Assembly: GCF_900104085.1 (NCBI RefSeq)
Contig: NZ_FNLD01000002.1
Span: 124,001 to 188,000 of the forward strand
Direction: 5' to 3'
Source: Pseudoxanthomonas sp. CF125
GTDB taxonomy: Bacteria > Pseudomonadota > Gammaproteobacteria > Xanthomonadales > Xanthomonadaceae
DNA: 64,000 nt
Shown: piece by piece, positions 1-64,000 of the stretch
How positions within the stretch are numbered: position 1 is the stretch's first letter
Layout of the letters: each line of letters opens with the position of its first letter
Notes under the pieces: generated by a model
What the model was told of the DNA's origin: nothing
Seen by the model: only the letters and a program-made list of their open reading frames with translations
Databases searched by the model: none
Position numbers and translations under genes: made by a program

Positions 1-146
1 CGCCACCAAGTCACTGCATCGTCGACGTAAACGGTCATGCGGGGAGTTTTCCACAATGACCGGACATCTGCGAACGATTGCTTCGCGGGCTGCTCGGTAT
101 CGGATGAGGAAATGCTTTCCAAGTTGCCCGCCAAGCGCCAATATCG

Positions 147-722
147 ATGCCCGAATCGTTCCTCAGCACTCCCATGGCCATGCCCGACAACGAAGCCGAC
201 TACGGCGACCACGAAGCCGATCCCCAGGACCTCGAGGAAGCCGACGAACTGACCACCGAGGCGCTGGTCTGGCAGTTGCTGCTGCTGGTCAATCCCGGCG
301 ACGAGGAAACCGCCCTGCGCCAGTTTTCGCATTACCGCGAAGCGCTGCTGGAAGCCGGCGAAGATGCCGAGCCGGTGTGGGTGCTGAAGGATGCGATCGA
401 TTGGACCTCCGGCTTCTTCGTCGATTGGAAGGACAAGGAGTCCTTCATCGACAGCGTCACCGAGCTGGTGCGGCGCTGGAACCTGGAGATCGACTGGGGC
501 GGCGATACTTCGGACGAGGATTTCCTGGACGGCACCGACGTGCCGGCGCTGATGTCCACTGCCTACGACCGCCTGCGCGAACACGGCTACACGCTGTGGA
601 CCTGGGACACCGGCAGCGACAGCTATGGCGGCTGGATCACTTCGAGCCGCGATGACGAAGCCATGCGACTGGTGGCGGTGGCCCTGAACATCGAACTGCG
701 TCCGGGCAGCGATTCGTTCTAG
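147..722 (+). CDS. conserved acidic protein, DUF6630-like
   Basis: 191-residue acidic soluble protein with no signal peptide or membrane segment. It has a glutamate/aspartate-rich N-terminus and a tryptophan-rich core (VWVLKDAIDWTSGFFVDWKD and a later WTWDTGSDSYGGW). The pattern resembles the DUF6630 family of Xanthomonadaceae, but that assignment is from memory. In-frame ATGs at codons 10 and 12 are equally plausible starts because no clear Shine-Dalgarno precedes the first. Function unknown. It stands alone, followed by a 13-bp inverted repeat that may end its transcript. Confidence 0.75.
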   Translation: MPESFLSTPMAMPDNEADYGDHEADPQDLEEADELTTEALVWQLLLLVNPGDEETALRQFSHYREALLEAGEDAEPVWVLKDAIDWTSGFFVDWKDKESFIDSVTELVRRWNLEIDWGGDTSDEDFLDGTDVPALMSTAYDRLREHGYTLWTWDTGSDSYGGWITSSRDDEAMRLVAVALNIELRPGSDSF

Positions 723-738
723 CTGCCTGGCGGGCGGG

Positions 739-792
739 CTGCCTGCGATGCGTTGGCCGCTAGACCGGCGGACTTACAAGCATCGCAGGCAG
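739..792. repeat. inverted repeat (13-bp arms)
   Basis: CTGCCTGCGATGC at 739-751 is exactly complementary to GCATCGCAGGCAG at 780-792, separated by 28 nt. It lies just after the stop of the upstream gene and could fold as a transcript-ending hairpin, although no T tract follows. It may also be a REP-type element. Confidence 0.5.
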
Positions 793-815
793 GACTCCGC
801 CGCTGGCGTACAGGT

Positions 816-869
816 TTACTCTTCCTCGTCGCCGCCGATCTGCGGGTCGTGGTTGGCGCGTGTGTTCAT
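816..869 (-). CDS. candidate 17-residue microprotein
   Basis: A tiny reading frame, MNTRANHDPQIGGDEEE, starts at an ATG preceded by an ideal AGGAG with 7-nt spacing (minus strand, plus-strand 876-880). It ends with an acidic tail. There is no homology I can claim. The well-placed ribosome-binding site is the only positive evidence, and chance cannot be excluded at this length. Confidence 0.3.
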   Translation of the reverse strand: MNTRANHDPQIGGDEEE

Positions 870-932
870 GAACAAACTCCTGGTGGCAGGTCGCCGACGA
901 GCGGAATTGCCGCCGGTCCCGCTTTGTAGGCG

Positions 933-953
933 CGCAACCGTTAATCGGTTGCG
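933..953. repeat. 8-bp perfect hairpin
   Basis: CGCAACCG, the loop TTAAT, then CGGTTGCG. It lies 54 nt beyond the stop codon of the minus-strand gene that ends at 1007 and may serve as its transcript end, or be part of a REP sequence. No T tract follows on either strand. Confidence 0.4.
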
Positions 954-1006
954 ACGGGCGCGCTATGTTTTCTTTACACCGCGCCTTCGATCCGGCCGCG
1001 GGCCGC

Positions 1007-1477
1007 TCAACTCTTGCGCAGACGCGGCTTGAACTTGCCGGCGCAACGGATGTGGGATTCGATGTGCATCCGCGCCAGTTCCAGGTAGTTGGCTTGGGGG
1101 CCGCTGCCGCTGCCGTGTATTTCGCCCAGATACTCGCCATCGGCCCATACCTTGCCGACCCATTCGGCTTCGGTCTCGCCGATGGTCAGCGAAACCGTGT
1201 AGCGCATGTCCTTGTCGTCCAGGTTCTTGCAGCCGTAGACCATGGGGAACTGGGCGGTGAACACGGTGTCTTCCGCCAGCCTGGCCAGGTGCTGGCGGGT
1301 GCGCTCGGCGATCTTCTTGCGCGCGTGTTCGACGACGGTATCGACCGCGCTGCGAACGTATTCGGATCGGTCCATGAAAGGGTCGATCGCCTCGAGTGGG
1401 TGATAGGCGTTCTTCTTGACCCAATCGATGAACGCCATTTCCAGCTCAACGGAGCCGGCTTTGAGCTTCTGGTTCAT
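1007..1477 (-). CDS. conserved hypothetical protein
   Basis: 156-residue soluble protein with no recognised domain. It begins MNQKLKAGSVELEMAFIDWV and ends in a basic tail KFKPRLRKS. Predicted mixed alpha/beta: a helical first half rich in Arg/Lys and Glu, then a strand-rich stretch with RYTVSLTIGETEAEW. GGAG lies about 13 nt upstream of the ATG. It reads convergently towards the first gene and is separated by 157 nt from the DUF3037 gene on the same strand. I do not recognise its function. Confidence 0.7.
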   Translation of the reverse strand: MNQKLKAGSVELEMAFIDWVKKNAYHPLEAIDPFMDRSEYVRSAVDTVVEHARKKIAERTRQHLARLAEDTVFTAQFPMVYGCKNLDDKDMRYTVSLTIGETEAEWVGKVWADGEYLGEIHGSGSGPQANYLELARMHIESHIRCAGKFKPRLRKS

Positions 1478-1634
1478 GCAGTACTACTCCAGGGTGCTGC
1501 GCGCCGCTCCCAGAAGCGCGATGGCGGCAACGCGAGGAGCCCGATTGTGTGGAACGAAACGTTAAAAGCGCGCGAGCGCGAAGCGGGGCGTGTGATAAGG
1601 AGACTCGCGATCAGACGGAGTTCCCGCGTCGCTG

Positions 1635-2039
1635 TCAGCGCTCCAGCCGCACCATGCTTTGCAGCAGGTGTTCCATGATCGCCGGCATGTCGCCGCACTT
1701 GCCCATGTGAACGGGCGAGGTCTGGATGATGGAGCTGCGTTTGGCGGTGAGCCAGTGGAAGCGGGCGCGCTGCGGCAGCAGGCCGATCGGCCCCGTGCCC
1801 ACGCCGCCGCGGCAAATCGCGGGAATGGTATCCAGATGCCGGCGCAGCGATTCCATGTCCAGGTCGGGCGCCAGCGCCAGCACGCGGGCTTCGTCCAGTT
1901 CGATACGCGCTTCCAGGTAGCGCGAAGCTTCGCAGGAGAGGATCACGCCGACATTGACGAACTCCTCGCGTTCCACCCGCGGCACGACCCGGATCACCGC
2001 ATAATCGTAGTGATTGCTGTTGGGGCTATCGGCGCGCAT
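1635..2039 (-). CDS. DUF3037 family protein
   Basis: 134-residue protein carrying the DUF3037 signature near its N-terminus (YDYAVIRVVPRVEREEFVNV, then GVIL). I start it at the ATG at 2039 rather than an upstream ATG at 2072, because family members begin shortly before the YDYAVIR segment. Its first 14 nt overlap the 3' end of the HipA-like kinase gene, so the two are translationally coupled. DUF3037 and HipA-like (HipA_2) proteins are known neighbours and occasional fusions. Their joint role is not established. Confidence 0.85.
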   Translation of the reverse strand: MRADSPNSNHYDYAVIRVVPRVEREEFVNVGVILSCEASRYLEARIELDEARVLALAPDLDMESLRRHLDTIPAICRGGVGTGPIGLLPQRARFHWLTAKRSSIIQTSPVHMGKCGDMPAIMEHLLQSMVRLER

Positions 2040-2799
2040 GGATCGCCTCCTGCACGAAAGACTGGCGCTCATCGAGGCGCCGCATCAGATACTCCACGTA
2101 GGCGGCGCGCTGTGCGGCCGGGTCGGCGAAGGCATCGGCATTGAGCAGCCAGCCGTCCGGCACCTGCGCCACGATGCCCTGCAGGACGTCGCGACCGAGC
2201 TTCGCCGCAAGCGCCGCGTCCGCTTCGGGCAACGCCGCCGCCCACGGCAACAGCACATGGTCCTTGATCATCTTGAACGGATTGCCGGCGATGGCGCTGC
2301 CCCCATCCCAGCCATGATGGAAATACAGCGCCGCGCCATGGTCGATCAGGCGCAGCTGCCGGTGCCACATCAGCAGGTTGGTGTTGCGGGGCGTGCGGTC
2401 GACGTTGCTGACATAGGCGTCGAACCAGACGATCCGCGAGGCCAGCTCGTCCGAGGGCTGCTCGGCCACCGGATCGAAGTTCACCGCGCCAGGCAGGTAA
2501 TCCAGGGCCAGATTCAAACCTGCGCTTTCCCGGATCAAGTGCTGGATTTCCGAATCCGGCTCGGTGCGCGCCAGATCCGGATCCAGCTCCAGCAGCACGA
2601 TTTCCGGAATGGGCAGATCCAGCGCGCGCGCGATTTCCCCGGCGATCAGCTCGGCCACCAGCGCTTTCGCGCCCTGGCCGGCGCCGCGGAACTTGAGCAC
2701 GTACATGCCGTCGTCGTCGGCCTCGACCACGGCGGGCATGGAGCCGCCTTCGCGCAGCGGGGTGACGTAGCGGGTGGCGGAGACGGTGCGCAGCGGCAT
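2026..2799 (-). CDS. HipA-like kinase (HipA_2 family)
   Basis: 257-residue single-domain kinase-fold protein of the HipA_2 type. Lys36 in YVLKFRGAGQG fits the ATP-binding lysine. NVDRTPRNTN (residues 132-141) resembles the catalytic loop of HipA, and LIDHG (Asp153) resembles the metal-binding DxG-like motif. The start at 2799 gives the usual family N-terminus MPLRTV; a longer in-frame extension to 2940 runs through low-complexity sequence and is rejected. The stop overlaps the DUF3037 start by 14 nt. No HipB-like DNA-binding antitoxin is adjacent, so this is not a classical hipBA module. Confidence 0.85.
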   Translation of the reverse strand: MPLRTVSATRYVTPLREGGSMPAVVEADDDGMYVLKFRGAGQGAKALVAELIAGEIARALDLPIPEIVLLELDPDLARTEPDSEIQHLIRESAGLNLALDYLPGAVNFDPVAEQPSDELASRIVWFDAYVSNVDRTPRNTNLLMWHRQLRLIDHGAALYFHHGWDGGSAIAGNPFKMIKDHVLLPWAAALPEADAALAAKLGRDVLQGIVAQVPDGWLLNADAFADPAAQRAAYVEYLMRRLDERQSFVQEAIHARR

Positions 2800-2934
2800 G
2801 GAACTAGGATACCGGCTCTGGCCAGCAGGATGTCGGGAAAAGAACGGCATTGCCGCCGCGCAGGCGCATCGTGCAGGCCGCATCCCTGTGGAGAAAGCGG
2901 CGGCACCGGCAAGCCCGTAAGCATCATCGTTCTT

Positions 2935-3104
2935 CGTCATCCCAGCGAAAGCCGGGATCCATCTTGATTTTGCTTTTTTGCTTCCGCAAAGAAAATACGA
3001 ACGGAAAAGGAAGGTATGGCCGAAATAGGTCCCAGCTTTCGCCGGGATGACGGACGAGGTGATGCTTGGGCCAAGAGCAGCCGAGCAAGCCCGGCACTAC
3101 AAGG
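2935..3104. repeat. paired REP-like repeats in a 358-nt gap
   Basis: The gene-free stretch 2800-3157 contains an inverted pair: CGTCATCCCAGCGAAAGCC continuing to 2960, and GGTCCCAGCTTTCGCCGGGA continuing to 3052. They face each other across about 67 nt of AT-richer sequence. At 3074-3104 is a degenerate copy of the GAGCAGCCGAGCAAGCTCGG repeat found intact at 33.7 kb and 51.2 kb. No promoter or gene is evident here. Confidence 0.75.
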
Positions 3105-3157
3105 CCAACGGCGCTCCACCGCGGCGGACACTCGCCTGCGCGGCGGCTACCGTCGCA

Positions 3158-3727
3158 TCAGCGTGCGCTGAGCTCCGCTTCCGGTTTGAATTCGCGGCGC
3201 AGCCAATCGTCCAGCAGGCCTTTTTCGTAACGCAGCGGATCGCTGTCGCCCAGCATGCTGTTGCCCATGAGGAATGCGGTATCGACCAGCTTGCGTTCGC
3301 CCTGATCGATGACATTGCCTTGTGCGTCCGTGCGCTTGAAGGTCAGGGAAATGCGGGGCGGATAGATGTCGCGCACGAAGCGCGTGTCCTGCAGGTTGGG
3401 CCCGCGCCAGGGCTCGTACTGGCCGGCGCGCTTGATGTCGGTGATGGTGACTTGCAGTTGCTCACCGGGCGGCAGCTTCTTGGTGGCGCTCTTCTGCAGA
3501 TACTGGGCCAGCTGTGCGACCCAGTTGCCGCGCTGGGCTTCCCAGCGGTTGCCGCTATAGCGGATATCGGAGAACTGCGCGGGATCGGTCCAGTCCACGC
3601 TGACCGGGCCTTCGGCGGGCAGGCTGCGCGGGGCGTCGGGATCGGTCACGTTGCGCGACTTGGCGGCCACCGGGCCGGCGAGGAACAGCGCCAGCAGGAT
3701 GCCCGCGAACAGGGAGGAAGTTTTCAT
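3158..3727 (-). CDS. exported DUF3016 domain protein
   Basis: 189 residues with an N-terminal signal peptide (MKTSSLFAGILLALFLAGPVAA, cleavage expected after VAA). The mature part matches DUF3016: an early VDWTDPAQFSDIRYS segment, a central LQVTITDIKRAGQYEPW, and a C-terminal region ending RREFKPE. Predicted periplasmic and of unknown function. It is monocistronic, transcribed away from msrB, with REP-like repeats downstream. Confidence 0.85.
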   Translation of the reverse strand: MKTSSLFAGILLALFLAGPVAAKSRNVTDPDAPRSLPAEGPVSVDWTDPAQFSDIRYSGNRWEAQRGNWVAQLAQYLQKSATKKLPPGEQLQVTITDIKRAGQYEPWRGPNLQDTRFVRDIYPPRISLTFKRTDAQGNVIDQGERKLVDTAFLMGNSMLGDSDPLRYEKGLLDDWLRREFKPEAELSAR

Positions 3728-3844
3728 GAGATGACTCCGTTGACGTGGCGGGGAGCACGATTCTGCTCTCCCTGGTCCTCAATACGGGGCAGACGGCGGA
3801 TTCGTTGCGCTGCCGTTGCGCCGCATTCATGCCGCGGTGAGCGG

Positions 3845-4312
3845 TCAGTCCGCGACGCCTGCCTCCGCCCCGCCGCGATGCAGCGGATCGGGCAGCGCCG
3901 CCCCCTGTTCGGTGAAGCCCAGCGATACCGAATTGAGGCAATGGCGCTCGCCGGTCGGCGGGGGGCCATCCGGGAAAACGTGGCCCAGATGGCTGTCGCA
4001 ACGGGCGCAGACGATCTCGGTGCGGATCATGCCGTAGCTGGTGTCGCGGAGGGTCTTCACATGCGCATCGTCGTAGGGCCTGAAGAAACTGGGCCAGCCG
4101 GTGCCGGAATCGAACTTGGCGCTGGAGCGGAACAGCGGCAACCCGCATAGCCGGCAGGTGTAGACGCCCTCCAGCTTGTTGTCCAGAAACACGCCGCAGA
4201 ACGCGGCCTCGGTTCCGTGCTCCAGCAGTACCCGGCGCTCTTCGCCATTCAGGCCATCGATCAACTGCTGGCGCTGGGCGGGGTTGGGCGGGGTGAGGTC
4301 GAATGCGCTCAT
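3845..4312 (-). CDS. msrB: peptide-methionine (R)-S-oxide reductase MsrB
   Basis: 155-residue MsrB that reduces methionine-R-sulfoxide in proteins. Two zinc-binding CxxC pairs are present (Cys53/Cys56 in TCRLCG and Cys102/Cys105 in CARCD). The catalytic cysteine is Cys125 in the hallmark RHCLNSVSL. SGTGWPSF and GHVFPDGP are also conserved. The start at 4312 (MSAFDLTPP) gives the standard length; upstream in-frame sequence to 4375 is not conserved. It is cytoplasmic and stands alone on the minus strand. Confidence 0.97.
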   Translation of the reverse strand: MSAFDLTPPNPAQRQQLIDGLNGEERRVLLEHGTEAAFCGVFLDNKLEGVYTCRLCGLPLFRSSAKFDSGTGWPSFFRPYDDAHVKTLRDTSYGMIRTEIVCARCDSHLGHVFPDGPPPTGERHCLNSVSLGFTEQGAALPDPLHRGGAEAGVAD

Positions 4313-4520
4313 GGGGGACTCCTGGCCGGGGTTGAAGTTTGCAGGGTCGGATATTCGCTGCGCGCGAAGGCCCATTAAGCCTGCCTGGCTGCGATATGGG
4401 GATGCGGTGGCCCTATTTCCACAGAGATACCGCTTTGGAAATCAGGAGGGATCTTGGACAGGCTCACCACGAACGGCATTTTGGGCAGGCTAAACGCCAA
4501 CGGTTTGCTGGCGCCGCTGC

Positions 4521-5591
4521 TCAGCCTCCCACGCCGAACCTTCGCAACAGTGCGTACACGAGTACGCTGGAGGCCAGGCACAAGCCCATGGCGATGCCGA
4601 ACCCATGGGCGCTTTGCAGCAACGGCAGGTTTTCCATGTTCATGCCGAACACGCCCACCACCAACGTGGGCGGCAGCAACAGCGCGGTGACCACGGATAG
4701 CACGAACAAGTGCCGGTTGGTCTGTTCGGCCAGTTTCGCGGCCACTTCGTCCTGCAGCAGGCGTGCGCGCTCGTGCAGCGTGGCCACGTCGCTGTCCAGT
4801 TCGTCGAAGCGCTGCGATAGCCGCGTGGCCGCCGGCAGCAAGACATGCTCGGAGGACGCGGCGTAGCGCTGCTCGAACTGGCGCAACACCCGCCGCAGCG
4901 CAGTCAGTGGCCGATGCATGTGCACCGCGTGGCGTCGCAGCAGGGCCAGGTCGCGACGCTCTTCGCCGATGCGGTCGGCGAGCACGCGATCCTCGATATG
5001 GTCCAGCTCCTCGCCCAGCTCCAGGGTGGCGCGAGCCACCGAGACGGCGAACCGTTCGACGATGGCTTCGAGTACATCGGCCGCCGAATCGAAACGCACG
5101 CCGCTACGCACCTGCTGGCGTACCTGCTCCACCGAACGCAGCGCCTGGCGCCGCGCGCTGATGATCAGGCCATCGGTCAGCGCGAAATGCAGCCAGCCCA
5201 CTTCCGCCTCGCCGCGTGCGAACGAATGCCTGCTGTGATCGCTGCCGCGCTGGTGGTGCCAGTCGACGAAGACGCCGAATGCCGTCTCTTCTTCCAGCTG
5301 CAGGCTGACGTGGGTGTCGTGCGAGAGCAGCGCTTCGTTGGCCTCTTCAGGCAGCCCGAGCTGGGCAACGGCCTGGGCGGTGCGCGCATCGCTGGCGTTG
5401 AAGTGCAGCCACAACCACGGGTGGTCCGCCCGCGCCGCAGCCAGCGCCACGGGGGTCAACCTTTCCACTTCCAGACCATGGGCGATGCCATCGGTGTCGA
5501 ATGCGTAGGCCCACACCAGGCAGGGCATGCCGTTGAAGGAAGGGGCTTCAGCGGTGGGAACGAGCATTCGGAAGCGGATCCCGGCTTTCAA
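4521..5591 (-). CDS. CorA-type metal transporter, ZntB-like
   Basis: 356-residue CorA-superfamily protein. A long cytoplasmic N-terminal domain with charged helices precedes two C-terminal membrane helices. The GMN selectivity motif (residues 316-318, in FGMNMENLPLL) closes the first helix. The early segment MPCLVWAYAFDTDG and the absence of a long linker favour the ZntB branch (zinc transport) over the magnesium transporter CorA. Alternative starts are at codon 9 (5567) and at MPCLVWAY. No good ribosome-binding site separates them. Confidence 0.88.
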   Translation of the reverse strand: MKAGIRFRMLVPTAEAPSFNGMPCLVWAYAFDTDGIAHGLEVERLTPVALAAARADHPWLWLHFNASDARTAQAVAQLGLPEEANEALLSHDTHVSLQLEEETAFGVFVDWHHQRGSDHSRHSFARGEAEVGWLHFALTDGLIISARRQALRSVEQVRQQVRSGVRFDSAADVLEAIVERFAVSVARATLELGEELDHIEDRVLADRIGEERRDLALLRRHAVHMHRPLTALRRVLRQFEQRYAASSEHVLLPAATRLSQRFDELDSDVATLHERARLLQDEVAAKLAEQTNRHLFVLSVVTALLLPPTLVVGVFGMNMENLPLLQSAHGFGIAMGLCLASSVLVYALLRRFGVGG

Positions 5592-5679
5592 GACAGTCTG
5601 GTGACAAGCAAGCTACGCGCGCGCCATGCCAGTTTTGTGACAGCGCGCTTTGCTCGCTTCGATTGGAGCGGGACCAGAA

Positions 5680-5705
5680 AAGGGGACGGCCGTGGCCGTC
5701 CCCTT
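5680..5705 (-). terminator. strong hairpin in the 330-nt gap before the dsbA-like gene
   Basis: AAGGGGACGGCC, GT, GGCCGTCCCCTT forms a perfect 12-bp stem. Read on the minus strand it is followed by TTCTGG, giving a TTTTCT run. The surrounding gap 5592-5921 holds nothing else that I can recognise. No minus-strand gene feeds it directly, so it may be a dispersed terminator-like repeat or may act in the leader of the downstream plus-strand gene. Confidence 0.55.
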
Positions 5706-5921
5706 GGGTGACGCGCAAGCGACGACGAGGACGCCTGCGGCATCGGTACCTGGCGCATGGCGTGGATCGCGCCATTATTTGGATAAACGCCAGCCGTCGT
5801 CGCAACGGCCATGCCGCACCGTTCCATTCATGTGGATGGGCGTTCGGATTGATCCGCGGCATAGCGCCCCCATCTGCTGGACATCGCGGCATCGCCGCTG
5901 CCCGAAGCCCGTGGAGATGCC

Positions 5922-6590
5922 ATGTCCGTTCCCGTCAAGATCGATTTCGTTTCCGATGTCGCCTGTCCCTGGTGCGCGGTGGGTTTGAAGTCGCTGGAGG
6001 CGGCGATTGCGCGGGTAGGCGGCGAGCTGGACGTCGAACTGCGCTTCCAGCCCTTCGAACTCAATCCGCAGATGCCCGCCGAAGGTGAGGACGCGGTGGA
6101 GCATCTGACCCGCAAGTACGGCATCACCGCCGAACAGGCGGCGCGCAACGGCGAAGCCATCCGTGCGCGCGGCGCCGAGCTGGGTTTCGAGTTCCGCATG
6201 GACCGGCGCCGGCACGTGTACAACACCTTCGATGCCCATCGCCTTCTGCATTGGGCCGAAAGCCAGGGCGAAGGGCGGCAGCTGGCGCTCAAGCATGCGT
6301 TGTTGAGCGCCTACTTCACCGACGGACAGGACGTGTCCTCGGCCGAAGTGCTGGCGCAGTTGGCGGCTGCGGCCGGTCTGGATGCAGACCGCGCGCGCGC
6401 GATCCTGGCTTCGGACGAATACGCCCAGGAGGTGCGTGCGCAGGAAGAGTTCTACACGAGCCAGGGCATCACCGCGGTGCCGTCGGTGATCTTCAACGAT
6501 CGGCATCTTGTGCAAGGCGGGCAGCCGGTGGAGCTGTTCGAACAAGCGCTGCGCCAATTGGCGGGCATCCCCGCGCCGCAAAAAACCTGA
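5922..6590 (+). CDS. DsbA-family oxidoreductase, FrnE-like
   Basis: 222-residue thioredoxin-fold protein of the FrnE/2-hydroxychromene isomerase-like DsbA branch. The redox motif CPWC is at Cys15-Cys18 (SDVACPWCAVG). The conserved cis-proline loop TAVPSVIF lies near the C-terminus, with an all-helical insert between. There is no signal peptide, so it is cytoplasmic like other FrnE proteins, which act in thiol-disulfide exchange and oxidative stress. GGAG 8 nt before the ATG supports the start. Confidence 0.92.
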   Translation: MSVPVKIDFVSDVACPWCAVGLKSLEAAIARVGGELDVELRFQPFELNPQMPAEGEDAVEHLTRKYGITAEQAARNGEAIRARGAELGFEFRMDRRRHVYNTFDAHRLLHWAESQGEGRQLALKHALLSAYFTDGQDVSSAEVLAQLAAAAGLDADRARAILASDEYAQEVRAQEEFYTSQGITAVPSVIFNDRHLVQGGQPVELFEQALRQLAGIPAPQKT

Positions 6591-6650
6591 GCCGCGCCCG
6601 GGAACCTGCGATCACTGGCTCGCAGTCGCCGGATGCGCGCCGTGTGGGTT

Positions 6651-6866
6651 TCAGCCGTGGCAGATCAGCATCACCGACTCGCGACCGGCCATGTCCATGA
6701 CCACTGCGGTGGGAATGCCGTGGTTTTCATGCAGGGACATCGCCATCAGGTCGGCGGTTTCCATGGCATCGTTGCGCGAAGCGAACCATAACCGGCCCTG
6801 GTCGCCTTCATAGAGCTGCCAGCCACTGCGCGCGGATACGATAGTGAACATCAAGCGCTGCTGCAT
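6651..6866 (-). CDS. small conserved hypothetical protein
   Basis: 71 residues beginning MQQRLMFTIVSARSGWQLYE. AGGAG lies about 8 nt before this ATG, which decides the start over the longer in-frame ATG at 6917. The compact beta-strand/helix pattern (a strand, a charged turn, then SRNDAMETADLMAMSL) resembles the small DUF2188-like fold, but I cannot make a firm assignment. No membrane segment. Function unknown. Confidence 0.65.
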   Translation of the reverse strand: MQQRLMFTIVSARSGWQLYEGDQGRLWFASRNDAMETADLMAMSLHENHGIPTAVVMDMAGRESVMLICHG

Positions 6867-7000
6867 GTCGGGTTCTCCTGCGGCGATGCTGGCGCCGCAG
6901 AAGCATCCTGAACTCATGTGATACGAATCACATTAGGGCGATGGCCCTCTGTCGCGTAGGAAAAGTCCTACTTCCAGCCCCGTCCTTCCCGTTGCGGCGA

Positions 7001-7303
7001 TCAGCTCGCCAGGGGCCGCAACTCGTGCTGTTCGATGTCGGTGGACAAAGCGTGGAACCGCAAGGCCACTTCATAGATGCCGGCCATCGCGAAAGCCGAG
7101 CGCTGGGAATCGGGATGGTCCCAGAACTCGGTGATGAAGACCGCATCGGGTTCGGCGGGCACGGTGCTCACCACGTAGCTCAGGCAGCCGGGAACGTTGA
7201 AAACCAGGCGCGTGACTTCTTCGAGCGCTTCGACCAGAAGCTCATGTTTGCCTGGAAGCGCCCGCGCCTTGGTGGCCAATCCATAACCGTAGGACGAGTT
7301 CAT
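7001..7303 (-). CDS. antibiotic-biosynthesis-monooxygenase-fold protein
   Basis: 100-residue ABM-superfamily (dimeric ferredoxin-like) protein. The pattern is a first strand, helix (KHELLVEALEEVTRLV), the PGCLSYVVS strand, FITEFWDHPDSQRSAF, then a C-terminal strand-helix. Such proteins act as putative quinol monooxygenases or cofactor-free small-molecule oxygenases. The substrate cannot be read from the sequence. Cytoplasmic; no operon partner within 180 nt. Confidence 0.85.
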   Translation of the reverse strand: MNSSYGYGLATKARALPGKHELLVEALEEVTRLVFNVPGCLSYVVSTVPAEPDAVFITEFWDHPDSQRSAFAMAGIYEVALRFHALSTDIEQHELRPLAS

Positions 7304-7483
7304 GATCGGGCATGCTCACGAAGTTGCGACTTTCCATCCTAGGGCTGTGCGCCGGATGGAAGGTTAAGCATTCGGAAAAGTCATGGGATGCCTGTCGACA
7401 CTTGAAGTCGCGCCCGGATCGTGCATCCGCGCATCGCATATTCGCCGCGCCGACGCGCCCTGCGCCGCTAATCCGTCGTTCGC

Positions 7484-7747
7484 TCAGTGCGCGGCGAGCG
7501 TGGGTATGGCTTCGAAACGCCGGGCGTAGCCGCGTTCGTCGGCAACCCGCTCCACTTCCTGGTCGGCCAGATCGGGCGCCCCATACACCGCGTAGGCGAT
7601 GCTGCCGTCGTCGCGCTGGCCGACTTGATGCAGTCGGTAGCGGGGGCGGCCGCTGCCGCTGTTTTCTGGGTAGTGCACCGGTGGCTGGCTACCGTCCAGA
7701 TCCATTTCGCTGTTGTCGACCACGCCGCCGATGAATAAAGCACGCAT
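7484..7747 (-). CDS. small conserved hypothetical protein
   Basis: 87 residues, MRALFIGGVVDNSEMDLDGS at the start and a central YRLHQVGQRDDGSIAYAVYG. A perfect AGGAG lies 7-8 nt upstream of the ATG. There is no signal peptide or membrane segment. The alternation of short strands suggests a small beta-rich fold. Function unknown. It is preceded by 136 nt of gene-free sequence and lies downstream of tesA on the same strand. Confidence 0.7.
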   Translation of the reverse strand: MRALFIGGVVDNSEMDLDGSQPPVHYPENSGSGRPRYRLHQVGQRDDGSIAYAVYGAPDLADQEVERVADERGYARRFEAIPTLAAH

Positions 7748-7883
7748 CGCTGTTCTCCTATGAGGCTAAGGAATCATCAGATGACACGCAGCATCGCAAA
7801 CGCATTGTTGGGGTTGTATGAAGTTGGCGTTGAAATTGCGGCAAGCCCGCGTGAAGAGACTTGCGCTGGTCGCCGCCGAGGTT

Positions 7884-8573
7884 TCATTTGAGCAAAGGCG
7901 CGAGGGACTTCCAGACATGGTCGCGCAGTTTCGGCTGCGCAGAGGCGATGGGATGCAGGTTGTCGGCCTGGAAGGCGCTGCGGTCCAGTGCGATGGGTTC
8001 CAGCAGGAAAGGCAGAAAGGCGGTCTTGTGGAGCTTGGAAAGGTCGCTGAAGCTGCGCTCGAAACCTTGCGTGTAATCGCGACCCAGGTTGGGCGGCATG
8101 CGCATGCCGACCAGCAGCACCTTGGCGCCGGCGGCCTGCGATAGCTTGATCATGCGTTCCAGGTTGCTGCGGGTCTGTTGCAAGGGAAGGCCGCGCAAGC
8201 CGTCGTTGGCGCCCAGTTCGATCACCACCACGGCGGGGCGGTTGCGTTTGAGCTCTCCGGCGATGCGCGACGCGCCGCCTGCGGTGGTTTCGCCGCTGAT
8301 GCTGGCGTTGACCACGCGCCAGCCGGGCTGGGTCTTGTTCACCCGGTCGGCGGTCAGCGCCACCCAACCCTGCGCAGCGCTGAGGCCGTAGGCGGCCGAT
8401 AGCGAATCGCCCATCACCAGAATGGTGCGTGCGCCCTGGGCAGGCGCGGTTTGCGCGAAAGAAGCGGGCACCAGCGTCGCGAAAACCAGCAACACCCAAC
8501 CTATGGCACATTGAATGCGGCTGCGTGGCGCCGCATATCGCAAGTTCTTAAGAAGCCAGCTCTTAAAAATCAT
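7884..8573 (-). CDS. tesA: periplasmic GDSL arylesterase / thioesterase I
   Basis: 229-residue SGNH hydrolase (TesA/ArE type) with an N-terminal signal segment ending near VPASFAQ. The catalytic serine is Ser57 in VMGDSLSAAYG. The oxyanion Gly/Asn lie in SISGETT and ELGANDGL. The Asp/His dyad is Asp204 and His207 in DNLHP. It hydrolyses thioesters and aryl or lysophospholipid esters in the periplasm. It is divergent from the ybbA-like gene with only 46 nt between them, the arrangement known for tesA-ybbAP in enterobacteria. Confidence 0.95.
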   Translation of the reverse strand: MIFKSWLLKNLRYAAPRSRIQCAIGWVLLVFATLVPASFAQTAPAQGARTILVMGDSLSAAYGLSAAQGWVALTADRVNKTQPGWRVVNASISGETTAGGASRIAGELKRNRPAVVVIELGANDGLRGLPLQQTRSNLERMIKLSQAAGAKVLLVGMRMPPNLGRDYTQGFERSFSDLSKLHKTAFLPFLLEPIALDRSAFQADNLHPIASAQPKLRDHVWKSLAPLLK

Positions 8574-8619
8574 TTAACAACGTCTCCCGATCATGGGTGG
8601 ACAAACACCAAGGACCATC

Positions 8620-9375
8620 ATGGCCGATTCCACCGAACTGCGCGCTGAAGTCGCGCGGCCCAAGCTTGCACCACAAGAGCCGCGTCCCGCATTGCAGGTC
8701 AGCGCCCTGGGCAAGCGCGTGCCTTTGCCTTCGGGCGAGCTGACTATTCTGCAAGACGTGGGCTTCCGGATAGACCATGGCGACACGGTGGCGATCGTCG
8801 GCGCCTCCGGCTCGGGCAAGAGTACCTTGCTGTCGTTGCTGGCCGGGCTGGACAGTCCCAGCGACGGCAGTGTCACGCTCGATGGCGAAGCGCTTTCCAC
8901 CATGGATGAAGACGGGCGCGCGCGGGTGCGCGGCGAGAAGGTCGGCTTCGTCTTCCAGAGCTTCCAGCTGCTGCCTTCATTGACCGCCCTGGAGAACGTG
9001 ATGCTGCCGCTGGAATTGCGCGGCGATGCCGATGCGGAGACGCCAGCGCGGCAGATCCTGCAGAAGGTGGGACTGGCCGAGCGCCTGGGCCACTACCCGC
9101 GCCAGCTTTCCGGCGGCGAACAGCAGCGCGTGGCGCTGGCGCGCGCGTTCGTCACCCGGCCGTCGCTGCTGTTCGCCGACGAACCCACCGGCAACCTGGA
9201 TACCCATACCGGGCAGGCGATCATCGAACTGCTGTTCGCCTTGAATGCCGAGGCAGGTACCACGCTGGTGCTGGTCACCCACGACGAACATCTGGCCGGG
9301 CGCTGCGGCCGTATTCTGCGGCTGGATAGTGGCGCGCTCATCGACGATGCGCCGGTCGAAGGCGCCGCTGCATGA
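8620..9375 (+). CDS. ybbA: ABC transporter ATP-binding protein, YbbA-like
   Basis: 251-residue ATPase. Walker A is GASGSGKST (residues 61-69), the signature is LSGGEQQRV, and Walker B is LLFADEPTG, followed by the LolD/MacB-type TGNLDTHTG. The start at 8620 (MADSTEL) has AAGGA 6 nt upstream; an ATG nine codons earlier is less well placed. Its stop overlaps the permease start as ATGA. With the permease it forms an exporter-type or mechanotransmission ABC complex. In E. coli ybbAP sits divergent to tesA exactly as here. Confidence 0.95.
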   Translation: MADSTELRAEVARPKLAPQEPRPALQVSALGKRVPLPSGELTILQDVGFRIDHGDTVAIVGASGSGKSTLLSLLAGLDSPSDGSVTLDGEALSTMDEDGRARVRGEKVGFVFQSFQLLPSLTALENVMLPLELRGDADAETPARQILQKVGLAERLGHYPRQLSGGEQQRVALARAFVTRPSLLFADEPTGNLDTHTGQAIIELLFALNAEAGTTLVLVTHDEHLAGRCGRILRLDSGALIDDAPVEGAAA

Positions 9376-11870
9376 AGACCTTGCGGATGGCGTGGCGGCA
9401 ATTGCTGCGCGATGCGGCCGCAGGCGATATCCGCATCCTGTTCGCCGCGCTGGTATTGGCGGTGGTGGCGGTGACCGCCGTCGGCTTCGTCACCGACCGT
9501 GCCGAGCGCGCGCTGGCGATCGAAGCCAACCGCCTGCTGGGCGGCGATGCCGTCGTCCGCGGCGACGCGCCCATCACCGGCGCCGTGCGCGAGGCCGCCA
9601 ACGCCGCCGGCTTGCGGCGCACCGAAACGCTCAGCCTGGACAGCATGATCCGCGCAGGCGAGCAGCTGCGCCTGGGCGACCTGCGCGCACTGGGCGAAGG
9701 CTTTCCGCTGCGCGGCAGCTTCCGCATCATCGACGCCGCTGGAGCCGCCGAACACGACGCGCAGGGCATTCCCGCGCCCGGCACGCTGTGGATGAGCCAA
9801 TCCGGCGCCGAGACGCTGGACGCGAAAATCGGGGACAGCATCGGCATCGGCGACTCGCAGCTGCGCCTGACCGCACTGGTGGTGCAGGAACCCGACGCTT
9901 CGATGGACTATTTCAATGTCGCGCCCAAGGTTTTCCTCAATCTCGCCGACGTGCGGGCCACTGGTCTGGTGCAGGAAGGCAGCCGTCTGGGCTATCGATT
10001 GGTGGTGGCGGGCGATGCCGCGGCGGTGGAGCGTTTCACCGCCATCGCGCGTCCGGCGCTGGCGCGCGGACAGCGCCTGGAAACCATCCAGGACGCGCGC
10101 CCGGAGATTCGTTCTTCGCTGGACCGCGCCGGCCGTTTTCTAGGATTGGCCGCGCTGGTTTCCGTCGTGCTTGCCGCGGTGGCCGTGGCCATGGCGGCGC
10201 GCCGTCATAGCGAACGCCATTTATCCGGCACCGCCGTCATGCGCTGTCTCGGCGCCAGCCAGCGCACCCTGGTTGGCATCCACGTGGGCGAACTGATTCT
10301 GCTGGGCCTGATCGCTTGCACCGTGGGCGTGCTGATTGCCTATGGTCTGCAATGGGCGATCGGCAGTTGGCTGCAGGCGGAAATGAAGATCTCCATTCCC
10401 CCTGCAGGCTGGCTGCCTGCGTTGCAGGGGTACGGCGTGGGCATGATTGTGCTGCTGGCCTTCGGCGCGCCGCCGGTGCTGGCGTTGCGCCGCGTGCCTG
10501 CCTTGCGCGTACTGCGCCGCGATCTGGACCCCACCGAACCCAGCGCGTGGCTGGTCGCGTTGACCGGCTTCGTCGGTTTGGGCGCGCTGCTGTGGTGGAA
10601 GGCGGGTTCGGCGACCTTGGGCACGGCCATGCTGCTCGGCATTCTGGGCACGCTGGCGGTGCTCGCCCTGCTGGCGTGGCTGATGATCCTGCTGGTGCGT
10701 CGCCTGCGTTCGCGTCTGCGCGGCAGCCTGCGTTATGGATTGGCGAACGTGAGCCGCCGTGCGGGCACCAGCGTGGCCCAGGTATCCGCGCTGGGCTTGG
10801 GATTGATGGCGCTGCTGCTGTTGACCTTCGTGCGCACGGACCTGCTGGACCGCTGGCAGCTGTCCTTGGCTGCCGATGCGCCCAACCGTTTCATCATCAA
10901 CGTGCAGGAAGACCAGCAGGCTGAGGTGAACGCGTTCATGGCCGAGCAGAAGATCGCGCCGCCTGTGCTGTTCCCGATGATCCGCGGGCGCCTGGTGTCG
11001 CTCAACGGCAAGCCCACCAGCGGTGCCGATTACGCGGATGACCAGGAAGCCAAGCGCCGGGCCGAACGCGAATTCAACCTCTCCACCGCCGCGACCCTGC
11101 GCGACGACAACAAGGTCACCGCCGGCAAGTTTTGGAATGGCCGTACGCCTGCCACGCCGGAGCTATCGGTCGAAGAGCGCTTCGCCGAACAACTGGGCTG
11201 GAAGATCGGCGACCGCGTGGCCTTCGATATCGCCGGCCAACCGTTCGAAGGAAAAATCACCAGCCTGCGCAGCGTGGATTGGGAAAGCTTCCGTCCCAAT
11301 TTCTTCGTGATCGCTTCGCCCGGATCGATGGAAGGGTATCCGGCCAGCTACATCACCGCGGTGAGCGTTCCGCCCGGACAGAAGCGTTTCACCGCGCAGC
11401 TGGTCGAGCGCTTCCCCAACCTGTCGGTGATCGATGTCGATGCGGTGCTCAAGCAGGTGCGCAGCACCGCCGACCAGGTGTCTACCGTGGTCCAGGTGGT
11501 GTTCTGGTTCTCGCTGGCCGCCGGCGTGCTGGTATTGCTGGCGGCGGTCAGCGCCAGCCAGGACGAGCGTTTGCTGGAAGGCGGCGTGATGCGCGTGCTC
11601 GGTGGCAGCCGCCGGCAGTTGCGGCTCGCGCAGGCATCGGAATTCGCTGCGATCGGCTTGCTCTCCGGTCTGGTCGCGGCCATTGCCGCGTCGGTGTTGT
11701 CCGGCGTGATCGCCACCCAGGTGTTCGATCTGCCGTGGAAGGCGAACTGGTCGCTGGCCGCCATCGGCGGAGGTCTGGGCATGCTGGCCGCGCTGACCGC
11801 GGGGCTTTTCGCCACGCGCCGCGTGCTGGATGCGCCGCCTTCGGTGACGTTGCGGGAGCTGCAGGGCTGA
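9372..11870 (+). CDS. ybbP: FtsX-like ABC transporter permease, YbbP-like
   Basis: 832-residue integral membrane protein. The layout is typical of YbbP: one N-terminal membrane helix, a large periplasmic domain (about residues 50-250), a first set of FtsX helices with SLDRAGRFLGLAALVSVVLA, a central pair of helices, a second periplasmic domain, and a C-terminal FtsX unit (RVLGGSRRQLRLAQASEF). It overlaps the ATPase by 4 nt, indicating translational coupling. The substrate is unknown for the family; lipid or lysophospholipid handling has been suggested from the tesA linkage. Confidence 0.93.
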   Translation: MKTLRMAWRQLLRDAAAGDIRILFAALVLAVVAVTAVGFVTDRAERALAIEANRLLGGDAVVRGDAPITGAVREAANAAGLRRTETLSLDSMIRAGEQLRLGDLRALGEGFPLRGSFRIIDAAGAAEHDAQGIPAPGTLWMSQSGAETLDAKIGDSIGIGDSQLRLTALVVQEPDASMDYFNVAPKVFLNLADVRATGLVQEGSRLGYRLVVAGDAAAVERFTAIARPALARGQRLETIQDARPEIRSSLDRAGRFLGLAALVSVVLAAVAVAMAARRHSERHLSGTAVMRCLGASQRTLVGIHVGELILLGLIACTVGVLIAYGLQWAIGSWLQAEMKISIPPAGWLPALQGYGVGMIVLLAFGAPPVLALRRVPALRVLRRDLDPTEPSAWLVALTGFVGLGALLWWKAGSATLGTAMLLGILGTLAVLALLAWLMILLVRRLRSRLRGSLRYGLANVSRRAGTSVAQVSALGLGLMALLLLTFVRTDLLDRWQLSLAADAPNRFIINVQEDQQAEVNAFMAEQKIAPPVLFPMIRGRLVSLNGKPTSGADYADDQEAKRRAEREFNLSTAATLRDDNKVTAGKFWNGRTPATPELSVEERFAEQLGWKIGDRVAFDIAGQPFEGKITSLRSVDWESFRPNFFVIASPGSMEGYPASYITAVSVPPGQKRFTAQLVERFPNLSVIDVDAVLKQVRSTADQVSTVVQVVFWFSLAAGVLVLLAAVSASQDERLLEGGVMRVLGGSRRQLRLAQASEFAAIGLLSGLVAAIAASVLSGVIATQVFDLPWKANWSLAAIGGGLGMLAALTAGLFATRRVLDAPPSVTLRELQG

Positions 11871-11992
11871 AGTCGCGCGGCTGACCCGGCGCCCGCGCCC
11901 GGATTCATGCGCGGTTGGGCGTTTCCGCCCCGTTTCACCGCGCGATTACCCATGCGTGGACACACTCGCTGGAAACCGCATGGAGTCGAGCG

Positions 11993-13660
11993 ATGGATTC
12001 GAACCTGCACAACGCGCCAGCGGTCGGCGGCAGCATGGAACGCAGGGCGCAGATCCTGCGTTTCCTGTGGTGCTATCGCAATTCGGGTGTGTTCTCCGGG
12101 CTTTCCTTGGAGCCGTCGCTGGAACAACGGTTCGAATCGGAAGGAAGTCCTGAAGAATTCAGCCGCGATCTCGAAGCGCTGGGCCCGACCTTCGTCAAGC
12201 TGGGGCAGATGCTTTCCACGCGTCCGGACATAGTGCCGCCCGCTTACGCCACGGCACTGGAACGCATGCAGGAAAAAGTCGGCCCGATCCCCTTCGAGCA
12301 AGTGCGCGAAGTGGTCGAAGAGGAGCTGGGCGTGCGCTTGAGCAAAGCATTCGGCCAGTTCGATCCCGAACCGATCGGTTGCGCCTCGCTGGCCCAGGTC
12401 CACCGCGCCACCCTGCGCGACGGCACGCCAGTCGCGGTCAAGGTGCAGAAGCCCGGCGTCGGGTTGCAGCTGGCGGCGGATCTTTCCCTGCTGCGCGGCG
12501 TGGCCAATGCCGCCGACCGCATCACCAAGCTGGGCAGGCACGTGCATTTCGCCGACTGGCTGGGCGAATTCAACCGCACGCTCATGGCCGAACTCGACTA
12601 CGTGGCCGAAGCGCAGAACCTGGAACGCTTCGGCGAACATCTGGCGCCGTATCCGGAGCTGTGCGTGCCGTATCCGGTCTGGGATCTCACCAGCCGCCGG
12701 GTACTGACCATGCAGTTGCTGGAAGGCGCGCGCGTGGACCAGGTGCCGGGCGTGCGCCGCACCGAACAGCCGATGCAGCCTTTGGCCGATGCGCTGATGC
12801 GCGGCTACCTGGATCAGATGTTCGTCTACGGCGAGATCCACGCCGATCCGCATCCCGGCAACTTGCGCGTCATGACCGATGGCCGTCTGGCGATCTTCGA
12901 CCTGGGCATGGTCGCCAACGTGCCGCCGCGCCAGCGCGAGCGCATGCTCAAACTTCTTTTCGCGGCGGTCGATGGGCGCGGCGAGCAGGTCGCGCAGGGA
13001 GCCATCGCATTGGGCACGCCGCTGGACGACTACGACGACGAGCGTTTCACCCGCGAGGTAGGGCAGCTGGTAGCCCGATACGCCGCCCACAGCGCCTCGA
13101 TGTCGGAAGGCCGTGTGGTGCTGGAGCTGGTACGCCTGGCCACCGCCCACGGCCTACGCACGCCCCCTGAAGTGAGCCTGCTGGGCAAGACGCTATTGAA
13201 TCTGGACGCGGTATGCCAGCTGCTGGTGCCGGGATTCGATGCGAAACAGGCAGTGGAAAACCATCTGCAGCACGTCATGCGCGCGCGCCTGCGCCAGTCG
13301 CTGTCTTCGCCCAGCCTGGCCAGCGAACTGATGGAACTGCAGTCGCTGATGCGCGATGGGCCGCGCAAGCTCGCCGACATACTCGACGTGGTCGCGGACA
13401 ACCGCTTGCAGCTGCGGGTGACCGGGCTGGAGGAGTCGCACCTGATGGAAAGCCTGCAGAAGATCGCCAACAGGATCGCGGCCGGCGTGATCACCGCCTC
13501 GCTGATCCTGGCTTCTTCGCTGATGATGCGCATCCCCACCCAAAGCACGCTGTGGGGTTATCCGACTGTGGCGTTGCTGCTGTTCCTGCTGGGCGTAGGC
13601 CTGGGCGCGAGCATCGTGGTCAGCGCGCTGTTCGGCGACCGCAAGGTAAAGGCGAAATAG
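11993..13660 (+). CDS. UbiB/AarF (ABC1) family kinase-like protein
   Basis: 555-residue member of the UbiB atypical kinase family. The family hallmark KxGQ (KLGQ, residues 69-72, then MLSTRPD) is followed by the A-rich loop GCASLAQVHRA, VKVQKPG and the catalytic-loop-like HADPHPGN. Two membrane helices close the protein (ITASLILASSLMM and VALLLFLLGVGLG). The start at 11993 has GGAG 8 nt upstream; an in-frame TTG at 11915 is less likely. UbiB proteins are needed for ubiquinone synthesis or lipid movement. The context here, alone after ybbAP, does not distinguish these roles. Confidence 0.92.
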   Translation: MDSNLHNAPAVGGSMERRAQILRFLWCYRNSGVFSGLSLEPSLEQRFESEGSPEEFSRDLEALGPTFVKLGQMLSTRPDIVPPAYATALERMQEKVGPIPFEQVREVVEEELGVRLSKAFGQFDPEPIGCASLAQVHRATLRDGTPVAVKVQKPGVGLQLAADLSLLRGVANAADRITKLGRHVHFADWLGEFNRTLMAELDYVAEAQNLERFGEHLAPYPELCVPYPVWDLTSRRVLTMQLLEGARVDQVPGVRRTEQPMQPLADALMRGYLDQMFVYGEIHADPHPGNLRVMTDGRLAIFDLGMVANVPPRQRERMLKLLFAAVDGRGEQVAQGAIALGTPLDDYDDERFTREVGQLVARYAAHSASMSEGRVVLELVRLATAHGLRTPPEVSLLGKTLLNLDAVCQLLVPGFDAKQAVENHLQHVMRARLRQSLSSPSLASELMELQSLMRDGPRKLADILDVVADNRLQLRVTGLEESHLMESLQKIANRIAAGVITASLILASSLMMRIPTQSTLWGYPTVALLLFLLGVGLGASIVVSALFGDRKVKAK

Positions 13661-13670
13661 CCGACTGCGC

Positions 13671-13742
13671 CGTAGGAGCGACGTGAGTCGCGAAACGATG
13701 GGTGCGGAGGTTATGGTTTCGCGACTTACGTCGCTCCTACGG
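13671..13742. repeat. REP pair, GTAGGAGCGACGTAAGTCGC family
   Basis: Two inverted copies, CGTAGGAGCGACGTGAGTCG and its partner TCGCGACTTACGTCGCTCCT ending at 13742, flank 28 nt of unique sequence. The same core occurs at 20076-20213, 20771-20797 and 41929-41996, the first two bracketing a RAYT transposase gene. This is a REPIN-like arrangement. Confidence 0.9.
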
Positions 13743-13755
13743 CAGCAACAAGAAA

Positions 13756-13779
13756 GCGCCACCCTGTGAAGGGCGGCGC
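13756..13779 (-). terminator. rho-independent terminator of slipin-rtcB
   Basis: GCGCC-A-CCCT, loop GTGA, AGGG-C-GGCGC, followed on the minus strand by TTTCT. It begins 18 nt after the rtcB stop codon. Confidence 0.8.
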
Positions 13780-13797
13780 CGTTGGTTGCGGGCTTGA

Positions 13798-15015
13798 TCA
13801 GCCTTTGATGCAGATCACCTGACGCAGCGTGTGCACCACTTCCACCAGGTCGGTCTGCGCGGCCATGACCGCATCGATCGACTTGTAGGCGGCCGGCGAT
13901 TCGTCGACCACCGCCGCATCCTTGCGGCACTCCACATGCGCGGTGGCTTCGCGGTGCTGGGCCAGGGTGATGTTCTGCCTGGCCGCCGTACGGCTCATCA
14001 CGCGGCCGGCGCCGTGGCTGCAGCTGTGGAAGCTGTCCGCGTTGCCCTTGCCGCGCACGATATAACTGCGCGTGCCCATGCTGCCCGGGATGATGCCCAG
14101 CTCGCCCGCGCGTGCGCTGACCGCGCCCTTGCGGGTCACCAGCAGTTCCTCGCCACCGTGCGTTTCCTTCTGCACGTAGTTGTGGTGGCAGTTCACCGCC
14201 AATTTCTCCAGCTGGAACTTCGGCAGGCGATGGCGCATTTCCGCCAGTACCCGCGCCATCATCGCCTCGCGGTTGTGGCGCGCGTAATCCTGCGCCCACG
14301 ACACCGCTTCCACGTAGTCGTCGAACAGCGGCTCGCCTTCCATGAAGAAAGCCAGGTCCTTGTCCGGCAAGTGAAAACCGAGCACGCGGTGCGCCAACTG
14401 CTCGCGCGCACGCTCGATGAAGTAGCTGCCGATCAGGTTGCCGGTGCCGCGCGAGCCGCTGTGCAGCATCACCCATACCGCATCGGTCTCGTCCAGACAG
14501 ATCTCGATGAAATGGTTGCCGCCACCCAGCGTGCCGATCTGGCGTTCCAGCTTGTCGGTGCGGATCTTGCGGTGCTTGGCCTTGATCGCCTCCAGCCCGG
14601 CATGCAATCCCGATTGCGCGATGCGCGTCTCATGGCTGTCCGGCAGACGGCGATGCTCGCCACCCGGTCCGTTGCCCACCGGCACGCCGCGCTCGATGGA
14701 CGAACGCAGCTGCGCCAGGTTGTCCGGCAGGTCGCTCGCGCGCAGGGTGGTGCGCACCGCGGCCATGCCGCAGCCGATGTCCACACCGACCGCGGCCGGG
14801 ATGATCGCACCGCGGGTCGGAATGACCGAACCCACCGTCGCACCCTTGCCAAGATGCACGTCCGGCATCACCGCCACCCACGGTCCGACGAACGGGATGC
14901 TGGCGATGTTTCGCAACTGCGCGTGGGCCTGGTCTTCCAGCGGCACGCCGCGCACCCATCCCTTGATCGGGGTGGCGCTGCCTTCGGCATGCAGCAATTC
15001 GTAATTGGTGTCCAT
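13798..15015 (-). CDS. rtcB: RNA 3'-phosphate/5'-OH ligase RtcB
   Basis: 405-residue RtcB, which joins 2',3'-cyclic-phosphate or 3'-phosphate RNA ends to 5'-OH ends using GTP and Mn2+. Metal ligands and active-site residues are all present: Asp52/His54 (PDVHLGKG), Asp79 and Cys82 (GVDIGCGM), His168 (GGGNHFIE), His185 (MLHSGSRG) and the guanylylated His334 (SCSHGAGR). The start at 15015 has AAGGA upstream; a longer frame to 15147 runs through repeat sequence. It follows a slipin gene on the same strand, a recurrent RNA-repair pairing. No rtcA or rtcR is in the window. Confidence 0.97.
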   Translation of the reverse strand: MDTNYELLHAEGSATPIKGWVRGVPLEDQAHAQLRNIASIPFVGPWVAVMPDVHLGKGATVGSVIPTRGAIIPAAVGVDIGCGMAAVRTTLRASDLPDNLAQLRSSIERGVPVGNGPGGEHRRLPDSHETRIAQSGLHAGLEAIKAKHRKIRTDKLERQIGTLGGGNHFIEICLDETDAVWVMLHSGSRGTGNLIGSYFIERAREQLAHRVLGFHLPDKDLAFFMEGEPLFDDYVEAVSWAQDYARHNREAMMARVLAEMRHRLPKFQLEKLAVNCHHNYVQKETHGGEELLVTRKGAVSARAGELGIIPGSMGTRSYIVRGKGNADSFHSCSHGAGRVMSRTAARQNITLAQHREATAHVECRKDAAVVDESPAAYKSIDAVMAAQTDLVEVVHTLRQVICIKG

Positions 15016-15038
15016 GATGTCCTTCCTTGTAGAAAAGA

Positions 15039-15204
15039 GCCCCCTCCCCCGTTCACGGGGGAGGGTTGGGGTGGGGGCTCGACGGAGCCATCGGCAATCC
15101 CTTGCCATGAAGTCATCGAATGCGGCTCTTACAGTATCCGCATTCAATTTCCACGACTCCGTTCGCCCCCATCCCAGCCTTCCCCCGCAAGCGGGGGAAG
15201 GGGC
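15039..15204. repeat. inverted pair of GGGGGAGGG repeats
   Basis: Two self-complementary units sit between slipin and rtcB: CCCCCTCCCCC GTTCA CGGGGGAGGG (15039-15079) and CCTTCCCCCGCAAGCGGGGG with its continuation (15165-15204). The units face each other across about 86 nt. Related units occur at 16429-16449, 21385-21500 and 60689-60852. In this position they could modulate the relative expression of the two genes. Confidence 0.8.
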
Positions 15205-15211
15205 GGTTGCA

Positions 15212-16333
15212 TTACTTCAACGTCACCAACTGCTTCAGCACGCCATCCAGGCCGCCGAACACAGTCAGCTTGTCGATCTTCTCGGTGACCTTCTCCAAGG
15301 CCTCCAGTTCCTTCAGGCGCATCAGCACCGGGCTCTCCTCGATCAGCTTGGCGGTGTTGAGCAGGGAACGCGTGGCGTTCGCCTCCTCGCGCCTGCGGAT
15401 CACGTTGGCTTGCGCCGCCTTCTCCGCCTGCACCACGCTGTTGAGGATGTCCTTCATCTCGCCCGGCAGGATCACGTCCTTCACGCCGACGCCCAGCACC
15501 TCGACGCCGAATGCGCCGACCTGGCCGCGCACGTAACCGAAGATGTCGGCGTCCAGGGACGCCTTGTCGCCCAGCAATTCGTCCAGCGTCTTGGCGGAAA
15601 CCGCCTTGCGCAGGCCGTACTGCAGTTCGCGGTACAGGCGATCGCCGAACTTGGCTACCTTGGTACGCGCGGCGACCGGGTCGGTCACGCGCATGCTGGC
15701 GGCCAGGTTCACACGCAGGCTGACCTTGTCCTTGGTCAGCAACTCCTGGCCCGAGACCTCGACCGACTGCACGCGCAACTCGATCACCTCGGCGCTCACG
15801 TTCTTCTGGAAATTCCAGAAGGCGTAAGCGCCCGGCGCCAGCGTGCGCGCCAGCTTGCCGTCGACGAACACCAGGCCCGCCGACTCGGCCGGCACCTCGG
15901 CGGTCACCGCGACCTTGGACAACACCCCGAGCTGACGCAGACGACGGGTGACGGCGACATCGACTTCGAGATTCCCGGCCAGCGCCACGCGCTGCACCTC
16001 GACCTTGACCAGCCCGCGCCAGTACAGCTTGCGCGAACCCGGCGCCAGCACGTCTTCCAGCTTGCCGTTCTTCGACACCAGGCCGACTTCATCGGCGCCG
16101 ATGTCGGCCAGCACGAAGGTTTCGTCCAGCCTGTCGCCCAGGCGCGCGATCAGCGCATCGGCATCGCGACCGGCGTACTCCGGATTGGCGATGTTGTGCA
16201 CGGCCACCTCGATCCGCTTCAGCGGGTCGAACATGCGGTACACGCCCGCGGCGAGCACGCGCTCGAACTGACGATTTTGATACACCAGGCCGCGCTCGCC
16301 GTCACCGATCACGACCCTCTTGGTCCAGAACAT
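15212..16333 (-). CDS. slipin (SPFH/stomatin-family membrane protein)
   Basis: 373-residue SPFH protein. It is unusually composed: an N-terminal segment (MFWTKRVVIGDGERGLVYQN) and a second copy-like segment (VPAESAGLVFVDGKLARTLA) precede the band-7 domain (about residues 170-330). A coiled-coil region rich in Ala/Glu follows (QAEKAAQANVIRRREEANAT). TAAGGAGT before the ATG at 16333 decides the start. Slipins scaffold membrane microdomains. Pairing with rtcB suggests it anchors or senses RNA repair, but its biochemical role is not established. Tandem tRNA-like sequences lie upstream on the same strand. Confidence 0.92.
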   Translation of the reverse strand: MFWTKRVVIGDGERGLVYQNRQFERVLAAGVYRMFDPLKRIEVAVHNIANPEYAGRDADALIARLGDRLDETFVLADIGADEVGLVSKNGKLEDVLAPGSRKLYWRGLVKVEVQRVALAGNLEVDVAVTRRLRQLGVLSKVAVTAEVPAESAGLVFVDGKLARTLAPGAYAFWNFQKNVSAEVIELRVQSVEVSGQELLTKDKVSLRVNLAASMRVTDPVAARTKVAKFGDRLYRELQYGLRKAVSAKTLDELLGDKASLDADIFGYVRGQVGAFGVEVLGVGVKDVILPGEMKDILNSVVQAEKAAQANVIRRREEANATRSLLNTAKLIEESPVLMRLKELEALEKVTEKIDKLTVFGGLDGVLKQLVTLK

Positions 16334-16458
16334 GGCACTACTCCTTAGGTATGGCTCTGGTGGTCCGATCCATTGCATGACGCCGCAGGCGCGGATCGGT
16401 TCCGCCTGCAGCTGTTGGTTCTCCTTCTCCCACTGGGAGAAGGGAAGCGGAGAAAAGT

Positions 16459-16666
16459 GGAAACGCCCCTTGACGCCGGCGAAGCGGAATCGCAGCGCTG
16501 TCGGCGGAGAGCCGGAAGTTTCCGGTCTGCATGGCGATGTTCAGCCATGTAGACGATCCGCTTCCGTCCGTCCGCTTCAAGAGCAACGATCCGGCCGCGC
16601 CACCGCTGCCTTGTTCCGTACCCGCATTCCTTCGCGGAGTTACCGAACGCCGCATGGGGCGTTTCC
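16459..16666 (-). other. leader of slipin gene with an 11-bp long-range inverted repeat
   Basis: GGAAACGCCCC at 16459-16469 is exactly complementary to GGGGCGTTTCC at 16656-16666. The 186 nt between them contain further short hairpins. The outer arm begins 2 nt after the CCA end of the upstream minihelix (minus strand), and the slipin start lies 126 nt beyond the other arm. No credible reading frame is present. It could be a structured RNA domain (compare the long stem of bacterial Y RNAs) or simply a leader. Confidence refers to the inverted repeat, not to function. Confidence 0.5.
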
Positions 16667-16668
16667 TG

Positions 16669-16708
16669 TGGTGGAACTTTCGTTCCTATTTCCAGATTTA
16701 CAGTCTGG
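16669..16708 (-). ncRNA. tRNA-fragment-like element: tyrosine-type anticodon arm plus CCA-ended minihelix
   Basis: On the minus strand, CCAGACTGTAAATCTGG (16692-16708) is a 5-bp stem with a 7-nt loop CTGTAAA, identical in form to a tRNA-Tyr (GUA) anticodon arm. After a 5-nt linker follows GGAACGAAAGTTCCACCA (16669-16686), a 5-bp stem with a GNRA-type tetraloop ending in ACCA like a mature tRNA 3' end. D- and T-arms are missing, so it is no ordinary tRNA. It directly follows two larger tRNA-like units. Confidence 0.6.
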
Positions 16709-16778
16709 TTTGGAGCGGGAGTCGAACCCGCGACCCGCAGATTCATGGTCTGCTGCTCTAACCCTCTGAGCTATCCAG
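16706..16778 (-). ncRNA. tRNA-like sequence 2 (short acceptor)
   Basis: About 73 nt on the minus strand. D-arm GCTC-AGAGGGTTA-GAGC (16755-16771) with the conserved GG, anticodon-like arm GCAGA-CCATGAA-TCTGC (16737-16753), and T-arm GCGGG-TTCGACT-CCCGC (16715-16731) are all perfectly paired. The acceptor stem has only 4 bp (TGGA/TCCA) before AACCA. Position 33 is C instead of the universal U, which argues against a decoding tRNA. The first unit ends immediately upstream. It sits in the leader of slipin-rtcB. Confidence 0.7.
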
Positions 16779-16848
16779 TGGTGACGTGTCGGAATCGAAC
16801 CGACTTATTCAGCGCTGAGCTGATGCCTAACCATTCGGCCATCGTCCT
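16779..16848 (-). ncRNA. tRNA-like sequence 1 (collapsed anticodon arm)
   Basis: About 70 nt on the minus strand. D-arm GCC-GAATGGTTA-GGC and T-arm GTCGG-TTCGATT-CCGAC are canonical, and the sequence ends CGTCACCA, so a CCA end is encoded. The acceptor stem retains only GACG/CGTC. The anticodon arm TCAGC-TCAGC-GCTGA has a 5-nt loop, so there is no normal anticodon. The elbow (G18G19 with TTC) is preserved while decoding parts are not, as expected for a tRNA mimic rather than a tRNA gene. Confidence 0.7.
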
Positions 16849-17214
16849 CGCGAAACACCCTCTCCCACGCTTCGGCATACGCCACGGCAAGCCCGCGCGC
16901 ACCGGACGGCATCGCAAGCCGTACCGCTGTAGCGTGTTCGATCGATGTTCCGTATTGCCGGCTGTCGCCAACCGGCAATCCTTGCGGGCGTCTTGCGCCC
17001 AATGCATTGCAAACCCAGCCTCGCGCCGCTCGCGTCGAAGCATCACCACGCGGCGCACATGCGCCGGTCGCAGCCGCGCCCCTGCCTCGGGCGCGCAGCA
17101 TCGCTGCGCCCGGATGCTTCAGGGCGAATATCGCTTGTTGAAAGCCGATTTTCCATTGGCTGGTTTTGCCGAACTCTTGCGCTGCATGCGCTTCCTTTGC
17201 GAACGCTGGAAACA
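16849..17214 (-). other. gene-free, hairpin-rich stretch upstream of the tRNA-like units
   Basis: 366 nt with no convincing coding frame on either strand. Hairpins are visible at 17089-17111 (GGGCGCAGC/GCTGCG-GCCC), 16982-17002 (GGGCG/CGCCC) and 16954-16979 (ATTGCCGG/CCGGCAAT). It probably carries the promoter of the tRNA-like/slipin/rtcB transcript. I found no sigma-54 -24/-12 element with correct spacing. Confidence 0.4.
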
Positions 17215-17248
17215 AAACGCCCCCGGGACTTGCGACCCGAGGGCGTTC
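17215..17248 (-). terminator. rho-independent terminator of an unidentified minus-strand transcript
   Basis: AACGCCC-CCGGG ... CCCGA-GGGCGTT, followed on the minus strand by TTTTGTTT. A second 10-bp hairpin, GGGAGATCGG/CCGATCTCCC, stands just upstream at 17259-17283. The only frame feeding it is a 42-codon ORF at 17301-17429 without a good ribosome-binding site, so the RNA may be noncoding. The terminator insulates the tRNA-like/slipin/rtcB region from upstream transcription. Confidence 0.7.
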
Positions 17249-17628
17249 GCGTTGCCTCGGGAGATCGGGGTGGCCGATCTCCCAGGGAGTCCGACCGTGA
17301 TTAGCTGTGCATGTACCGGTTGCGTTCGCCGGGCAGGCGATCGCATGGCTTCGTGCAGGCGCGCGCATCCGCGCCGCGGCGGGTGGGCCACAGTGCAAAG
17401 AGGATCGCGTTGACGAAGTTCGGTTTCATGGGAAGTTCTGGTGTCGCAAAAAACGCCACGGGGGCGAAGGCCGCGCACGATACGCTGCTTGTTTTCGATG
17501 CGCAACTATTTTTTAACATCGAAATTCAGAACCTGACGAACGGTTGCAACGAATGGGCGAGCGATACGTATCGATGCGAATCAGACGCGGCAGGTAGAAT
17601 CGTCGCTGATTCTTTTCGGTGACACCTC

Positions 17629-18708
17629 TTGGCCGCCCCCATTTCCGATCCCGCGCTCGACTCTCTGTTTCTGCCGTTTTCCAGCCGCTCGCTGGCGTGG
17701 CCGGAAGGTCCGGTGCTGTTCCTGCGCGCGCGCGAAGGGTGGGCGATGCGGCAATTCCCGCTTGCGCGGCTGGTGTGCGAACAGAGCTACAAGCCGTTCG
17801 CCGACGAACTGGAGCGCGGCGGCCTGCGAGTGATCGCCGATGCGTCCGAGTCGAACGTGCGTTATCCACTGGTGCTGGTGTTGCCGCCGCGCCAGCGCGA
17901 GGAAGCGCGTGCTCTGTTCGCCCGCGCGATTTCCTTGTGCGCGCCGGGCGGCGTGGTGGTGGCCAGCATCACCAACAACGAGGGCGCGAAGTCAGGCGAG
18001 GCCGATCTCAAGCAGCTCACCGGCCTCGGTGGCAGCCTGACCAAGAACCATTGCCGGGTGTTCTGGAGCAAGCCGATCGACGGTTCCCAGGATCAGGCGC
18101 TGCTCGCGAAATGGGCCGGGCTGGATGCGCCGCGCCCGATCCTGGACGGTCGCTTCAGCAGCCGACCGGGCGTCTTCGCCTGGGACCGCATCGACCCGGC
18201 TTCGGCCTTGCTGGTCGCACATCTTCCCGCCGACCTCGCGGGCAAGGGCGCCGACCTGGGCGCGGGATACGGCTACCTGTCGGCGGAAATTCTTGCGCGC
18301 AGCACGAAAGTCTCCGCGCTGGATCTTTATGAGGCCGAGGCGCGCGCGCTCGCATTGGCGAAACAGAATCTCGCACCATTCGAGCAGCAGGCCGCGCTCG
18401 GCTATCGCTGGCACGACGTCACCACCGGCGTTCCGGAACAGTACGATTTCATCGTCAGCAACCCGCCCTTCCACACGCAGAGCCGTGCGGACCGTCCGGA
18501 TGTGGGCCGTCGCTTCATCGCTGTCGCCGCCGAAGCGCTGAAACCGGGCGGCCGGTTGTTCCTGGTCGCCAACCGGCATCTGCCTTACGAAGCGGTGTTG
18601 AACGCCAGTTTCGGCCAGGTGCGCGTAGCGGGCGAGGGCGACGGCTTCAAGGTGATCGAGGCGATCAAGGCCGTGCCTTCGGCAAGATCGGGAAAGTCCG
18701 CACGATGA
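17629..18708 (+). CDS. rsmC: 16S rRNA guanine-N2 methyltransferase, RsmC-like
   Basis: 359-residue two-domain methyltransferase. A degenerate N-terminal domain (to about residue 160) resembles a decayed methyltransferase fold, as in RsmC/RlmG. The C-terminal domain holds the SAM motif GADLGAGYGYLS and the guanine-N2 catalytic motif SNPPFH. RsmC modifies G1207 of 16S rRNA; RlmG is the main alternative. A TTG start is chosen since conserved N-terminal sequence (ISDPALDSLFLPF) precedes any ATG, with GGTGA upstream. It overlaps rsuA by 4 nt, which favours the 16S assignment. Confidence 0.85.
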   Translation: MAAPISDPALDSLFLPFSSRSLAWPEGPVLFLRAREGWAMRQFPLARLVCEQSYKPFADELERGGLRVIADASESNVRYPLVLVLPPRQREEARALFARAISLCAPGGVVVASITNNEGAKSGEADLKQLTGLGGSLTKNHCRVFWSKPIDGSQDQALLAKWAGLDAPRPILDGRFSSRPGVFAWDRIDPASALLVAHLPADLAGKGADLGAGYGYLSAEILARSTKVSALDLYEAEARALALAKQNLAPFEQQAALGYRWHDVTTGVPEQYDFIVSNPPFHTQSRADRPDVGRRFIAVAAEALKPGGRLFLVANRHLPYEAVLNASFGQVRVAGEGDGFKVIEAIKAVPSARSGKSAR

Positions 18709-19406
18709 AGCTCGTAAAGCACCTCGCCAACCTGGGCTACGGCAGCCGCAAGCAAGTGGGGCTGATGTTCCGCGAAGGCCGCATCACCGACGCGCAGGGC
18801 GAGGTGATGTATGCCGATGATCCGTTGGACCACGACAACCTGCGCGTCGACGGCGAGCCGCTGGATCCGCCGCAGGGACTGTTGATCATGCTGCACAAGC
18901 CGGTGGGCTATACCTGTTCCACCAAGGACCCGGGCCGGATCGTCTACGACCTGCTGCCGCCACGTTATCGGCTTCGTTCGCCGTTGCTGTCCTCGGTAGG
19001 ACGATTGGACCGGGACACCAGCGGTCTATTGTTGTTCACCGACGACGGCGCGCTGCTGCACAAGATCGTTTCGCCGAAATCGAAACTCTCCAAAGTCTAC
19101 GAAGCGACCCTCGCCAACGATCTGCGCGGCGATGAAGCGGAAATCTTCGCCAGCGGTACGCTGATGCTGGAATCCGAACAGACCCCGTTGCTGCCTGCGG
19201 ACATGGAGGTCGTTGATTCGCATCGTGTCCGCCTGACCCTGCACGAAGGCCGCTATCACCAGGTGCGGCGCATGTTCGCCGCGGTCGGCAACCATGTCGA
19301 AGCCCTGCATCGCAGCCGGATCGGCGGACTCGGGCTGGGGAATCTGCCCTCCGGCGAATGGCGAATGCTGGATCAAGCGACGCGGGCGGAGCTGTTCGAG
19401 GCATGA
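18705..19406 (+). CDS. rsuA: 16S rRNA pseudouridine synthase RsuA
   Basis: 233-residue RsuA/RluB/E/F-family enzyme that makes pseudouridine 516 in 16S rRNA. A short S4-like RNA-binding region (VKHLANLGYGSRKQVGLMFR) is followed by the catalytic domain with the nucleophile Asp102 in SVGRLDRDTSGLLL. The C-terminal GRYHQVRRMFAAVGNHVEAL is family-typical. Both ends overlap neighbours by ATGA, so rsmC-rsuA-HAD is one coupled operon. Confidence 0.93.
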   Translation: MKLVKHLANLGYGSRKQVGLMFREGRITDAQGEVMYADDPLDHDNLRVDGEPLDPPQGLLIMLHKPVGYTCSTKDPGRIVYDLLPPRYRLRSPLLSSVGRLDRDTSGLLLFTDDGALLHKIVSPKSKLSKVYEATLANDLRGDEAEIFASGTLMLESEQTPLLPADMEVVDSHRVRLTLHEGRYHQVRRMFAAVGNHVEALHRSRIGGLGLGNLPSGEWRMLDQATRAELFEA

Positions 19407-20080
19407 GTGCGCGCGCGGTGATTTTCGATATGGATGGCCTGCTGATCGACAGCGAACGCGTCATCCTGGATTGCTGGCGCGAGACCGCGGTGGCGCAATC
19501 GCTGGACCTGGAAGATAGCCTGTGGCTGTCGATGGTGGGCTTGCACGACAAGGGTTGTGCCGAGCTGCTGAACGGGTTGCTCGGCGCCGAGCGGGCCGAG
19601 CGGCTGACGTTCGAGTGCAAACGCAGGTACGACTTGCTGGTGGAGGACGGACTGCCGCTCAAGGCGGGCGCCCGCGAACTGCTGCAGGATCTCTTCGACC
19701 TCGGCGTGCCGCTGGCCGTCGCTACCTCTACCCGCGGCGAGCGTGCGCGGATCAAGCTGGCGCGCAGCGGTATCGACGGCTATTTCGCGCATGTGGTTAC
19801 CAGCAGCGACGTGACCCACGCCAAACCTGCGCCGGATCTGTATCTGCTCGCCGCGCAGCGCCTGGAGGTGCCGCCGGCGGAATGCGTGGCGCTGGAGGAT
19901 TCGGAGTTCGGCGTGCGCGCCGCTGCTGCGGCTGGAATCCGCGTGATCCAGGTGCCCGACATGGTGCCGGCCACCGATCTGTCCCGGTCGCTGGCGCCGG
20001 TAGTGGAGTCGTTGCCTCTGGCACGTCCCCAATTGGAGTCATGGTTGCAGATCTCATTGAAAGAACCGCAAAGCGCGTAG
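19403..20080 (+). CDS. HAD-superfamily phosphatase (PGM-like, YniC type)
   Basis: 225-residue HAD hydrolase of the beta-phosphoglucomutase-like subgroup with a helical cap. Motif I is IFDMDGLLID (Asp9 nucleophile, Asp11), motif II is AVATSTRG, and motifs III/IV are HAKPAPDLYLLAAQ and ALEDSEFG. It probably dephosphorylates a small sugar phosphate. The start at 19403 overlaps the rsuA stop, and an earlier in-frame ATG at 19358 lies inside rsuA. Two REP units follow. Confidence 0.92.
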   Translation: MSARAVIFDMDGLLIDSERVILDCWRETAVAQSLDLEDSLWLSMVGLHDKGCAELLNGLLGAERAERLTFECKRRYDLLVEDGLPLKAGARELLQDLFDLGVPLAVATSTRGERARIKLARSGIDGYFAHVVTSSDVTHAKPAPDLYLLAAQRLEVPPAECVALEDSEFGVRAAAAAGIRVIQVPDMVPATDLSRSLAPVVESLPLARPQLESWLQISLKEPQSA

Positions 20081-20213
20081 GAACGACGCGAGTCGCGGAG
20101 TCCTTGAGGTCAATGTCTTGTCTTATGTTTCGCGACTTACGTCGCTCCTACGGCGGTGGTTGGCGGTCCGCATAGACCGCGCAGGTTGCGCGTAGGAGCG
20201 ACGTAAGTCGCGA
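20076..20213. repeat. REP cluster upstream of RAYT
   Basis: Three copies of the GTAGGAGCGACGTAAGTCGC core: CGTAGGAACGACGCGAGTCG (20076, degenerate, direct), an inverted copy at 20128-20153, and an exact direct copy at 20191-20213. The rest of 20081-20288 contains no gene. The exact direct copy lies 76 nt before the RAYT start codon. Confidence 0.9.
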
Positions 20214-20288
20214 ATACCAGAAAATCCTTAGTCAAAGGCGACCAGGTTTCGGATAGCCCGAACTTCCGGACGAGCACAGCATGCCGGG

Positions 20289-20768
20289 ATGGGAACTTCT
20301 TTCTATGGAGAACGGGCATCTGGCCATCGCGCATTGCGTCGTGGGCGGGTTTCTATTCCAGGGCAAAGTTACCTGGTGACTTTCACCACTCATCAACGTG
20401 CGCAGATATTCAAGGAGAGCGGGAATGCCGCCTTGATGGCACGGTCGCTGCATGGGCTGAAAATATGGGGAGACACCAAGCTGCTGGCCTGGGTATTGAT
20501 GCCGGACCATCTGCATCTGCTGATCACGCTCTCCCAAGCGGAGACACTACAGGGCGTCGTGCAGAAGGTGAAGTCAAATACGGCGCGGGAACTGAAGAGC
20601 AACGATCTTAGTCTGGGTCAGGTATGGGCATCCGCGTTTCATGACCGGTCGCTGAGGCGGGATGAGGATATTCGGGATGTCGCGAGGTATATGGTCCTCA
20701 ATCCCGTTCGTGCGGGGTTGGTTGCATGTGTTGGTGGCTATCCTTATTGGGACGCGGTTTGGATTTAG
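20289..20768 (+). CDS. REP-associated tyrosine transposase (RAYT)
   Basis: 159-residue Y1 transposase of the IS200/IS605-related RAYT (TnpA_REP) family. The HUH metal motif is His74/His76 in MPDHLHLLI, and the catalytic tyrosine is Tyr134 in ARYMVLNPVRAGL. An N-terminal GRVSIPGQSYLVTFTTHQR is typical. The frame is intact. It is flanked by REP sequences in opposite orientation (20191-20213 and 20771-20797), as expected for the enzyme that recognises and spreads them. Confidence 0.95.
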   Translation: MGTSFYGERASGHRALRRGRVSIPGQSYLVTFTTHQRAQIFKESGNAALMARSLHGLKIWGDTKLLAWVLMPDHLHLLITLSQAETLQGVVQKVKSNTARELKSNDLSLGQVWASAFHDRSLRRDEDIRDVARYMVLNPVRAGLVACVGGYPYWDAVWI

Positions 20769-20770
20769 TT

Positions 20771-20797
20771 TCAGTCGCGACTTACGTCGCTCCTACG
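20771..20797. repeat. REP copy at the 3' side of RAYT
   Basis: TCAGTCGCGACTTACGTCGC and continuation, inverse to the copy at 20191-20213. It starts 3 nt after the RAYT stop codon. Confidence 0.9.
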
Positions 20798-20813
20798 TTC
20801 CCCTACGGCGCCC

Positions 20814-21368
20814 CTACAACGTAGGGTCGGCGCCAAACAATTTATTCCAACCCTGTAGGCCCAGCCTGTCCAGCGTTTCCACGTTGCGGTCCACGATGTC
20901 GTCCGCATCCGGGAACGCTTCCACCGCACGGCTGACGCTGTCCTCGCGCAACAGATGCAAAGTGGGGTAGGGCGAGCGGTTGGTGTAGTTGCCGATATCG
21001 TCGAAAGCGGTGCCGGCGAACTGGTAGGCCGGGTGGAAACTGGCCACTTGCAGCACACCTTCCAGATCCAGCGCCTCCACCGCGGCGTCGGCGTTATCCA
21101 GAAAGTCGTTGTAGTCCAGGAAGTCCTGCAGCACATCGGGGTGCACGATCAGGGTGGTGTCGATCTCGTCGGCCGGCGTATCGCGCAGCAGCAGCATTTC
21201 TTCGGCCAGCTGTTCCAGCAGCGCCTCGGGCGTGCTCGCGTCGCTCAGTACGAAACGCACCTGCTGCTTCACGTACACGGCCTTGGCGAACGGGCACAGG
21301 TTGAGCCCGATCACCACACGTTCCAGCCAGTGCTTGGTTTCAGCGATGGGGTCTGGGTTGGAGGTCAT
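20814..21368 (-). CDS. DUF1415 family protein
   Basis: 184-residue cytoplasmic protein with the DUF1415 hallmarks WLERVVIGLNLCPFAK near the N-terminus, TTLIVHPDVLQDFLDYNDFL in the middle and the His-containing ASFHPAYQFAGT. Function not established. It ends 17 nt before the RAYT-side REP and may have it as part of its 3' untranslated region. Confidence 0.9.
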   Translation of the reverse strand: MTSNPDPIAETKHWLERVVIGLNLCPFAKAVYVKQQVRFVLSDASTPEALLEQLAEEMLLLRDTPADEIDTTLIVHPDVLQDFLDYNDFLDNADAAVEALDLEGVLQVASFHPAYQFAGTAFDDIGNYTNRSPYPTLHLLREDSVSRAVEAFPDADDIVDRNVETLDRLGLQGWNKLFGADPTL

Positions 21369-21384
21369 GGAGATCGGCGTCGAT

Positions 21385-21500
21385 AGCCCTCCCCGTCAAG
21401 GGGAGGGTTGGGTGGGGATGGTGTTGCTCTTGATCGAGGTGTTTCCTGCCCGGACGGGAACACCATCCCCATCCCGGCCTTCCCCTTGAAGGGGAAGGAG
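21385..21500. repeat. inverted pair of CCTCCCCTTGAAGGGGAGG-type repeats
   Basis: CCCTCCCC GTCAA GGGGAGGG (21388-21409) and CCTTCCCC TTGAA GGGGAAGG (21478-21498), each self-complementary, occupy almost the whole 117-nt gap between yajQ and DUF1415. They belong to the same family as those at 15.0 kb and 60.7 kb. Confidence 0.85.
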
Positions 21501-21501
21501 A

Positions 21502-21984
21502 TCAGTCACGGAAGTTGTCGAATTGCAGCGGCAGCTCGAAATCGCCTTTCTTCAGCAGCGCCATCGCATCCTGCAGATCGTCGCGCTTCTTGCCGTTGAC
21601 GCGCAGCTTGTCGCCGTTGATCTGGGTATCGACCTTGAGCTTGGCTTCCTTGATCGCCGCGGCGATCTTCTTGGCGACTTTCTGCTCGATGCCCTGCTTG
21701 ACGGTGATCTTCTGGCGCGCGCCGGCCAGGTTGGTTTCCACCTCGCCTTCCTCCAGGCAGCGTACGTCGATGCCGCGCGCGATCAGGCGCGCGCGCAGGA
21801 TGTCCGACATCTGCTTGAGCTGGAAGTCGCTGGGCGCCGATTGGCTGATGACGTTGTCGTCGAGCACGAACTTGGCGTCCACGCCCTTGAAATCGAAGCG
21901 CGTGGTGAGTTCGCGGTTGGCCTGGTCGACCGCGTTGGTGAGTTCGTGGGTGTTGACTTCGGAAATTACGTCGAAGGAAGGCAT
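21502..21984 (-). CDS. yajQ: YajQ-family nucleotide-binding protein
   Basis: 160-residue YajQ protein of the expected length (E. coli 163). It starts with MPSFDVISEVNTHELTNAVD and retains TRFDFKG, KQGIEQKVAKKIAA, and the C-terminal RVNGKKRDDLQDAMALLKK. Xanthomonas homologues bind cyclic di-GMP and influence transcription and virulence. Whether that holds here is inference. Monocistronic, with REP-like repeats directly after its stop. Confidence 0.95.
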   Translation of the reverse strand: MPSFDVISEVNTHELTNAVDQANRELTTRFDFKGVDAKFVLDDNVISQSAPSDFQLKQMSDILRARLIARGIDVRCLEEGEVETNLAGARQKITVKQGIEQKVAKKIAAAIKEAKLKVDTQINGDKLRVNGKKRDDLQDAMALLKKGDFELPLQFDNFRD

Positions 21985-22087
21985 GGGCGTGCGTTATGCG
22001 GTATGGGAGACGGCTAGGTTAACGCAGAAGGCCTCTTTTTCCTTGCCTGGAGCAGAATGCGGCAGGGCAAATTGGCGATAATGCGGG

Positions 22088-22969
22088 ATGACTCCCCGCA
22101 CCTCGCACCTGCCCGCCATCGCTTTCATGCTCTCCGCCGTGGCCCTGTTCGCGCTGATGGATGCGGGACTCAAGCTGTTGTCGCCGCACTATCCACCGCT
22201 ACAGGTGGCCGCCCTGCGCGGCCTGGCATCGCTGCCGCTGGTGCTGGTGTGGGTTTTATGGACGGCCAAGCCTGCCACGCTCTGGCGGGTGCATTGGCCT
22301 CTGCACCTGCTGCGCGGGGCCCTGGGCATCGGAATGATGTTCGGATTCGTCTATGGCCTGCGCAGCATGCCGCTGTCCACTGCCTATGCCATCACCTTCG
22401 TGGCGCCGATGCTGGTCACCGCCATGGCCGGTCCTTTTCTGGGCGAACGGGTGGGGCCGCAGCGTTGGATCGCCATCGTGGTGGGACTGATCGGCGTGCT
22501 GGTGATTCTGCGGCCGACCGGGCAAGGCATGGCGACGTTGGGCGGCCTGGCCATCCTGCTCGCCGCGATCTGTTATGCGGCCAGCGCCATCACCGTGCGT
22601 TTGCTGGCGCAGCGCGACAGCATCCAGGCGATGGTGTTGTGGTTCATCGTGCTGCTGTCGTTGGGCGCGGGAGTCATGGCCGCCCCGAACTGGCTGCCCC
22701 TGCAGCAGGCGGACTGGTGGGTGATCGCCGGTGTCGGCGTCTCCGGATCGCTGGCCCAGGTCGCGTTGACCGAGGCCTTCCGCCGTGGCGAAGCCTCGCT
22801 GATCGCCCCCTTGGAATACAGCGCGCTGCTATGGGGCGTGTGCCTGGATCTGGCGCTGTGGCATGTGCTGCCCGATGGCGTGACCTGGCTGGGAGCGGGC
22901 ATCATCGTCGTCAGCGGTCTCTATCTGCTGCGCCGCGAGAAAGTGCATGCGGAAACCGAGCATCCCTGA
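22088..22969 (+). CDS. EamA/DMT-family exporter
   Basis: 293-residue membrane protein with ten predicted helices in two EamA repeats (residues about 8-140 and 150-283). Conserved parts include ALRGLASLPLVL, STAYAITFVAPMLVTAMAGPFLGE and the C-terminal half-repeat PLEYSALLWGVCLDL. Likely exports a small metabolite or amino acid; the substrate is unknown. It overlaps the next gene by one base (TGATG), so the two are co-translated. Confidence 0.92.
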   Translation: MTPRTSHLPAIAFMLSAVALFALMDAGLKLLSPHYPPLQVAALRGLASLPLVLVWVLWTAKPATLWRVHWPLHLLRGALGIGMMFGFVYGLRSMPLSTAYAITFVAPMLVTAMAGPFLGERVGPQRWIAIVVGLIGVLVILRPTGQGMATLGGLAILLAAICYAASAITVRLLAQRDSIQAMVLWFIVLLSLGAGVMAAPNWLPLQQADWWVIAGVGVSGSLAQVALTEAFRRGEASLIAPLEYSALLWGVCLDLALWHVLPDGVTWLGAGIIVVSGLYLLRREKVHAETEHP

Positions 22970-23502
22970 TGCCGCTGTTGATCGTCCCGGTCGTCATTCT
23001 GGTGCTGCTGGTCCTGTGGCTGCTGTTGCTGCCGCTGTCGTTGTGGCAGCGCTATCGCCTGGGCAAGGCGCGGCGCAAGGCATGGCCGTGGGCGGTGAGG
23101 TTGAATTCTTGGGTGCTGCTGTTTTCCGCGGGCCTGTTCGCCGCGAGCATGGCGCTTACCGAGTTGTGGTGGCCCGGTGCGCTGGGTTACGCCCTTGCGG
23201 GTATGGGGGCCGGTCTGCTCACCGGCGTCGTTGGTCTGTGGCTCAGCCGTTTCGAACGGACTCCACAAGGCATGTACTACACGCCCAATCCATGGCTGGT
23301 GTTGACGCTGATGCTGTTGGTGGCCGCCCGTATCGCGATGGAGTTCGTCGAAATGTGGCGTTACTGGCAGGGCCGCGATGCGCTGTCGCTGCTGCCGGTG
23401 CTCGATCATGCCAGCCTGTTCGCCGTGGCCGGGCTGTTGCTGGGTTACTACCTCAGCTATACCTGGGGCTTGCGGCGCCGGTTGCCGCCGCGCGGGCCGT
23501 AG
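22969..23502 (+). CDS. membrane protein, CcdC/DUF1453-like
   Basis: 177-residue integral membrane protein with about five helices, beginning MPLLIVPVVILVLLVLWLLL. RFERTPQGMYYTPNPWLVL between helices recalls CcdC-like DUF1453 proteins, in which a short strand-forming linker lies between helices. The start is the ATG overlapping the upstream stop; a very long upstream extension of the frame is a shadow of the EamA gene. Function unknown. Confidence 0.75.
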   Translation: MPLLIVPVVILVLLVLWLLLLPLSLWQRYRLGKARRKAWPWAVRLNSWVLLFSAGLFAASMALTELWWPGALGYALAGMGAGLLTGVVGLWLSRFERTPQGMYYTPNPWLVLTLMLLVAARIAMEFVEMWRYWQGRDALSLLPVLDHASLFAVAGLLLGYYLSYTWGLRRRLPPRGP

Positions 23503-23512
23503 CGCGCAGACG

Positions 23513-23803
23513 CTAGAAGTCCTCGACGATCTCGATCGCGCTTTCGGTACGCTCGGCCAACACTTCGGCCACGGCGTGGATGCGGCGCACGGCTTCCTCG
23601 TTGGGCGCTTCTATCTCGATGTTGTGCAGTCCCGGCGATTCGTCGTCCGGCAAGCCGGAGGAACTGGAGTCGTCGTCGTCCATGTGCGGCATCAGGTCGG
23701 CGACTTCCTCGACGTGTTCGATGCCTTCTATCGCTTCCAGCGCATGGATGAGCTCGGAAGCGGCGTATTCGTTGCCGGTGACGCGCAGTCGCACTGTGGG
23801 CAT
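23513..23803 (-). CDS. small acidic conserved hypothetical protein
   Basis: 96 residues starting MPTVRLRVTGNEYAASELIH. Two helix-strand units flank an Asp/Ser-rich linker (DDDDSSSSG). The ends (RLRVTG... and ...AIEIVEDF) suggest a ferredoxin-like small domain. The longer frame to 23941 is not supported because its extension is basic and low in structure. No ribosome-binding site of note. Function unknown. Confidence 0.65.
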   Translation of the reverse strand: MPTVRLRVTGNEYAASELIHALEAIEGIEHVEEVADLMPHMDDDDSSSSGLPDDESPGLHNIEIEAPNEEAVRRIHAVAEVLAERTESAIEIVEDF

Positions 23804-23944
23804 GGCTTGATCCGTTAGGACAGGGAATAAATACCGTAGCCACTGCCGCGCGAAGGCGGAGTGAGAGGAATCTGTCAGCCCGGTGACGCTTTGCCGCGCT
23901 AACCGACGGCGTTGGGCCCCGACGGGATCGGATAGTTGCAACGG

Positions 23945-23974
23945 AAACGGCGAGCCCCGTGGGACTCGCCGTTT
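23945..23974 (-). terminator. terminator hairpin after ompW
   Basis: AAACGGCGAG ... CTCGCCGTTT, a 10-bp stem 54 nt after the ompW stop on the minus strand. The T run is inside the stem, so strength is uncertain. Confidence 0.6.
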
Positions 23975-24028
23975 GCCGTTGCCGACGCAGCTATTCCGCT
24001 GCGAAGCGCTGGATCAGGACGCTTCCGA

Positions 24029-24679
24029 TCAGAAACGCGCGCCCAGGCCCACGCCGATGGTCCACGGGTTCATCTTCAACTGTTCGCCGGTGCCTTCGCC
24101 GGCAAGATTGACGTCGGCGTCGCCTCGCATGTACCGCACATCGGTACGCGCGAACCAGCGGCTGTTGATGTTGAAGTCCATGCCGGCGGTGGCGATGGCG
24201 CCCTTGGTGCTGTCCAGGCCCACGTGCGGACCGCCTGCCGAAATGTCTTCGTTGCTGAAGTTGGATTCGTAGTAACCCAAACCCACGAACGGGCGCATCA
24301 CCGCATCCGCGTCACGGAAGTGGTACTGGCCGCTGAGGGCGAGGGGCTGCTGTTCCACGGTGCCGATCTTGCCTTCCGGGCCGCGCACGCGGTGGTTGAA
24401 CTTGTCCGCGGCGCCCCACAGTTCGATGGCGATGTTGTCGTTGACGTACCAGCTGGCGCTCAGCGTCGGCGCGGAGCCGCCGTCTATGTCAAGGCCGGGG
24501 GCCGGATCGGAATCGGGCTGCAGGATGGCGCCGCCGCCGACGATGGCGATGCGCTTGCCGGAAGCGGTCTGCGTGGAAGAAGCATCGGTAGTAGTGGTGT
24601 CGGTATCCTGCGCGAATGCGGAAGGCGCGAACGCCAGAGCGGAAAGCAGGGCGATGCTCAGGGGACGAAGTGAAGACAT
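24029..24679 (-). CDS. ompW: OmpW-family outer membrane protein
   Basis: 216-residue small beta-barrel. The signal peptide ends AFAPSAFAQ. The mature protein shows the eight-stranded OmpW pattern: APTLSASWYVNDNIAIELWGA, QYHFRDADAVMRPFVGLGY, WFARTDVRYM, and the terminal WTIGVGLGARF ending in Phe for Bam recognition. GGAGAG upstream selects the ATG at 24679 over one five codons earlier. OmpW proteins carry small hydrophobic molecules across the outer membrane. Confidence 0.92.
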   Translation of the reverse strand: MSSLRPLSIALLSALAFAPSAFAQDTDTTTTDASSTQTASGKRIAIVGGGAILQPDSDPAPGLDIDGGSAPTLSASWYVNDNIAIELWGAADKFNHRVRGPEGKIGTVEQQPLALSGQYHFRDADAVMRPFVGLGYYESNFSNEDISAGGPHVGLDSTKGAIATAGMDFNINSRWFARTDVRYMRGDADVNLAGEGTGEQLKMNPWTIGVGLGARF

Positions 24680-24904
24680 GATGATTCTCTCCATGTGTTT
24701 TTATTTGGCCCGGGGAGTGGCGCGCACACCGTAACGATCGATGCATGAATGCGAACCGGCGCGCGAATATTTGTTAACGGAAATTTTCATGCTCGCTTCA
24801 GTCTGGCGCTTTTCATGTGCTTTACATAACAATGCATTCAGACACATGCTGTCGTTTCACGCACCTCCATTCGCTTCGGCCAATAGCAATAATGGGAGAG
24901 GAAG

Positions 24905-25354
24905 ATGGTCAGCAGCGCAGCCGCAACCGTCGAGGCCTATCTAACCGAACTTCCGCCTGAACGCCGCGCAGTAGTGGCCACGGTGCGTGCGCTGGTCAAC
25001 GCCCATCTGCCCGCTGGTTATGTGGAATGCATGCATTGGGGGATGATCAGCTGGGAGATCCCGCTGTCGCGCTATCCCGTCACCTACAACAAGCAACCCC
25101 TGGCGTACGCCGCGCTGGCCGCGCAAAAGAACAACTACGCGCTCTACCTGATGTGCGGATACGCCGATCCGCACGTCGAGCAGGACCTGCGCGCCGCTTA
25201 TGCCGCGGCCGGCCTCAAGCTGGACATGGGCAAAAGCTGCCTGCGCTTCCGCAAACTCGATGCGCTGCTGCAGCCTGCGGTGGCCGCGGTGATCGCTTCG
25301 ACCCCTGTGGAAACGTACATAGCGCGCTATGAAGCCAGCCGCGTGCGAAACTAG
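24905..25354 (+). CDS. DUF1801 (YdhG-like) protein
   Basis: 149-residue cytoplasmic protein with the DUF1801 core: TVEAYLTELPPERRAVVATV, HWGMISWEIP, and KQPLAYAALAAQKNNYALYL, then GKSCLRFRKLDALL. GAGAGGAAG precedes the ATG. The fold is shared with YdhG/frataxin-like proteins. Cellular function is not known. It is divergent from ompW across 225 nt and 24 nt before the lacI-like gene, so it may be co-transcribed with that regulator. Confidence 0.88.
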   Translation: MVSSAAATVEAYLTELPPERRAVVATVRALVNAHLPAGYVECMHWGMISWEIPLSRYPVTYNKQPLAYAALAAQKNNYALYLMCGYADPHVEQDLRAAYAAAGLKLDMGKSCLRFRKLDALLQPAVAAVIASTPVETYIARYEASRVRN

Positions 25355-25378
25355 GGCCCGTTTCACCGGTATTGGCGC

Positions 25379-26392
25379 ATGCGTCCTTCCAAGAACGATC
25401 CTGCCGACGGCAGAAAGAGCGACAGTCCGACCATGGCCGATTTGGCCAAGGTGGCTGGCGTCTCCGCCATTACGGTGTCGCGCGCGCTGCGCGACAGCCC
25501 CTTGGTCAATCCGGAAACCCGCGCCCGCATCGCCGAGATCGCGCGCCAGTACGGCTACGCCTTCAATGTCAGCGCGCGCAATCTGCGCCTGCGCCGCAGC
25601 ATGACCGTGGCCGTGGTGGTGGAAATGAAGCCCACCCTGGAGCGGCAGATGTCCGGGCCCTATCCGCTGGATTTGCTGGGCGGCATCACCCAGGAGCTCA
25701 CTTCCTCCGGCTACAGCGTATTGCTGACTTCGCTGCAGGGCGGCGCGCTGTCCCATGTGCAGGCGGCCGATGGCGTGATCCTGCTGGGACAGGGCGCGCA
25801 TGAGGATGCGATGCACCAGGTGCAGGAATGGGGAAGGCCGATGGTGGTGTGGGGCGCGGTCAGCCGGCACGAATCGCACGTGGTGGTCGGCAGCGACAAT
25901 CGCCGCGGCGGGGCGCTGGCCGCCGAAAGGTTCCTGGCGCTGGGCCGCAGCCGGCCTGTGTTCCTGGGCGACCCGGCGCACGCCGAGTTCGCCGAGCGGC
26001 TGGAGGGATTCGCCGATACCCTGGCCAAGTACGGCATCGCGCCGTTCACCCCCAGGGTCTCCAGCTTCACCGTCACTGCAGGCGCCGAAGCGGTGCATGC
26101 GTTGCTGAAGGAGCATCCGCAGATCGATGCCCTATTCGCCGCCAGCGATCTGCTGGCCATCGGCGCCATCCGCGCCCTGATCGAATGCGGACGTCGGGTG
26201 CCCGAGGATGTTTCGGTGATCGGCTATGACGACACCCCGCTGGGCGCCACCTATGTGCCGCCGTTGAGCTCGGTGCACCAGAACTTCATCGATGCCGGCG
26301 TCCTGCTGGCTCGCAAGATCCGGACCCTGATCGAGGGCCAGCCGGCCACCTCCGAAACGCTGCCCACCCACCTGGTGCTGCGCGCCACCTGA
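25379..26392 (+). CDS. LacI-family transcriptional regulator
   Basis: 337 residues. The LacI helix-turn-helix is near residues 19-45 (TMADLAKVAGVSAITVSRAL), with hinge helix SARNLRLRRS. A periplasmic-binding-protein-like sensor domain follows, ending SVHQNFIDAGVLLARKI. It immediately precedes the GH65, TonB-receptor and transporter genes. It most likely represses them until the cognate sugar binds, acting at the TTATCGATAA palindrome before the GH65 gene. Confidence 0.93.
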   Translation: MRPSKNDPADGRKSDSPTMADLAKVAGVSAITVSRALRDSPLVNPETRARIAEIARQYGYAFNVSARNLRLRRSMTVAVVVEMKPTLERQMSGPYPLDLLGGITQELTSSGYSVLLTSLQGGALSHVQAADGVILLGQGAHEDAMHQVQEWGRPMVVWGAVSRHESHVVVGSDNRRGGALAAERFLALGRSRPVFLGDPAHAEFAERLEGFADTLAKYGIAPFTPRVSSFTVTAGAEAVHALLKEHPQIDALFAASDLLAIGAIRALIECGRRVPEDVSVIGYDDTPLGATYVPPLSSVHQNFIDAGVLLARKIRTLIEGQPATSETLPTHLVLRAT

Positions 26393-26574
26393 GCGCGGTT
26401 GTCTGCTGCGTTGCAGCGATTGCCGATGCTCCGCCATTAGGACACGTCACCTTCACGGGGTGCCGTTCTATATTCCAAGCCATTGTTTAACAAGGCTATT
26501 TACGGTCGATAGCTGAGTATTTCGTATTACACGGGTGCTCAGAACGGCCGCGGACTTTGGCTTGGCGATCTTTT

Positions 26575-26615
26575 GTTATCGATAACTTGACATCGATAAC
26601 AATGCTTCCTAGCTT
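26575..26615 (+). promoter_or_regulatory. promoter with LacI-type operator before the GH65 gene
   Basis: A perfect 12-bp palindrome GTTATCGATAAC (26575-26586) abuts TTGACA (26587-26592), the consensus -35. After 17 nt comes TAGCTT (26610-26615), a weak -10. A second partial copy ATCGATAAC at 26592-26600 overlaps the spacer, with dyad centres 14 bp apart. LacI proteins bind CG-centred palindromes, so repression here would block RNA polymerase directly. Nothing else is seen in the 280-nt gap. Confidence 0.75.
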
Positions 26616-26672
26616 GCCTCCCCGCCGGCATCGCCGCCGGCATGAGGCAACAAGAGCCGGGGGTAGGAACGC

Positions 26673-29600
26673 GTGGCGGATGCAATCCACGACACAGGTC
26701 GGGCACAGGGCGCGCAGGCGCCTCTCGATCCTTGGCGCCTGAGGCAAACCAGCTGCGAACCCGCGCAGCGGGCGCGCGACGAAAGCCTGTTCGCGCTGGC
26801 CAATGGATCGCTGGGCGTGCGCGGCGGTTTCGAGGAAGACGACAGCCCCAGCGACGGCAGCTTCCTGGCGGCGGTATTCGAAAAGAACCCGATCCACTAT
26901 CACGAGCGCTTGTCCGGCTTCGCGCGCAGCACCGACACGCGAGTGCCGGTGGCCGAAGGCAAGGGCATCGGCCTATGGCTGGGCGACCGCCGCGTGCATC
27001 TGGATCAGGCCGAATGGCTGCAGTTCGAGCGCACGCTCGATCTGCGCCGCGGCGCGCTCGACCGCCGCCTGCGGATCAGGACCCTTGAAGGCCACCGCAT
27101 CGAGATCCACGCCGAACGCGTGGTCCCGCTTACGCAGCCGGCACTGCTGGCGATCCGTTTCAGCGTCGCCTCGCTGGATTACGAAGGTCCGCTGACGCTG
27201 GTTTCCTTTATCGAAGGCGGACGCCAGGCGGTCGAACAAGGCGACGATCCGCGCATCGGCGTCTCCGGCGGGCAGGGCATGGAAACCTTCGGGCTGCATG
27301 CCCACGCACATGGCGCGCAGCTGTCGCAGCGCGCATCGGGCAGCGGAATCGAACTGAGCTGCGGACAGACGCATCGTTTTGCGGCCGACGACTTGTCTTT
27401 CGTGGAGGCGCAAGCGCAAGGCGCGCGCGTCGAGCAGCGTTTCCATGCCGCGCTGCAGCCGGGCCGCGCGGTTACCCTGGAAAAGTTCGTCGTCTACGCC
27501 GTCGATGGCGATGAAGCCAGGCGCGAGGATCGCCTGCGGGCGGCATTGCAGGAGGCGGCTGCGGCGGGTTTCGACAAACTGGCGGCCGATCAAGCCGATG
27601 CGCTGGCCGATTTCTGGCGCCACGCGGAGCTGTCCATCGACGGCGATGCGGCGACCGAACAGGCGCTGCGTTTCAACCTGTTCCATCTGCTGCAATCGGC
27701 GGGACGCAACGGCGTCGACGGCACTGCGGCCAAAGGATTGACGGGCGAGGGCTATGAAGGCCATTGCTTCTGGGATACCGAAGCCTTCGTGTTGCCGGTC
27801 ATGGCTTTCACCGCGCCGGAAGTGGCGCGCGCCATGCTGCTGTACCGCTACCGCACGCTGGAGGCCGCGCGCGCGCATGCGCGCGAAATGAACCATCCGG
27901 TCGGCGCTTTGTATCCCTGGCGCACCATCGACGGCGGCGAAGGCTCCGCGCATTACCCCAGCGGTTCGGCGGCGTACCACATCAACGCCGCCATCGCCTA
28001 CGGCATAGGCTTGTATCTGGAGAGCAGCGACGACCTGGATTTCCTGGACCAGGCCGGTGCGGAAATGCTGTTCGAAACCGCGCGCATCTGGCCTCAGGCC
28101 GGGCACTTCAACCCGCGGCGCGGCGGCGCCTTCTGCATCCACGAAGTCACCGGACCAGACGAATACACCACCCTGGTCAACAACAACTACTACACCAACC
28201 GCATGGCCCAGCGGCACCTGCGCTGCGCGGTCGCCGCCTGGCGCTGGTTGTCGGGTGAACGTCCGCAGCGGATGCGCGAACTATCGGAACGCCTGCAGCT
28301 GGAGACGCAGGAATTGGAGCTGTGGCAACGCGCCGCGGACGCCATGTACCTGCCGTACGACCAGGCGCTGGGCATCTTCGAGCAGGACGACGGATTCCTG
28401 GACAAGCCGCGCTGGCCCTTCCCGTTGCAGGGCGCGAGCGGCGAACACCGCCCGCTGCTGCTCGACTACCATCCGCTCACTCTTTACCGCCATCAGATCT
28501 GCAAGCAGGCCGACGTGGTGATGGCGCTGGTGCTGGCGGGCGAGGACATCGAGCCGGCGCGCAAACGCCGCAGCTTCGATTATTACGAAGCCGTCACCAC
28601 CCACGATTCCACCCTGTCCGCGCCGGTGTTCGGCATCCTGGCCGGCGAAGTCGGCCATGCGGACAAGGCCTGGCGGTATTTCCACGACAGCGTGCGGGTG
28701 GACCTGGACGATCTGCACCGCAATACCGACCACGGCGTGCACATGGCCGCCATGGCCGGCAGCTGGCTGGGGCTGGTGCAGGGATTCGGCGGGCTGCGCG
28801 TGCGCGAATCGCAACTGCATTTCGCGCCCAGCTTGCCGCGGGCGTGGAACGGCCTTGGTTTCAATCTGCGCTGGCGCGGACGTAGTCTGCGCGTGGATGT
28901 TTCCAGGACCGGCGCGACTTACCTTCTGCGCGACGGCGAAGCGCTGATCATTCATCACGCGGGCCGATCGCTGGAACTGCAACCCGGACAGGCACAGACG
29001 CTGGTGCTGGCGCCGGAAGCGACTTCCGAAGTGTTTCCCCGCCCCTGCCAGGCGTTGATCTTCGATCTGGACGGCGTGCTCACCGACACCGCGCACAGCC
29101 ACTACCGGGCTTGGAAGCGGCTGGCCGACGAAATCGACGTTCCCTTCGATCTGCAGACCAACGAGCGCCTGAAAGGCGTGGACCGCGCCGCATCGCTGGA
29201 CATCATCCTGGAAAGCGCCGCGGCTCCGTTCACCGCCGAAGCCAAGCGCGCGCTGGCCGACCGCAAGAACGGCTACTACGTGGCGGAGATCGAGAATTTT
29301 GGCCCGCAGGACCTGTTCCCCGGAGTGCGCGAACTGCTGGAAGCCGCGCGCGCGGCCGGGCTCAAGCTGGGGCTCGCCTCGGCCAGCCGCAACGCGTCCG
29401 CGCTGCTGAGGAAGCTCGGCATCGAAGACCGTTTCGACTACATCGCCGATGCCGCGCGGATCGCGCGCGCCAAGCCCGATCCGGAAATATTCCTGACCGT
29501 CGCACGCGAACTGGGCGTCGCGCCGGAACGGTGCATCGGCGTGGAGGACGCCGCCGCCGGCATCGTCGCCATCCATGCCGCCGGCATGCCGGCCATCGGC

Positions 29601-29687
29601 ATCGGCGATGCGCACGCGCTCGGCCAGGCCGATGCCGTGCTGCCGGATATAGCCGCATTGAAGCTGGAGGATTTCGTTTCAACCTGA
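26673..29687 (+). CDS. GH65 disaccharide phosphorylase fused to beta-phosphoglucomutase
   Basis: 1004-residue cytoplasmic fusion. Residues about 1-780 are a GH65 inverting phosphorylase: N-terminal beta-sandwich, (alpha/alpha)6 barrel with the catalytic acid Glu497 in VTGPDEYTT, and a C-terminal beta domain. Residues about 790-1004 are a HAD-type beta-phosphoglucomutase (nucleophile Asp798 in IFDLDGVLTD, then KGVDRAAS, ASASRN, GVEDAAAG). It would split an alpha-glucobiose (kojibiose, nigerose, maltose or trehalose; specificity not readable) to beta-glucose 1-phosphate and convert that to glucose 6-phosphate. GTG start with AGGA upstream. Confidence 0.93.
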   Translation: MADAIHDTGRAQGAQAPLDPWRLRQTSCEPAQRARDESLFALANGSLGVRGGFEEDDSPSDGSFLAAVFEKNPIHYHERLSGFARSTDTRVPVAEGKGIGLWLGDRRVHLDQAEWLQFERTLDLRRGALDRRLRIRTLEGHRIEIHAERVVPLTQPALLAIRFSVASLDYEGPLTLVSFIEGGRQAVEQGDDPRIGVSGGQGMETFGLHAHAHGAQLSQRASGSGIELSCGQTHRFAADDLSFVEAQAQGARVEQRFHAALQPGRAVTLEKFVVYAVDGDEARREDRLRAALQEAAAAGFDKLAADQADALADFWRHAELSIDGDAATEQALRFNLFHLLQSAGRNGVDGTAAKGLTGEGYEGHCFWDTEAFVLPVMAFTAPEVARAMLLYRYRTLEAARAHAREMNHPVGALYPWRTIDGGEGSAHYPSGSAAYHINAAIAYGIGLYLESSDDLDFLDQAGAEMLFETARIWPQAGHFNPRRGGAFCIHEVTGPDEYTTLVNNNYYTNRMAQRHLRCAVAAWRWLSGERPQRMRELSERLQLETQELELWQRAADAMYLPYDQALGIFEQDDGFLDKPRWPFPLQGASGEHRPLLLDYHPLTLYRHQICKQADVVMALVLAGEDIEPARKRRSFDYYEAVTTHDSTLSAPVFGILAGEVGHADKAWRYFHDSVRVDLDDLHRNTDHGVHMAAMAGSWLGLVQGFGGLRVRESQLHFAPSLPRAWNGLGFNLRWRGRSLRVDVSRTGATYLLRDGEALIIHHAGRSLELQPGQAQTLVLAPEATSEVFPRPCQALIFDLDGVLTDTAHSHYRAWKRLADEIDVPFDLQTNERLKGVDRAASLDIILESAAAPFTAEAKRALADRKNGYYVAEIENFGPQDLFPGVRELLEAARAAGLKLGLASASRNASALLRKLGIEDRFDYIADAARIARAKPDPEIFLTVARELGVAPERCIGVEDAAAGIVAIHAAGMPAIGIGDAHALGQADAVLPDIAALKLEDFVST

Positions 29688-29756
29688 CCGTACGAGGCCG
29701 CAGAGCCGCGATGGATCCGCAACCAACCTGTCTAAACAAGAGTGGAGGGAACACCC

Positions 29757-32306
29757 ATGCAACAGACGACACTGATCCGTTACGCACTGTCCGTAGCCAT
29801 CGCCGCAGCCCTGGCGCCGGCATTGGCTCATGCCCAGGAAGCCGCCCCAGCAGAGCCTGCTCCCGCAGAGCCGGCCACCAGCAATCAAGAGGCCACCACA
29901 CTCGACACCGTGGTCGTCACCGGCAGCGCAGCCGGCGGCGTCAAGAAGATCGAGGCCAGTTACAACATCGTCACCGCCAATGCCGAGCAGATCAAACAGG
30001 CCAATCCCAAGAGCACGGCCGACCTGCTCAAGATCTCCCCCGGCATGTGGCCGGAATCCACCGGCGGCCAGACCGGCGCCAACATCGAAATCGCCGGCTT
30101 TCCCGGCGGCGGCGACGCGCCGTATTTCTCTACCTTGCTGATGGGTTCGCCGGTGTACGGCATGCCCACGCTGTCGTTCTTCGAAACCACCACGCTGATG
30201 CGCTTGGACGACACCATCGAGTCGGTCGAAATCCTGCAGGGCGGTCCGTCGGTAGTGTTCGCCGATGGCCAGATGGGCGCGACCGCCAACTTCTTCCTGA
30301 AGACCGGCACTGAAGAGCCGACCGGCAGCGTCGGCGTGACCTACGGCGATGAAGGTCTGTACCGGCTGGACGGTTTCGCCGGCTTCAAGGTCGCCGAGGG
30401 CTGGTACGGCAGCGTCGGCGGCTTCTGGCGCACTTCGGACGGCGTGCGTTCGCCCGGCTTCAAGGCCGATGAAGGCGGCCAGCTGACCGCGACCCTGGCG
30501 CACGATTTCGACAAGGGTTCGATGGTCCTGTACGCGCGCTACCTCAACGACAAGAACCAGTTCATCACTCCGATTCCGTTGATCCAGACCGGCACGGACA
30601 GCTTCAGCGAATATCCCGGCTTCGACCCGCTCACCGATACCTACTACAGCCGCGCGATCCAGCATGTGCGCCTGCCCACCTATCCGGGCGGCCCGAAAGA
30701 CGCCGATCTGGCCGACGGCCGTGGCGCCGACATGATCTTCGTCGGCGGCAATTTCGATTTCAGCTTCGACAACGGCTGGTCGATCAGCGACAAGTTCCTG
30801 TTCAACGACGGCGACGTGGATACCAACGCGCTGTTCTCCGGCAACAACCCGGCGACCTTGAACGACATGATCTACACCCCGGGTACGCCTGGTGGTTTCA
30901 CAAGCACCGGCGTCTCGCCGACGAATCCGACGCCCGGCACTGCCGTCGCCACCTACGTCGGCGGCGGCGCGGTGCCGCTGGATCAGAGCGTGATCCAGCA
31001 GGGTTGGTGGCACATCCACAAGCACCTGAAGAGCTTCAACAACGACTTCCGTTTGAGCAAGGAGCTGTTCGAAGGCAATACGCTGACCATCGGTTTCTAC
31101 ATCAACCACTACACCATGGACGACAGGTGGTCGCTCGGCAACCAAATGCTGATGAGCAATACGCCGAACGCCACGCCGATCATGGTCAGCTATGTCGGCA
31201 TGGACGGCCAGACTTACCAGCGCACCGACAACCAGGGCTTCGCCGACTTCAGCGGCTTTCACATCGCCCAACATGGCAGTGCAACCAATACCGCGCTGTA
31301 CTTGTCCGACTCCTGGCGCGTCGGCAAGTGGCTGCTGGATCTCTCGGGCCGTCTGGAGAACCAGGACGCGACCAACAATGTTTGCAACCGTAGCGCCGTG
31401 AATCTGAATGCGGGTGGCCTTGATGGCGATCCAAACACTCTCTACGACAACAACGTCGAAATGTGCAACGGCACCTACGCCAGGACCGACTACAAGAAGT
31501 CGCATCCGGCCTTCACCGCCGGCGCCAACTATTCGTTCAACGACCACATGTCGATGTACGGGCGCGTCAACACCGGCGGCCACTTCCTGGACTTCGACAA
31601 CGGCATCCGCGGCAGCACCACTGGCAACACGCCGCCGATCCAGAAGATCCGCAACTACGAAATCGGCTTCAAGTACCAGTCGGATCTGTTGTATGCCGAT
31701 ATCAGCGCGTACCGGCGCGTCTTCAGCGGCCTGCAGTATCAGCCGACCGATGGCGCGGGTACACCAGTTGGCACACCGCTGATCTATGGTTCCGATTCCG
31801 TGGGCGTCAACTTCATCGGCGCGCTGACTCCGATCGAGAATCTGCGTCTGCAGTTGGTCGCCAACTATCTCGACGGCGAGTACACCGACTTCAATGCCTG
31901 CTTCCCGTATACCGATATCAACGACCAGCCCGCCTGTGCACCGATCGAAGGTCAGCAGCTGCAACGCCAGCCCAAGGTGCGCTTCATGTTCACGCCCAGC
32001 TACAAGTTCGTGTTCGACTGGGGCGACATCATGCCGTACGTCACCTATACCCACGTCGGCGACCACACCCAGGACCAGTCCGGCCTGCAGCAGCTGGGTT
32101 CGTACCACACCGTGGACTTCGGTGTGACCTCCAATGTCGGCGAGAACTGGCAGTTCAACCTGCGCGGCACCAACATGACCAACGAACTGGGCCTGACCGA
32201 GAGCAACTCGCGTATCTTCGGTTCGGCCGCCAGTGCGGGCGGTGTGTTGTTGGCGCGTCCGTTGGAAGGTCGTGAGGTCAACTTCCAGGCCAAGTACAGC
32301 TGGTAA
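29757..32306 (+). CDS. TonB-dependent outer membrane receptor (sugar uptake)
   Basis: 849 residues. A signal peptide ends PALAHAQ, followed by an Ala/Pro/Glu linker. A TonB-box-like TTLDTVVVTG leads into the plug domain (about residues 50-190: TADLLKISPGM, GGPSVVFADGQMGATANFFL). A 22-strand barrel then runs to the terminal NFQAKYSW, ending in an aromatic residue. GGAGGGA supports the start at 29757. Its place between the phosphorylase and an MFS transporter suggests it imports the oligosaccharide. The substrate is not defined. Confidence 0.95.
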   Translation: MQQTTLIRYALSVAIAAALAPALAHAQEAAPAEPAPAEPATSNQEATTLDTVVVTGSAAGGVKKIEASYNIVTANAEQIKQANPKSTADLLKISPGMWPESTGGQTGANIEIAGFPGGGDAPYFSTLLMGSPVYGMPTLSFFETTTLMRLDDTIESVEILQGGPSVVFADGQMGATANFFLKTGTEEPTGSVGVTYGDEGLYRLDGFAGFKVAEGWYGSVGGFWRTSDGVRSPGFKADEGGQLTATLAHDFDKGSMVLYARYLNDKNQFITPIPLIQTGTDSFSEYPGFDPLTDTYYSRAIQHVRLPTYPGGPKDADLADGRGADMIFVGGNFDFSFDNGWSISDKFLFNDGDVDTNALFSGNNPATLNDMIYTPGTPGGFTSTGVSPTNPTPGTAVATYVGGGAVPLDQSVIQQGWWHIHKHLKSFNNDFRLSKELFEGNTLTIGFYINHYTMDDRWSLGNQMLMSNTPNATPIMVSYVGMDGQTYQRTDNQGFADFSGFHIAQHGSATNTALYLSDSWRVGKWLLDLSGRLENQDATNNVCNRSAVNLNAGGLDGDPNTLYDNNVEMCNGTYARTDYKKSHPAFTAGANYSFNDHMSMYGRVNTGGHFLDFDNGIRGSTTGNTPPIQKIRNYEIGFKYQSDLLYADISAYRRVFSGLQYQPTDGAGTPVGTPLIYGSDSVGVNFIGALTPIENLRLQLVANYLDGEYTDFNACFPYTDINDQPACAPIEGQQLQRQPKVRFMFTPSYKFVFDWGDIMPYVTYTHVGDHTQDQSGLQQLGSYHTVDFGVTSNVGENWQFNLRGTNMTNELGLTESNSRIFGSAASAGGVLLARPLEGREVNFQAKYSW

Positions 32307-32353
32307 GTCCGCAAGCCCGACGGTATTCCTTCCCATCGCGGGAGGAAAGAGAA

Positions 32354-32377
32354 GGCATCCCGGTGCGCCGGGATGCC
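32354..32377 (+). terminator. hairpin after the TonB receptor gene
   Basis: GGCATCCCGG TGCG CCGGGATGCC, a perfect 10-bp stem 47 nt past the stop codon, followed by ATATTCC. With no real T tract it may act as an RNA-stabilising stop for 3' decay rather than a full terminator, leaving the transporter gene co-transcribed at a lower level. Confidence 0.55.
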
Positions 32378-32424
32378 ATATTCCGCATGCAACGGCCGCC
32401 CCTGCCGGCGGCCTGGAGTCGTCG

Positions 32425-33666
32425 ATGAACCGTGGCCGCATGATCCTGGCGATGATCCTGACTTACGTGATCTTCGCCATGCTGCTCAACAGCGTTGGCA
32501 CGTTGATTCTGATGAGCCAGAACGCGCTGGGGGCCAGCATAGAGGCCACCAGTTTTCTCGATGGGTTCAAAGACCTGACCATCGCAGCCGTGGCATTCGC
32601 GGCGACCTCGCTGTTGCCGCGCCTCGGTTACCGGAAAAGCATGATGCTGGGCCTGGCGCTGGTTGCCGCCGCTTGCGTGGCGATGCCGCTGGCTAATGCG
32701 TTCTGGATGGTCAAGATCATGCTGGTCGCCGTTGGCGCTGGCTTTGCGCTGGCTAAGATGTCGGTGTATTCCAGTATCGGCCTGCTCACCGAAGGCAAGA
32801 AAGCCCATGCCAGCTTGATGAACTTCATCGAAGGCTGCTTCATGCTGGGCGTGTTGGCCTGGCCCTGGGTCCTGGCCGCATTCGTGGGACAACAGGACAG
32901 TTCGACCGACCCGGTCTGGTTGGATGTCTATTGGTGGTTGGCGCTGGCATGCGCGGTGACCATCGCTTTGCTCATGTTTTCGCATATCGACGAAGGCGCC
33001 GCGCGCACCAGCGCCGCGCAATCGTTTGCCGACCTGTTCCGGCTGCTGGCGCTGCCGTTGGTGGTCGTATTTCTGGTTTCGGCTTTCCTCTACGTGTTGA
33101 TAGAGCAGGGCATCAATACCTGGCTACCGACGTTCAACAACAAGGTGTTGCATCTGTCCACCGTGACCAGTGTGCAGTTGGCCAGTCTGTTCGCTGCGTC
33201 CACCGCGGTCGGGCGTCTGGGTGCCGGGCTGGTATTGCGCTTCCTGCCTTGGCATTGGTTGCTGATCATTTGCCTGTTGGCGATGGCGATCCTGGTGCTG
33301 TTGGTGCTGCCGATGGCCGCGCAGGTACGGCCGCCCGCGCAGGAAGGCTGGTGGCACGCGCCAGCGGTGGCGTTCGTGTTCCCGCTGATCGGATTGTTCA
33401 TGGCGCCGATCTACCCGGCGATCAATTCAGTGGTGCTGAGCGCGCTGCCCAATGCCCGGCATGCGGCGATGACCGGATTGATCGTGGTGTTCTCTGCGCT
33501 GGGCGGCACCACCGGCTCTTTGATCACCGGCCAGGTGTTCGCGCGCCTGGGCGGGCAGACGGCATTCTATCTGTCGCTGATTCCGATGGCGCTCCTGCTC
33601 ATCGCGGTATTTCTGCTGAAGCGGCAATCGACCCTGCATGCGGCCAGCGTGCCGCAAACGACGTGA
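32425..33666 (+). CDS. MFS sugar transporter (FucP-like branch)
   Basis: 413 residues with twelve predicted helices. It starts at the ATG preceded by GGAG (MNRGRMILAMILTYVIFAML). The first half has FLDGFKDLTIAAVAFAATSLLPRLGYRKSM and an acidic FIEGCFMLG; the second half has YVLIEQGINTWLPTFN and IYPAINSVVLSALP. These features recall FucP/glucose-galactose proton symporters. Probably brings the mono- or disaccharide released in the periplasm into the cytoplasm for the GH65 enzyme. Confidence 0.9.
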   Translation: MNRGRMILAMILTYVIFAMLLNSVGTLILMSQNALGASIEATSFLDGFKDLTIAAVAFAATSLLPRLGYRKSMMLGLALVAAACVAMPLANAFWMVKIMLVAVGAGFALAKMSVYSSIGLLTEGKKAHASLMNFIEGCFMLGVLAWPWVLAAFVGQQDSSTDPVWLDVYWWLALACAVTIALLMFSHIDEGAARTSAAQSFADLFRLLALPLVVVFLVSAFLYVLIEQGINTWLPTFNNKVLHLSTVTSVQLASLFAASTAVGRLGAGLVLRFLPWHWLLIICLLAMAILVLLVLPMAAQVRPPAQEGWWHAPAVAFVFPLIGLFMAPIYPAINSVVLSALPNARHAAMTGLIVVFSALGGTTGSLITGQVFARLGGQTAFYLSLIPMALLLIAVFLLKRQSTLHAASVPQTT

Positions 33667-33672
33667 TCCGTC

Positions 33673-33757
33673 TTTGTAGAGCCGAGCTTGCTCGGCTGTT
33701 TTTGATTTTGCATTGCGCGGCCCCATGAAGAGCAGCCGAGCAAGCTCGGCTGTACAA
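33673..33757. repeat. inverted REP pair, GAGCAGCCGAGCAAGCTCGG family
   Basis: TTTGTAGAGCCGAGCTTGCT and continuation (33673-33703) faces AAGAGCAGCCGAGCAAGCTC and continuation (33728-33757). Further copies are at 3074 (degenerate), 51229 and 56548. The pair fills the gap between the transporter and the exported glycosidase-like gene. Confidence 0.85.
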
Positions 33758-33788
33758 CGCGAATAAACGACGGTCGGAGAACCTGGGC

Positions 33789-35864
33789 ATGACGAGCTAC
33801 GTGAAAAGATATCTGGCAGTGGCCCTGTTGGGGCTGTCCCTTGTCGCCAGCGCCAAACCGCCTGTCGCGTCCGCGCCGCTGCAGTTCCAGATCGCCGAAG
33901 GCCGCACGCTCAATGCGTTCTATCAGCAAGGTCCGGTGGCCGCGCATCTGTTGTTGAATTCCGGCACGCAACCGCGTGTGCTGGTGGCGTTTCCGGCCGG
34001 CAACAGCGGCGCCGGCATCTGGTTCGAACCATCCAGTACTCCGGTGCAGTGGAAGTTGGGCGAAGTGCGCCCCATGCAACAGATTCAGGCGAACAAACGC
34101 ATCCTGCATGGAATCGTGGCGACCGCCAGCGTCGATGCGCCGCTGGTGGTGCGCGATGCGGTACTGGGCAGCGTACGCATCCTGCGCGACTACCAGATCG
34201 AAGGCCGTTATCCGGCCGAAACCGCAACCGCGCCCGTCCGCAGAGGCAATACGCTTACCTGGTCGCGGCCGCGCTTGGATGGCGCGGCCGGCTATCTGAT
34301 TTCCATCGCCGTCGACAACGGAAGCCTGGGAGGCGGTGGCGATTCGGCGTGGACTTTCACCGGTTCCCGCGTCGGCGAGCCGATGCGCCTGCGCATCATC
34401 GCGCTGACTGGTGAAACTCCGCTGACGCCGCTGGGCGAAAACCGCTTGCTCAACGAGCATGCCGGCGCGGATCCACGCAGCCGGCAGGCGCTGGCCTTCC
34501 TGAGCTACGAGGAAAAATTCCTGGCCGGGTCCTGGCGTTTCGACACCTACTTCGGCCGCGACACCTTGATGTCGCTGCGCCTGCTGATGCCGGCGTTGCA
34601 GCCGGTGGCGATCGAGGATGGGCTGGCCTCGGTGCTGGAGCGGCTCAATGCGCAAGGCGAAGTGGCGCATGAGGAAGACATCGGCGAATTCGCCGTGCTG
34701 CGCCACCGCAAGCAGGGCGACCCGCCCAGCGATGCGCCGATCTACGACTACGCCATGATCGACGACGACTTCATGCTGGCGCCGGTGGCTGCGTCATATC
34801 TGCTCGACCAGGCCGATGGCCGCGCGCGGGCTGCCGCTTTCCTGGCGCGAAAACTGCCGTCGGGGGAAACGGTCGGCGCTGCGCTCGCACGCAATTTCGC
34901 CTTCGTCGCCGATTCGTCGCGTGCCTTCGCGGCCGCGCCGGAGCCGCGCAACCTGATGTCGATCAAGGCAGGCCGCAAGACCGGGCAATGGCGCGACAGC
35001 GAAGACGGTCTGGCCGATGGACGCTACCCGTACGATGTCAACGCAGTGTTCGTGCCTGCCGCGTTGAGCGCGATCGGACGCTTCCGCAATGAAGGACTGC
35101 TTGCGCCTTATGCGACGCCGGAACAAGCCAAGGCGCTATCGGCCGCGGCCGGCCGGGCCCAAGTGTGGTCGCGGCAGGTGCCGGCGCTTTTCCACGTGCG
35201 CTTGCCGGTAGCCGATGCTCGACGCCGCATGCAGGCTTATGCCGGCGCCCAGGGCGTCGATCCAGCACTTGCCCTGGCAAGTCTGCCGCCTGCGGGGCTC
35301 GACATCGTCGCCATCGCCCTGGACGGAAATGGCAAACCGATCCCGGTGCTGCATTCTGACGCCGGCTTTGCGCTGCTGCTGCAGGACCCGCCTGCAGCGC
35401 AGCTGGAATCGATGGTCGAAGCGATGCTGCGCCCGTTCCCTGCCGGCTTGCTGACCGATGCCGGACTGTTGGTCGCCAATCCCGCCTTCGCCGATGCCGA
35501 TATCCAACGCCGCTTCGGCCGCAACGCCTATCACGGCACGGTGGTGTGGTCGTGGCAGCAGGCCTTGTTGGCTGCCGGTCTGCAACGACAACTGCAACGC
35601 AAGGATCTGCCGGCCGCCACGCTGGTGCGGTTGCAATCGGCGCAGCGTCAGCTGTGGGCGGCGATCGGCAATACGCAAGCAATGCGCACTTCGGAACTGT
35701 GGTCGTGGACGTATGCCGATGGCCGTTACCAGCCGGCGCCGTTCGGCCAGAACAGCGGCGACGCCGACGAATCCAATGCCGCGCAATTGTGGAGCACGGT
35801 GTTCCTGGCGTTGTCGCCGCCAGCCGCAGCGTCCCCGCCCGACAAAGAGGACAAGCGCCCATGA
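33789..35864 (+). CDS. exported (alpha/alpha)6-barrel protein, glycogen-debranching-enzyme-like
   Basis: 691 residues. A signal peptide (MTSYVKRYLAVALLGLSLVASA) is followed by a beta-rich N-terminal region and a helical barrel from about residue 235. FDTYFGRDTLMSLRLLMPAL resembles the FGRDT motif of amylo-alpha-1,6-glucosidase (GDE) and GH15-like barrels. Acidic candidates lie in AHEEDIGEF, DYAMIDDDFM and WRDSEDGLADGRYPYDVNA. Probably a periplasmic or secreted alpha-glycosidase of no clearly known subfamily. It overlaps the esterase gene by 4 nt. Confidence 0.8.
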   Translation: MTSYVKRYLAVALLGLSLVASAKPPVASAPLQFQIAEGRTLNAFYQQGPVAAHLLLNSGTQPRVLVAFPAGNSGAGIWFEPSSTPVQWKLGEVRPMQQIQANKRILHGIVATASVDAPLVVRDAVLGSVRILRDYQIEGRYPAETATAPVRRGNTLTWSRPRLDGAAGYLISIAVDNGSLGGGGDSAWTFTGSRVGEPMRLRIIALTGETPLTPLGENRLLNEHAGADPRSRQALAFLSYEEKFLAGSWRFDTYFGRDTLMSLRLLMPALQPVAIEDGLASVLERLNAQGEVAHEEDIGEFAVLRHRKQGDPPSDAPIYDYAMIDDDFMLAPVAASYLLDQADGRARAAAFLARKLPSGETVGAALARNFAFVADSSRAFAAAPEPRNLMSIKAGRKTGQWRDSEDGLADGRYPYDVNAVFVPAALSAIGRFRNEGLLAPYATPEQAKALSAAAGRAQVWSRQVPALFHVRLPVADARRRMQAYAGAQGVDPALALASLPPAGLDIVAIALDGNGKPIPVLHSDAGFALLLQDPPAAQLESMVEAMLRPFPAGLLTDAGLLVANPAFADADIQRRFGRNAYHGTVVWSWQQALLAAGLQRQLQRKDLPAATLVRLQSAQRQLWAAIGNTQAMRTSELWSWTYADGRYQPAPFGQNSGDADESNAAQLWSTVFLALSPPAAASPPDKEDKRP

Positions 35865-36949
35865 ATACCCGGCTGGTTCGCATCGCGGCGGTAGCCGTCT
35901 TGCTCGCCGCGCAGGCGTCTTTGCACGCCCAGGACAAACCGGCCGACGAGGCCAGCACGACGGCGATGCCGGCCGCCTCTCTGCCTTACAGCCGTTTCGC
36001 CAGCCCGCAGGCGCGCGACAAGTTCGCGCAGCTGCTGGCGGAAACGCGCGAAGGCAAGGGTCCGAATCCCGCCGACCTCGCCGACCAGCGGCGTTTCTAC
36101 CAGCGCTACAACGACGAGCGATTGCGCGAGGTCGAGCGCATCTATCGCAGCCGCGTCCAATCCACCCGCATGGGCGGCGTGCCGGTGCAGGTGGTGGATC
36201 CGGAAGGCGGCGCCCGCGATGACAACGTGCACCGCGTACTGATCAATCTGCACGGCGGTGCTTTCATGTGGGGCGCGGGCAGCGGTGCGCTGGTCGAAGC
36301 GATTCCCATCGCTGCGGTCGCCGGCATGCGGGTGGTCGCCGTGGACTATCGGTTGGCGCCGGAACATACCTATCCGGCGGCGGTGGACGATGTGGAAGCG
36401 GTCTACCGCGAATTATTGAAAAGCTACCGTCCGGAGAACATCGGCATCTATGGTTGCTCGGCCGGCGGTGCGCTGACTGCGCAGGCGACCGCACGCCTCC
36501 TGCAGGCCGGCTTGCCGCGCCCCGGCGCCATCGGCACCTTCTGCGGCTCCGGCATGCCCTTTGGCGGCGATTCGGCCATCCTGGGCCAGTTGGCCGTGGG
36601 CGCGGCGCCGATGCCGGCCGATGGCGAGCTTCGCCTGCCCTACCTGCAGACAGCCAAAGCCGATGATCCTGTCGCTTATCCGGGACAGTCGCCGGAACTG
36701 CTGGCGCGGTTTCCGCCGACATTGCTGTTGGCCGGCGGCCGCGATTTCTCGGTGAGCGCGCTGACCACCATGCAGCGCCGTCTGCTGGCTGCCGGCGTCG
36801 ATGCGGAACTGGTGGTCTTCGACGGGTTGTGGCACGCCTTTTTCGTGTTCCCGGATCTGCCCGAGTCGAAGGAAGCCTATGGCCTGATCGCGCGCTTCTT
36901 CGATCGTCGGCTGGGTCGCACCGCGCTCGAAGGCGCCGTCGGCAACTAA
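35861..36949 (+). CDS. exported HSL-family (family IV) esterase
   Basis: 362 residues with a signal peptide ending SLHAQ. The alpha/beta-hydrolase core has the oxyanion motif HGGAF (131-135), nucleophile Ser200 in GCSAGG, Asp295 in GGRDFS and His325 in LWHAFF, plus DYRLAPEHTYPAA. It removes acyl groups from small esters. Translational coupling (ATGA) to the debranching-like gene suggests joint action on an acylated glucoside in the periplasm. That substrate is inference. Confidence 0.9.
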   Translation: MNTRLVRIAAVAVLLAAQASLHAQDKPADEASTTAMPAASLPYSRFASPQARDKFAQLLAETREGKGPNPADLADQRRFYQRYNDERLREVERIYRSRVQSTRMGGVPVQVVDPEGGARDDNVHRVLINLHGGAFMWGAGSGALVEAIPIAAVAGMRVVAVDYRLAPEHTYPAAVDDVEAVYRELLKSYRPENIGIYGCSAGGALTAQATARLLQAGLPRPGAIGTFCGSGMPFGGDSAILGQLAVGAAPMPADGELRLPYLQTAKADDPVAYPGQSPELLARFPPTLLLAGGRDFSVSALTTMQRRLLAAGVDAELVVFDGLWHAFFVFPDLPESKEAYGLIARFFDRRLGRTALEGAVGN

Positions 36950-36962
36950 TCCCCCCACCATT

Positions 36963-36989
36963 GTCATCTCTCGCTGCACTCGGGATGAC
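36963..36989. repeat. short REP-like unit
   Basis: GTCATCTCTCGCTGCACTCG continuing to GGGATGACA, with outer arms complementary (GTCATC/GATGAC). A single unit between the esterase and the YdcZ-like gene. Confidence 0.55.
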
Positions 36990-37048
36990 AGGGAGAACGG
37001 GATCGGCTCGCGTATCTTGTACGTCTTCGATAAAGCGAGGAGAGCAGG

Positions 37049-37504
37049 ATGAATGCGACAAGCGGTCTGGTCCTGGCGGTTTTCATCGGCATGCTGCTGC
37101 CGCTGCAGGCCCTGATCAATGCGGCGCTGGGAAGGCAGACCTTCGGCCCGGTGTTCGCCGCGCTGATGTCCTTCGCCGTGGGCACCGTCGTTCTGTCGGT
37201 GTGGTGGCTGTCTTCCCGGCCCGCGTTCGAAACATCGGCGCTGGCCAAAGTGCCGTGGTGGGCGTGGACCGGCGGCATGATCGGCGCGGTGTATGTGGCC
37301 GGCGCCACCTTGCTCATCCCGCGCATGGGTGCGGCGGCGCTTATCTGCGCGGTGGTGTTCGGGCAGGTGGTGGGATCGCTGGTGCTGGACCACTTCGGCG
37401 TGCTGCACACGCGTACGCCGATCGATCCGCTGCGCGTGGTGGGCGCGTTGCTGGTGGTCGCTGGCGCATTGCTGGTGGTGCGGCCCTGGCAGTCGGCCGC
37501 CTGA
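37049..37504 (+). CDS. YdcZ-type DMT family transporter
   Basis: 151-residue membrane protein with five predicted helices, matching the YdcZ (DUF606) half-size DMT family: GMLLPLQALINAALGRQTFGPVFAALMSFAVGT and IPRMGAAALICAVVFGQVVGSLVLDHFG. Such proteins work as dimers; the substrate is unknown. GAGGAGAGC upstream is a good ribosome-binding site. Not obviously part of the sugar locus. Confidence 0.9.
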   Translation: MNATSGLVLAVFIGMLLPLQALINAALGRQTFGPVFAALMSFAVGTVVLSVWWLSSRPAFETSALAKVPWWAWTGGMIGAVYVAGATLLIPRMGAAALICAVVFGQVVGSLVLDHFGVLHTRTPIDPLRVVGALLVVAGALLVVRPWQSAA

Positions 37505-37524
37505 TCGGCAGCAGATGGATAAAG

Positions 37525-37600
37525 GTGGGAGCGGCGTCCCGCCGCGAGCTCTTAGCCTGAACAGAAAAAGCAGGAGCTCGCGGCGGGACGCCGCTCCCAC
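37525..37600. repeat. near-perfect 27-bp inverted repeat pair
   Basis: GTGGGAGCGGCGTCCCGCCG (continuing CGAGCTC, 37525-37551) is complementary to GAGCTCGCGGCGGGACGCCG (continuing CTCCCAC, 37574-37600), around a 22-nt spacer. This is a separate REP family from the others in the window. Confidence 0.85.
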
Positions 37601-37709
37601 GTTAAAAAGCACATGTAGGCATGACCAACGGCCTCCCTGCCGAACGGCACGTTGGCAACCGTCCGCGAACTGGCATGCTGTTCCCCGTCCGACCACCCGG
37701 GAGACTCGC

Positions 37710-38459
37710 ATGCGCCGTACTTTCTGTTCGCTCGCCCTGCTGTCGCTGGCCGCCAGCGTCCAGGCCAAAGACGTCAGCTGCAATATCGAAAGCGACTACG
37801 ACCTCACCATCAACGACCAGAGCGTCATCCTGACCCGCGAAAGCGGCACGCCCAAATGGATCGTGATCCGTGGCGACAGGCTGTTCGTCGATGACCGCTG
37901 GGTCGCGCTGGGCAAGGAAGACCGCCAGCGTATCGCCGACTTCGACCGCGGCACTCGCGAGATCATGCCGCTGGCGCGCGAAATCGGCCGCGATGCCGCC
38001 AGCATCGCCTTCACCGCGCTGGGCGAAGTGGCCGCCGGTTTCAGCAACGATCCGGCCGATACCCGCGCCAAACTCGATCAGGCCCGCAAGAAGATCGACG
38101 CGCGCCTGGCGCGGTCGGTCACCGCCAACCGTTTCGACGGCCGCGATCTGGGCGAAGGCATCGGCCAGGCCGTGTCGGAGGTCGTGCCCCTGGTCATCGG
38201 CGACATCGTCGGCGGCGCGGTGCGGGCCGCCCTGAGCGGCGATACCCAGCGCCTGGAACAAATGGAAGGCCTGGACAAGCAGATCGAGGCGCGCATCGAG
38301 CCGCGCGCCAAGGAGCTGGAAGTGCGCGCGGAGCGGTTATGCACGAAGATGGAAGCGCTGGACCGGCTGGACAATGCGCTGGCGTATCGTCTACCGGGCG
38401 GCGCCGCGCTGGATCTGTTGCGTATGAAACCGGAAGCCGACCCGGGTTCTGAAAAATAG
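37710..38459 (+). CDS. exported DUF2884 (YggN-like) protein
   Basis: 249 residues with a signal peptide (MRRTFCSLALLSLAASVQAK). The DUF2884 pattern appears as CNIESDYDLTINDQSVILTR, then VIRGDRLFVDDRWV, a helical middle (DPADTRAKLDQARKKIDARL) and a C-terminal Cys-containing helix. Periplasmic, function unknown. It stands alone between a repeat pair and aceF. Confidence 0.88.
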   Translation: MRRTFCSLALLSLAASVQAKDVSCNIESDYDLTINDQSVILTRESGTPKWIVIRGDRLFVDDRWVALGKEDRQRIADFDRGTREIMPLAREIGRDAASIAFTALGEVAAGFSNDPADTRAKLDQARKKIDARLARSVTANRFDGRDLGEGIGQAVSEVVPLVIGDIVGGAVRAALSGDTQRLEQMEGLDKQIEARIEPRAKELEVRAERLCTKMEALDRLDNALAYRLPGGAALDLLRMKPEADPGSEK

Positions 38460-38588
38460 GGTTATTCGCCCGCGCGAGGGTTGCGGCAAGGCGCAGGGAA
38501 ACGAATTGTTCCAGTGAAAGGTTGGCGCATCGGGCATAGATGGCCACAATAGGGGTCCCCACACGATCTGATCACTGGAGTCTTCTGT

Positions 38589-40022
38589 ATGGCCGAACTC
38601 AAGGAAGCACGCGTTCCCGATATCGGCGATTACAGCGACGTGCCCGTCATCGAAGTCCTGGTCGCCGTCGGCGATACGGTGGTCAAGGACCAGGGCCTGG
38701 TCACGCTGGAGTCGGACAAGGCCACGCTGGAAGTGCCCGCGCCGTTCGCCGGGGTGGTGAAGGAACTCAAGGTCAAACTGGGCGATACGCTTTCCGAGGG
38801 TTCGGTGGTCGCCATGATCGAAGCGGCCGACGCGGCCGCTTCCAAGCCCGCCGCCGCGCCCGCGTCTGCGGCAAAAGCGGAAGTCGCGGCTTCCGAAACC
38901 GGCGCCAAGGTCGAACCGGCCGCCGTTGCCGCCCAGCCCGACAAGATCGCCCAGCGTGAAATCGCGCAGGAACAATCCGCTCCGGCCACGGCCGCCGCCC
39001 CGCAGGTGCTCGACAGCAGGCCCGGCATCGACCCCGAAGCCTCGCCGCCGCACAGCCCGCCGGTGGAATTCAACGCCGAAGCGGTGCTGCCGCAGAAAGT
39101 CCCGCACGCCAGCCCGTCGGTGCGCCTGTTCGCGCGCGAACTCGGCGTCGACCTGACCCAGGTCAAGGGCAGCGAACGCGCCGGCCGCATCAGCAAGGAA
39201 GACGTACAGAAATACGTGAAAGACGCGCTGGCCGGCGGCGCTGCCGCCTCCGCCGCGCCCGTTGCCGGTGGCGGCGGCAATGGCCTCAACCTGCTGCCCT
39301 GGCCCAAGGTCGACTTCGCCAAATTCGGCGAGATCGAAGTCAAGCCGCTGTCGCGCATCAAGAAGATCTCCGGCGCCAACCTGGCGCGCAACTGGGCCAT
39401 GATCCCGCACGTCACCCAGCACGACCACGCCGATATCACCGAGCTGGAAGAACTGCGCGTGCTGCTCAACAAGGAGAACGAGAAGGCCGGCATCAAGCTG
39501 ACCATGCTCGTCTTCATCATGAAGGCGGTTGTCGCCGGCCTGAAGAAATATCCCGATTTCAACGCCTCGCTGGATGCCAGCGGCGAGAACCTCACCCTGA
39601 AGAAATATTTCCACATCGGTTTCGCCGCCGACACGCCCAACGGGCTGGTGGTGCCGGTGATCCGCGACGTGGACAAGAAGGGTCTGGCCGAACTGGCCAA
39701 GGAAATGTCCGAACTCGCCGGCAAGGCGCGCGATGGCAAGCTGGGCCCGGCGGAAATGTCCGGCGGCTGCTTCTCGATCAGTTCGCTGGGCGGCATCGGC
39801 GGCACCGCGTTCACGCCGATTGTGAATGCGCCGGAAGTGGCGATCCTGGGCGTTTCCAAATCCTCGATCCAACCGGTCTGGGACGGCAAGGCCTTCCAGC
39901 CGCGCCTGCAGCTGCCGCTGTCGCTGAGCTACGACCACCGCGTCATCGACGGCGCCTCCGCCGCACGCTTCACCGCGTACCTGGCCCAACTGCTGGGCGA
40001 CATGCGCCGCGTGCTGCTCTGA
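38589..40022 (+). CDS. aceF: dihydrolipoyllysine acetyltransferase, pyruvate dehydrogenase E2
   Basis: 477 residues. A single lipoyl domain (lipoyl Lys44 in LESDKATLEVP) is followed by an Ala/Pro-rich linker, a peripheral-subunit-binding domain (HASPSVRLFARELGV, about residues 176-215) and a catalytic domain with His450 in SYDHRVIDGA. It transfers acetyl groups to CoA in the pyruvate dehydrogenase complex. CTGGAG upstream of the ATG. aceE is not in the window; lpd follows after a 75-nt gap containing a REP pair. Confidence 0.95.
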   Translation: MAELKEARVPDIGDYSDVPVIEVLVAVGDTVVKDQGLVTLESDKATLEVPAPFAGVVKELKVKLGDTLSEGSVVAMIEAADAAASKPAAAPASAAKAEVAASETGAKVEPAAVAAQPDKIAQREIAQEQSAPATAAAPQVLDSRPGIDPEASPPHSPPVEFNAEAVLPQKVPHASPSVRLFARELGVDLTQVKGSERAGRISKEDVQKYVKDALAGGAAASAAPVAGGGGNGLNLLPWPKVDFAKFGEIEVKPLSRIKKISGANLARNWAMIPHVTQHDHADITELEELRVLLNKENEKAGIKLTMLVFIMKAVVAGLKKYPDFNASLDASGENLTLKKYFHIGFAADTPNGLVVPVIRDVDKKGLAELAKEMSELAGKARDGKLGPAEMSGGCFSISSLGGIGGTAFTPIVNAPEVAILGVSKSSIQPVWDGKAFQPRLQLPLSLSYDHRVIDGASAARFTAYLAQLLGDMRRVLL

Positions 40023-40027
40023 ATTTC

Positions 40028-40083
40028 GTAGGGCGGGCATTGCCCGCCGTCGCCATTCCCGGCGGGCAATGCCCGCCCTGCGT
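40028..40083. repeat. REP pair, GTAGGGCGGGCATTGCCCGCC family
   Basis: GTAGGGCGGGCATTGCCCGC and GGCGGGCAATGCCCGCCCTG are inverted copies filling the aceF-lpd gap. The same family lies at 48048-48118, 50568-50628 and 51136-51207. Confidence 0.85.
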
Positions 40084-40097
40084 TCGAGAATTTCCAG

Positions 40098-41909
40098 ATG
40101 CCCAATACCGTTGAAATCAAAGTCCCCGACATCGGCGATTACACCGATGTGCCGGTCATCGAAATCCTGGTCGCCGTCGGCGACACGGTGAAGAAAGACC
40201 AAGGCCTGGTCACGCTGGAATCGGACAAGGCCACGCTGGAAGTGCCTTCGTCCGCTGCCGGCGTGGTGAAGGAATTGAAAGTGAAACTCGGCGATACGCT
40301 GTCCGAAGGCAGCGTGGTCGCTATCCTGGAAGCCGAAGGCGCCGCCGCAAGCGCACCGGCCGCCGCCTCGCCGGCGAAAGCCGCTGCCGAACCGGCCAAG
40401 CCCCCGGTGACGCCATCGCCTGCCGCTCCTGCCGCAGCACCGGCGCCCAAAGCCGCGCAAGGCACCGGCAAGACGGCGGATATCGAATGCCGCATGGTCG
40501 TACTCGGGTCCGGCCCCGGCGGTTATACCGCCGCGTTCCGCGCCGCCGACATCGGCCTGGATACGGTTATGATCGAGCGCTATTCCAGCCTGGGCGGCGT
40601 CTGCCTCAACGTCGGCTGCATTCCGTCCAAAGCCTTGCTGCATGCCGCCGCGCTGATCGAGGAAGCCGCACACTCGGCCGACATCGGCGTGGAATTCGGC
40701 CCGCCCAAGATCGACCTGGACAAGCTGCGCACGTTCAAGGACTCCAAGGTGGTCGGCCAGTTCACCAAGGGCCTGGCCGGCATGGCCAAGCAGCGCAAGG
40801 TACGCGTCGTGCAAGGCGTGGCTTCGTTCGTGTCGCCCAATGAATTGGAAATCGTCGGCGAAGACGGCAAGACCCAGCTGCTGCGTTTCGAACAATGCAT
40901 CATCGCCGCCGGTTCGCAGGCGGTGAAGCTGCCCGCCTTCCCCTGGGACGATCCGCGGGTGATGGATTCCACCGATGCGCTGCAGATCGCCGACGTGCCG
41001 AAACAACTGCTGGTCGTCGGCGGCGGCATCATCGGCCTGGAGATGGCTACCGTCTACCGCGCACTGGGCAGCCAGGTGACCGTGGTGGAGTTCATGGACC
41101 AGCTGATGCCGGGCGCCGACAAGGATCTGGTCAAGCCGCTGGCCGACCGTTTGAAGAAGCAGGGCGTCGCCATCCATCTCAAGACCAAGGCGACCAAGGT
41201 GGAGGCCTCGAAGAAAGGCATCAGCGTGGCCTTCGAGGGCGCCGCCGAAGGCCAGCCTGCCGAGCTCCAGACCACCATCTACGACCGCGTGCTGGTCGCG
41301 GTGGGCCGTTCGCCCAACGGCAACAAGATCGGCGCCGACAAGGCGGGCGTCACCGTGACCGACCGCGGCTTCATTCCCGTGGATCGGCAGATGCGTACCA
41401 ACGTGCCGCACATCTTCGCCATCGGCGACATCGTCGGCAACCCGATGCTGGCGCACAAGGCCACCCACGAGGGCAAGCTGGCCGCTGAAGTGGCGGCCGG
41501 CGAAAAGAAGGAATGGGTGGCGCGGGTGATCCCGTCGGTGGCCTACACCGATCCGGAAATCGCCTGGGTGGGCGTCACCGAAACCGAGGCCAAGGCCAAG
41601 GGCCTGAAGGTCGGCGTGGGCAAGTTCCCGTGGGTCGCTTCGGCGCGCGCGGTGGGCATCGGCCGCGGCGAAGGTTTCACCAAGCTGGTGTTCGACGAGG
41701 AAACCCACCGCATCATCGGCGGCGCCATTGTCGGCGTGCACGCGGGAGATCTGATCACGGAAATTTCGCTGGCCATAGAGATGGGCGCCGAAGCTGCCGA
41801 CATCGGCCACACCATCCATCCGCACCCGACGCTGAGCGAATCTGTGGGGATGGCGGCGGAGGTGTTCGACGGCACCATCACCGATCTGTATATCCCGAAG
41901 AAGAAATAG
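40098..41909 (+). CDS. lpdA: dihydrolipoyl dehydrogenase with N-terminal lipoyl domain
   Basis: 603 residues, longer than the usual 470, because a lipoyl domain (Lys44 in LESDKATLEVP) and an Ala/Pro linker precede the flavoprotein part. The FAD motif GSGPGGYTAAFRAAD, redox cysteines Cys169/Cys174 (GGVCLNVGCIPSK), NAD motif VVGGGIIGLEMATVY and catalytic HPHPTLSE are intact. It reoxidises dihydrolipoamide for the pyruvate (and perhaps oxoglutarate) dehydrogenase complex. The lipoyl domain is nearly the same as that of AceF upstream. Confidence 0.96.
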   Translation: MPNTVEIKVPDIGDYTDVPVIEILVAVGDTVKKDQGLVTLESDKATLEVPSSAAGVVKELKVKLGDTLSEGSVVAILEAEGAAASAPAAASPAKAAAEPAKPPVTPSPAAPAAAPAPKAAQGTGKTADIECRMVVLGSGPGGYTAAFRAADIGLDTVMIERYSSLGGVCLNVGCIPSKALLHAAALIEEAAHSADIGVEFGPPKIDLDKLRTFKDSKVVGQFTKGLAGMAKQRKVRVVQGVASFVSPNELEIVGEDGKTQLLRFEQCIIAAGSQAVKLPAFPWDDPRVMDSTDALQIADVPKQLLVVGGGIIGLEMATVYRALGSQVTVVEFMDQLMPGADKDLVKPLADRLKKQGVAIHLKTKATKVEASKKGISVAFEGAAEGQPAELQTTIYDRVLVAVGRSPNGNKIGADKAGVTVTDRGFIPVDRQMRTNVPHIFAIGDIVGNPMLAHKATHEGKLAAEVAAGEKKEWVARVIPSVAYTDPEIAWVGVTETEAKAKGLKVGVGKFPWVASARAVGIGRGEGFTKLVFDEETHRIIGGAIVGVHAGDLITEISLAIEMGAEAADIGHTIHPHPTLSESVGMAAEVFDGTITDLYIPKKK

Positions 41910-41928
41910 TCATCCGGCAGGAGCAGCG

Positions 41929-41996
41929 CGTAGGAGCGACGTAAGTCGCGATGAAGGGTGCGCAAACTCGTTTCGCGACTTGCGTCGCTCCTACGG
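41929..41996. repeat. REP pair, GTAGGAGCGACGTAAGTCGC family
   Basis: CGTAGGAGCGACGTAAGTCG (41929) faces TCGCGACTTGCGTCGCTCCT (ending 41996), the same REPIN-like unit as at 13671 and around the RAYT gene. It lies between the convergent lpdA and outer-membrane-protein genes. Confidence 0.9.
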
Positions 41997-42045
41997 CGCC
42001 TTCTGTACCCTCTCCCGCATGCAGAAGAGGGTCATACGTTGCGGC

Positions 42046-42855
42046 TCAAAACGCCAGCGTCACCCCTGCGATCGGCCCTTTGAATCTCTGGTCCAATCCC
42101 AGCGACCCATCGCTGCCCTCCCGGGTCGCGTCCAGCTTGAACCAGTCGTAGCCGGCGAAGAGGCCCAGGTTCTCGGTGAGCCGGTATTCCACCAGCGCGT
42201 TGGCGCGGCTGATGCTGCCTTTGTAGTCGCCGAAGTCGCCCCAGTCCGCATCCAGGTACTGTCCCTGGAAATTGACCAGCCATTTCTCGCCGGGAGTGAA
42301 GGTCACGCGCGCGCCGACCACCGGCGCGTAACCGTCTTCGCTGGAGCTGTCGTCGTAGACGTCCTCGCCGGCCTCGGCATGCAGCCGGCCTTCCAGCTTC
42401 GCCCACTCGGCGCCGATCTGCAGGCCCACGCTGACGCTGTCGGTATCGACCACCGAATAGTCGTACATGAGGCTGGCCAGCTGGAACTCCGTTTCGGCAC
42501 GGGCAAAACTGCCTGCCGGAATGGTCACGTCATCGAACGACAAATCCTCATCGAGGCTCGCTTCGCGATCCTTGTCGTATTTGAAGTAGTCGAACACCAG
42601 CCTGCTGCGTTCGCCGAAGCGGAAAACGCCGTCGATGCGCGGAACGATTTCGTTGCCGCCGAAGTCGAAATCCTGCGAGTAACGCTGTTCGGTGCCGTTG
42701 AAAACGGTATTGGCGGTGAGTTCGCTTTGCGCGTCCACATCCATGCCGCCGAGTCTCAGGGTGAAGCGGTCGTCATCGTCGGCGGCGCGCGCGCAAGGCG
42801 CGGCGACCGCCGAGGCCAGCGCGGCCGCGATCGTCAAGGGAACCAGATATTTCAT
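42046..42855 (-). CDS. outer-membrane beta-barrel protein
   Basis: 269 residues with a signal peptide ending APCARA. Repeated amphipathic strands (RSRLVFDYFKYDKDREAS, FARAETEFQLASLMYDYSVV, WLVNFQGQYLDADWGDFGDY, NLGLFAGYDWFKLDA) and the C-terminal IAGVTLAF indicate a roughly 12-strand barrel ending in Phe. No specific family is recognised. Expressed alone, convergent with lpdA. Function unknown; a passive channel or structural porin-like role is possible. Confidence 0.8.
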   Translation of the reverse strand: MKYLVPLTIAAALASAVAAPCARAADDDDRFTLRLGGMDVDAQSELTANTVFNGTEQRYSQDFDFGGNEIVPRIDGVFRFGERSRLVFDYFKYDKDREASLDEDLSFDDVTIPAGSFARAETEFQLASLMYDYSVVDTDSVSVGLQIGAEWAKLEGRLHAEAGEDVYDDSSSEDGYAPVVGARVTFTPGEKWLVNFQGQYLDADWGDFGDYKGSISRANALVEYRLTENLGLFAGYDWFKLDATREGSDGSLGLDQRFKGPIAGVTLAF

Positions 42856-43037
42856 TCTGTCGTCTCCGTGGGGGAGGGGAAGGTCGGCAACGAAGATCCG
42901 TTGCCTGCGACCACCCTAAAAACCCGCTCGTCGACAGCTTGTTAATACCGGCGCGATCAAGCGCCCGGGAGTCCGTTTTTCCGACCCGTGTCACGCCGCA
43001 GCCGCAATGCCGCAAGCTGAGTTCCAGGCGGCTCCGT

Positions 43038-43244
43038 TCACACCGGCATCGCACGCATCGCGCGTTCGGCGCGCCGACGTTCGATGCGCTTCCAGACTTT
43101 TTCGTGGAAGTGGAACACCACCGTATTGCAGGCCGGTTCGACCAGCGCCAGCATGCCGCCCACCAGCAGGCTGCCCGTGAACAGCCAGCCCAGCAGGAAG
43201 GCGACGGTGAAATGGAGCAGAGCGAAGCTGAAGGTCTTGGTCAT
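43038..43244 (-). CDS. DUF2061 membrane protein
   Basis: 68 residues, MTKTFSFALLHFTVAFLLGW at the start, then TGSLLVGGMLALVEPACNTV and FHEKVWKRI, matching DUF2061. Two membrane helices with a conserved glutamate (ALVEP) and histidines are likely. Function not known. The start at 43244 lies 12 nt from a Fur-box-like palindrome, suggesting iron-dependent repression. A longer in-frame start at 43274 would lie within that palindrome. Confidence 0.88.
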   Translation of the reverse strand: MTKTFSFALLHFTVAFLLGWLFTGSLLVGGMLALVEPACNTVVFHFHEKVWKRIERRRAERAMRAMPV

Positions 43245-43256
43245 GGCAGGCCACCA

Positions 43257-43275
43257 AATGAGAATCAATCTCATT
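43257..43275 (-). promoter_or_regulatory. Fur-box-like palindrome
   Basis: AATGAGAATCAATCTCATT: 7-bp perfect arms AATGAGA/TCTCATT around 5 nt. It resembles the 19-bp Fur consensus (GATAATGATAATCATTATC) and ATGAGAAT-type Fur sites. It sits immediately upstream of the DUF2061 start. Confidence 0.6.
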
Positions 43276-43365
43276 ATGGGGTCGCATACGCCAAAGTCCA
43301 GCGCATTGTTTCTTGCCGATCCATAGATGATGCCTATGAAAGGGTTGCTGCCGGCTCATAAAGAG

Positions 43366-43392
43366 GAAGCCCCGGCAGCGGGCCGGGGCTTC
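43366..43392 (-). terminator. orphan hairpin between DUF2061 and the atp promoter
   Basis: GAAGCCCCGGC AGCGG GCCGGGGCTTC, an 11-bp stem followed on the minus strand by CTCTTTATG. The whole gap 43276-43587 has no convincing gene. The terminator implies a short minus-strand RNA starting somewhere in 43400-43590, which I could not identify. Confidence 0.55.
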
Positions 43393-43587
43393 ATGGAAGG
43401 TCTGCGGCGGAGCATCGACGAGGAAGTTGAGCGCAGACCGTGCAAGGACTGACCGGACCCCATGGAGAAAGTTCCGACTTTTCCAGCTGAACAGGCGAAT
43501 TGCCTGAAATCGTTTAACGCAAGCCTCGGCATCGCTCTTCCGCTGCTTTTAATTCGGCTGCGCAGCCGCAAACACGGCTTCTGGCGG

Positions 43588-43617
43588 TTGCCGCTGAAAT
43601 TTAACGCCTGCTATACT
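43588..43617 (+). promoter_or_regulatory. sigma-70 promoter of the atp operon
   Basis: TTGCCG (43588-43593), 18-nt spacer, TATACT (43612-43617). Transcription would start near 43624, about 55 nt before the GTG I assign to atpI. That makes a start at the upstream in-frame TTG (43619) unlikely. Confidence 0.65.
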
Positions 43618-43678
43618 TTTGCGGCTCGGCGAGGCGCCTCCAACGGCCTTGTCCCTTCCCACTCACCGGGTTTCGCGT

Positions 43679-45278
<1,600 letters not shown>

Positions 45279-45334
45279 TCAGGCAACCGGTCTTGGCTAA
45301 CGCCGGCGTCCAGCGCCGGCGTCTGGAGTACGCA

Positions 45335-45805
45335 ATGGATATCAACCTCACTTTCATCGTCCAGGGCTTCGCGTTCTTCGCGGTGGCGTGGATGGTGATG
45401 AAGTTCGGCTGGCCGCACATCATCGCGGCCATCGAAGAGCGTCAGCAGAAGATCGCCGAAGGGCTGGCCGCGGCCGACCGCAGCCAGAAGGACCTCGCGC
45501 AGGCGCAGGAAAAGGTCAACGAAGCGTTGAAAGAAGCGCGCACGAAGGCCAACGAAATCATCGATCAGGCGCATCAGCGCGCCAACCAGATCGTCGAAGC
45601 CGCCAAGAACGATGCGATCGCCGAGGCCAACCGCCAGAAGGCGCTGGGCCTGGCCGAGATCGACGCCGCCAGCACCCGCGCCAAGGAAGACCTGCGCAAG
45701 CAGGTGTCGGTCCTGGCCGTGAGCGGCGCCGAGAAGCTGCTCAAGCGCGAAATCGACGCCAACGCCCACAAGGCGCTGCTCGACGAGCTGGCCGCAGAGA
45801 TCTGA
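45335..45805 (+). CDS. atpF: F0F1 ATP synthase subunit b
   Basis: 156 residues: one N-terminal membrane helix ([20 protein letters not shown]) and a long charged coiled coil of Ala/Glu/Lys/Arg heptads that dimerises as the peripheral stalk. GGAG before the ATG at 45335. The preceding 56-nt gap contains the short inverted repeat CGCCGGCG TCCAG CGCCGGCG. Confidence 0.96.
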
Positions 45806-45821
45806 TGAGAGCCGCTGACCA

Positions 45822-46349
45822 ATGAGCCAAGCCCTCACCCTCGCTCGTCCGTACGCCCGCGCCGCTTTTTCGATGGCGCAGGATGAAAATGCCCTGGCCA
45901 AGTGGTCCGACGCGCTCGGTTTCGCCGCGCAAGTGGCCGCCGATCCGCGTGCTGCCATGCTGCTGCTCAACCCGCAGCTGACCCATGCCGAAGCGGTGTC
46001 GCTGCTTTCGGTCGACGGCGCGGGCGAGTCGTTCTCGCGCTTCCTTGCTCTGCTGGCGGAAAACCGCCGGCTGGCGCAGTTGCCGGAAATCTCCGGCCTG
46101 TACGAGGAACTGAAGGCCGAAGCCGAACGCGTGGTCAAGGCCACCGTGACTTCCGCCGCGGAACTGCCGGCGGGCGAGTTGGACGTGCTCAAGGCCGCGT
46201 TGAAGAAGCGCTTCGGCCGCGAAGTCGAACTCAGCACCGCGATCGACGCGTCGCTGATCGGCGGCGCGGTGATCGATGCGGGCGACGTGGTGATCGACGG
46301 CTCGCTGAAAGGCAAGCTCTCGCGGCTGCAGGCCGCGTTGGCGAATTGA
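45822..46349 (+). CDS. atpH: F0F1 ATP synthase subunit delta
   Basis: 175-residue stalk subunit joining F1 to subunit b. It has the family N-terminus LTLARPYARAAFSMAQ and the C-terminal ALKKRFGREVELSTAIDASLIGGAVIDAGDVVIDGSLKGKL. 16 nt after atpF. A long inverted repeat follows in the gap to atpA. Confidence 0.96.
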   Translation: MSQALTLARPYARAAFSMAQDENALAKWSDALGFAAQVAADPRAAMLLLNPQLTHAEAVSLLSVDGAGESFSRFLALLAENRRLAQLPEISGLYEELKAEAERVVKATVTSAAELPAGELDVLKAALKKRFGREVELSTAIDASLIGGAVIDAGDVVIDGSLKGKLSRLQAALAN

Positions 46350-46352
46350 AGC

Positions 46353-46437
46353 CGGGATTGGGGATTTGGGATTCGGGATTGGCAAAAGCAACCACGGCAG
46401 CTTTTACGAATCCCGAATCCCAAATCTCCAATCCCAA
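46353..46437. repeat. GGGATTTGGGATTCGGGATT-type inverted pair
   Basis: CGGGATTGGGGATTTGGGAT and its inverted partner (CGAATCCCGAATCCCAAATC and continuation) enclose 24 nt. It fills most of the 147-nt atpH-atpA gap. A second copy lies between atpG and atpD (48995-49077). Confidence 0.85.
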
Positions 46438-46496
46438 AACAAATTGAAGAAACCCGCGTGTCGCCAATTGTGGCGCACGACACAGGAACCCAAAAA

Positions 46497-48044
46497 ATGG
46501 CAACCACGCTCAACCCCTCCGAAATCAGCGAACTGATCAAGACCCGGATCGAGAAGGTCAAGCTGGCCGCCGAAGCCCGCAACGAAGGCACCGTGACCAG
46601 CGTGTCCGACGGCATCGTGCGCATCTTCGGCCTGGCCGACGTGATGCAGGGCGAAATGATCGAACTGCCCAACGACACCTTCGCACTGGCCCTGAACCTG
46701 GAGCGCGACTCGGTCGGCGCCGTGGTGCTGGGCGACTACGAAAACCTGCGCGAGGGCGACGTGGCCAAGACCACCGGCCGCATCCTGGAAGTGCCGGTCG
46801 GTCCCGAATTGCTGGGCCGGGTGGTCAACGCGCTGGGCGAGCCGATCGACGGCAAGGGCCCGATCGACGCCAAGATGACCGCGCCGGTAGAGCGCGTGGC
46901 CCCGGGCGTGATCTGGCGCAAGTCGGTGTCGCAGCCGGTGCAGACCGGTTACAAGACCGTCGATGCCATGATCCCGATCGGCCGCGGCCAACGCGAGCTG
47001 GTGATCGGCGACCGCCAGACCGGCAAGACCGCGCTGGCCATCGACGCCATCATCAACCAGAAGGGCACCGGCATTAAGTGCGTGTACGTGGCGATCGGCC
47101 AGAAGGCCTCGTCCGTCGCCAACGTGGTGCGCAAGCTGGAAGAAAACGGCGCCCTGGCCCACACCGTGGTGGTGGCCGCCACCGCGTCCGAATCGGCCGC
47201 CATGCAGTACATCAGCGCCTACTCCGGCTGCACCATGGGCGAATACTTCATGGATCGCGGCGAAGACGCCCTGATCGTGTACGACGATCTGTCCAAGCAG
47301 GCCGTGGCCTACCGCCAGATCTCGCTGCTGCTGAAGCGTCCGCCGGGCCGCGAAGCCTATCCGGGCGACGTGTTCTACCTGCACAGCCGCCTGCTGGAAC
47401 GCGCCGCGCGCGTGTCCGAGGAATACGTGGAGAAGTTCACCAACGGCGCGGTGAAGGGTAAGACCGGTTCGCTGACCGCGCTGCCGGTGATCGAAACGCA
47501 GGCCGGCGACGTGTCCGCATTCGTGCCGACCAACGTGATCTCCATCACCGACGGCCAGATCTTCCTGGAAACCGACCTGTTCAACGCCGGTATCCGTCCG
47601 GCCGTGAACGCCGGTATCTCGGTGTCGCGCGTCGGCGGCGCCGCCCAGACCAAGATCATCAAGAAGCTGTCCGGCGGTATCCGCATCTCGCTGGCCCAGT
47701 ACCGCGAGCTGGCTGCGTTCGCGCAGTTCGCCTCGGACCTGGACGAAGCCACCCGCAAGCAGCTCGAGCGCGGCCAGCGCGTCACCGAGCTGATGAAGCA
47801 GAAGCAGTACCAGCCGATGTCCATCGCCAACCAGGCGTTGTCGATCTACGCGGTCAACGAGGGCTACCTGGACGATGTGCCGGTGAACAAGCTGCTGGCG
47901 CTGGAAGAGGGCCTGCACGCGCATTTCGCTAATACCCAAGGCGCGCTGATCGAGAAGATCAACGCCAGCGGCGACTGGAACGACGAGATCGAAACGGCGT
48001 TCAAGAACGGCATCACCGAGTTCAAGACGACGGGCAGCTGGTAA
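46497..48044 (+). CDS. atpA: F0F1 ATP synthase subunit alpha
   Basis: 515 residues. The noncatalytic nucleotide site has Walker A GDRQTGKT (171-178). Conserved [20 protein letters not shown] and [20 protein letters not shown] (arginine finger region) are present. The ATG at 46497 gives the standard N-terminus [15 protein letters not shown]. Part of the F1 head. Confidence 0.98.
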
Positions 48045-48047
48045 GAC

Positions 48048-48118
48048 GTAGGGCGGGTTTTAACCCGCCATTGCGGAATCGATAGGTTAGCCAAAGGCGG
48101 GTCAAGACCCGCCCTACG
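48048..48118. repeat. REP pair, GTAGGGCGGG family, in atpA-atpG gap
   Basis: GTAGGGCGGGTTTTAACCCG (48048) faces GGCGGGTCAAGACCCGCCCT (ending 48118). Each half can also fold on itself. It leaves only 12 nt before the atpG start. Confidence 0.85.
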
Positions 48119-48130
48119 CAGGAAACAAGA

Positions 48131-48994
48131 ATGGCAAGCGGCAGAGAAATCAAAACCAAGATCAAGAGCGTGCAGAACACCCGCAAGGTGACGCGCGCGC
48201 TGGAAATGGTCTCGGCCTCGAAAATCCGCAAGGCGCAGGACCGCATGAAGGCCTCGCGTCCGTACGCGCGCGCCATGAAGCAGGTCATCGGCCATCTGGC
48301 ACAGGCCAATTCCGAGTACCAGCATCCGTTCCTGGTGGAGCGCGCGGAGATCAAGCGCGTCGGCTACATCATCGTTTCCTCGGACCGCGGCCTGGCCGGC
48401 GGCCTCAACAACAACCTGTTCCGCAAGACCCTGGGCGAAGTGCGCCAGTGGCAGGACAAGGGCGCCGAAGTCGATGTGGTCACCATCGGTCAGAAGGCCT
48501 CGGCCTTCTTCCGCCGCATCAAGGTCAACATGCTGGCCAGCGTCACCCACCTGGGCGACCGTCCGCAGCTGGAACAGCTGGTGGGCGTGGTCAAGGTCAT
48601 GCTGGATGCGTACGAATCGGGCAAGGTCGACCGCGTGTACCTGGTCTACAACGATTTCGTGAATACCATGACCCAGCGCGCGGCGTTCGACCAGCTGCTG
48701 CCGTTGCCGGCCGCCGATACCCAGATCACCCACCACGACTGGGACTACATCTACGAACCCGACGCCGCCACCGTGCTCGAACACGTGCTGACGCGCTACG
48801 TGGAGTCGCTGGTGTACCAGGCCGTGCTGGAAAACGTGGCGTCCGAACACGCCGCGCGCATGGTGGCCATGAAGTCGGCCAGCGACAACGCGACCAAGCT
48901 GATCGGCGACCTGCAACTGGTCTACAACAAGGCCCGTCAGGCGGCGATCACGCAAGAGATTTCGGAAATCGTCGGCGGCGCTGCAGCGGTGTAG
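48131..48994 (+). CDS. atpG: F0F1 ATP synthase subunit gamma
   Basis: 287-residue central-stalk subunit. The N-terminal helix [20 protein letters not shown] and C-terminal [20 protein letters not shown], with [17 protein letters not shown], form the rotor coiled coil. The middle [15 protein letters not shown] is conserved. Ribosome-binding site AGGAAAC. Confidence 0.98.
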
Positions 48995-49077
48995 TCGGAT
49001 TCGGGATTTGGGATTGGAGATTCGTAACGGCCGCGATCCGCGCTTCCACGAATCCCGAATCTCCAATCCCAGATCTC
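48995..49077. repeat. GGGATTTGGGATT-type inverted pair in atpG-atpD gap
   Basis: TCGGATTCGGGATTTGGGAT (48995) faces CGAATCCCGAATCTCCAATC (ending 49077). It starts right after the atpG stop codon and is the same family as 46353-46437. Confidence 0.85.
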
Positions 49078-49116
49078 AAACAATCCATTCGCCGGTGTAA
49101 ATCGGCAACGAAATAG

Positions 49117-50562
<1,446 letters not shown>

Positions 50563-50567
50563 GCAAC

Positions 50568-50628
50568 ATAGGGCGGGCCCTGGCCCGCCATCGCGATAAT
50601 CCGTGGTGGGCTTGAACCCACCCTATGC
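50568..50628. repeat. REP pair, GTAGGGCGGG family, in atpD-atpC gap
   Basis: CATAGGGCGGGCCCTGGCCC (50568) faces GGTGGGCTTGAACCCACCCT (ending 50628). More diverged than the atpA-atpG copy. Confidence 0.8.
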
Positions 50629-50643
50629 AGTCAAAGGTTGATC

Positions 50644-51069
50644 ATGGCATCTACCATCCGTTGCGATATCGTCAGCGCCGAGCAGGAAATCTTCCACGGC
50701 GAAGCGACGCTGGTCGTGGCCACCGGCGAACAGGGCGAGCTGGGCATCGCGCCCCGCCACGCGCCGCTGATCACGCGCCTCAAGCCGGGCAAGGTCGTGG
50801 TGACCCTGCCCAGCGGCGAACACCTGGACTTCGCCATCAGCGGCGGCATCCTGGAAGTGCAGCCGCAAGTGGTCACGGTGCTGGCCGACACCGCGATCCG
50901 CGCGCAGGACATCGACGAAGCCGCCGTGCGCGCGGCCATGGAAGAAGCCGAGCGCGTGCTGGCCAACCGTGGCGAAGCGATGGACGTGGCCGAGGCGCAG
51001 CAGAAGCTGGTCGAAGCGACCGTGCAGCTGCAGGCGCTGGAGCGCTTGCGCAAGAACCTCAAGCACTGA
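50644..51069 (+). CDS. atpC: F0F1 ATP synthase subunit epsilon
   Basis: 141 residues: N-terminal beta-sandwich ([39 protein letters not shown]) and a C-terminal two-helix inhibitory arm ([20 protein letters not shown] onward). Last gene of the operon. The true start is the second ATG of the frame, at 50644. Confidence 0.97.
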
Positions 51070-51093
51070 GCTTTATCGCCATAGCAATCCCGA

Positions 51094-51119
51094 AACGCCG
51101 GCCTAGTGCCGGCGTTTTT
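51094..51119 (+). terminator. rho-independent terminator of the atp operon
   Basis: AACGCCGGC CTAGT GCCGGCGTT followed by TTTA: a 9-bp GC-rich stem with a T tract (total TTTTT), 24 nt after the atpC stop. Confidence 0.92.
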
Positions 51120-51135
51120 ATTCGCAATCCACAAC

Positions 51136-51259
51136 GTAGGGCGGGTCTTGACCCGCCTTCAGGCAACATCGCGATAACCCGGATGGCGGGTCAAGACCCG
51201 CCCTACGCTCTGCTCTTTATCGCGTGCCAAGAGCAGCCGAGCAAGCTCGGCTCTACAAA
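51136..51259. repeat. REP cluster of two families after the atp operon
   Basis: GTAGGGCGGGTCTTGACCCG (51136) and GGCGGGTCAAGACCCGCCCT (ending 51207) form an inverted pair. AAGAGCAGCCGAGCAAGCTC and continuation (51229-51259) is an intact copy of the family at 33.7 kb. The cluster fills the gap to the convergent gtrA-like gene. Confidence 0.88.
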
Positions 51260-51265
51260 GCGGGG

Positions 51266-51649
51266 TCAGTGTTTGTAGACCCAATGACGCGACAGCAGGA
51301 AACCGATCACGCCCAGCGCAAGTTCGACCGCAGGTTTGGCCATCCACGCCCAGCGCAGGCCGAACCAGTCGTCGATGTTGCCGATAGCCCAGGTGCTCAC
51401 GAAGGTGGTCATCAACCACATGGCCAGGAAGCGCAGCAGCGGCTTGCGTCCCAGATGATGTTCGTCGCCGGTGAAGGTGATGCGTCCGTTCAACCAGAAA
51501 CCCAGCAGCGCACCACTGATGCGGCCGGCCACATTGGCCGGTTCCACCAGCATGCCCGCATGGCTCAGGCCGACCATCACGCCCCAGTCCAGCAGCCACT
51601 GCAGCACGCCGATCAGCAGGTAGCAGCGGCCCTGGCGCAGGACGCTCAT
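51266..51649 (-). CDS. GtrA-family membrane protein
   Basis: 127 residues, four predicted helices: LLIGVLQWLLDWGVMVGLSH, then NVAGRISGALLGFWLNGRITF (the conserved GtrA N/R-containing helix), LLRFLAMWLMTTFVSTWAIG and PAVELALGVIGFLLSRHWVY. GtrA proteins are thought to move polyprenyl-linked sugars across the inner membrane. The ATG overlaps the upstream glycosyltransferase stop (ATGA), indicating a two-gene unit. Confidence 0.9.
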   Translation of the reverse strand: MSVLRQGRCYLLIGVLQWLLDWGVMVGLSHAGMLVEPANVAGRISGALLGFWLNGRITFTGDEHHLGRKPLLRFLAMWLMTTFVSTWAIGNIDDWFGLRWAWMAKPAVELALGVIGFLLSRHWVYKH

Positions 51650-53700
51650 GGTCGCTGGCCCCCGGTTGCGATGCTCCACCACTGCGCCGGACCCTGTTCG
51701 CCGCGCATGACCGCACCAGCCCGTTGCAGGCCTGCGCGCTGCGCGGGATTGAGCGTGTCCTTGCGCAACAGCACTTCACCGATGCGCTCGCGTTCAAACA
51801 GCGACTGCCAGGCCGCACCGGTCGGGTCGTGGTCGGCCAGCGCGGCGGCGGCCGCAAGCGAGGGGTCGTAGCGCGAGACCGTGCGCGCCCGCACGCCGGT
51901 TTCGGCCGCGTGCGGCACTTCCGCATCCAGCGCCAGCACGTTACCCATGCCGGGCGATGCAACGCGCATGCGGGCCAGCAGGATCCGTTCCGGCGCGTAA
52001 TGGCGGAACGAGGCCGCATCATCGCCCAGCGCCAATACGGTTTCCTTTATTGCGCCCGTCCGCAGCATCCAATGGCCATTGGCCTGGAACGCCAGGTTGA
52101 GCACGCACAAGCCCGCCAGCATCCAACCGGCGCGCCGCGGATCCGCGCGCGCGGTGGTCACCGCAAGCAACGGCAGCATTGCCACGCAGGCGGGAAACAC
52201 ATAGCGCAGGTACTGCATCGGAATGATGGGAATGGCCATGCTCAGCGCCAGCATCGCGGCGATGGCCGAAGTCCTGCGTTGGATCAGCGCCAGGATCCAG
52301 GCGCCGGCCAGCACCACCAGAACAAATCCGCCACCGCCAGCGAATGCTTCCAGATAGCGGCCGGTATCGAAAGTCAGATGCCAGGGCAGCCACGCATCGA
52401 ATCCGGCGTGCCAGCGCGTGTCGTCGAAATCGGCCGTGGCGAAGTAGGGCGAACGGAACCAGGCATTGAACAGCGGCAGAAAAGGATTCCCGGTCAGCAC
52501 CGCGGCATAGACATAGCTGCTGGCCCCGACCGCCAGCGACAGGGCGCCGGCGAGCAGCACCGCACCTGGCCGCAGCGCTGCGCGATGGCGCCACAGCGCC
52601 CAGGGCAACAGCACGATCGCCATTGCCGCAGCAGCCAGTTTCAAGGCTAACAGCCCTCCCACCAGCACTGCGCCTGCATACAATCCTCGAGAGCCTTGCA
52701 CCGGTGCCCGTGCGATCAGTACCACCAGCCACACCAGCAGTGCGGCCGTGGGTGTTTCGGTCTGCATGCTGCCGGCCAGCACCGCAGTTAGCGGCAAACT
52801 GGCGTACAGCGCCACAGAGGCCCAGCGTGCAAGCGCATCGCCGCCCAGCTCAGCGGCCAACCGCCATACGCCCGCTGCGGCGAGCAGGATCCACAGCGCA
52901 TTCACCGGGCCGCGCGCTTCGCCGCCGCCGATGACCTGCGGAAACGCCTGCAGCACGTCGCCCAGCCACGGGGCCAGCGCCCAGATGTGGGTTTCGGCAT
53001 CCATCGCATAGCGGCCGTCCTGTAGCAGCTCCCACGGCAGGCGCAGGTGGTAGCCCAGATCGTCCACCTGCAGAGTCGGCAGCCAGCAGCCGGTGCTGGC
53101 CAGGCCCAACGCCAGCACCGCCAGGGCGGCCGCACGCGGATGTGCGGCCACCGCATCGCGCCACTGGTCCCGCGCATGGCGCAGCGACGGGAGCATGCGA
53201 TTACGGGCCAGAGCCACCATCACGATGGCCAGGCCCAGGTAGCTCCAGGCGTAGTGCACCGGCAACGGCAGCAGCCATGCCAGCGACCCGCCTAACAGAA
53301 CCAGCCCGGCGACCAGCTGCAAGGGCAGCGATTCCTGCCTCAGCAGCAAGCCGCCAAGCGCCAGGGCCAGCGCCGCCAGCACCAGCGTCGCCGCCACCGG
53401 AACCGGACCTGCGAACAACACCAACGCCAGGCTCCAAGGCAGCGCTAGCGCCGCGGCCCACGACCAGCGCGCGAACCGACGCAGCGGCCATGCCAGCAAT
53501 GCCGACAGTGCGGCCAGCACCAGCAGTTCGCCGAAACGGCCCGAATGCCAGTGTTCCCACAACCGGTACTGGAAAAAACCGAGCGTGCACAGCGGCACGC
53601 CGGCCCACAGCAGCGCCAGTTGCCAGCGGGGCGTAACGGGAATCAAGGGTGGCGTCGAGGAGGCGGAACGGGAGGACGGGATCGAAATCATCGCGCGCAT
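51646..53700 (-). CDS. GT-C-like membrane glycosyltransferase
   Basis: 684 residues with about twelve hydrophobic helices and an extracytoplasmic acidic motif VDDLGYHLRLPWELL early in the protein, as in GT-C enzymes that use polyprenyl-phosphate sugars. A soluble C-terminal tail of about 130 residues follows. With the coupled GtrA protein it probably modifies a surface glycan or protein in the periplasm. The acceptor is unknown. The alternative start MISIPSS is three codons later. No family name is certain. Confidence 0.75.
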   Translation of the reverse strand: MRAMISIPSSRSASSTPPLIPVTPRWQLALLWAGVPLCTLGFFQYRLWEHWHSGRFGELLVLAALSALLAWPLRRFARWSWAAALALPWSLALVLFAGPVPVAATLVLAALALALGGLLLRQESLPLQLVAGLVLLGGSLAWLLPLPVHYAWSYLGLAIVMVALARNRMLPSLRHARDQWRDAVAAHPRAAALAVLALGLASTGCWLPTLQVDDLGYHLRLPWELLQDGRYAMDAETHIWALAPWLGDVLQAFPQVIGGGEARGPVNALWILLAAAGVWRLAAELGGDALARWASVALYASLPLTAVLAGSMQTETPTAALLVWLVVLIARAPVQGSRGLYAGAVLVGGLLALKLAAAAMAIVLLPWALWRHRAALRPGAVLLAGALSLAVGASSYVYAAVLTGNPFLPLFNAWFRSPYFATADFDDTRWHAGFDAWLPWHLTFDTGRYLEAFAGGGGFVLVVLAGAWILALIQRRTSAIAAMLALSMAIPIIPMQYLRYVFPACVAMLPLLAVTTARADPRRAGWMLAGLCVLNLAFQANGHWMLRTGAIKETVLALGDDAASFRHYAPERILLARMRVASPGMGNVLALDAEVPHAAETGVRARTVSRYDPSLAAAAALADHDPTGAAWQSLFERERIGEVLLRKDTLNPAQRAGLQRAGAVMRGEQGPAQWWSIATGGQRP

Positions 53701-53754
53701 GCTAACAGCGCGCCGATTTAGAATGGGTCACGACACCGAATCGCTGGAGCGCAC

Positions 53755-55119
53755 ATGGCCGGACCCCTGCACGTCATCATCCTCGCCGCCGGCGAAGGCA
53801 AGCGCATGCGTTCGGCCAAGCCGAAAGTGCTGCAGCCCATCGCCGGGCAACCGATGCTGGCCCAGGTCATCGCCGCCGCGCGCGCGTTGAATCCGGCCGG
53901 CATCCACGTGGTCCACGGCCACGGCGGCGATCAGGTGCAGGCCGCCTTCGCCGAGCAAACCGATCTGCAATGGGCGCAGCAGGCGCAGCAGCTGGGCACC
54001 GGCCATGCGGTGGAGCAGGCCATGCCCAAGGTGCCCGATGCGGCCACCGTGCTGGTGCTGTACGGCGATGTGCCGCTGATCCGCAGCGAAACCCTGCAGC
54101 GTCTGCTGGAAGCGCCGGGAAGGCTGGCCGTACTGGTCGCCGAGGTTGCCGACCCCACCGGCTACGGCCGCATCGTGCGCGATGCCGAAGGCCGCGTGGC
54201 CGCCATCGTCGAACAGAAGGACGCCGACGAGGAACAACGCCGCATCCGCGTCATCAACACCGGCATCATCGCCGCCGAATCCACCGCATTGAAGCGCTGG
54301 CTGGCGCATCTGTCCAACGACAACGCGCAGGGCGAGTACTACCTGACCGATGTGTTCGCCGCCGCCGCTGCCGAATTCAGCGCCGCCGAGATGGTGCTGG
54401 TGGGTGAGGCTATCGAAGCCGAAGGCGCCAACGATCCCTGGCAGCTCGCCCAGCTCGAACGCGCGTTCCAGCTACGCCAGGCGCGCGCGATCTGCGCGCA
54501 GGGCGCACGCCTGCTGGATCCGGCGCGCTTCGACCAGCGCGGCACGGTAACGGTGGGCCGCGACGTGGAGATCGACGTGGACGTGGTGCTGGAAGGCCAT
54601 GTGGAATTGGGCGACGGCGTCAGCATCGGTCCGTTCACGCGCTTGAAGGACGTCAAGCTGGGCGCTGGCACCTTGGTGCGCGCGCATTGCGATCTCGACG
54701 GAGTCGTGGCCGAAGGCGCCGCGCAGATCGGCCCGTACTCGCGCCTGCGCCCGGGCACGGTGCTGGCCGACGGCGTGCACGTGGGCAACTTCGTGGAAAC
54801 CAAGAAGGCCACGCTGGGCCTCGGCAGCAAGGCCAACCACTTGACCTACCTGGGCGATGCCGTGATCGGCAGCGGCGTCAATATCGGCGCCGGCACCATC
54901 ACCTGCAACTACGACGGCGTGAACAAGTTCACCACCACCATCGAAGACGGCGCCTTCATCGGCTCCAACTCGGCCTTGGTGGCGCCGGTCACCATCGGCG
55001 CCAACGCCACCATCGGCGCCGGCTCGGTAATCGGCAAGGATGCGCCGGCAGACAAGCTCACCCTCACGCGTGCACGGCAGCAGACGCTCGAGGGTTGGCA
55101 GCGGCCGAAGAAGCGGTAG
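53755..55119 (+). CDS. glmU: bifunctional GlcN-1-P acetyltransferase / UDP-GlcNAc pyrophosphorylase
   Basis: 454 residues. The N-terminal uridyltransferase has [18 protein letters not shown] and LYGDVPLI; the C-terminal left-handed beta-helix acetyltransferase has hexapeptide repeats and the conserved [12 protein letters not shown]. It makes UDP-GlcNAc for peptidoglycan and LPS. A TAGAAT -10-like box is at 53719-53724. Its position shortly after the atp operon is a conserved gammaproteobacterial linkage. Confidence 0.97.
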
Positions 55120-55125
55120 ACCTCG

Positions 55126-55434
55126 ATGGAAAGACGTCACCTAACATTTGAGGAATCCTGCGCAAGGACCTGCGCACTACAGCTCGTCGAGTGCGGCGGT
55201 CCCACTGCGTCTGGCCTGGATGGTTATGTCTGTGAGAAGTGCGCTGAGTTCCTGGTGGCTCAAACCACCAACTCCGCTCAGCTTGCCGCTGTTCCGTGCG
55301 GCTATTGCGGCCAAGCGCACGCCTACGCCGCGGTCCGTGGCGTGCCTGTATGCGATTCCTGTGCACTGCGGGCGCTATCGGCGGCAAGATATTGGTACAG
55401 TCATGCCACTGGCTTCAGCTCGATTGGAGCCTAA
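55126..55434 (+). CDS. possible small zinc-ribbon-like protein
   Basis: 102 residues with paired cysteines: CARTC, VCEKC, PCGYCG and PVCDSC, spaced as in a zinc-binding treble-clef or ribbon. It starts 6 nt after the glmU stop (MERRHLTFEESC), but no clear ribosome-binding site is visible, and base composition is lower in GC than its neighbours. I do not recognise a family; it may be a recently acquired or decaying gene. Confidence 0.45.
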   Translation: MERRHLTFEESCARTCALQLVECGGPTASGLDGYVCEKCAEFLVAQTTNSAQLAAVPCGYCGQAHAYAAVRGVPVCDSCALRALSAARYWYSHATGFSSIGA

Positions 55435-55491
55435 AGGTTTATTCAAGCCGAAGCCGTTTCGCGGGCCAGCTTAATTCAGGCGTCAAGACTT

Positions 55492-56031
55492 ATGGAACTC
55501 GCAGAGCGATCCGTCGTAGATCCTGCATTGGGCGACCGCATCGTCAAGGTCAACCATGCGGGCGAGCACGGCGCGGTCAGCATCTATATGGGCCAGATCC
55601 TGATGGCGCGAATCACGGCGCCCGCCATGGTCGATGAACTCATCGAAGTCCGTTCGCATGAGCGCCGCCATCGCGCTCTGTTCGAAGCGGAGTTGCAACG
55701 GCGAGGTCGTGCCCGTTGCCGCAGCTACTGGCTGTGCGCATGCGGCGGCTTAACGCTGGGCCTGATCACCGGCCTGCTGGGGGAAAAAGCCATTGCAGCG
55801 ACTACGGCTGCCGTAGAGAGCGTCGTGCTTCGGCATCTGACCGAGCAGCTCGCGGTGTTGCAAGGCTTGGACCCGGAAGCCATTGCCGCAATTTCCGCCA
55901 TCATCGAAGAAGAACAACAGCATCACGATCAATCGATAAGCCACGGAGCGGACGGGTTCTGGCGCCGCGTGCTGACGCCGATAGTTTCCGCGTCGACTGA
56001 GTCTGTAATCTGGTTGGGAATGCGGTTATGA
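55492..56031 (+). CDS. coq7: COQ7-family demethoxyubiquinone hydroxylase
   Basis: 179-residue di-iron monooxygenase that adds the last hydroxyl in ubiquinone synthesis. Metal ligands are visible: Glu25 (NHAGEHGAV), Glu57/His60 (HERRH), and a distal glutamate/histidine pair in IIEEEQQHHDQS. The protein is shorter than most (about 200-220), but all ligands are kept. It overlaps the next gene by 4 nt. Functionally it fits the UbiB-like gene at 12 kb. Confidence 0.9.
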   Translation: MELAERSVVDPALGDRIVKVNHAGEHGAVSIYMGQILMARITAPAMVDELIEVRSHERRHRALFEAELQRRGRARCRSYWLCACGGLTLGLITGLLGEKAIAATTAAVESVVLRHLTEQLAVLQGLDPEAIAAISAIIEEEQQHHDQSISHGADGFWRRVLTPIVSASTESVIWLGMRL

Positions 56032-56522
56032 ACCGGACCACTCTCACGGCCATTGCTGCTTTCCCGCAACAGCTCCAAGAGTTCTTTGAAGTGATTCCTA
56101 CGGATTTCAGGAGCTGGAAGCCGGATTCATGGGAAGGCATCCCCAGCGAACCCTTCAGCGCCATCGAGCAGATCTGCCATGTGCGCGATATCGAAGTGGA
56201 TGGGTACCACGAGCGCTTCCGGCGCGCGTTGCAGGAAGCCAATCCCACGCTGGAGAACGTGGACGGCGAGACGCTGGCGATGGAGCGCGGCTACGCCGCT
56301 GCCGATCCGCTCGAAGTCTTTGCCGCATTCCGCATCGCCCGCGCGAAGACGCTTGAAACCATTTCGACGTTGACGGCCGAGCAGTCCGATCGCACCGCGG
56401 TCTTCGATGGTGCGCCGATCACCGTGCGCGGACTGGTGCACATGCTGTGCAGCCACGACCAGCAGCATCTGGCCGGATTGCAGTGGCTGATGGCCAGGAT
56501 CGATGCCTCGCGGTCCCGCTGA
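56028..56522 (+). CDS. DinB-fold protein
   Basis: 164-residue four-helix-bundle protein of the DinB/YfiT superfamily. The likely metal-binding histidines are in EQICHVRDIEVDGYHERF and MLCSHDQQHLAGLQWL. Members are thiol-dependent transferases or hydrolases of unknown substrates. Translationally coupled (ATGA) to coq7, although no ubiquinone role is known. Confidence 0.88.
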   Translation: MNRTTLTAIAAFPQQLQEFFEVIPTDFRSWKPDSWEGIPSEPFSAIEQICHVRDIEVDGYHERFRRALQEANPTLENVDGETLAMERGYAAADPLEVFAAFRIARAKTLETISTLTAEQSDRTAVFDGAPITVRGLVHMLCSHDQQHLAGLQWLMARIDASRSR

Positions 56523-56531
56523 ATCCGTGCG

Positions 56532-57116
56532 ATGAACGTGATTCGCCAAAAGCAGCCGAGCAAGCTCGACTCTAAAAGACGGGAGCCGGTTGGTGGGCTG
56601 TTATTGCGCGCTGGAACCGAAGCCGACGTAGAGGTGTTGCTGGAAGTCGAACGCCGTGCCGCCGAGCTATTGCTGGGCCATGGCGCCTACGACATCTTCG
56701 CCATGCACAGCTTGTCGCCGCAGAACCTCCAGGACGGTATCGCGCAAGGAATCTTGCATGTGGCTGAACTGGAGGGACAGGCAGTAGGCTTCGCGTTGTG
56801 CGGCGAAATAGACGGCCATGCGCATCTGTTCGAAATGGACGTCATGCCGGAACACGGCCGTCGCGGCATCGGCGGCGCGCTACTTGAATCAGTCTGCACG
56901 GAGGCTTCGGTGCGCGGATTTCCCGCGATGACGCTGACCACGCTGCGCGATGTGCCGTGGAATGCGCCGTTCTATGCCGCGCGCGGTTTCGTTGAAATGT
57001 ACCCGTCGCAATGGGGACCCCAGCTGGTGGAGATCGTCGCGAGGGAACGGATGCTCGGATTTCCCATGCCGCTGCGGGTGGTGATGCAGCGCAGAGTGGG
57101 CGACGGCGCGGACTGA
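56532..57116 (+). CDS. GNAT-family N-acetyltransferase
   Basis: 194 residues with a GNAT acetyl-CoA-binding segment LFEMDVMPEHGRRGIGGALLESV (R/Q-x-x-G-x-G/A type) and a C-terminal NAPFYAARGFVEM. The first about 20 codons (MNVIRQKQPSKLDSKRREPV) lie on a copy of the GAGCAGCCGAGCAAGCTCGG repeat (56548-56577). The ancestral start may therefore have been a nearby TTG before LRAGTEADVEV. The acyl acceptor is unknown. Confidence 0.88.
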   Translation: MNVIRQKQPSKLDSKRREPVGGLLLRAGTEADVEVLLEVERRAAELLLGHGAYDIFAMHSLSPQNLQDGIAQGILHVAELEGQAVGFALCGEIDGHAHLFEMDVMPEHGRRGIGGALLESVCTEASVRGFPAMTLTTLRDVPWNAPFYAARGFVEMYPSQWGPQLVEIVARERMLGFPMPLRVVMQRRVGDGAD

Positions 57117-57143
57117 TTCAGAGTAACCCGACGAGCCACTAAA

Positions 57144-57270
57144 TGCCCCCTTTTGAAAAAGGGGGCGGGCGCCCGCAAGGCGGGTGACGGGGGATTTGCT
57201 CTTGGCGCGAAGAGCAAATCCCCCGCAAATCGCTATACGCGCTTTGCTGCCCCCTTTTTCAAAGGGGGCA
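57144..57270. repeat. multi-hairpin repeat element
   Basis: Three self-complementary units in a row: GCCCCC TTTTGAAAAA GGGGGC (57144-57166), GGGGGATTTGCTCTT with AAGAGCAAATCCCCC (57189-57224), and GCCCCCTTTTTCAAAGGGGGC (57249-57269). The outer two are inverted relative to each other. The symmetric layout suggests a small non-autonomous mobile or REP-derived element lying between convergent genes. The rest of 57117-57378 holds no gene. Confidence 0.75.
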
Positions 57271-57378
57271 CACGGCGGGCCGTCTCGCATGGTTGCGAAA
57301 ACATCGCTGCTCCTGAGTTGATGCCGGATGCCATCACTGACTGGCGACAGAGCCAGCCCTGGAACTTGGCTTCCAGCG

Positions 57379-58722
57379 CTAACCTACATCCGGCAACTGT
57401 ATCGCCACGCACAACCCACCGCCTTCGCGGTTATGCATCGACAGCCGGCCGCCATGCGCTTCCACTATCTCGCGCGTCAACGCCAGCCCCAGCCCGGTGC
57501 CGTTGCGCTTGGTCGAATAAAAAGGCACCAGCGCATTCTGCAGCACCGCCTCGTTCATGCCGCTGCCACGGTCCAGCACCTCGATACGCAGCCAGTCCGG
57601 CAGGCGGGTCAACTTCACGCTGACGGCGGCACCTTCCCCGCCCGCCTCGTGCGCGTTCTTGAGCAGATTCAACAGCGCCTGTTCCATCTGTGCCTGATCG
57701 ATGCGGCTGCTCATTCCCTCGGTGGGGCTTTCCAGCTCGAATCCGATCTGCCGTTGCAGGCCGGACAGGAAATTCGTCCAGTCCACGGTGTTCAGCAGCG
57801 GCTGCGGCAGCTTGGCGAAACGCGCATAGCCGCGGATGAACCCTTCCAGATGCCGCGCACGTTCCTCGATGGTGCCGAAAATCTCCTCCAGCCGCTCGTT
57901 GCGTCCGCGCCGGACGAGCTCCGCGCCGGAATGGGCCAATGAAGCGACAGGCGCGAGCGAGTTGTTCAACTCGTGGCTGATCACGCGGATGACCTTCTTC
58001 CAGGTCTGCACTTCCTGGCGGCGCAGTTCATTGGTCAGCAGGCGCAGCAACAGCAGTTCGTGCTTGCGGCCGTTGAGACGGAAGTGGCGGCGCGACAAGT
58101 GGTAAACCTGTTCTTCCTCGTCTTCCTCTTCGTTGCCGATAGCGAACAGGCTGTCGCCGCCGCGTTGCATGGCCTCGCGCATTTCCACCGGCGCGGCCGA
58201 CATCAGATCGTCGAAGCGCTGGCCTTCCAGTTTCCAGCCGCTGTGCAGCAGTTTGCGCGCGGCCAGGTTGGCGAACACCACGCGGCGCTCGCCATCGCCG
58301 CCGGGCGCTATCAACAGCATCGCCACGGGCGTGTTCTGCACCATCGTGTCCAGCAGCAGTTCGCGCTGCACCAGTCCTTGCCGCTGCTCGCGCAGCACAT
58401 CGCCCAGTTCCGCGTGCGAACGCACCAGGTCGCCCAGATCGTCTTTTCCTTGCCAATGGATGCCGAAGTTGTACTCGCCGTCACGATAGGTGTTGACGCT
58501 GCCGGCGAGCGCGCGGAATAGGGAATTCAATGGCGCCAGCGCGCGCCGTACCACCACTGCCGCCAGCGGCACGATCACCAGTGCGGACAGCAACGCCACC
58601 AGTTTCGCGTCGTCCAGCCATTGCAGCAGCAATAGCGGCAAGGCGATGGAGGCCGCCAACAAGGGCAGCAGCCAGAAGAACAGCCGGCCCACGACGGAGC
58701 GGCGGATGGTCAGGCCTGTCAT
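57379..58722 (-). CDS. membrane sensor histidine kinase
   Basis: 447 residues: two N-terminal helices (LFFWLLPLLAASIALPLLLL, KLVALLSALVIVPLAAVVVRRA), a HAMP-like linker, a PAS-like domain (about 130-235), an H-box VISHELNNSLAPV, N-box QALLNLLKNAHEAGG, and G1/G2 boxes DRGSGMNEAV and GTGLGLALTREI. The Asn after HE is typical of kinases that partner NtrC-type regulators. 10 nt downstream of the response regulator gene; the periplasmic part is minimal, so it may sense the membrane itself. Confidence 0.94.
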   Translation of the reverse strand: MTGLTIRRSVVGRLFFWLLPLLAASIALPLLLLQWLDDAKLVALLSALVIVPLAAVVVRRALAPLNSLFRALAGSVNTYRDGEYNFGIHWQGKDDLGDLVRSHAELGDVLREQRQGLVQRELLLDTMVQNTPVAMLLIAPGGDGERRVVFANLAARKLLHSGWKLEGQRFDDLMSAAPVEMREAMQRGGDSLFAIGNEEEDEEEQVYHLSRRHFRLNGRKHELLLLRLLTNELRRQEVQTWKKVIRVISHELNNSLAPVASLAHSGAELVRRGRNERLEEIFGTIEERARHLEGFIRGYARFAKLPQPLLNTVDWTNFLSGLQRQIGFELESPTEGMSSRIDQAQMEQALLNLLKNAHEAGGEGAAVSVKLTRLPDWLRIEVLDRGSGMNEAVLQNALVPFYSTKRNGTGLGLALTREIVEAHGGRLSMHNREGGGLCVAIQLPDVG

Positions 58723-58732
58723 CGCTGCCGGC

Positions 58733-60070
58733 TCATGGAAGCTTGATGCCGAAACGTTCCATGCGCCGGTACAGCGCCTGGCGGCTGAGCCCCAGATCGG
58801 CGGCGGCTTGGGCGATCACGCCGCCGGCGCGCGCCAGCGCGGCTTCTATCCCGGCGCGGTCCGGCTCCGTCACCGAAGCCTGTTTCACCATCGTGGCCTT
58901 GGGCAGATTGAGATCGGCCGCTTCGATGCGGTCGCCGCTGGCCAGCAGTCCGGCGCGCTGCACGACATTGCGCAGTTCGCGCACATTGCCGGGCCAGGGG
59001 TGGCGTAGCAACGCGCTGCGGGCACTGTCGCCGATCGGCTTGTCGGCAGGGCGGAAGCTCTCGGCAAGCGGCAGGATGTCGCCCGGGCGTTCGGCCAGCG
59101 GCGGCAGCGCCAGCTCGATGGCATTGAGGCGGTAGTAGAGGTCTTCGCGGAAACTGCCGTCGCGGATCAGGGCGGGCAGGTCCGCATTGGTCGCGCTGAT
59201 CACGCGCACGGTGACGTGGCGTTCGCGGTTGGAACCCAGGCGCTCGAAGCGGCCAGTCTCTAGCACGCGCAACAGCTTCATTTGGCCGGCCAGCGGCAGG
59301 TTGCCGATTTCGTCCAGGAACAGCGTGCCGCCGTCGGCCGCTTCGAATTTTCCTTCACGGGCCTTGTTGGCGCCGGTGTAGGCGCCGGCATCGGCGCCGA
59401 ACAGTTCGGCCTCGATCAATTCCGAAGGCAGCGCACCGCAATTGAGGGTCACGAACGCGCCGTTCTTCACCGACGAATTGGCCTGCACGATTTCGGCGAT
59501 CTTTTCCTTGCCGCTGCCGTTGGGCCCGGTGATCAGCACCGGCAAATCGGAACGGGCGACCTGGCAGGCCAGCGCGATCACCCGTTCGCTGGCCGGGTCG
59601 TCGAACACCACACCGCGCAGATCGTATTTCTGCGCCAGTTGCTCCTGGCGGGCCCGTTCGCGATTACGGCGCCGGTCCAGCTCGCTGCGCGCCTCGGCCA
59701 GTTCCAGCAGGTTGTTGACGGTGGCCAGCAGTTTGCGGTCGTCCCACGGCTTGGCCACATAGTCGGCTGCGCCGGCCTTGACCAGTTCCACCGCGCTGCT
59801 CAGATGCGTCCAGGCGGTCAGCAGGATCACCGGCAGGTCCGGGTGCCGTGCGCGGATCTGCGCGAACAGCGCCACGCCCTCGTCGCCCGAAGTGGTGTCC
59901 TCGGTGAAATTCATGTCCTGGATCACCAGGTCCACCGATTCGTTCTGCAGCATCGCCAGCCCCGCCTCCGGTGTCTGCGCGTGCAGGGTGGAGATATCGT
60001 GCAGCGAGAACAGCACTTCCAGCGCGGTGGCGACCGCGGGGTTGTCGTCGATGATCAGCAGGCTGGGCAT
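58733..60070 (-). CDS. sigma-54-dependent response regulator (NtrC family)
   Basis: 445 residues: receiver (phospho-acceptor Asp52 in VIQDMNF, with KPWDD), AAA+ domain with Walker A GPNGSGKE, the sigma-54 contact loop as GAYTGA (Tyr replacing the usual Phe), Walker B GGTLFLDEIG, and a Fis-type DNA-binding domain ending QAAADLGLSRQALYRRMERF. It activates sigma-54 promoters when phosphorylated by the adjacent kinase. Likely targets are the permease genes upstream, by position only. Confidence 0.94.
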   Translation of the reverse strand: MPSLLIIDDNPAVATALEVLFSLHDISTLHAQTPEAGLAMLQNESVDLVIQDMNFTEDTTSGDEGVALFAQIRARHPDLPVILLTAWTHLSSAVELVKAGAADYVAKPWDDRKLLATVNNLLELAEARSELDRRRNRERARQEQLAQKYDLRGVVFDDPASERVIALACQVARSDLPVLITGPNGSGKEKIAEIVQANSSVKNGAFVTLNCGALPSELIEAELFGADAGAYTGANKAREGKFEAADGGTLFLDEIGNLPLAGQMKLLRVLETGRFERLGSNRERHVTVRVISATNADLPALIRDGSFREDLYYRLNAIELALPPLAERPGDILPLAESFRPADKPIGDSARSALLRHPWPGNVRELRNVVQRAGLLASGDRIEAADLNLPKATMVKQASVTEPDRAGIEAALARAGGVIAQAAADLGLSRQALYRRMERFGIKLP

Positions 60071-60111
60071 GCGGGTTTCAGGGTCTCTGGGTCAAAGCGC
60101 GCATCGTAACG

Positions 60112-60624
60112 TCATTGCGCATCGGCCAGCGCATGGTGCCCGTAGCTCAGCACCCGGGTGATCTGCCACTGGCCGTCGCGCTGGCGCCAGACGATGGCGA
60201 AATCGGCGGCGCCTTCGCACTTGCCGCCGTCGAGCTGGCAGAAGCGATGCACGCCCTGGGCGAGGGCGCCGAAATCCTTGATCGGGTAGACCTTCAAGCT
60301 ACCGGGGATGAGCTGGCGGGTGAAGTGGCCGCAGACGTATTTCTTGGTATTGGCGATCATCGCATCGCGGGTCCAGGTGACGCCGCCGGTGTCGTGGTAG
60401 AACTCGACGTCTGGGGAGAAGTAGCCGGCGTGTTCTTCCAGGCGTCCGGGTTCGTTGCAGTGGTTGAAGGCGTCGAAGACGCGGGTGTCGAGTGCGGCGA
60501 TTTCGTTGGACAGAGGTGCGGGGGCCTGTCCGTCTGCGGGCGATTGTCCGGCGGCTTGCAGTGGTGCGGTATGCAGCGCAGAGGCGAGCAGCGCGAGCAA
60601 TACGGGTAGACGCAACTTGATCAT
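60112..60624 (-). CDS. exported NTF2-like (DUF4440-type) protein
   Basis: 170 residues, signal peptide ending APLQAAG. The mature domain is an NTF2-like cone: LDTRVFDAFNHC, HAGYFSPDVEFYHDTGGVTW, FAIVWRQRDGQWQITRVLSY. Cys-containing segments NHCNEPG, YVCGHF and RFCQLDGGKC could form disulfides. Function unknown. It sits between the regulator and the permease operon, on the same strand. Confidence 0.85.
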   Translation of the reverse strand: MIKLRLPVLLALLASALHTAPLQAAGQSPADGQAPAPLSNEIAALDTRVFDAFNHCNEPGRLEEHAGYFSPDVEFYHDTGGVTWTRDAMIANTKKYVCGHFTRQLIPGSLKVYPIKDFGALAQGVHRFCQLDGGKCEGAADFAIVWRQRDGQWQITRVLSYGHHALADAQ

Positions 60625-60688
60625 GAGAAATTCCTGCGAAAGATCAGAAGAACTGGACGCTAACGACGACGGGTGTTTCGGGAACTAG

Positions 60689-60852
60689 CCCTTCTCCCGC
60701 ATGCGGGAGAAGGGCTTGCCCCGTACTTGATACGGGGTGGCCGACAGGCCGGATGAGGGCGCGGCTTCGAGTCAGCTGATTCAGCGGCAGCTTGTTCGGC
60801 TTCGGCGTTCACTCATCCGCCTTCGGCACCCTCTCCCGCGAGCGGGAGAGGG
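60689..60852. repeat. inverted pair of CCCTCTCCCGCGAGCGGGAG-type repeats
   Basis: CCCTTCTCCCGCATGCGGGA (60689-60714) and CCCTCTCCCGCGAGCGGGAG (60829-60852), each self-complementary, with GGATGAGGGCG / ACTCATCCGCC as inner inverted arms. They fill the gap 60625-60907, where no gene is evident. Confidence 0.85.
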
Positions 60853-60907
60853 GCTCGCCTTCATTTTTATGGTTCAACAATCCACTCTTCTTGCGACTGG
60901 GCAATCG

Positions 60908-61276
60908 CTACCGCTTCCTGATCGCCTTGGTCTCGCGCCCATCCATGAACAACACCACCTGATCCGCCTCGCCTGCAGCGTTGACTCCGAAGCTGACCTT
61001 CGCGTCCACCGCCTGCACGCGGAACACCGTCTCCGAAATTCCCAGCAGCGGCCATGCGGCCTGGCCCGTTGCCTGCAGCATCAACCGTTCGCCTTCACGC
61101 CACACTTTCAATTCGAAACCGGGCGAGATGACGTAGGTGCCCACATACGTGTCCAGCGTGCCTTCGGACACGAACACGCCGCTGTCGGCGGGCGCGTCGG
61201 TAGTCTGCGCCGCGACCGAAAGGCAGGCCGAAAAGGCAAGCGCAAGGGACAGCGGAAGAATCAGTATTCTGTTCAT
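60908..61276 (-). CDS. small exported DUF3471-like protein
   Basis: 122 residues. Signal peptide MNRILILPLSLALAFSACLS; the Cys in AFSACLS might be a lipobox, but the +2/-1 context is weak. The mature part (TYVGTYVISPGFELKVWREG, LMLQATGQAAWPL, VSFGVNAAGEADQVVLFMDG) matches the small lipocalin-like DUF3471 domain often fused to serine hydrolases, here standing alone. It is 158 nt after the permease gene, with an inverted repeat between. Confidence 0.8.
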   Translation of the reverse strand: MNRILILPLSLALAFSACLSVAAQTTDAPADSGVFVSEGTLDTYVGTYVISPGFELKVWREGERLMLQATGQAAWPLLGISETVFRVQAVDAKVSFGVNAAGEADQVVLFMDGRETKAIRKR

Positions 61277-61343
61277 GGGCGGCTCGCTCCGGGGGAGGAA
61301 GCGACTATAAGCAGCCGACCATGAACCAGGAAAAATCCAAAAC

Positions 61344-61410
61344 TGCGGGAGGGACTTCGGTACCCGAGGCCTTGAGTCCTCGAGTGCCGGGGCCGCAGCC
61401 CCTCCCGCAA
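61344..61410. repeat. imperfect inverted repeat
   Basis: TGCGGGAGGGACTTCGGTAC and continuation pairs with the 3' part GGGGCCGCAGCCCCTCCCGC, enclosing GAGGCCTTGAGTCCTCGAGT. Lies between the permease and DUF3471 genes and could form a terminator-like or attenuating structure. Confidence 0.7.
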
Positions 61411-61434
61411 TGAACCTGGATCTATCAGACCGGG

Positions 61435-62670
61435 TCACGCACTGCGCGTGGCCACCGCCGGAGGTACCGAAGCGGCCTTGCGCGCCGGGCCGTACACCGC
61501 GATCTGACCCAGCAGCCATAGCAGCGTCGCGCCGACCGGCAGGTAGATCAGCGGCAGGCGCGGCAGTTCGTATTTGCCCATCAGCAGCTGGTTGATGGCG
61601 TAAGCGAACAGCATGCCCAGCACGATGCCGATGGTGGCCAGCAGGAAATTCTCGGTCTGGAAATAGCGCAGGATCTGGCCGCGGGTGGCGCCCAGCGCAC
61701 GGCGCACGCCGATCTGCTTGGTGCGCTGCTGTACCCAGAAGCTGGCCAGCCCGACGATGCCCAGCGCGGTCACCACCAGCAGGGCGACGATCACCACGCC
61801 CAGCATCCAGGCCATGGCGCGATCCTGGCGGTAGTACTCGTTGCGCATGGTCTCGAAGGTCTTCGCATCGTCCTCGGGAATGATGCGCGTGGGCCCGCTG
61901 CTCTCCAGGACCTTCAGCGCCGTCTTCATGATCTCGTCGCGGCGCGAAGGATCGGCAACACGCAGCAGATAGGTGTTGCCGGATTCGTAGGTCAGGTTCA
62001 CCGGGAAGATGGCCGAATATCCGTTCGCCGCAGGGCCGTCGTTGTCGTTCGGACGCACCAGGGTGTCGACGACGCCGATCACGCGGTGCGGATCGTCGCC
62101 CCACGAATAGAAACCCTTGCCGATCGGGTCCTGTCCCGGGTAGAGCTTGTCCGCCACCGCCTTGGTGATCAGGACGACCGGGATGTTGCCGTTGAAGCCG
62201 GGCCCCTGCAGCGTTTTCCATTCGATCAATTCATTCTGCTGGAATTGGCGCCCGGCGATCAGCTTCAGGCCAAGCGTATCGAACAGATCCGGACCGCCCA
62301 TGTAGGTCGACAGACTGAGATTGGAAATCTTCTGGTCTTTTCCCAGCCTTACCCCGCTGTTCCAGGACGAGCCACCGAACGGAACCTGAAGACTTGCGGA
62401 AGCGGATTTCACCCCGGGAATGCCGCGCAAAGCGGCCAGATCGGCCTTGGTAACCGCGGCGGCGTCCTCATTCCGGGAGATTCCGTTGACGCGGATGCGC
62501 ACGATCTCGCTTTCCGCAAGTCCGGTAGGGCGTTGCATGCGCTCCAGGCGATTGCCGATCAGGAACAGCGCGTTGCAGACGATGGCGCAGCTCAGCGCGA
62601 TCTCCAGCACGATCAGGGCGGCGGCGGTCTTGTGCCGCAGCAGGGTGGAAAGAATGGGGCGGATGTCCAT
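61435..62670 (-). CDS. MacB/FtsX-like ABC transporter permease
   Basis: 411 residues: N-terminal helix (LIVLEIALSCAIVCNALFLI), MacB-type periplasmic core domain (about 45-275), then three helices with the FtsX signature QIGVRRALGATRGQILRYFQ. It is 66 nt after the sister permease gene. Such pairs work with a LolD-like ATPase, not in the window, in lipoprotein or peptide export or as mechanotransmitters. Confidence 0.9.
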   Translation of the reverse strand: MDIRPILSTLLRHKTAAALIVLEIALSCAIVCNALFLIGNRLERMQRPTGLAESEIVRIRVNGISRNEDAAAVTKADLAALRGIPGVKSASASLQVPFGGSSWNSGVRLGKDQKISNLSLSTYMGGPDLFDTLGLKLIAGRQFQQNELIEWKTLQGPGFNGNIPVVLITKAVADKLYPGQDPIGKGFYSWGDDPHRVIGVVDTLVRPNDNDGPAANGYSAIFPVNLTYESGNTYLLRVADPSRRDEIMKTALKVLESSGPTRIIPEDDAKTFETMRNEYYRQDRAMAWMLGVVIVALLVVTALGIVGLASFWVQQRTKQIGVRRALGATRGQILRYFQTENFLLATIGIVLGMLFAYAINQLLMGKYELPRLPLIYLPVGATLLWLLGQIAVYGPARKAASVPPAVATRSA

Positions 62671-62736
62671 GGTGGTTCTCCGTTCTATATCGTGATTTCG
62701 ACAAGATTCATTGCGATTGGATTCATTGCGATGCGC

Positions 62737-64000
62737 TCACTGCGATTTGAGCTGGATGGCCGGCGTGACCTGCATCGCGCTCCAAGCGGGCAGCAGCCCC
62801 GCCAGCAAGCTGGCGACGATGGCCAGGACCAAAGTCGTCACCAGCATCACCGGGTCCAGATGCGCCAGCGAGGCATAGTCGGACGGCTGCTGGCGTACGG
62901 CCCAAAGGCCCAGCATCGCCAGGCCGAGGCCCAGTATTCCTCCTGCGATCCCTATCGTTCCCGCCTCCACCAGGCATTGCATGAAGATGGCCCGGCGCGA
63001 TGCGCCGAGCGCACGCCGCACACCGATCTCGCTGCCGCGGCGCAGGAACTTGGCCAGCAGCAGGCCCACCGTATTCAACAGGCACACCAGCAGGAAGCCG
63101 AATGCCAGCCAGGTCTGCAGACGCACATCGCCCGGCACCACCTTGTTCTCATCCAGCCAGGTCATGACGTTGCTCAGGCGCGTATTGGTAGGCCGTTCGA
63201 AGCGGCCGGCCTTGCGCTGCTGGTCGGAATAGTTGATCAGGTACCGGCGATAGGCCGCTTCCTTCTCCGCGCTGTCCAACTGCACCCAGTACTGGATCCA
63301 CGCACAGGGCGCGTTGAGGCCGTTGGAACCTTCGGGGTCGTCGTTCGGCTCATCCCCCCAGCAGGTCATGTCGCCGCTGCTCCCCAATTTCAGCGCGCGT
63401 GAGGTCGAGAAGGGGATATAGACCTCCTCGCCTTCGCCGTAATGGCTCTGGGTGAGGTCGAAGAAGCGCGGCGTCGGACGCCACTTTTCGGTCACGCCGA
63501 TGATGCGGAACTCGTGCTCGTTGAGGCGGATGCTCTTGCCGACGCTGTTGCCGCCGAACAGCTTGTCGTTGAGGTCCTTGGTGATCACCGCCACCCGCTC
63601 GCGCGCCTCGTCCTCCTTCACTCCCCAGCCCTGGCCGTAGGCGAAAGGAACGTCGAACATGTCGAAGAAATCGCTGGACGTATAGCGCGATTCGACCGTG
63701 AAGGGGGTCATGCCCTGTTTCTCGGGCTGGATGGCCAGCCCGCCCGCCGACATCATCGCCTGACGGTCGCCGCGCTTGTCGCGCAGCAAGGCTTCGGAAT
63801 CGAAGCGCGTCATCTGGCTCTGGGGATCTTCGCCTGCGACGTAGCCATCCATCGTCGCCGGATCCATCTGCACGTAGAACAGCTTGCCGCTTTTCTGCGG
63901 TATCGGATCGCCGGACAGCACGTAGAACACGGTCAGTGTGGTCATGCTGGCGCCGATGCCCAGGGCGATCGCCAGCACCATCAGTGCGGTCAGCACCTTG
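62737..64000 (-). CDS. MacB/FtsX-like ABC transporter permease (5' end beyond window)
   Basis: 419 or more residues visible; the frame stays open past the window edge. An N-terminal helix (VLTALMVLAIALGIGASMTT) leads to a periplasmic core with FDMFDVPFAYGQGW and VITKDLNDKLFGGNSVG (MacB_PCD features), then FtsX helices with SEIGVRRALGASRRAIFMQC. A few N-terminal residues are missing. Paralogous to the following permease; together with the two-component genes they form a likely envelope-stress or peptide-response locus. Confidence 0.9.
   Translation of the reverse strand, partial: KVLTALMVLAIALGIGASMTTLTVFYVLSGDPIPQKSGKLFYVQMDPATMDGYVAGEDPQSQMTRFDSEALLRDKRGDRQAMMSAGGLAIQPEKQGMTPFTVESRYTSSDFFDMFDVPFAYGQGWGVKEDEARERVAVITKDLNDKLFGGNSVGKSIRLNEHEFRIIGVTEKWRPTPRFFDLTQSHYGEGEEVYIPFSTSRALKLGSSGDMTCWGDEPNDDPEGSNGLNAPCAWIQYWVQLDSAEKEAAYRRYLINYSDQQRKAGRFERPTNTRLSNVMTWLDENKVVPGDVRLQTWLAFGFLLVCLLNTVGLLLAKFLRRGSEIGVRRALGASRRAIFMQCLVEAGTIGIAGGILGLGLAMLGLWAVRQQPSDYASLAHLDPVMLVTTLVLAIVASLLAGLLPAWSAMQVTPAIQLKSQ

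Follow-up and report, generated by a model that had tools for sequence, protein, structure and literature searches.

A structured leader RNA with two tandem tRNA-like units upstream of slipin and rtcB in Pseudoxanthomonas sp. CF125

Two tandem tRNA-like units ahead of slipin and rtcB

The window (the whole stretch of 64,000 nucleotides analysed here) carries on its minus strand, in this order, a promoter-like site, a 42-codon frame, competing hairpins of which the last is terminator-like and U-rich, a structured ~660-nt RNA with two tRNA mimics, a slipin gene and rtcB. The slipin gene (SPFH/Band 7; 15212-16333; PF01145, E 1.6e-29) starts at MFWTK, as in its homologues, and the RNA ligase gene rtcB (13798-15015; PF01139, E 1.5e-124) was given the start MDTNYEL by inspection. 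By eye, the N-terminal half of slipin contains three similar stretches (ERGLVY..VLAAGVY, EVGLVS..VLAPGSR and SAGLVF..TLAPGAY) that precede or begin the Band 7 domain, and REP-type GC-rich inverted repeats occupy the gap between rtcB and slipin (15016-15211) and a short stretch ahead of slipin (16410-16450). The preliminary description of this DNA had placed the mimics in front of a slipin-rtcB pair. Both genes are indeed identified by their Pfam domains, and among 80 slipin loci the retrieved stretch includes rtcB in 61 (upstream in L105 and L107).

The two units match the Rfam tRNA family RF00005 (gathering score 29) on the minus strand, unit 1 (16779-16846) with 32.5 bits over 16782-16846 and unit 2 (16711-16777) with 48.3 bits over 16711-16777; covariation, and for unit 2 the statistics of its anticodon loop, add to these assignments. 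ARAGORN called no tRNA in the whole window, the two units included. Among the 44 tRNA matches listed for the genome itself (Rfam), unit 2 is the lowest-scoring one and unit 1 does not appear. As read from the minus strand, both units possess D- and T-arms, and their acceptors are 4 bp long (GACG/CGUC in unit 1, UGGA/UCCA in unit 2). The anticodon stem of unit 1 has 5 bp and closes a loop of 5 nt (UCAGC); the anticodon loop of unit 2 has 7 nt (CCAUGAA), position 33 being a C. The 7-bp acceptor of a canonical tRNA is absent from both units, and neither unit of the window has the canonical 7-nt anticodon loop with U33. This is the anatomy that had been announced, including the short loop of the first unit and the missing U33 of the second. 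The accompanying claim that neither unit looks fit for decoding agrees with the window, but 35 of the 61 seven-nt unit 2 loops of relatives do carry U33, and the inability to decode therefore rests on the short acceptor. That acceptor is also kept at 4 bp in the unit 2 of relatives; the acceptor of unit 1, as read from the alignment, is longer in some of them (L068, L077 and L084). The CCA ends ascribed to both units stand for unit 1, where CCA follows the acceptor at 16781-16779 and in 44 of 60 leaders, but not for unit 2, whose "CCA" belongs to the 5′ arm of hairpin 3, which follows it, and, judged by eye from the alignment, is lost in most relatives.

The comparison with relatives relied on a slipin search of 41 genomes, which gave 20 close orthologues in the genus (this genome included), and on a scan of named genomes, from which the best 80 of at least 567 relatives were taken; slipin and its partner genes in GC-rich loci were placed by tblastn. 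In total, 109 leaders were extracted and the 80 close ones considered, of which eight near-identical ones were dropped and 72 aligned. Leaders with clean ends and a good spread were picked from these 72 for model R1 (alignment A2, n = 60), model R2 (alignment A3, n = 51) and alignment A4 (n = 50).

In the tandem alignment A2 (60 leaders), 96.6% of 1906 helix cells are paired, compared to an average of 85.2% for shuffles and 28-48% for slid controls, the counted structure being an RNAalifold fold of the same alignment, which favours it over its slid versions. Changes on both sides affect 23 of the 32 pairs, a figure equalled by none of 500 shuffles. The counted structure omits the anticodon stem of unit 1, in which 83% of cells are paired in the fold of the 72 leaders. 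All five pairs of the unit 2 anticodon stem are kept by changes on both sides, and the D-stem and most of the T-loop of this unit are nearly invariant. Conservation and covariation of the D-, T- and acceptor stems in relatives, on which the preliminary description had let its case depend, are hence found among these 60 leaders, and the comparison supports the view that the units are selected tRNA mimics rather than decaying tRNA genes. That they are degenerate genes left over from a tRNA array is extremely improbable: a few slipin loci do adjoin tRNA-gene arrays (L068, L106, L112 and L133) and unit 1 resembles a full tRNA in L077 and L084, which may show its origin, but the strong conservation and compensatory change in the stems, the constant 4-bp acceptor of unit 2 and the wide distribution all speak against it, and stem covariation in the 60 leaders rules out tRNA genes that are degenerating at present.

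The anticodon loop of unit 2 was read in 70 of the 72 leaders. It has 7 nt in 61 of the 70, with 28 different triplets at positions 34-36. Between 60 close pairs, this loop differs by 0.445 per site, compared to 0.000-0.002 in the acceptor, D- and T-stems of the unit and 0.146 over the remainder of the RNA, a threefold difference. Two further hairpin loops of this RNA diverge to a similar extent (0.32 and 0.40 per site), and positive selection on the unit 2 loop was therefore considered and set aside. Among the 47 distinct loops, Y32 occurs in 40, Y33 in 37, A37 in 41 and A38 in 32 (0-2 of 5000 within-loop shuffles as high), and U33 in 27 (7 of 5000 shuffles as high), although these counts overstate independence because the sequences are related. 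A control loop in the 5′ element of the RNA also keeps position-specific bases beyond shuffles in four of five measures, and the idea that such a frame is unique to anticodon loops was not borne out. From the aligned sequences, bases typical of anticodon loops are kept as the triplet drifts, and this kept frame is not special to the unit 2 loop. Copying of the loops from host tRNAs was also dropped as an explanation, since identity with any of the 32 host tRNA loops (from 30 of 44 tRNA loci) was seen for 7 of the 47 distinct loops, where 4.0 were expected (P ~0.10).

The structured RNA and the region upstream of it

The feature first outlined at 16669-16848 turned out to be part of a much larger one, a conserved structured RNA of about 660 nt (16459-17120, minus strand) that holds the mimics and contains, in the RNAalifold fold of the 72 leaders, many helices with compensatory changes. 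No Rfam family except tRNA reaches its gathering score on the leader stretch. For the 5′ domain (17037-17120), an outer pairing of GAAGCAUC (17120-17113) with GAUGCUUC (17044-17037) is proposed from the sequence and its relatives, outside the RNAalifold fold. It is followed by the hairpin AUUGCCGG...CCGGCAAU (16954-16979; 11 bp, 95% paired, nine pairs with compensatory changes) and by a 5′ element of 104 nt (16850-16953; core CCGGUGCGC...GGCGUAUGCC), which scores 95.3 bits with model R2, the window itself being in the training set of this model (as L001). In A3 (51 sequences), 94.7% of the cells of the 5′ element are paired and 14 of 25 pairs have changes on both sides, here too for an RNAalifold structure of the same alignment, favoured over slid versions. 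Beyond the tandem, both elements that had been described were found: a hairpin with the sequence of a tyrosine-type anticodon arm (hairpin 3, 16692-16708; in the alignment 6 bp, 90% paired, six compensated pairs) and the hairpin GGAAC-GAAA-GUUCC with ACCA after it (hairpin 4, 16673-16686; 5 bp, 96% paired, three compensated pairs). A long-range closing helix of 11 bp joins GGAAACGCCCC (16656-16666) to GGGGCGUUUCC (16459-16469) in the 72-leader fold and is 92% paired, with compensatory changes at nine pairs. The consensus of the 72 leaders has one single order, from promoter-like site through upstream frame (uORF), attenuator-like hairpins and structured RNA to slipin. Parts are missing in single leaders, such as the hairpins in L061 or part of the tandem in L081 and L082.

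A probable sigma-70 promoter (17477-17505) comprises a -35 box TTGCGC (17505-17500), a spacer of 17 nt and a -10 box TATCGT (17482-17477). This stretch is partly conserved in the 72 leaders, several relatives having hexamers nearer to the consensus. A simple consensus scan of the window flags neither promoter nor terminator, and both assignments therefore rest on conservation. The uORF (17301-17429; 42 codons) encodes a weakly conserved peptide, and 17 nt separate its stop from the hairpin that opens the attenuator (17283). In 64 of 70 leaders, a frame of 30-50 codons starts with ATG and has its stop 10-25 nt before the first hairpin, compared to 303 of 12400 random anchors (2.4%) and 225 of 6223 anchors at other places within the leaders; when ATG, GTG and TTG starts are all admitted, such a frame is found in 70 of 70. 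(L061 is devoid of the hairpin anchor, which left 71 leaders for the pairing test described below, and one more flank was too short, which left 70 for this register test.) The stop is UGA in 53 of the 64 leaders, and UGA lies inside segment 1 of the hairpins in many leaders.

The attenuator-like stretch (17199-17296) consists of segments 1 (17296-17285), 2 (17283-17274), 3 (17270-17255), 4 (17249-17236), 5 with a U-rich tail (17227-17210) and 6 (17206-17199), for which competing pairings 1:2, 2:3, 3:4 and 4:5 are predicted. By duplex energy, these four pairings are at least 3 kcal/mol better than the shuffle mean in 69, 70, 67 and 70 of 71 leaders, respectively, and the pairing of segment 6 reaches this margin in 45 of 71. 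Conservation of the segments is too high for strong covariation in the pair counts of A4 (50 leaders). The GC-rich hairpin 4:5 before UUUUGUUU was read by eye. A terminator-like hairpin lies 300-1100 nt ahead of slipin in 18 of 36 distant leaders, versus 3 of 36 in a control of 800 nt of slipin coding sequence, whose base composition differs from that of the leaders. The known leader family His_leader (RF00514) is not matched (22.9 bits for a cut-off of 49).

With a uORF in fixed register and pairings that are predicted to be mutually exclusive, the competing hairpins probably constitute a transcription attenuator. The uORF and the terminator-like hairpin might instead form a separate small gene, the 660-nt RNA being transcribed from its own promoter. 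The near-invariance of the hairpin segment, as might be expected of a separate RNA, the imperfect U-tract, the lack of a terminator by scan and the gap of about 80 nt between the terminator-like hairpin and the RNA would all suit such an arrangement. We nevertheless consider it unlikely, given that the uORF peptide is poorly conserved and yet the distance from its stop to the hairpin is kept, that the 72-leader consensus has one order, and that the terminator-like hairpins of the 18 distant leaders have other sequences in the same region. If the hairpins are an attenuator, a ribosome at the uORF stop would cover segment 1 and allow 2:3 and then the 4:5 terminator to form, turning the operon off, and a ribosome that is stalled or was never loaded would leave 1:2 and then 3:4 to form, so that transcription would continue. 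Because the uORF peptide is poorly kept, the switch would respond to any failure of translation, such as one caused by tRNA loss; as modelled, it looks built for sensing failing protein synthesis. The earlier suggestion that expression of the operon is tied to tRNA damage is thereby retained in part: a link to translation failure is plausible, but the pointer to it is the uORF and attenuator rather than the mimics.

Association of the leader with slipin, RtcB and RlaP

Model R2, which was built from 51 close loci among L001-L092, is free of tRNA sequence. Across the genus, R2 matches and slipin occur in the identical 28 of 38 genomes, none having only one of them, with a strong R2 match (at least 82 bits) some 0.6 kb ahead of slipin on the same contig; four more R2 matches (25-31 bits) lie away from slipin in three of those genomes. 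In an even sample of the class (274 genomes), slipin was found in 15. Just upstream of slipin, R1 matches with at least 45 bits in 11 of the 14 loci other than that of the window, a match that denotes tRNA-like sequence but is not proof of a short acceptor, as R1 also matches ordinary tRNA pairs. Among the three exceptions (L132, L137 and L142), two have only a T-arm remnant and one has no mimic nearby. R2 matches upstream of slipin in 9 of the 14 loci with 14 to 42 bits. The converse scan of the class with R2 gave matches in 13 of the 274 genomes, located beside slipin in this genome and two more; around the matches of the other ten (at most 28 bits), tblastn found no slipin within about 3 kb. 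A second R2 match in the genome itself (30.6 bits) was taken as chance, having no tRNA-like unit or tRNA nearby, and R2 scores of about 30 bits therefore mean little without their neighbourhood. The weak matches, including those of the class scan and those upstream of slipin in the class sample, rest on position. The same holds for the 27 distant slipin loci of the order-level, genome and viral sets (two of which, L020 and L102, represent one genome and four of which have their upstream end cut), where R2 reaches at least 17 bits upstream in 16, and for a Clostridia plasmid record (L176) with a match of 24.9 bits 343 nt ahead of slipin. In Escherichia coli, the leader is reduced and has only a T-arm-like remnant; of 5426 genomes, 1621 cover at least 80% of a 529-base stretch that precedes its slipin. 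This co-occurrence suggests that slipin is the constant partner of the leader RNA, though most of the loci had themselves been located through slipin.

Slipin gave zero matches at E 1e-15 in the phage collection and four loci in the scan of viral contigs. In the viral contig L111, slipin is accompanied by an RlaP with 95% identity to that of E. coli L173, and this is probably host DNA or a mobile copy. A few slipin loci lie near 5 to 24 ARAGORN tRNA calls, accepted mimics counted in (L068, L106, L110, L112 and L133), L112 being a viral contig with 24 such calls.

The preliminary description had seen the mimics as decoys, repair substrates or sensors, which are candidate roles here; that they serve RtcB is not upheld by the distribution. 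Some of the 19 loci devoid of rtcB end at a contig edge, and 11 of their genomes were searched. Seven of these 11 genomes keep the leader and slipin and have no RtcB match (E 0.001); four of the seven are metagenome assemblies that may be incomplete (L069, L093, L094 and L106) and three are named strains (L052, L079 and L084). Therefore, repair of the mimics by RtcB would not be the common purpose of these loci. Furthermore, slipin in E. coli is followed by a gene that carries the annotation nucleotidyltransferase-domain protein and matches RlaP (PF10127), and slipin, RtcB and RlaP stand in a row in L174 and L176. As judged from gene content, the leader RNA is tracking slipin more than RtcB. 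RlaP was tried as the missing partner and rejected, as it is present in 4 of 27 genomes searched and in none of the seven RtcB-free ones.

In three E. coli loci situated after rluF-yjbD (L173, L184 and L185), slipin is followed by the nucleotidyltransferase gene (RlaP by Pfam in L173), and in two of these strains a zeta-toxin-family gene adjoins the pair. RtcR (PF06956) matches in 6 of 41 genomes, five of them above the cut-off. Over 25 genomes of the genus, RtcR and the slipin leader were never seen together, RtcR occurring only in G019, which lacks this slipin.

Possible roles of the mimics and comparison with known systems

We propose that this region is the leader of a stress operon in which an attenuator, an RNA-slipin partnership and mimics serving as bait or reporter are combined, an explanation that, from the sequences compared, we give even odds as a whole. 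The read-through RNA would be the RNA-protein partner of slipin at the membrane, and RtcB or RlaP would be optional repair enzymes; this part could as well be wrong as right. The mimics would offer the tRNA elbow and a variable anticodon loop to tRNA-acting enzymes and might be a bait or a cleavable reporter for anticodon nucleases, which we put forward tentatively: that they act as bait or sensor through this loop is conjecture, favoured by the loop frame and left undecided by the controls. The full chain, in which a translation-failure switch would free two short tRNAs whose loop frame is kept and whose positions 34-36 turn over, acting as nuclease bait or reporter, held by slipin and mended by RtcB or RlaP, is more speculative still.

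The mimics could also be signals for RNase P, RNase Z or the CCA site that release the long leader from the slipin-rtcB mRNA or govern its stability. Their position between leader and coding region, the nearly invariant D-stem and T-loop of unit 2 and the CCA after unit 1 in most leaders agree with this, but the acceptor of unit 2 is kept short at 4 bp, its CCA is not kept, and cutting by RNase P, RNase Z or at the CCA site does not need an anticodon arm; processing is accordingly a quite unlikely role. A scaffold deserves more weight. In 2016, Burroughs and Aravind reportedly described a novel tRNA-like RNA as the cognate partner of SPFH/Band-7 proteins in RNA-repair systems, the SPFH protein being proposed as the scaffold. 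On such a model, the RNA would be a tether, the SPFH counterpart of Y RNA and Ro60, that brings repair or decay enzymes to a slipin ring, and the anticodon loop would merely be free. The linkage of the RNA to slipin and not to any one enzyme, with partners that vary between RtcB and RlaP, is in line with it, as are a loop divergence similar to that of other loops and the position-specific bases kept by another loop. On the other hand, a tether gives no reason for the kept Y32, Y33 and A37 nor for the both-side changes in all five pairs of the unit 2 anticodon stem, and we see it as possible but doubtful. YrlA provides a precedent in that its tRNA-like domain binds PNPase and its stem binds Rsr, but the cited part of the source describes it with D, T and acceptor arms only, whereas the units studied here have an anticodon arm (PMC8394870).

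If the stress-operon explanation is right, it would tie together three things that have been seen apart, namely a membrane SPFH protein, RNA repair enzymes and a tRNA-shaped RNA, and would place a candidate translation sensor ahead of the three. Should the loops be bait, bacteria would keep an evolving record of the tRNA cutters that they have met. A single leader would also give a handle on the induction of RNA repair without RtcR and on the role of this slipin group.

The leader family is very likely the SPFH/Band-7 tRNA-like RNA of the 2016 survey by Burroughs and Aravind: an SPFH gene in an RNA-repair neighbourhood with its own tRNA-like RNA is what that survey reportedly described, and an SPFH gene directly downstream of a conserved tRNA-like RNA in RNA-repair contexts is found here. 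The absence of Ro60, which had been thought to set this case apart, is confirmed for the 41 genomes (TROVE, PF05731, in none), but as a distinction it is weakened by that survey. In the full-text literature, mostly outside subscription papers, the leader, the attenuator and the variable loops are undescribed among the matches listed, and the switch, the variable loops and the RtcB-free cases look new. Membership in the Y RNAs was ruled out by the score of the YrlA model (RF02553, 17.1 bits for a gathering score of 69) and by the missing Ro60.

The Salmonella-type operon rsr-yrlBA-rtcBA, according to the cited parts of its descriptions, also encodes a tRNA-like RNA next to RtcB and answers tRNA damage (PMC7790460, PMC8394870); it differs from the present locus by its Ro60 and by RtcR, which is absent from the genome studied here. 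RtcR-controlled rtcBA operons likewise share RtcB (PF01139) with this locus, whose genome lacks their activator. For the switch, the nearest precedent is the PA5471.1-armZ leader of Pseudomonas aeruginosa, where a leader frame and predicted terminators lie upstream of the RtcB-like armZ and attenuation relieved by ribosome stalling has been proposed; the cited part of that work describes no tRNA mimic, and the gene product serves as anti-repressor for an efflux pump (PMC12057347). In Anabaena, as presented in the section cited, the single repressor TrcR controls rtcB, a slipin gene and an operon of 26 tRNAs and is lifted by translation stress, a regulon that shares rtcB and slipin with the locus of Pseudoxanthomonas and differs from it by its repressor protein and its genuine tRNAs (PMC10272220).
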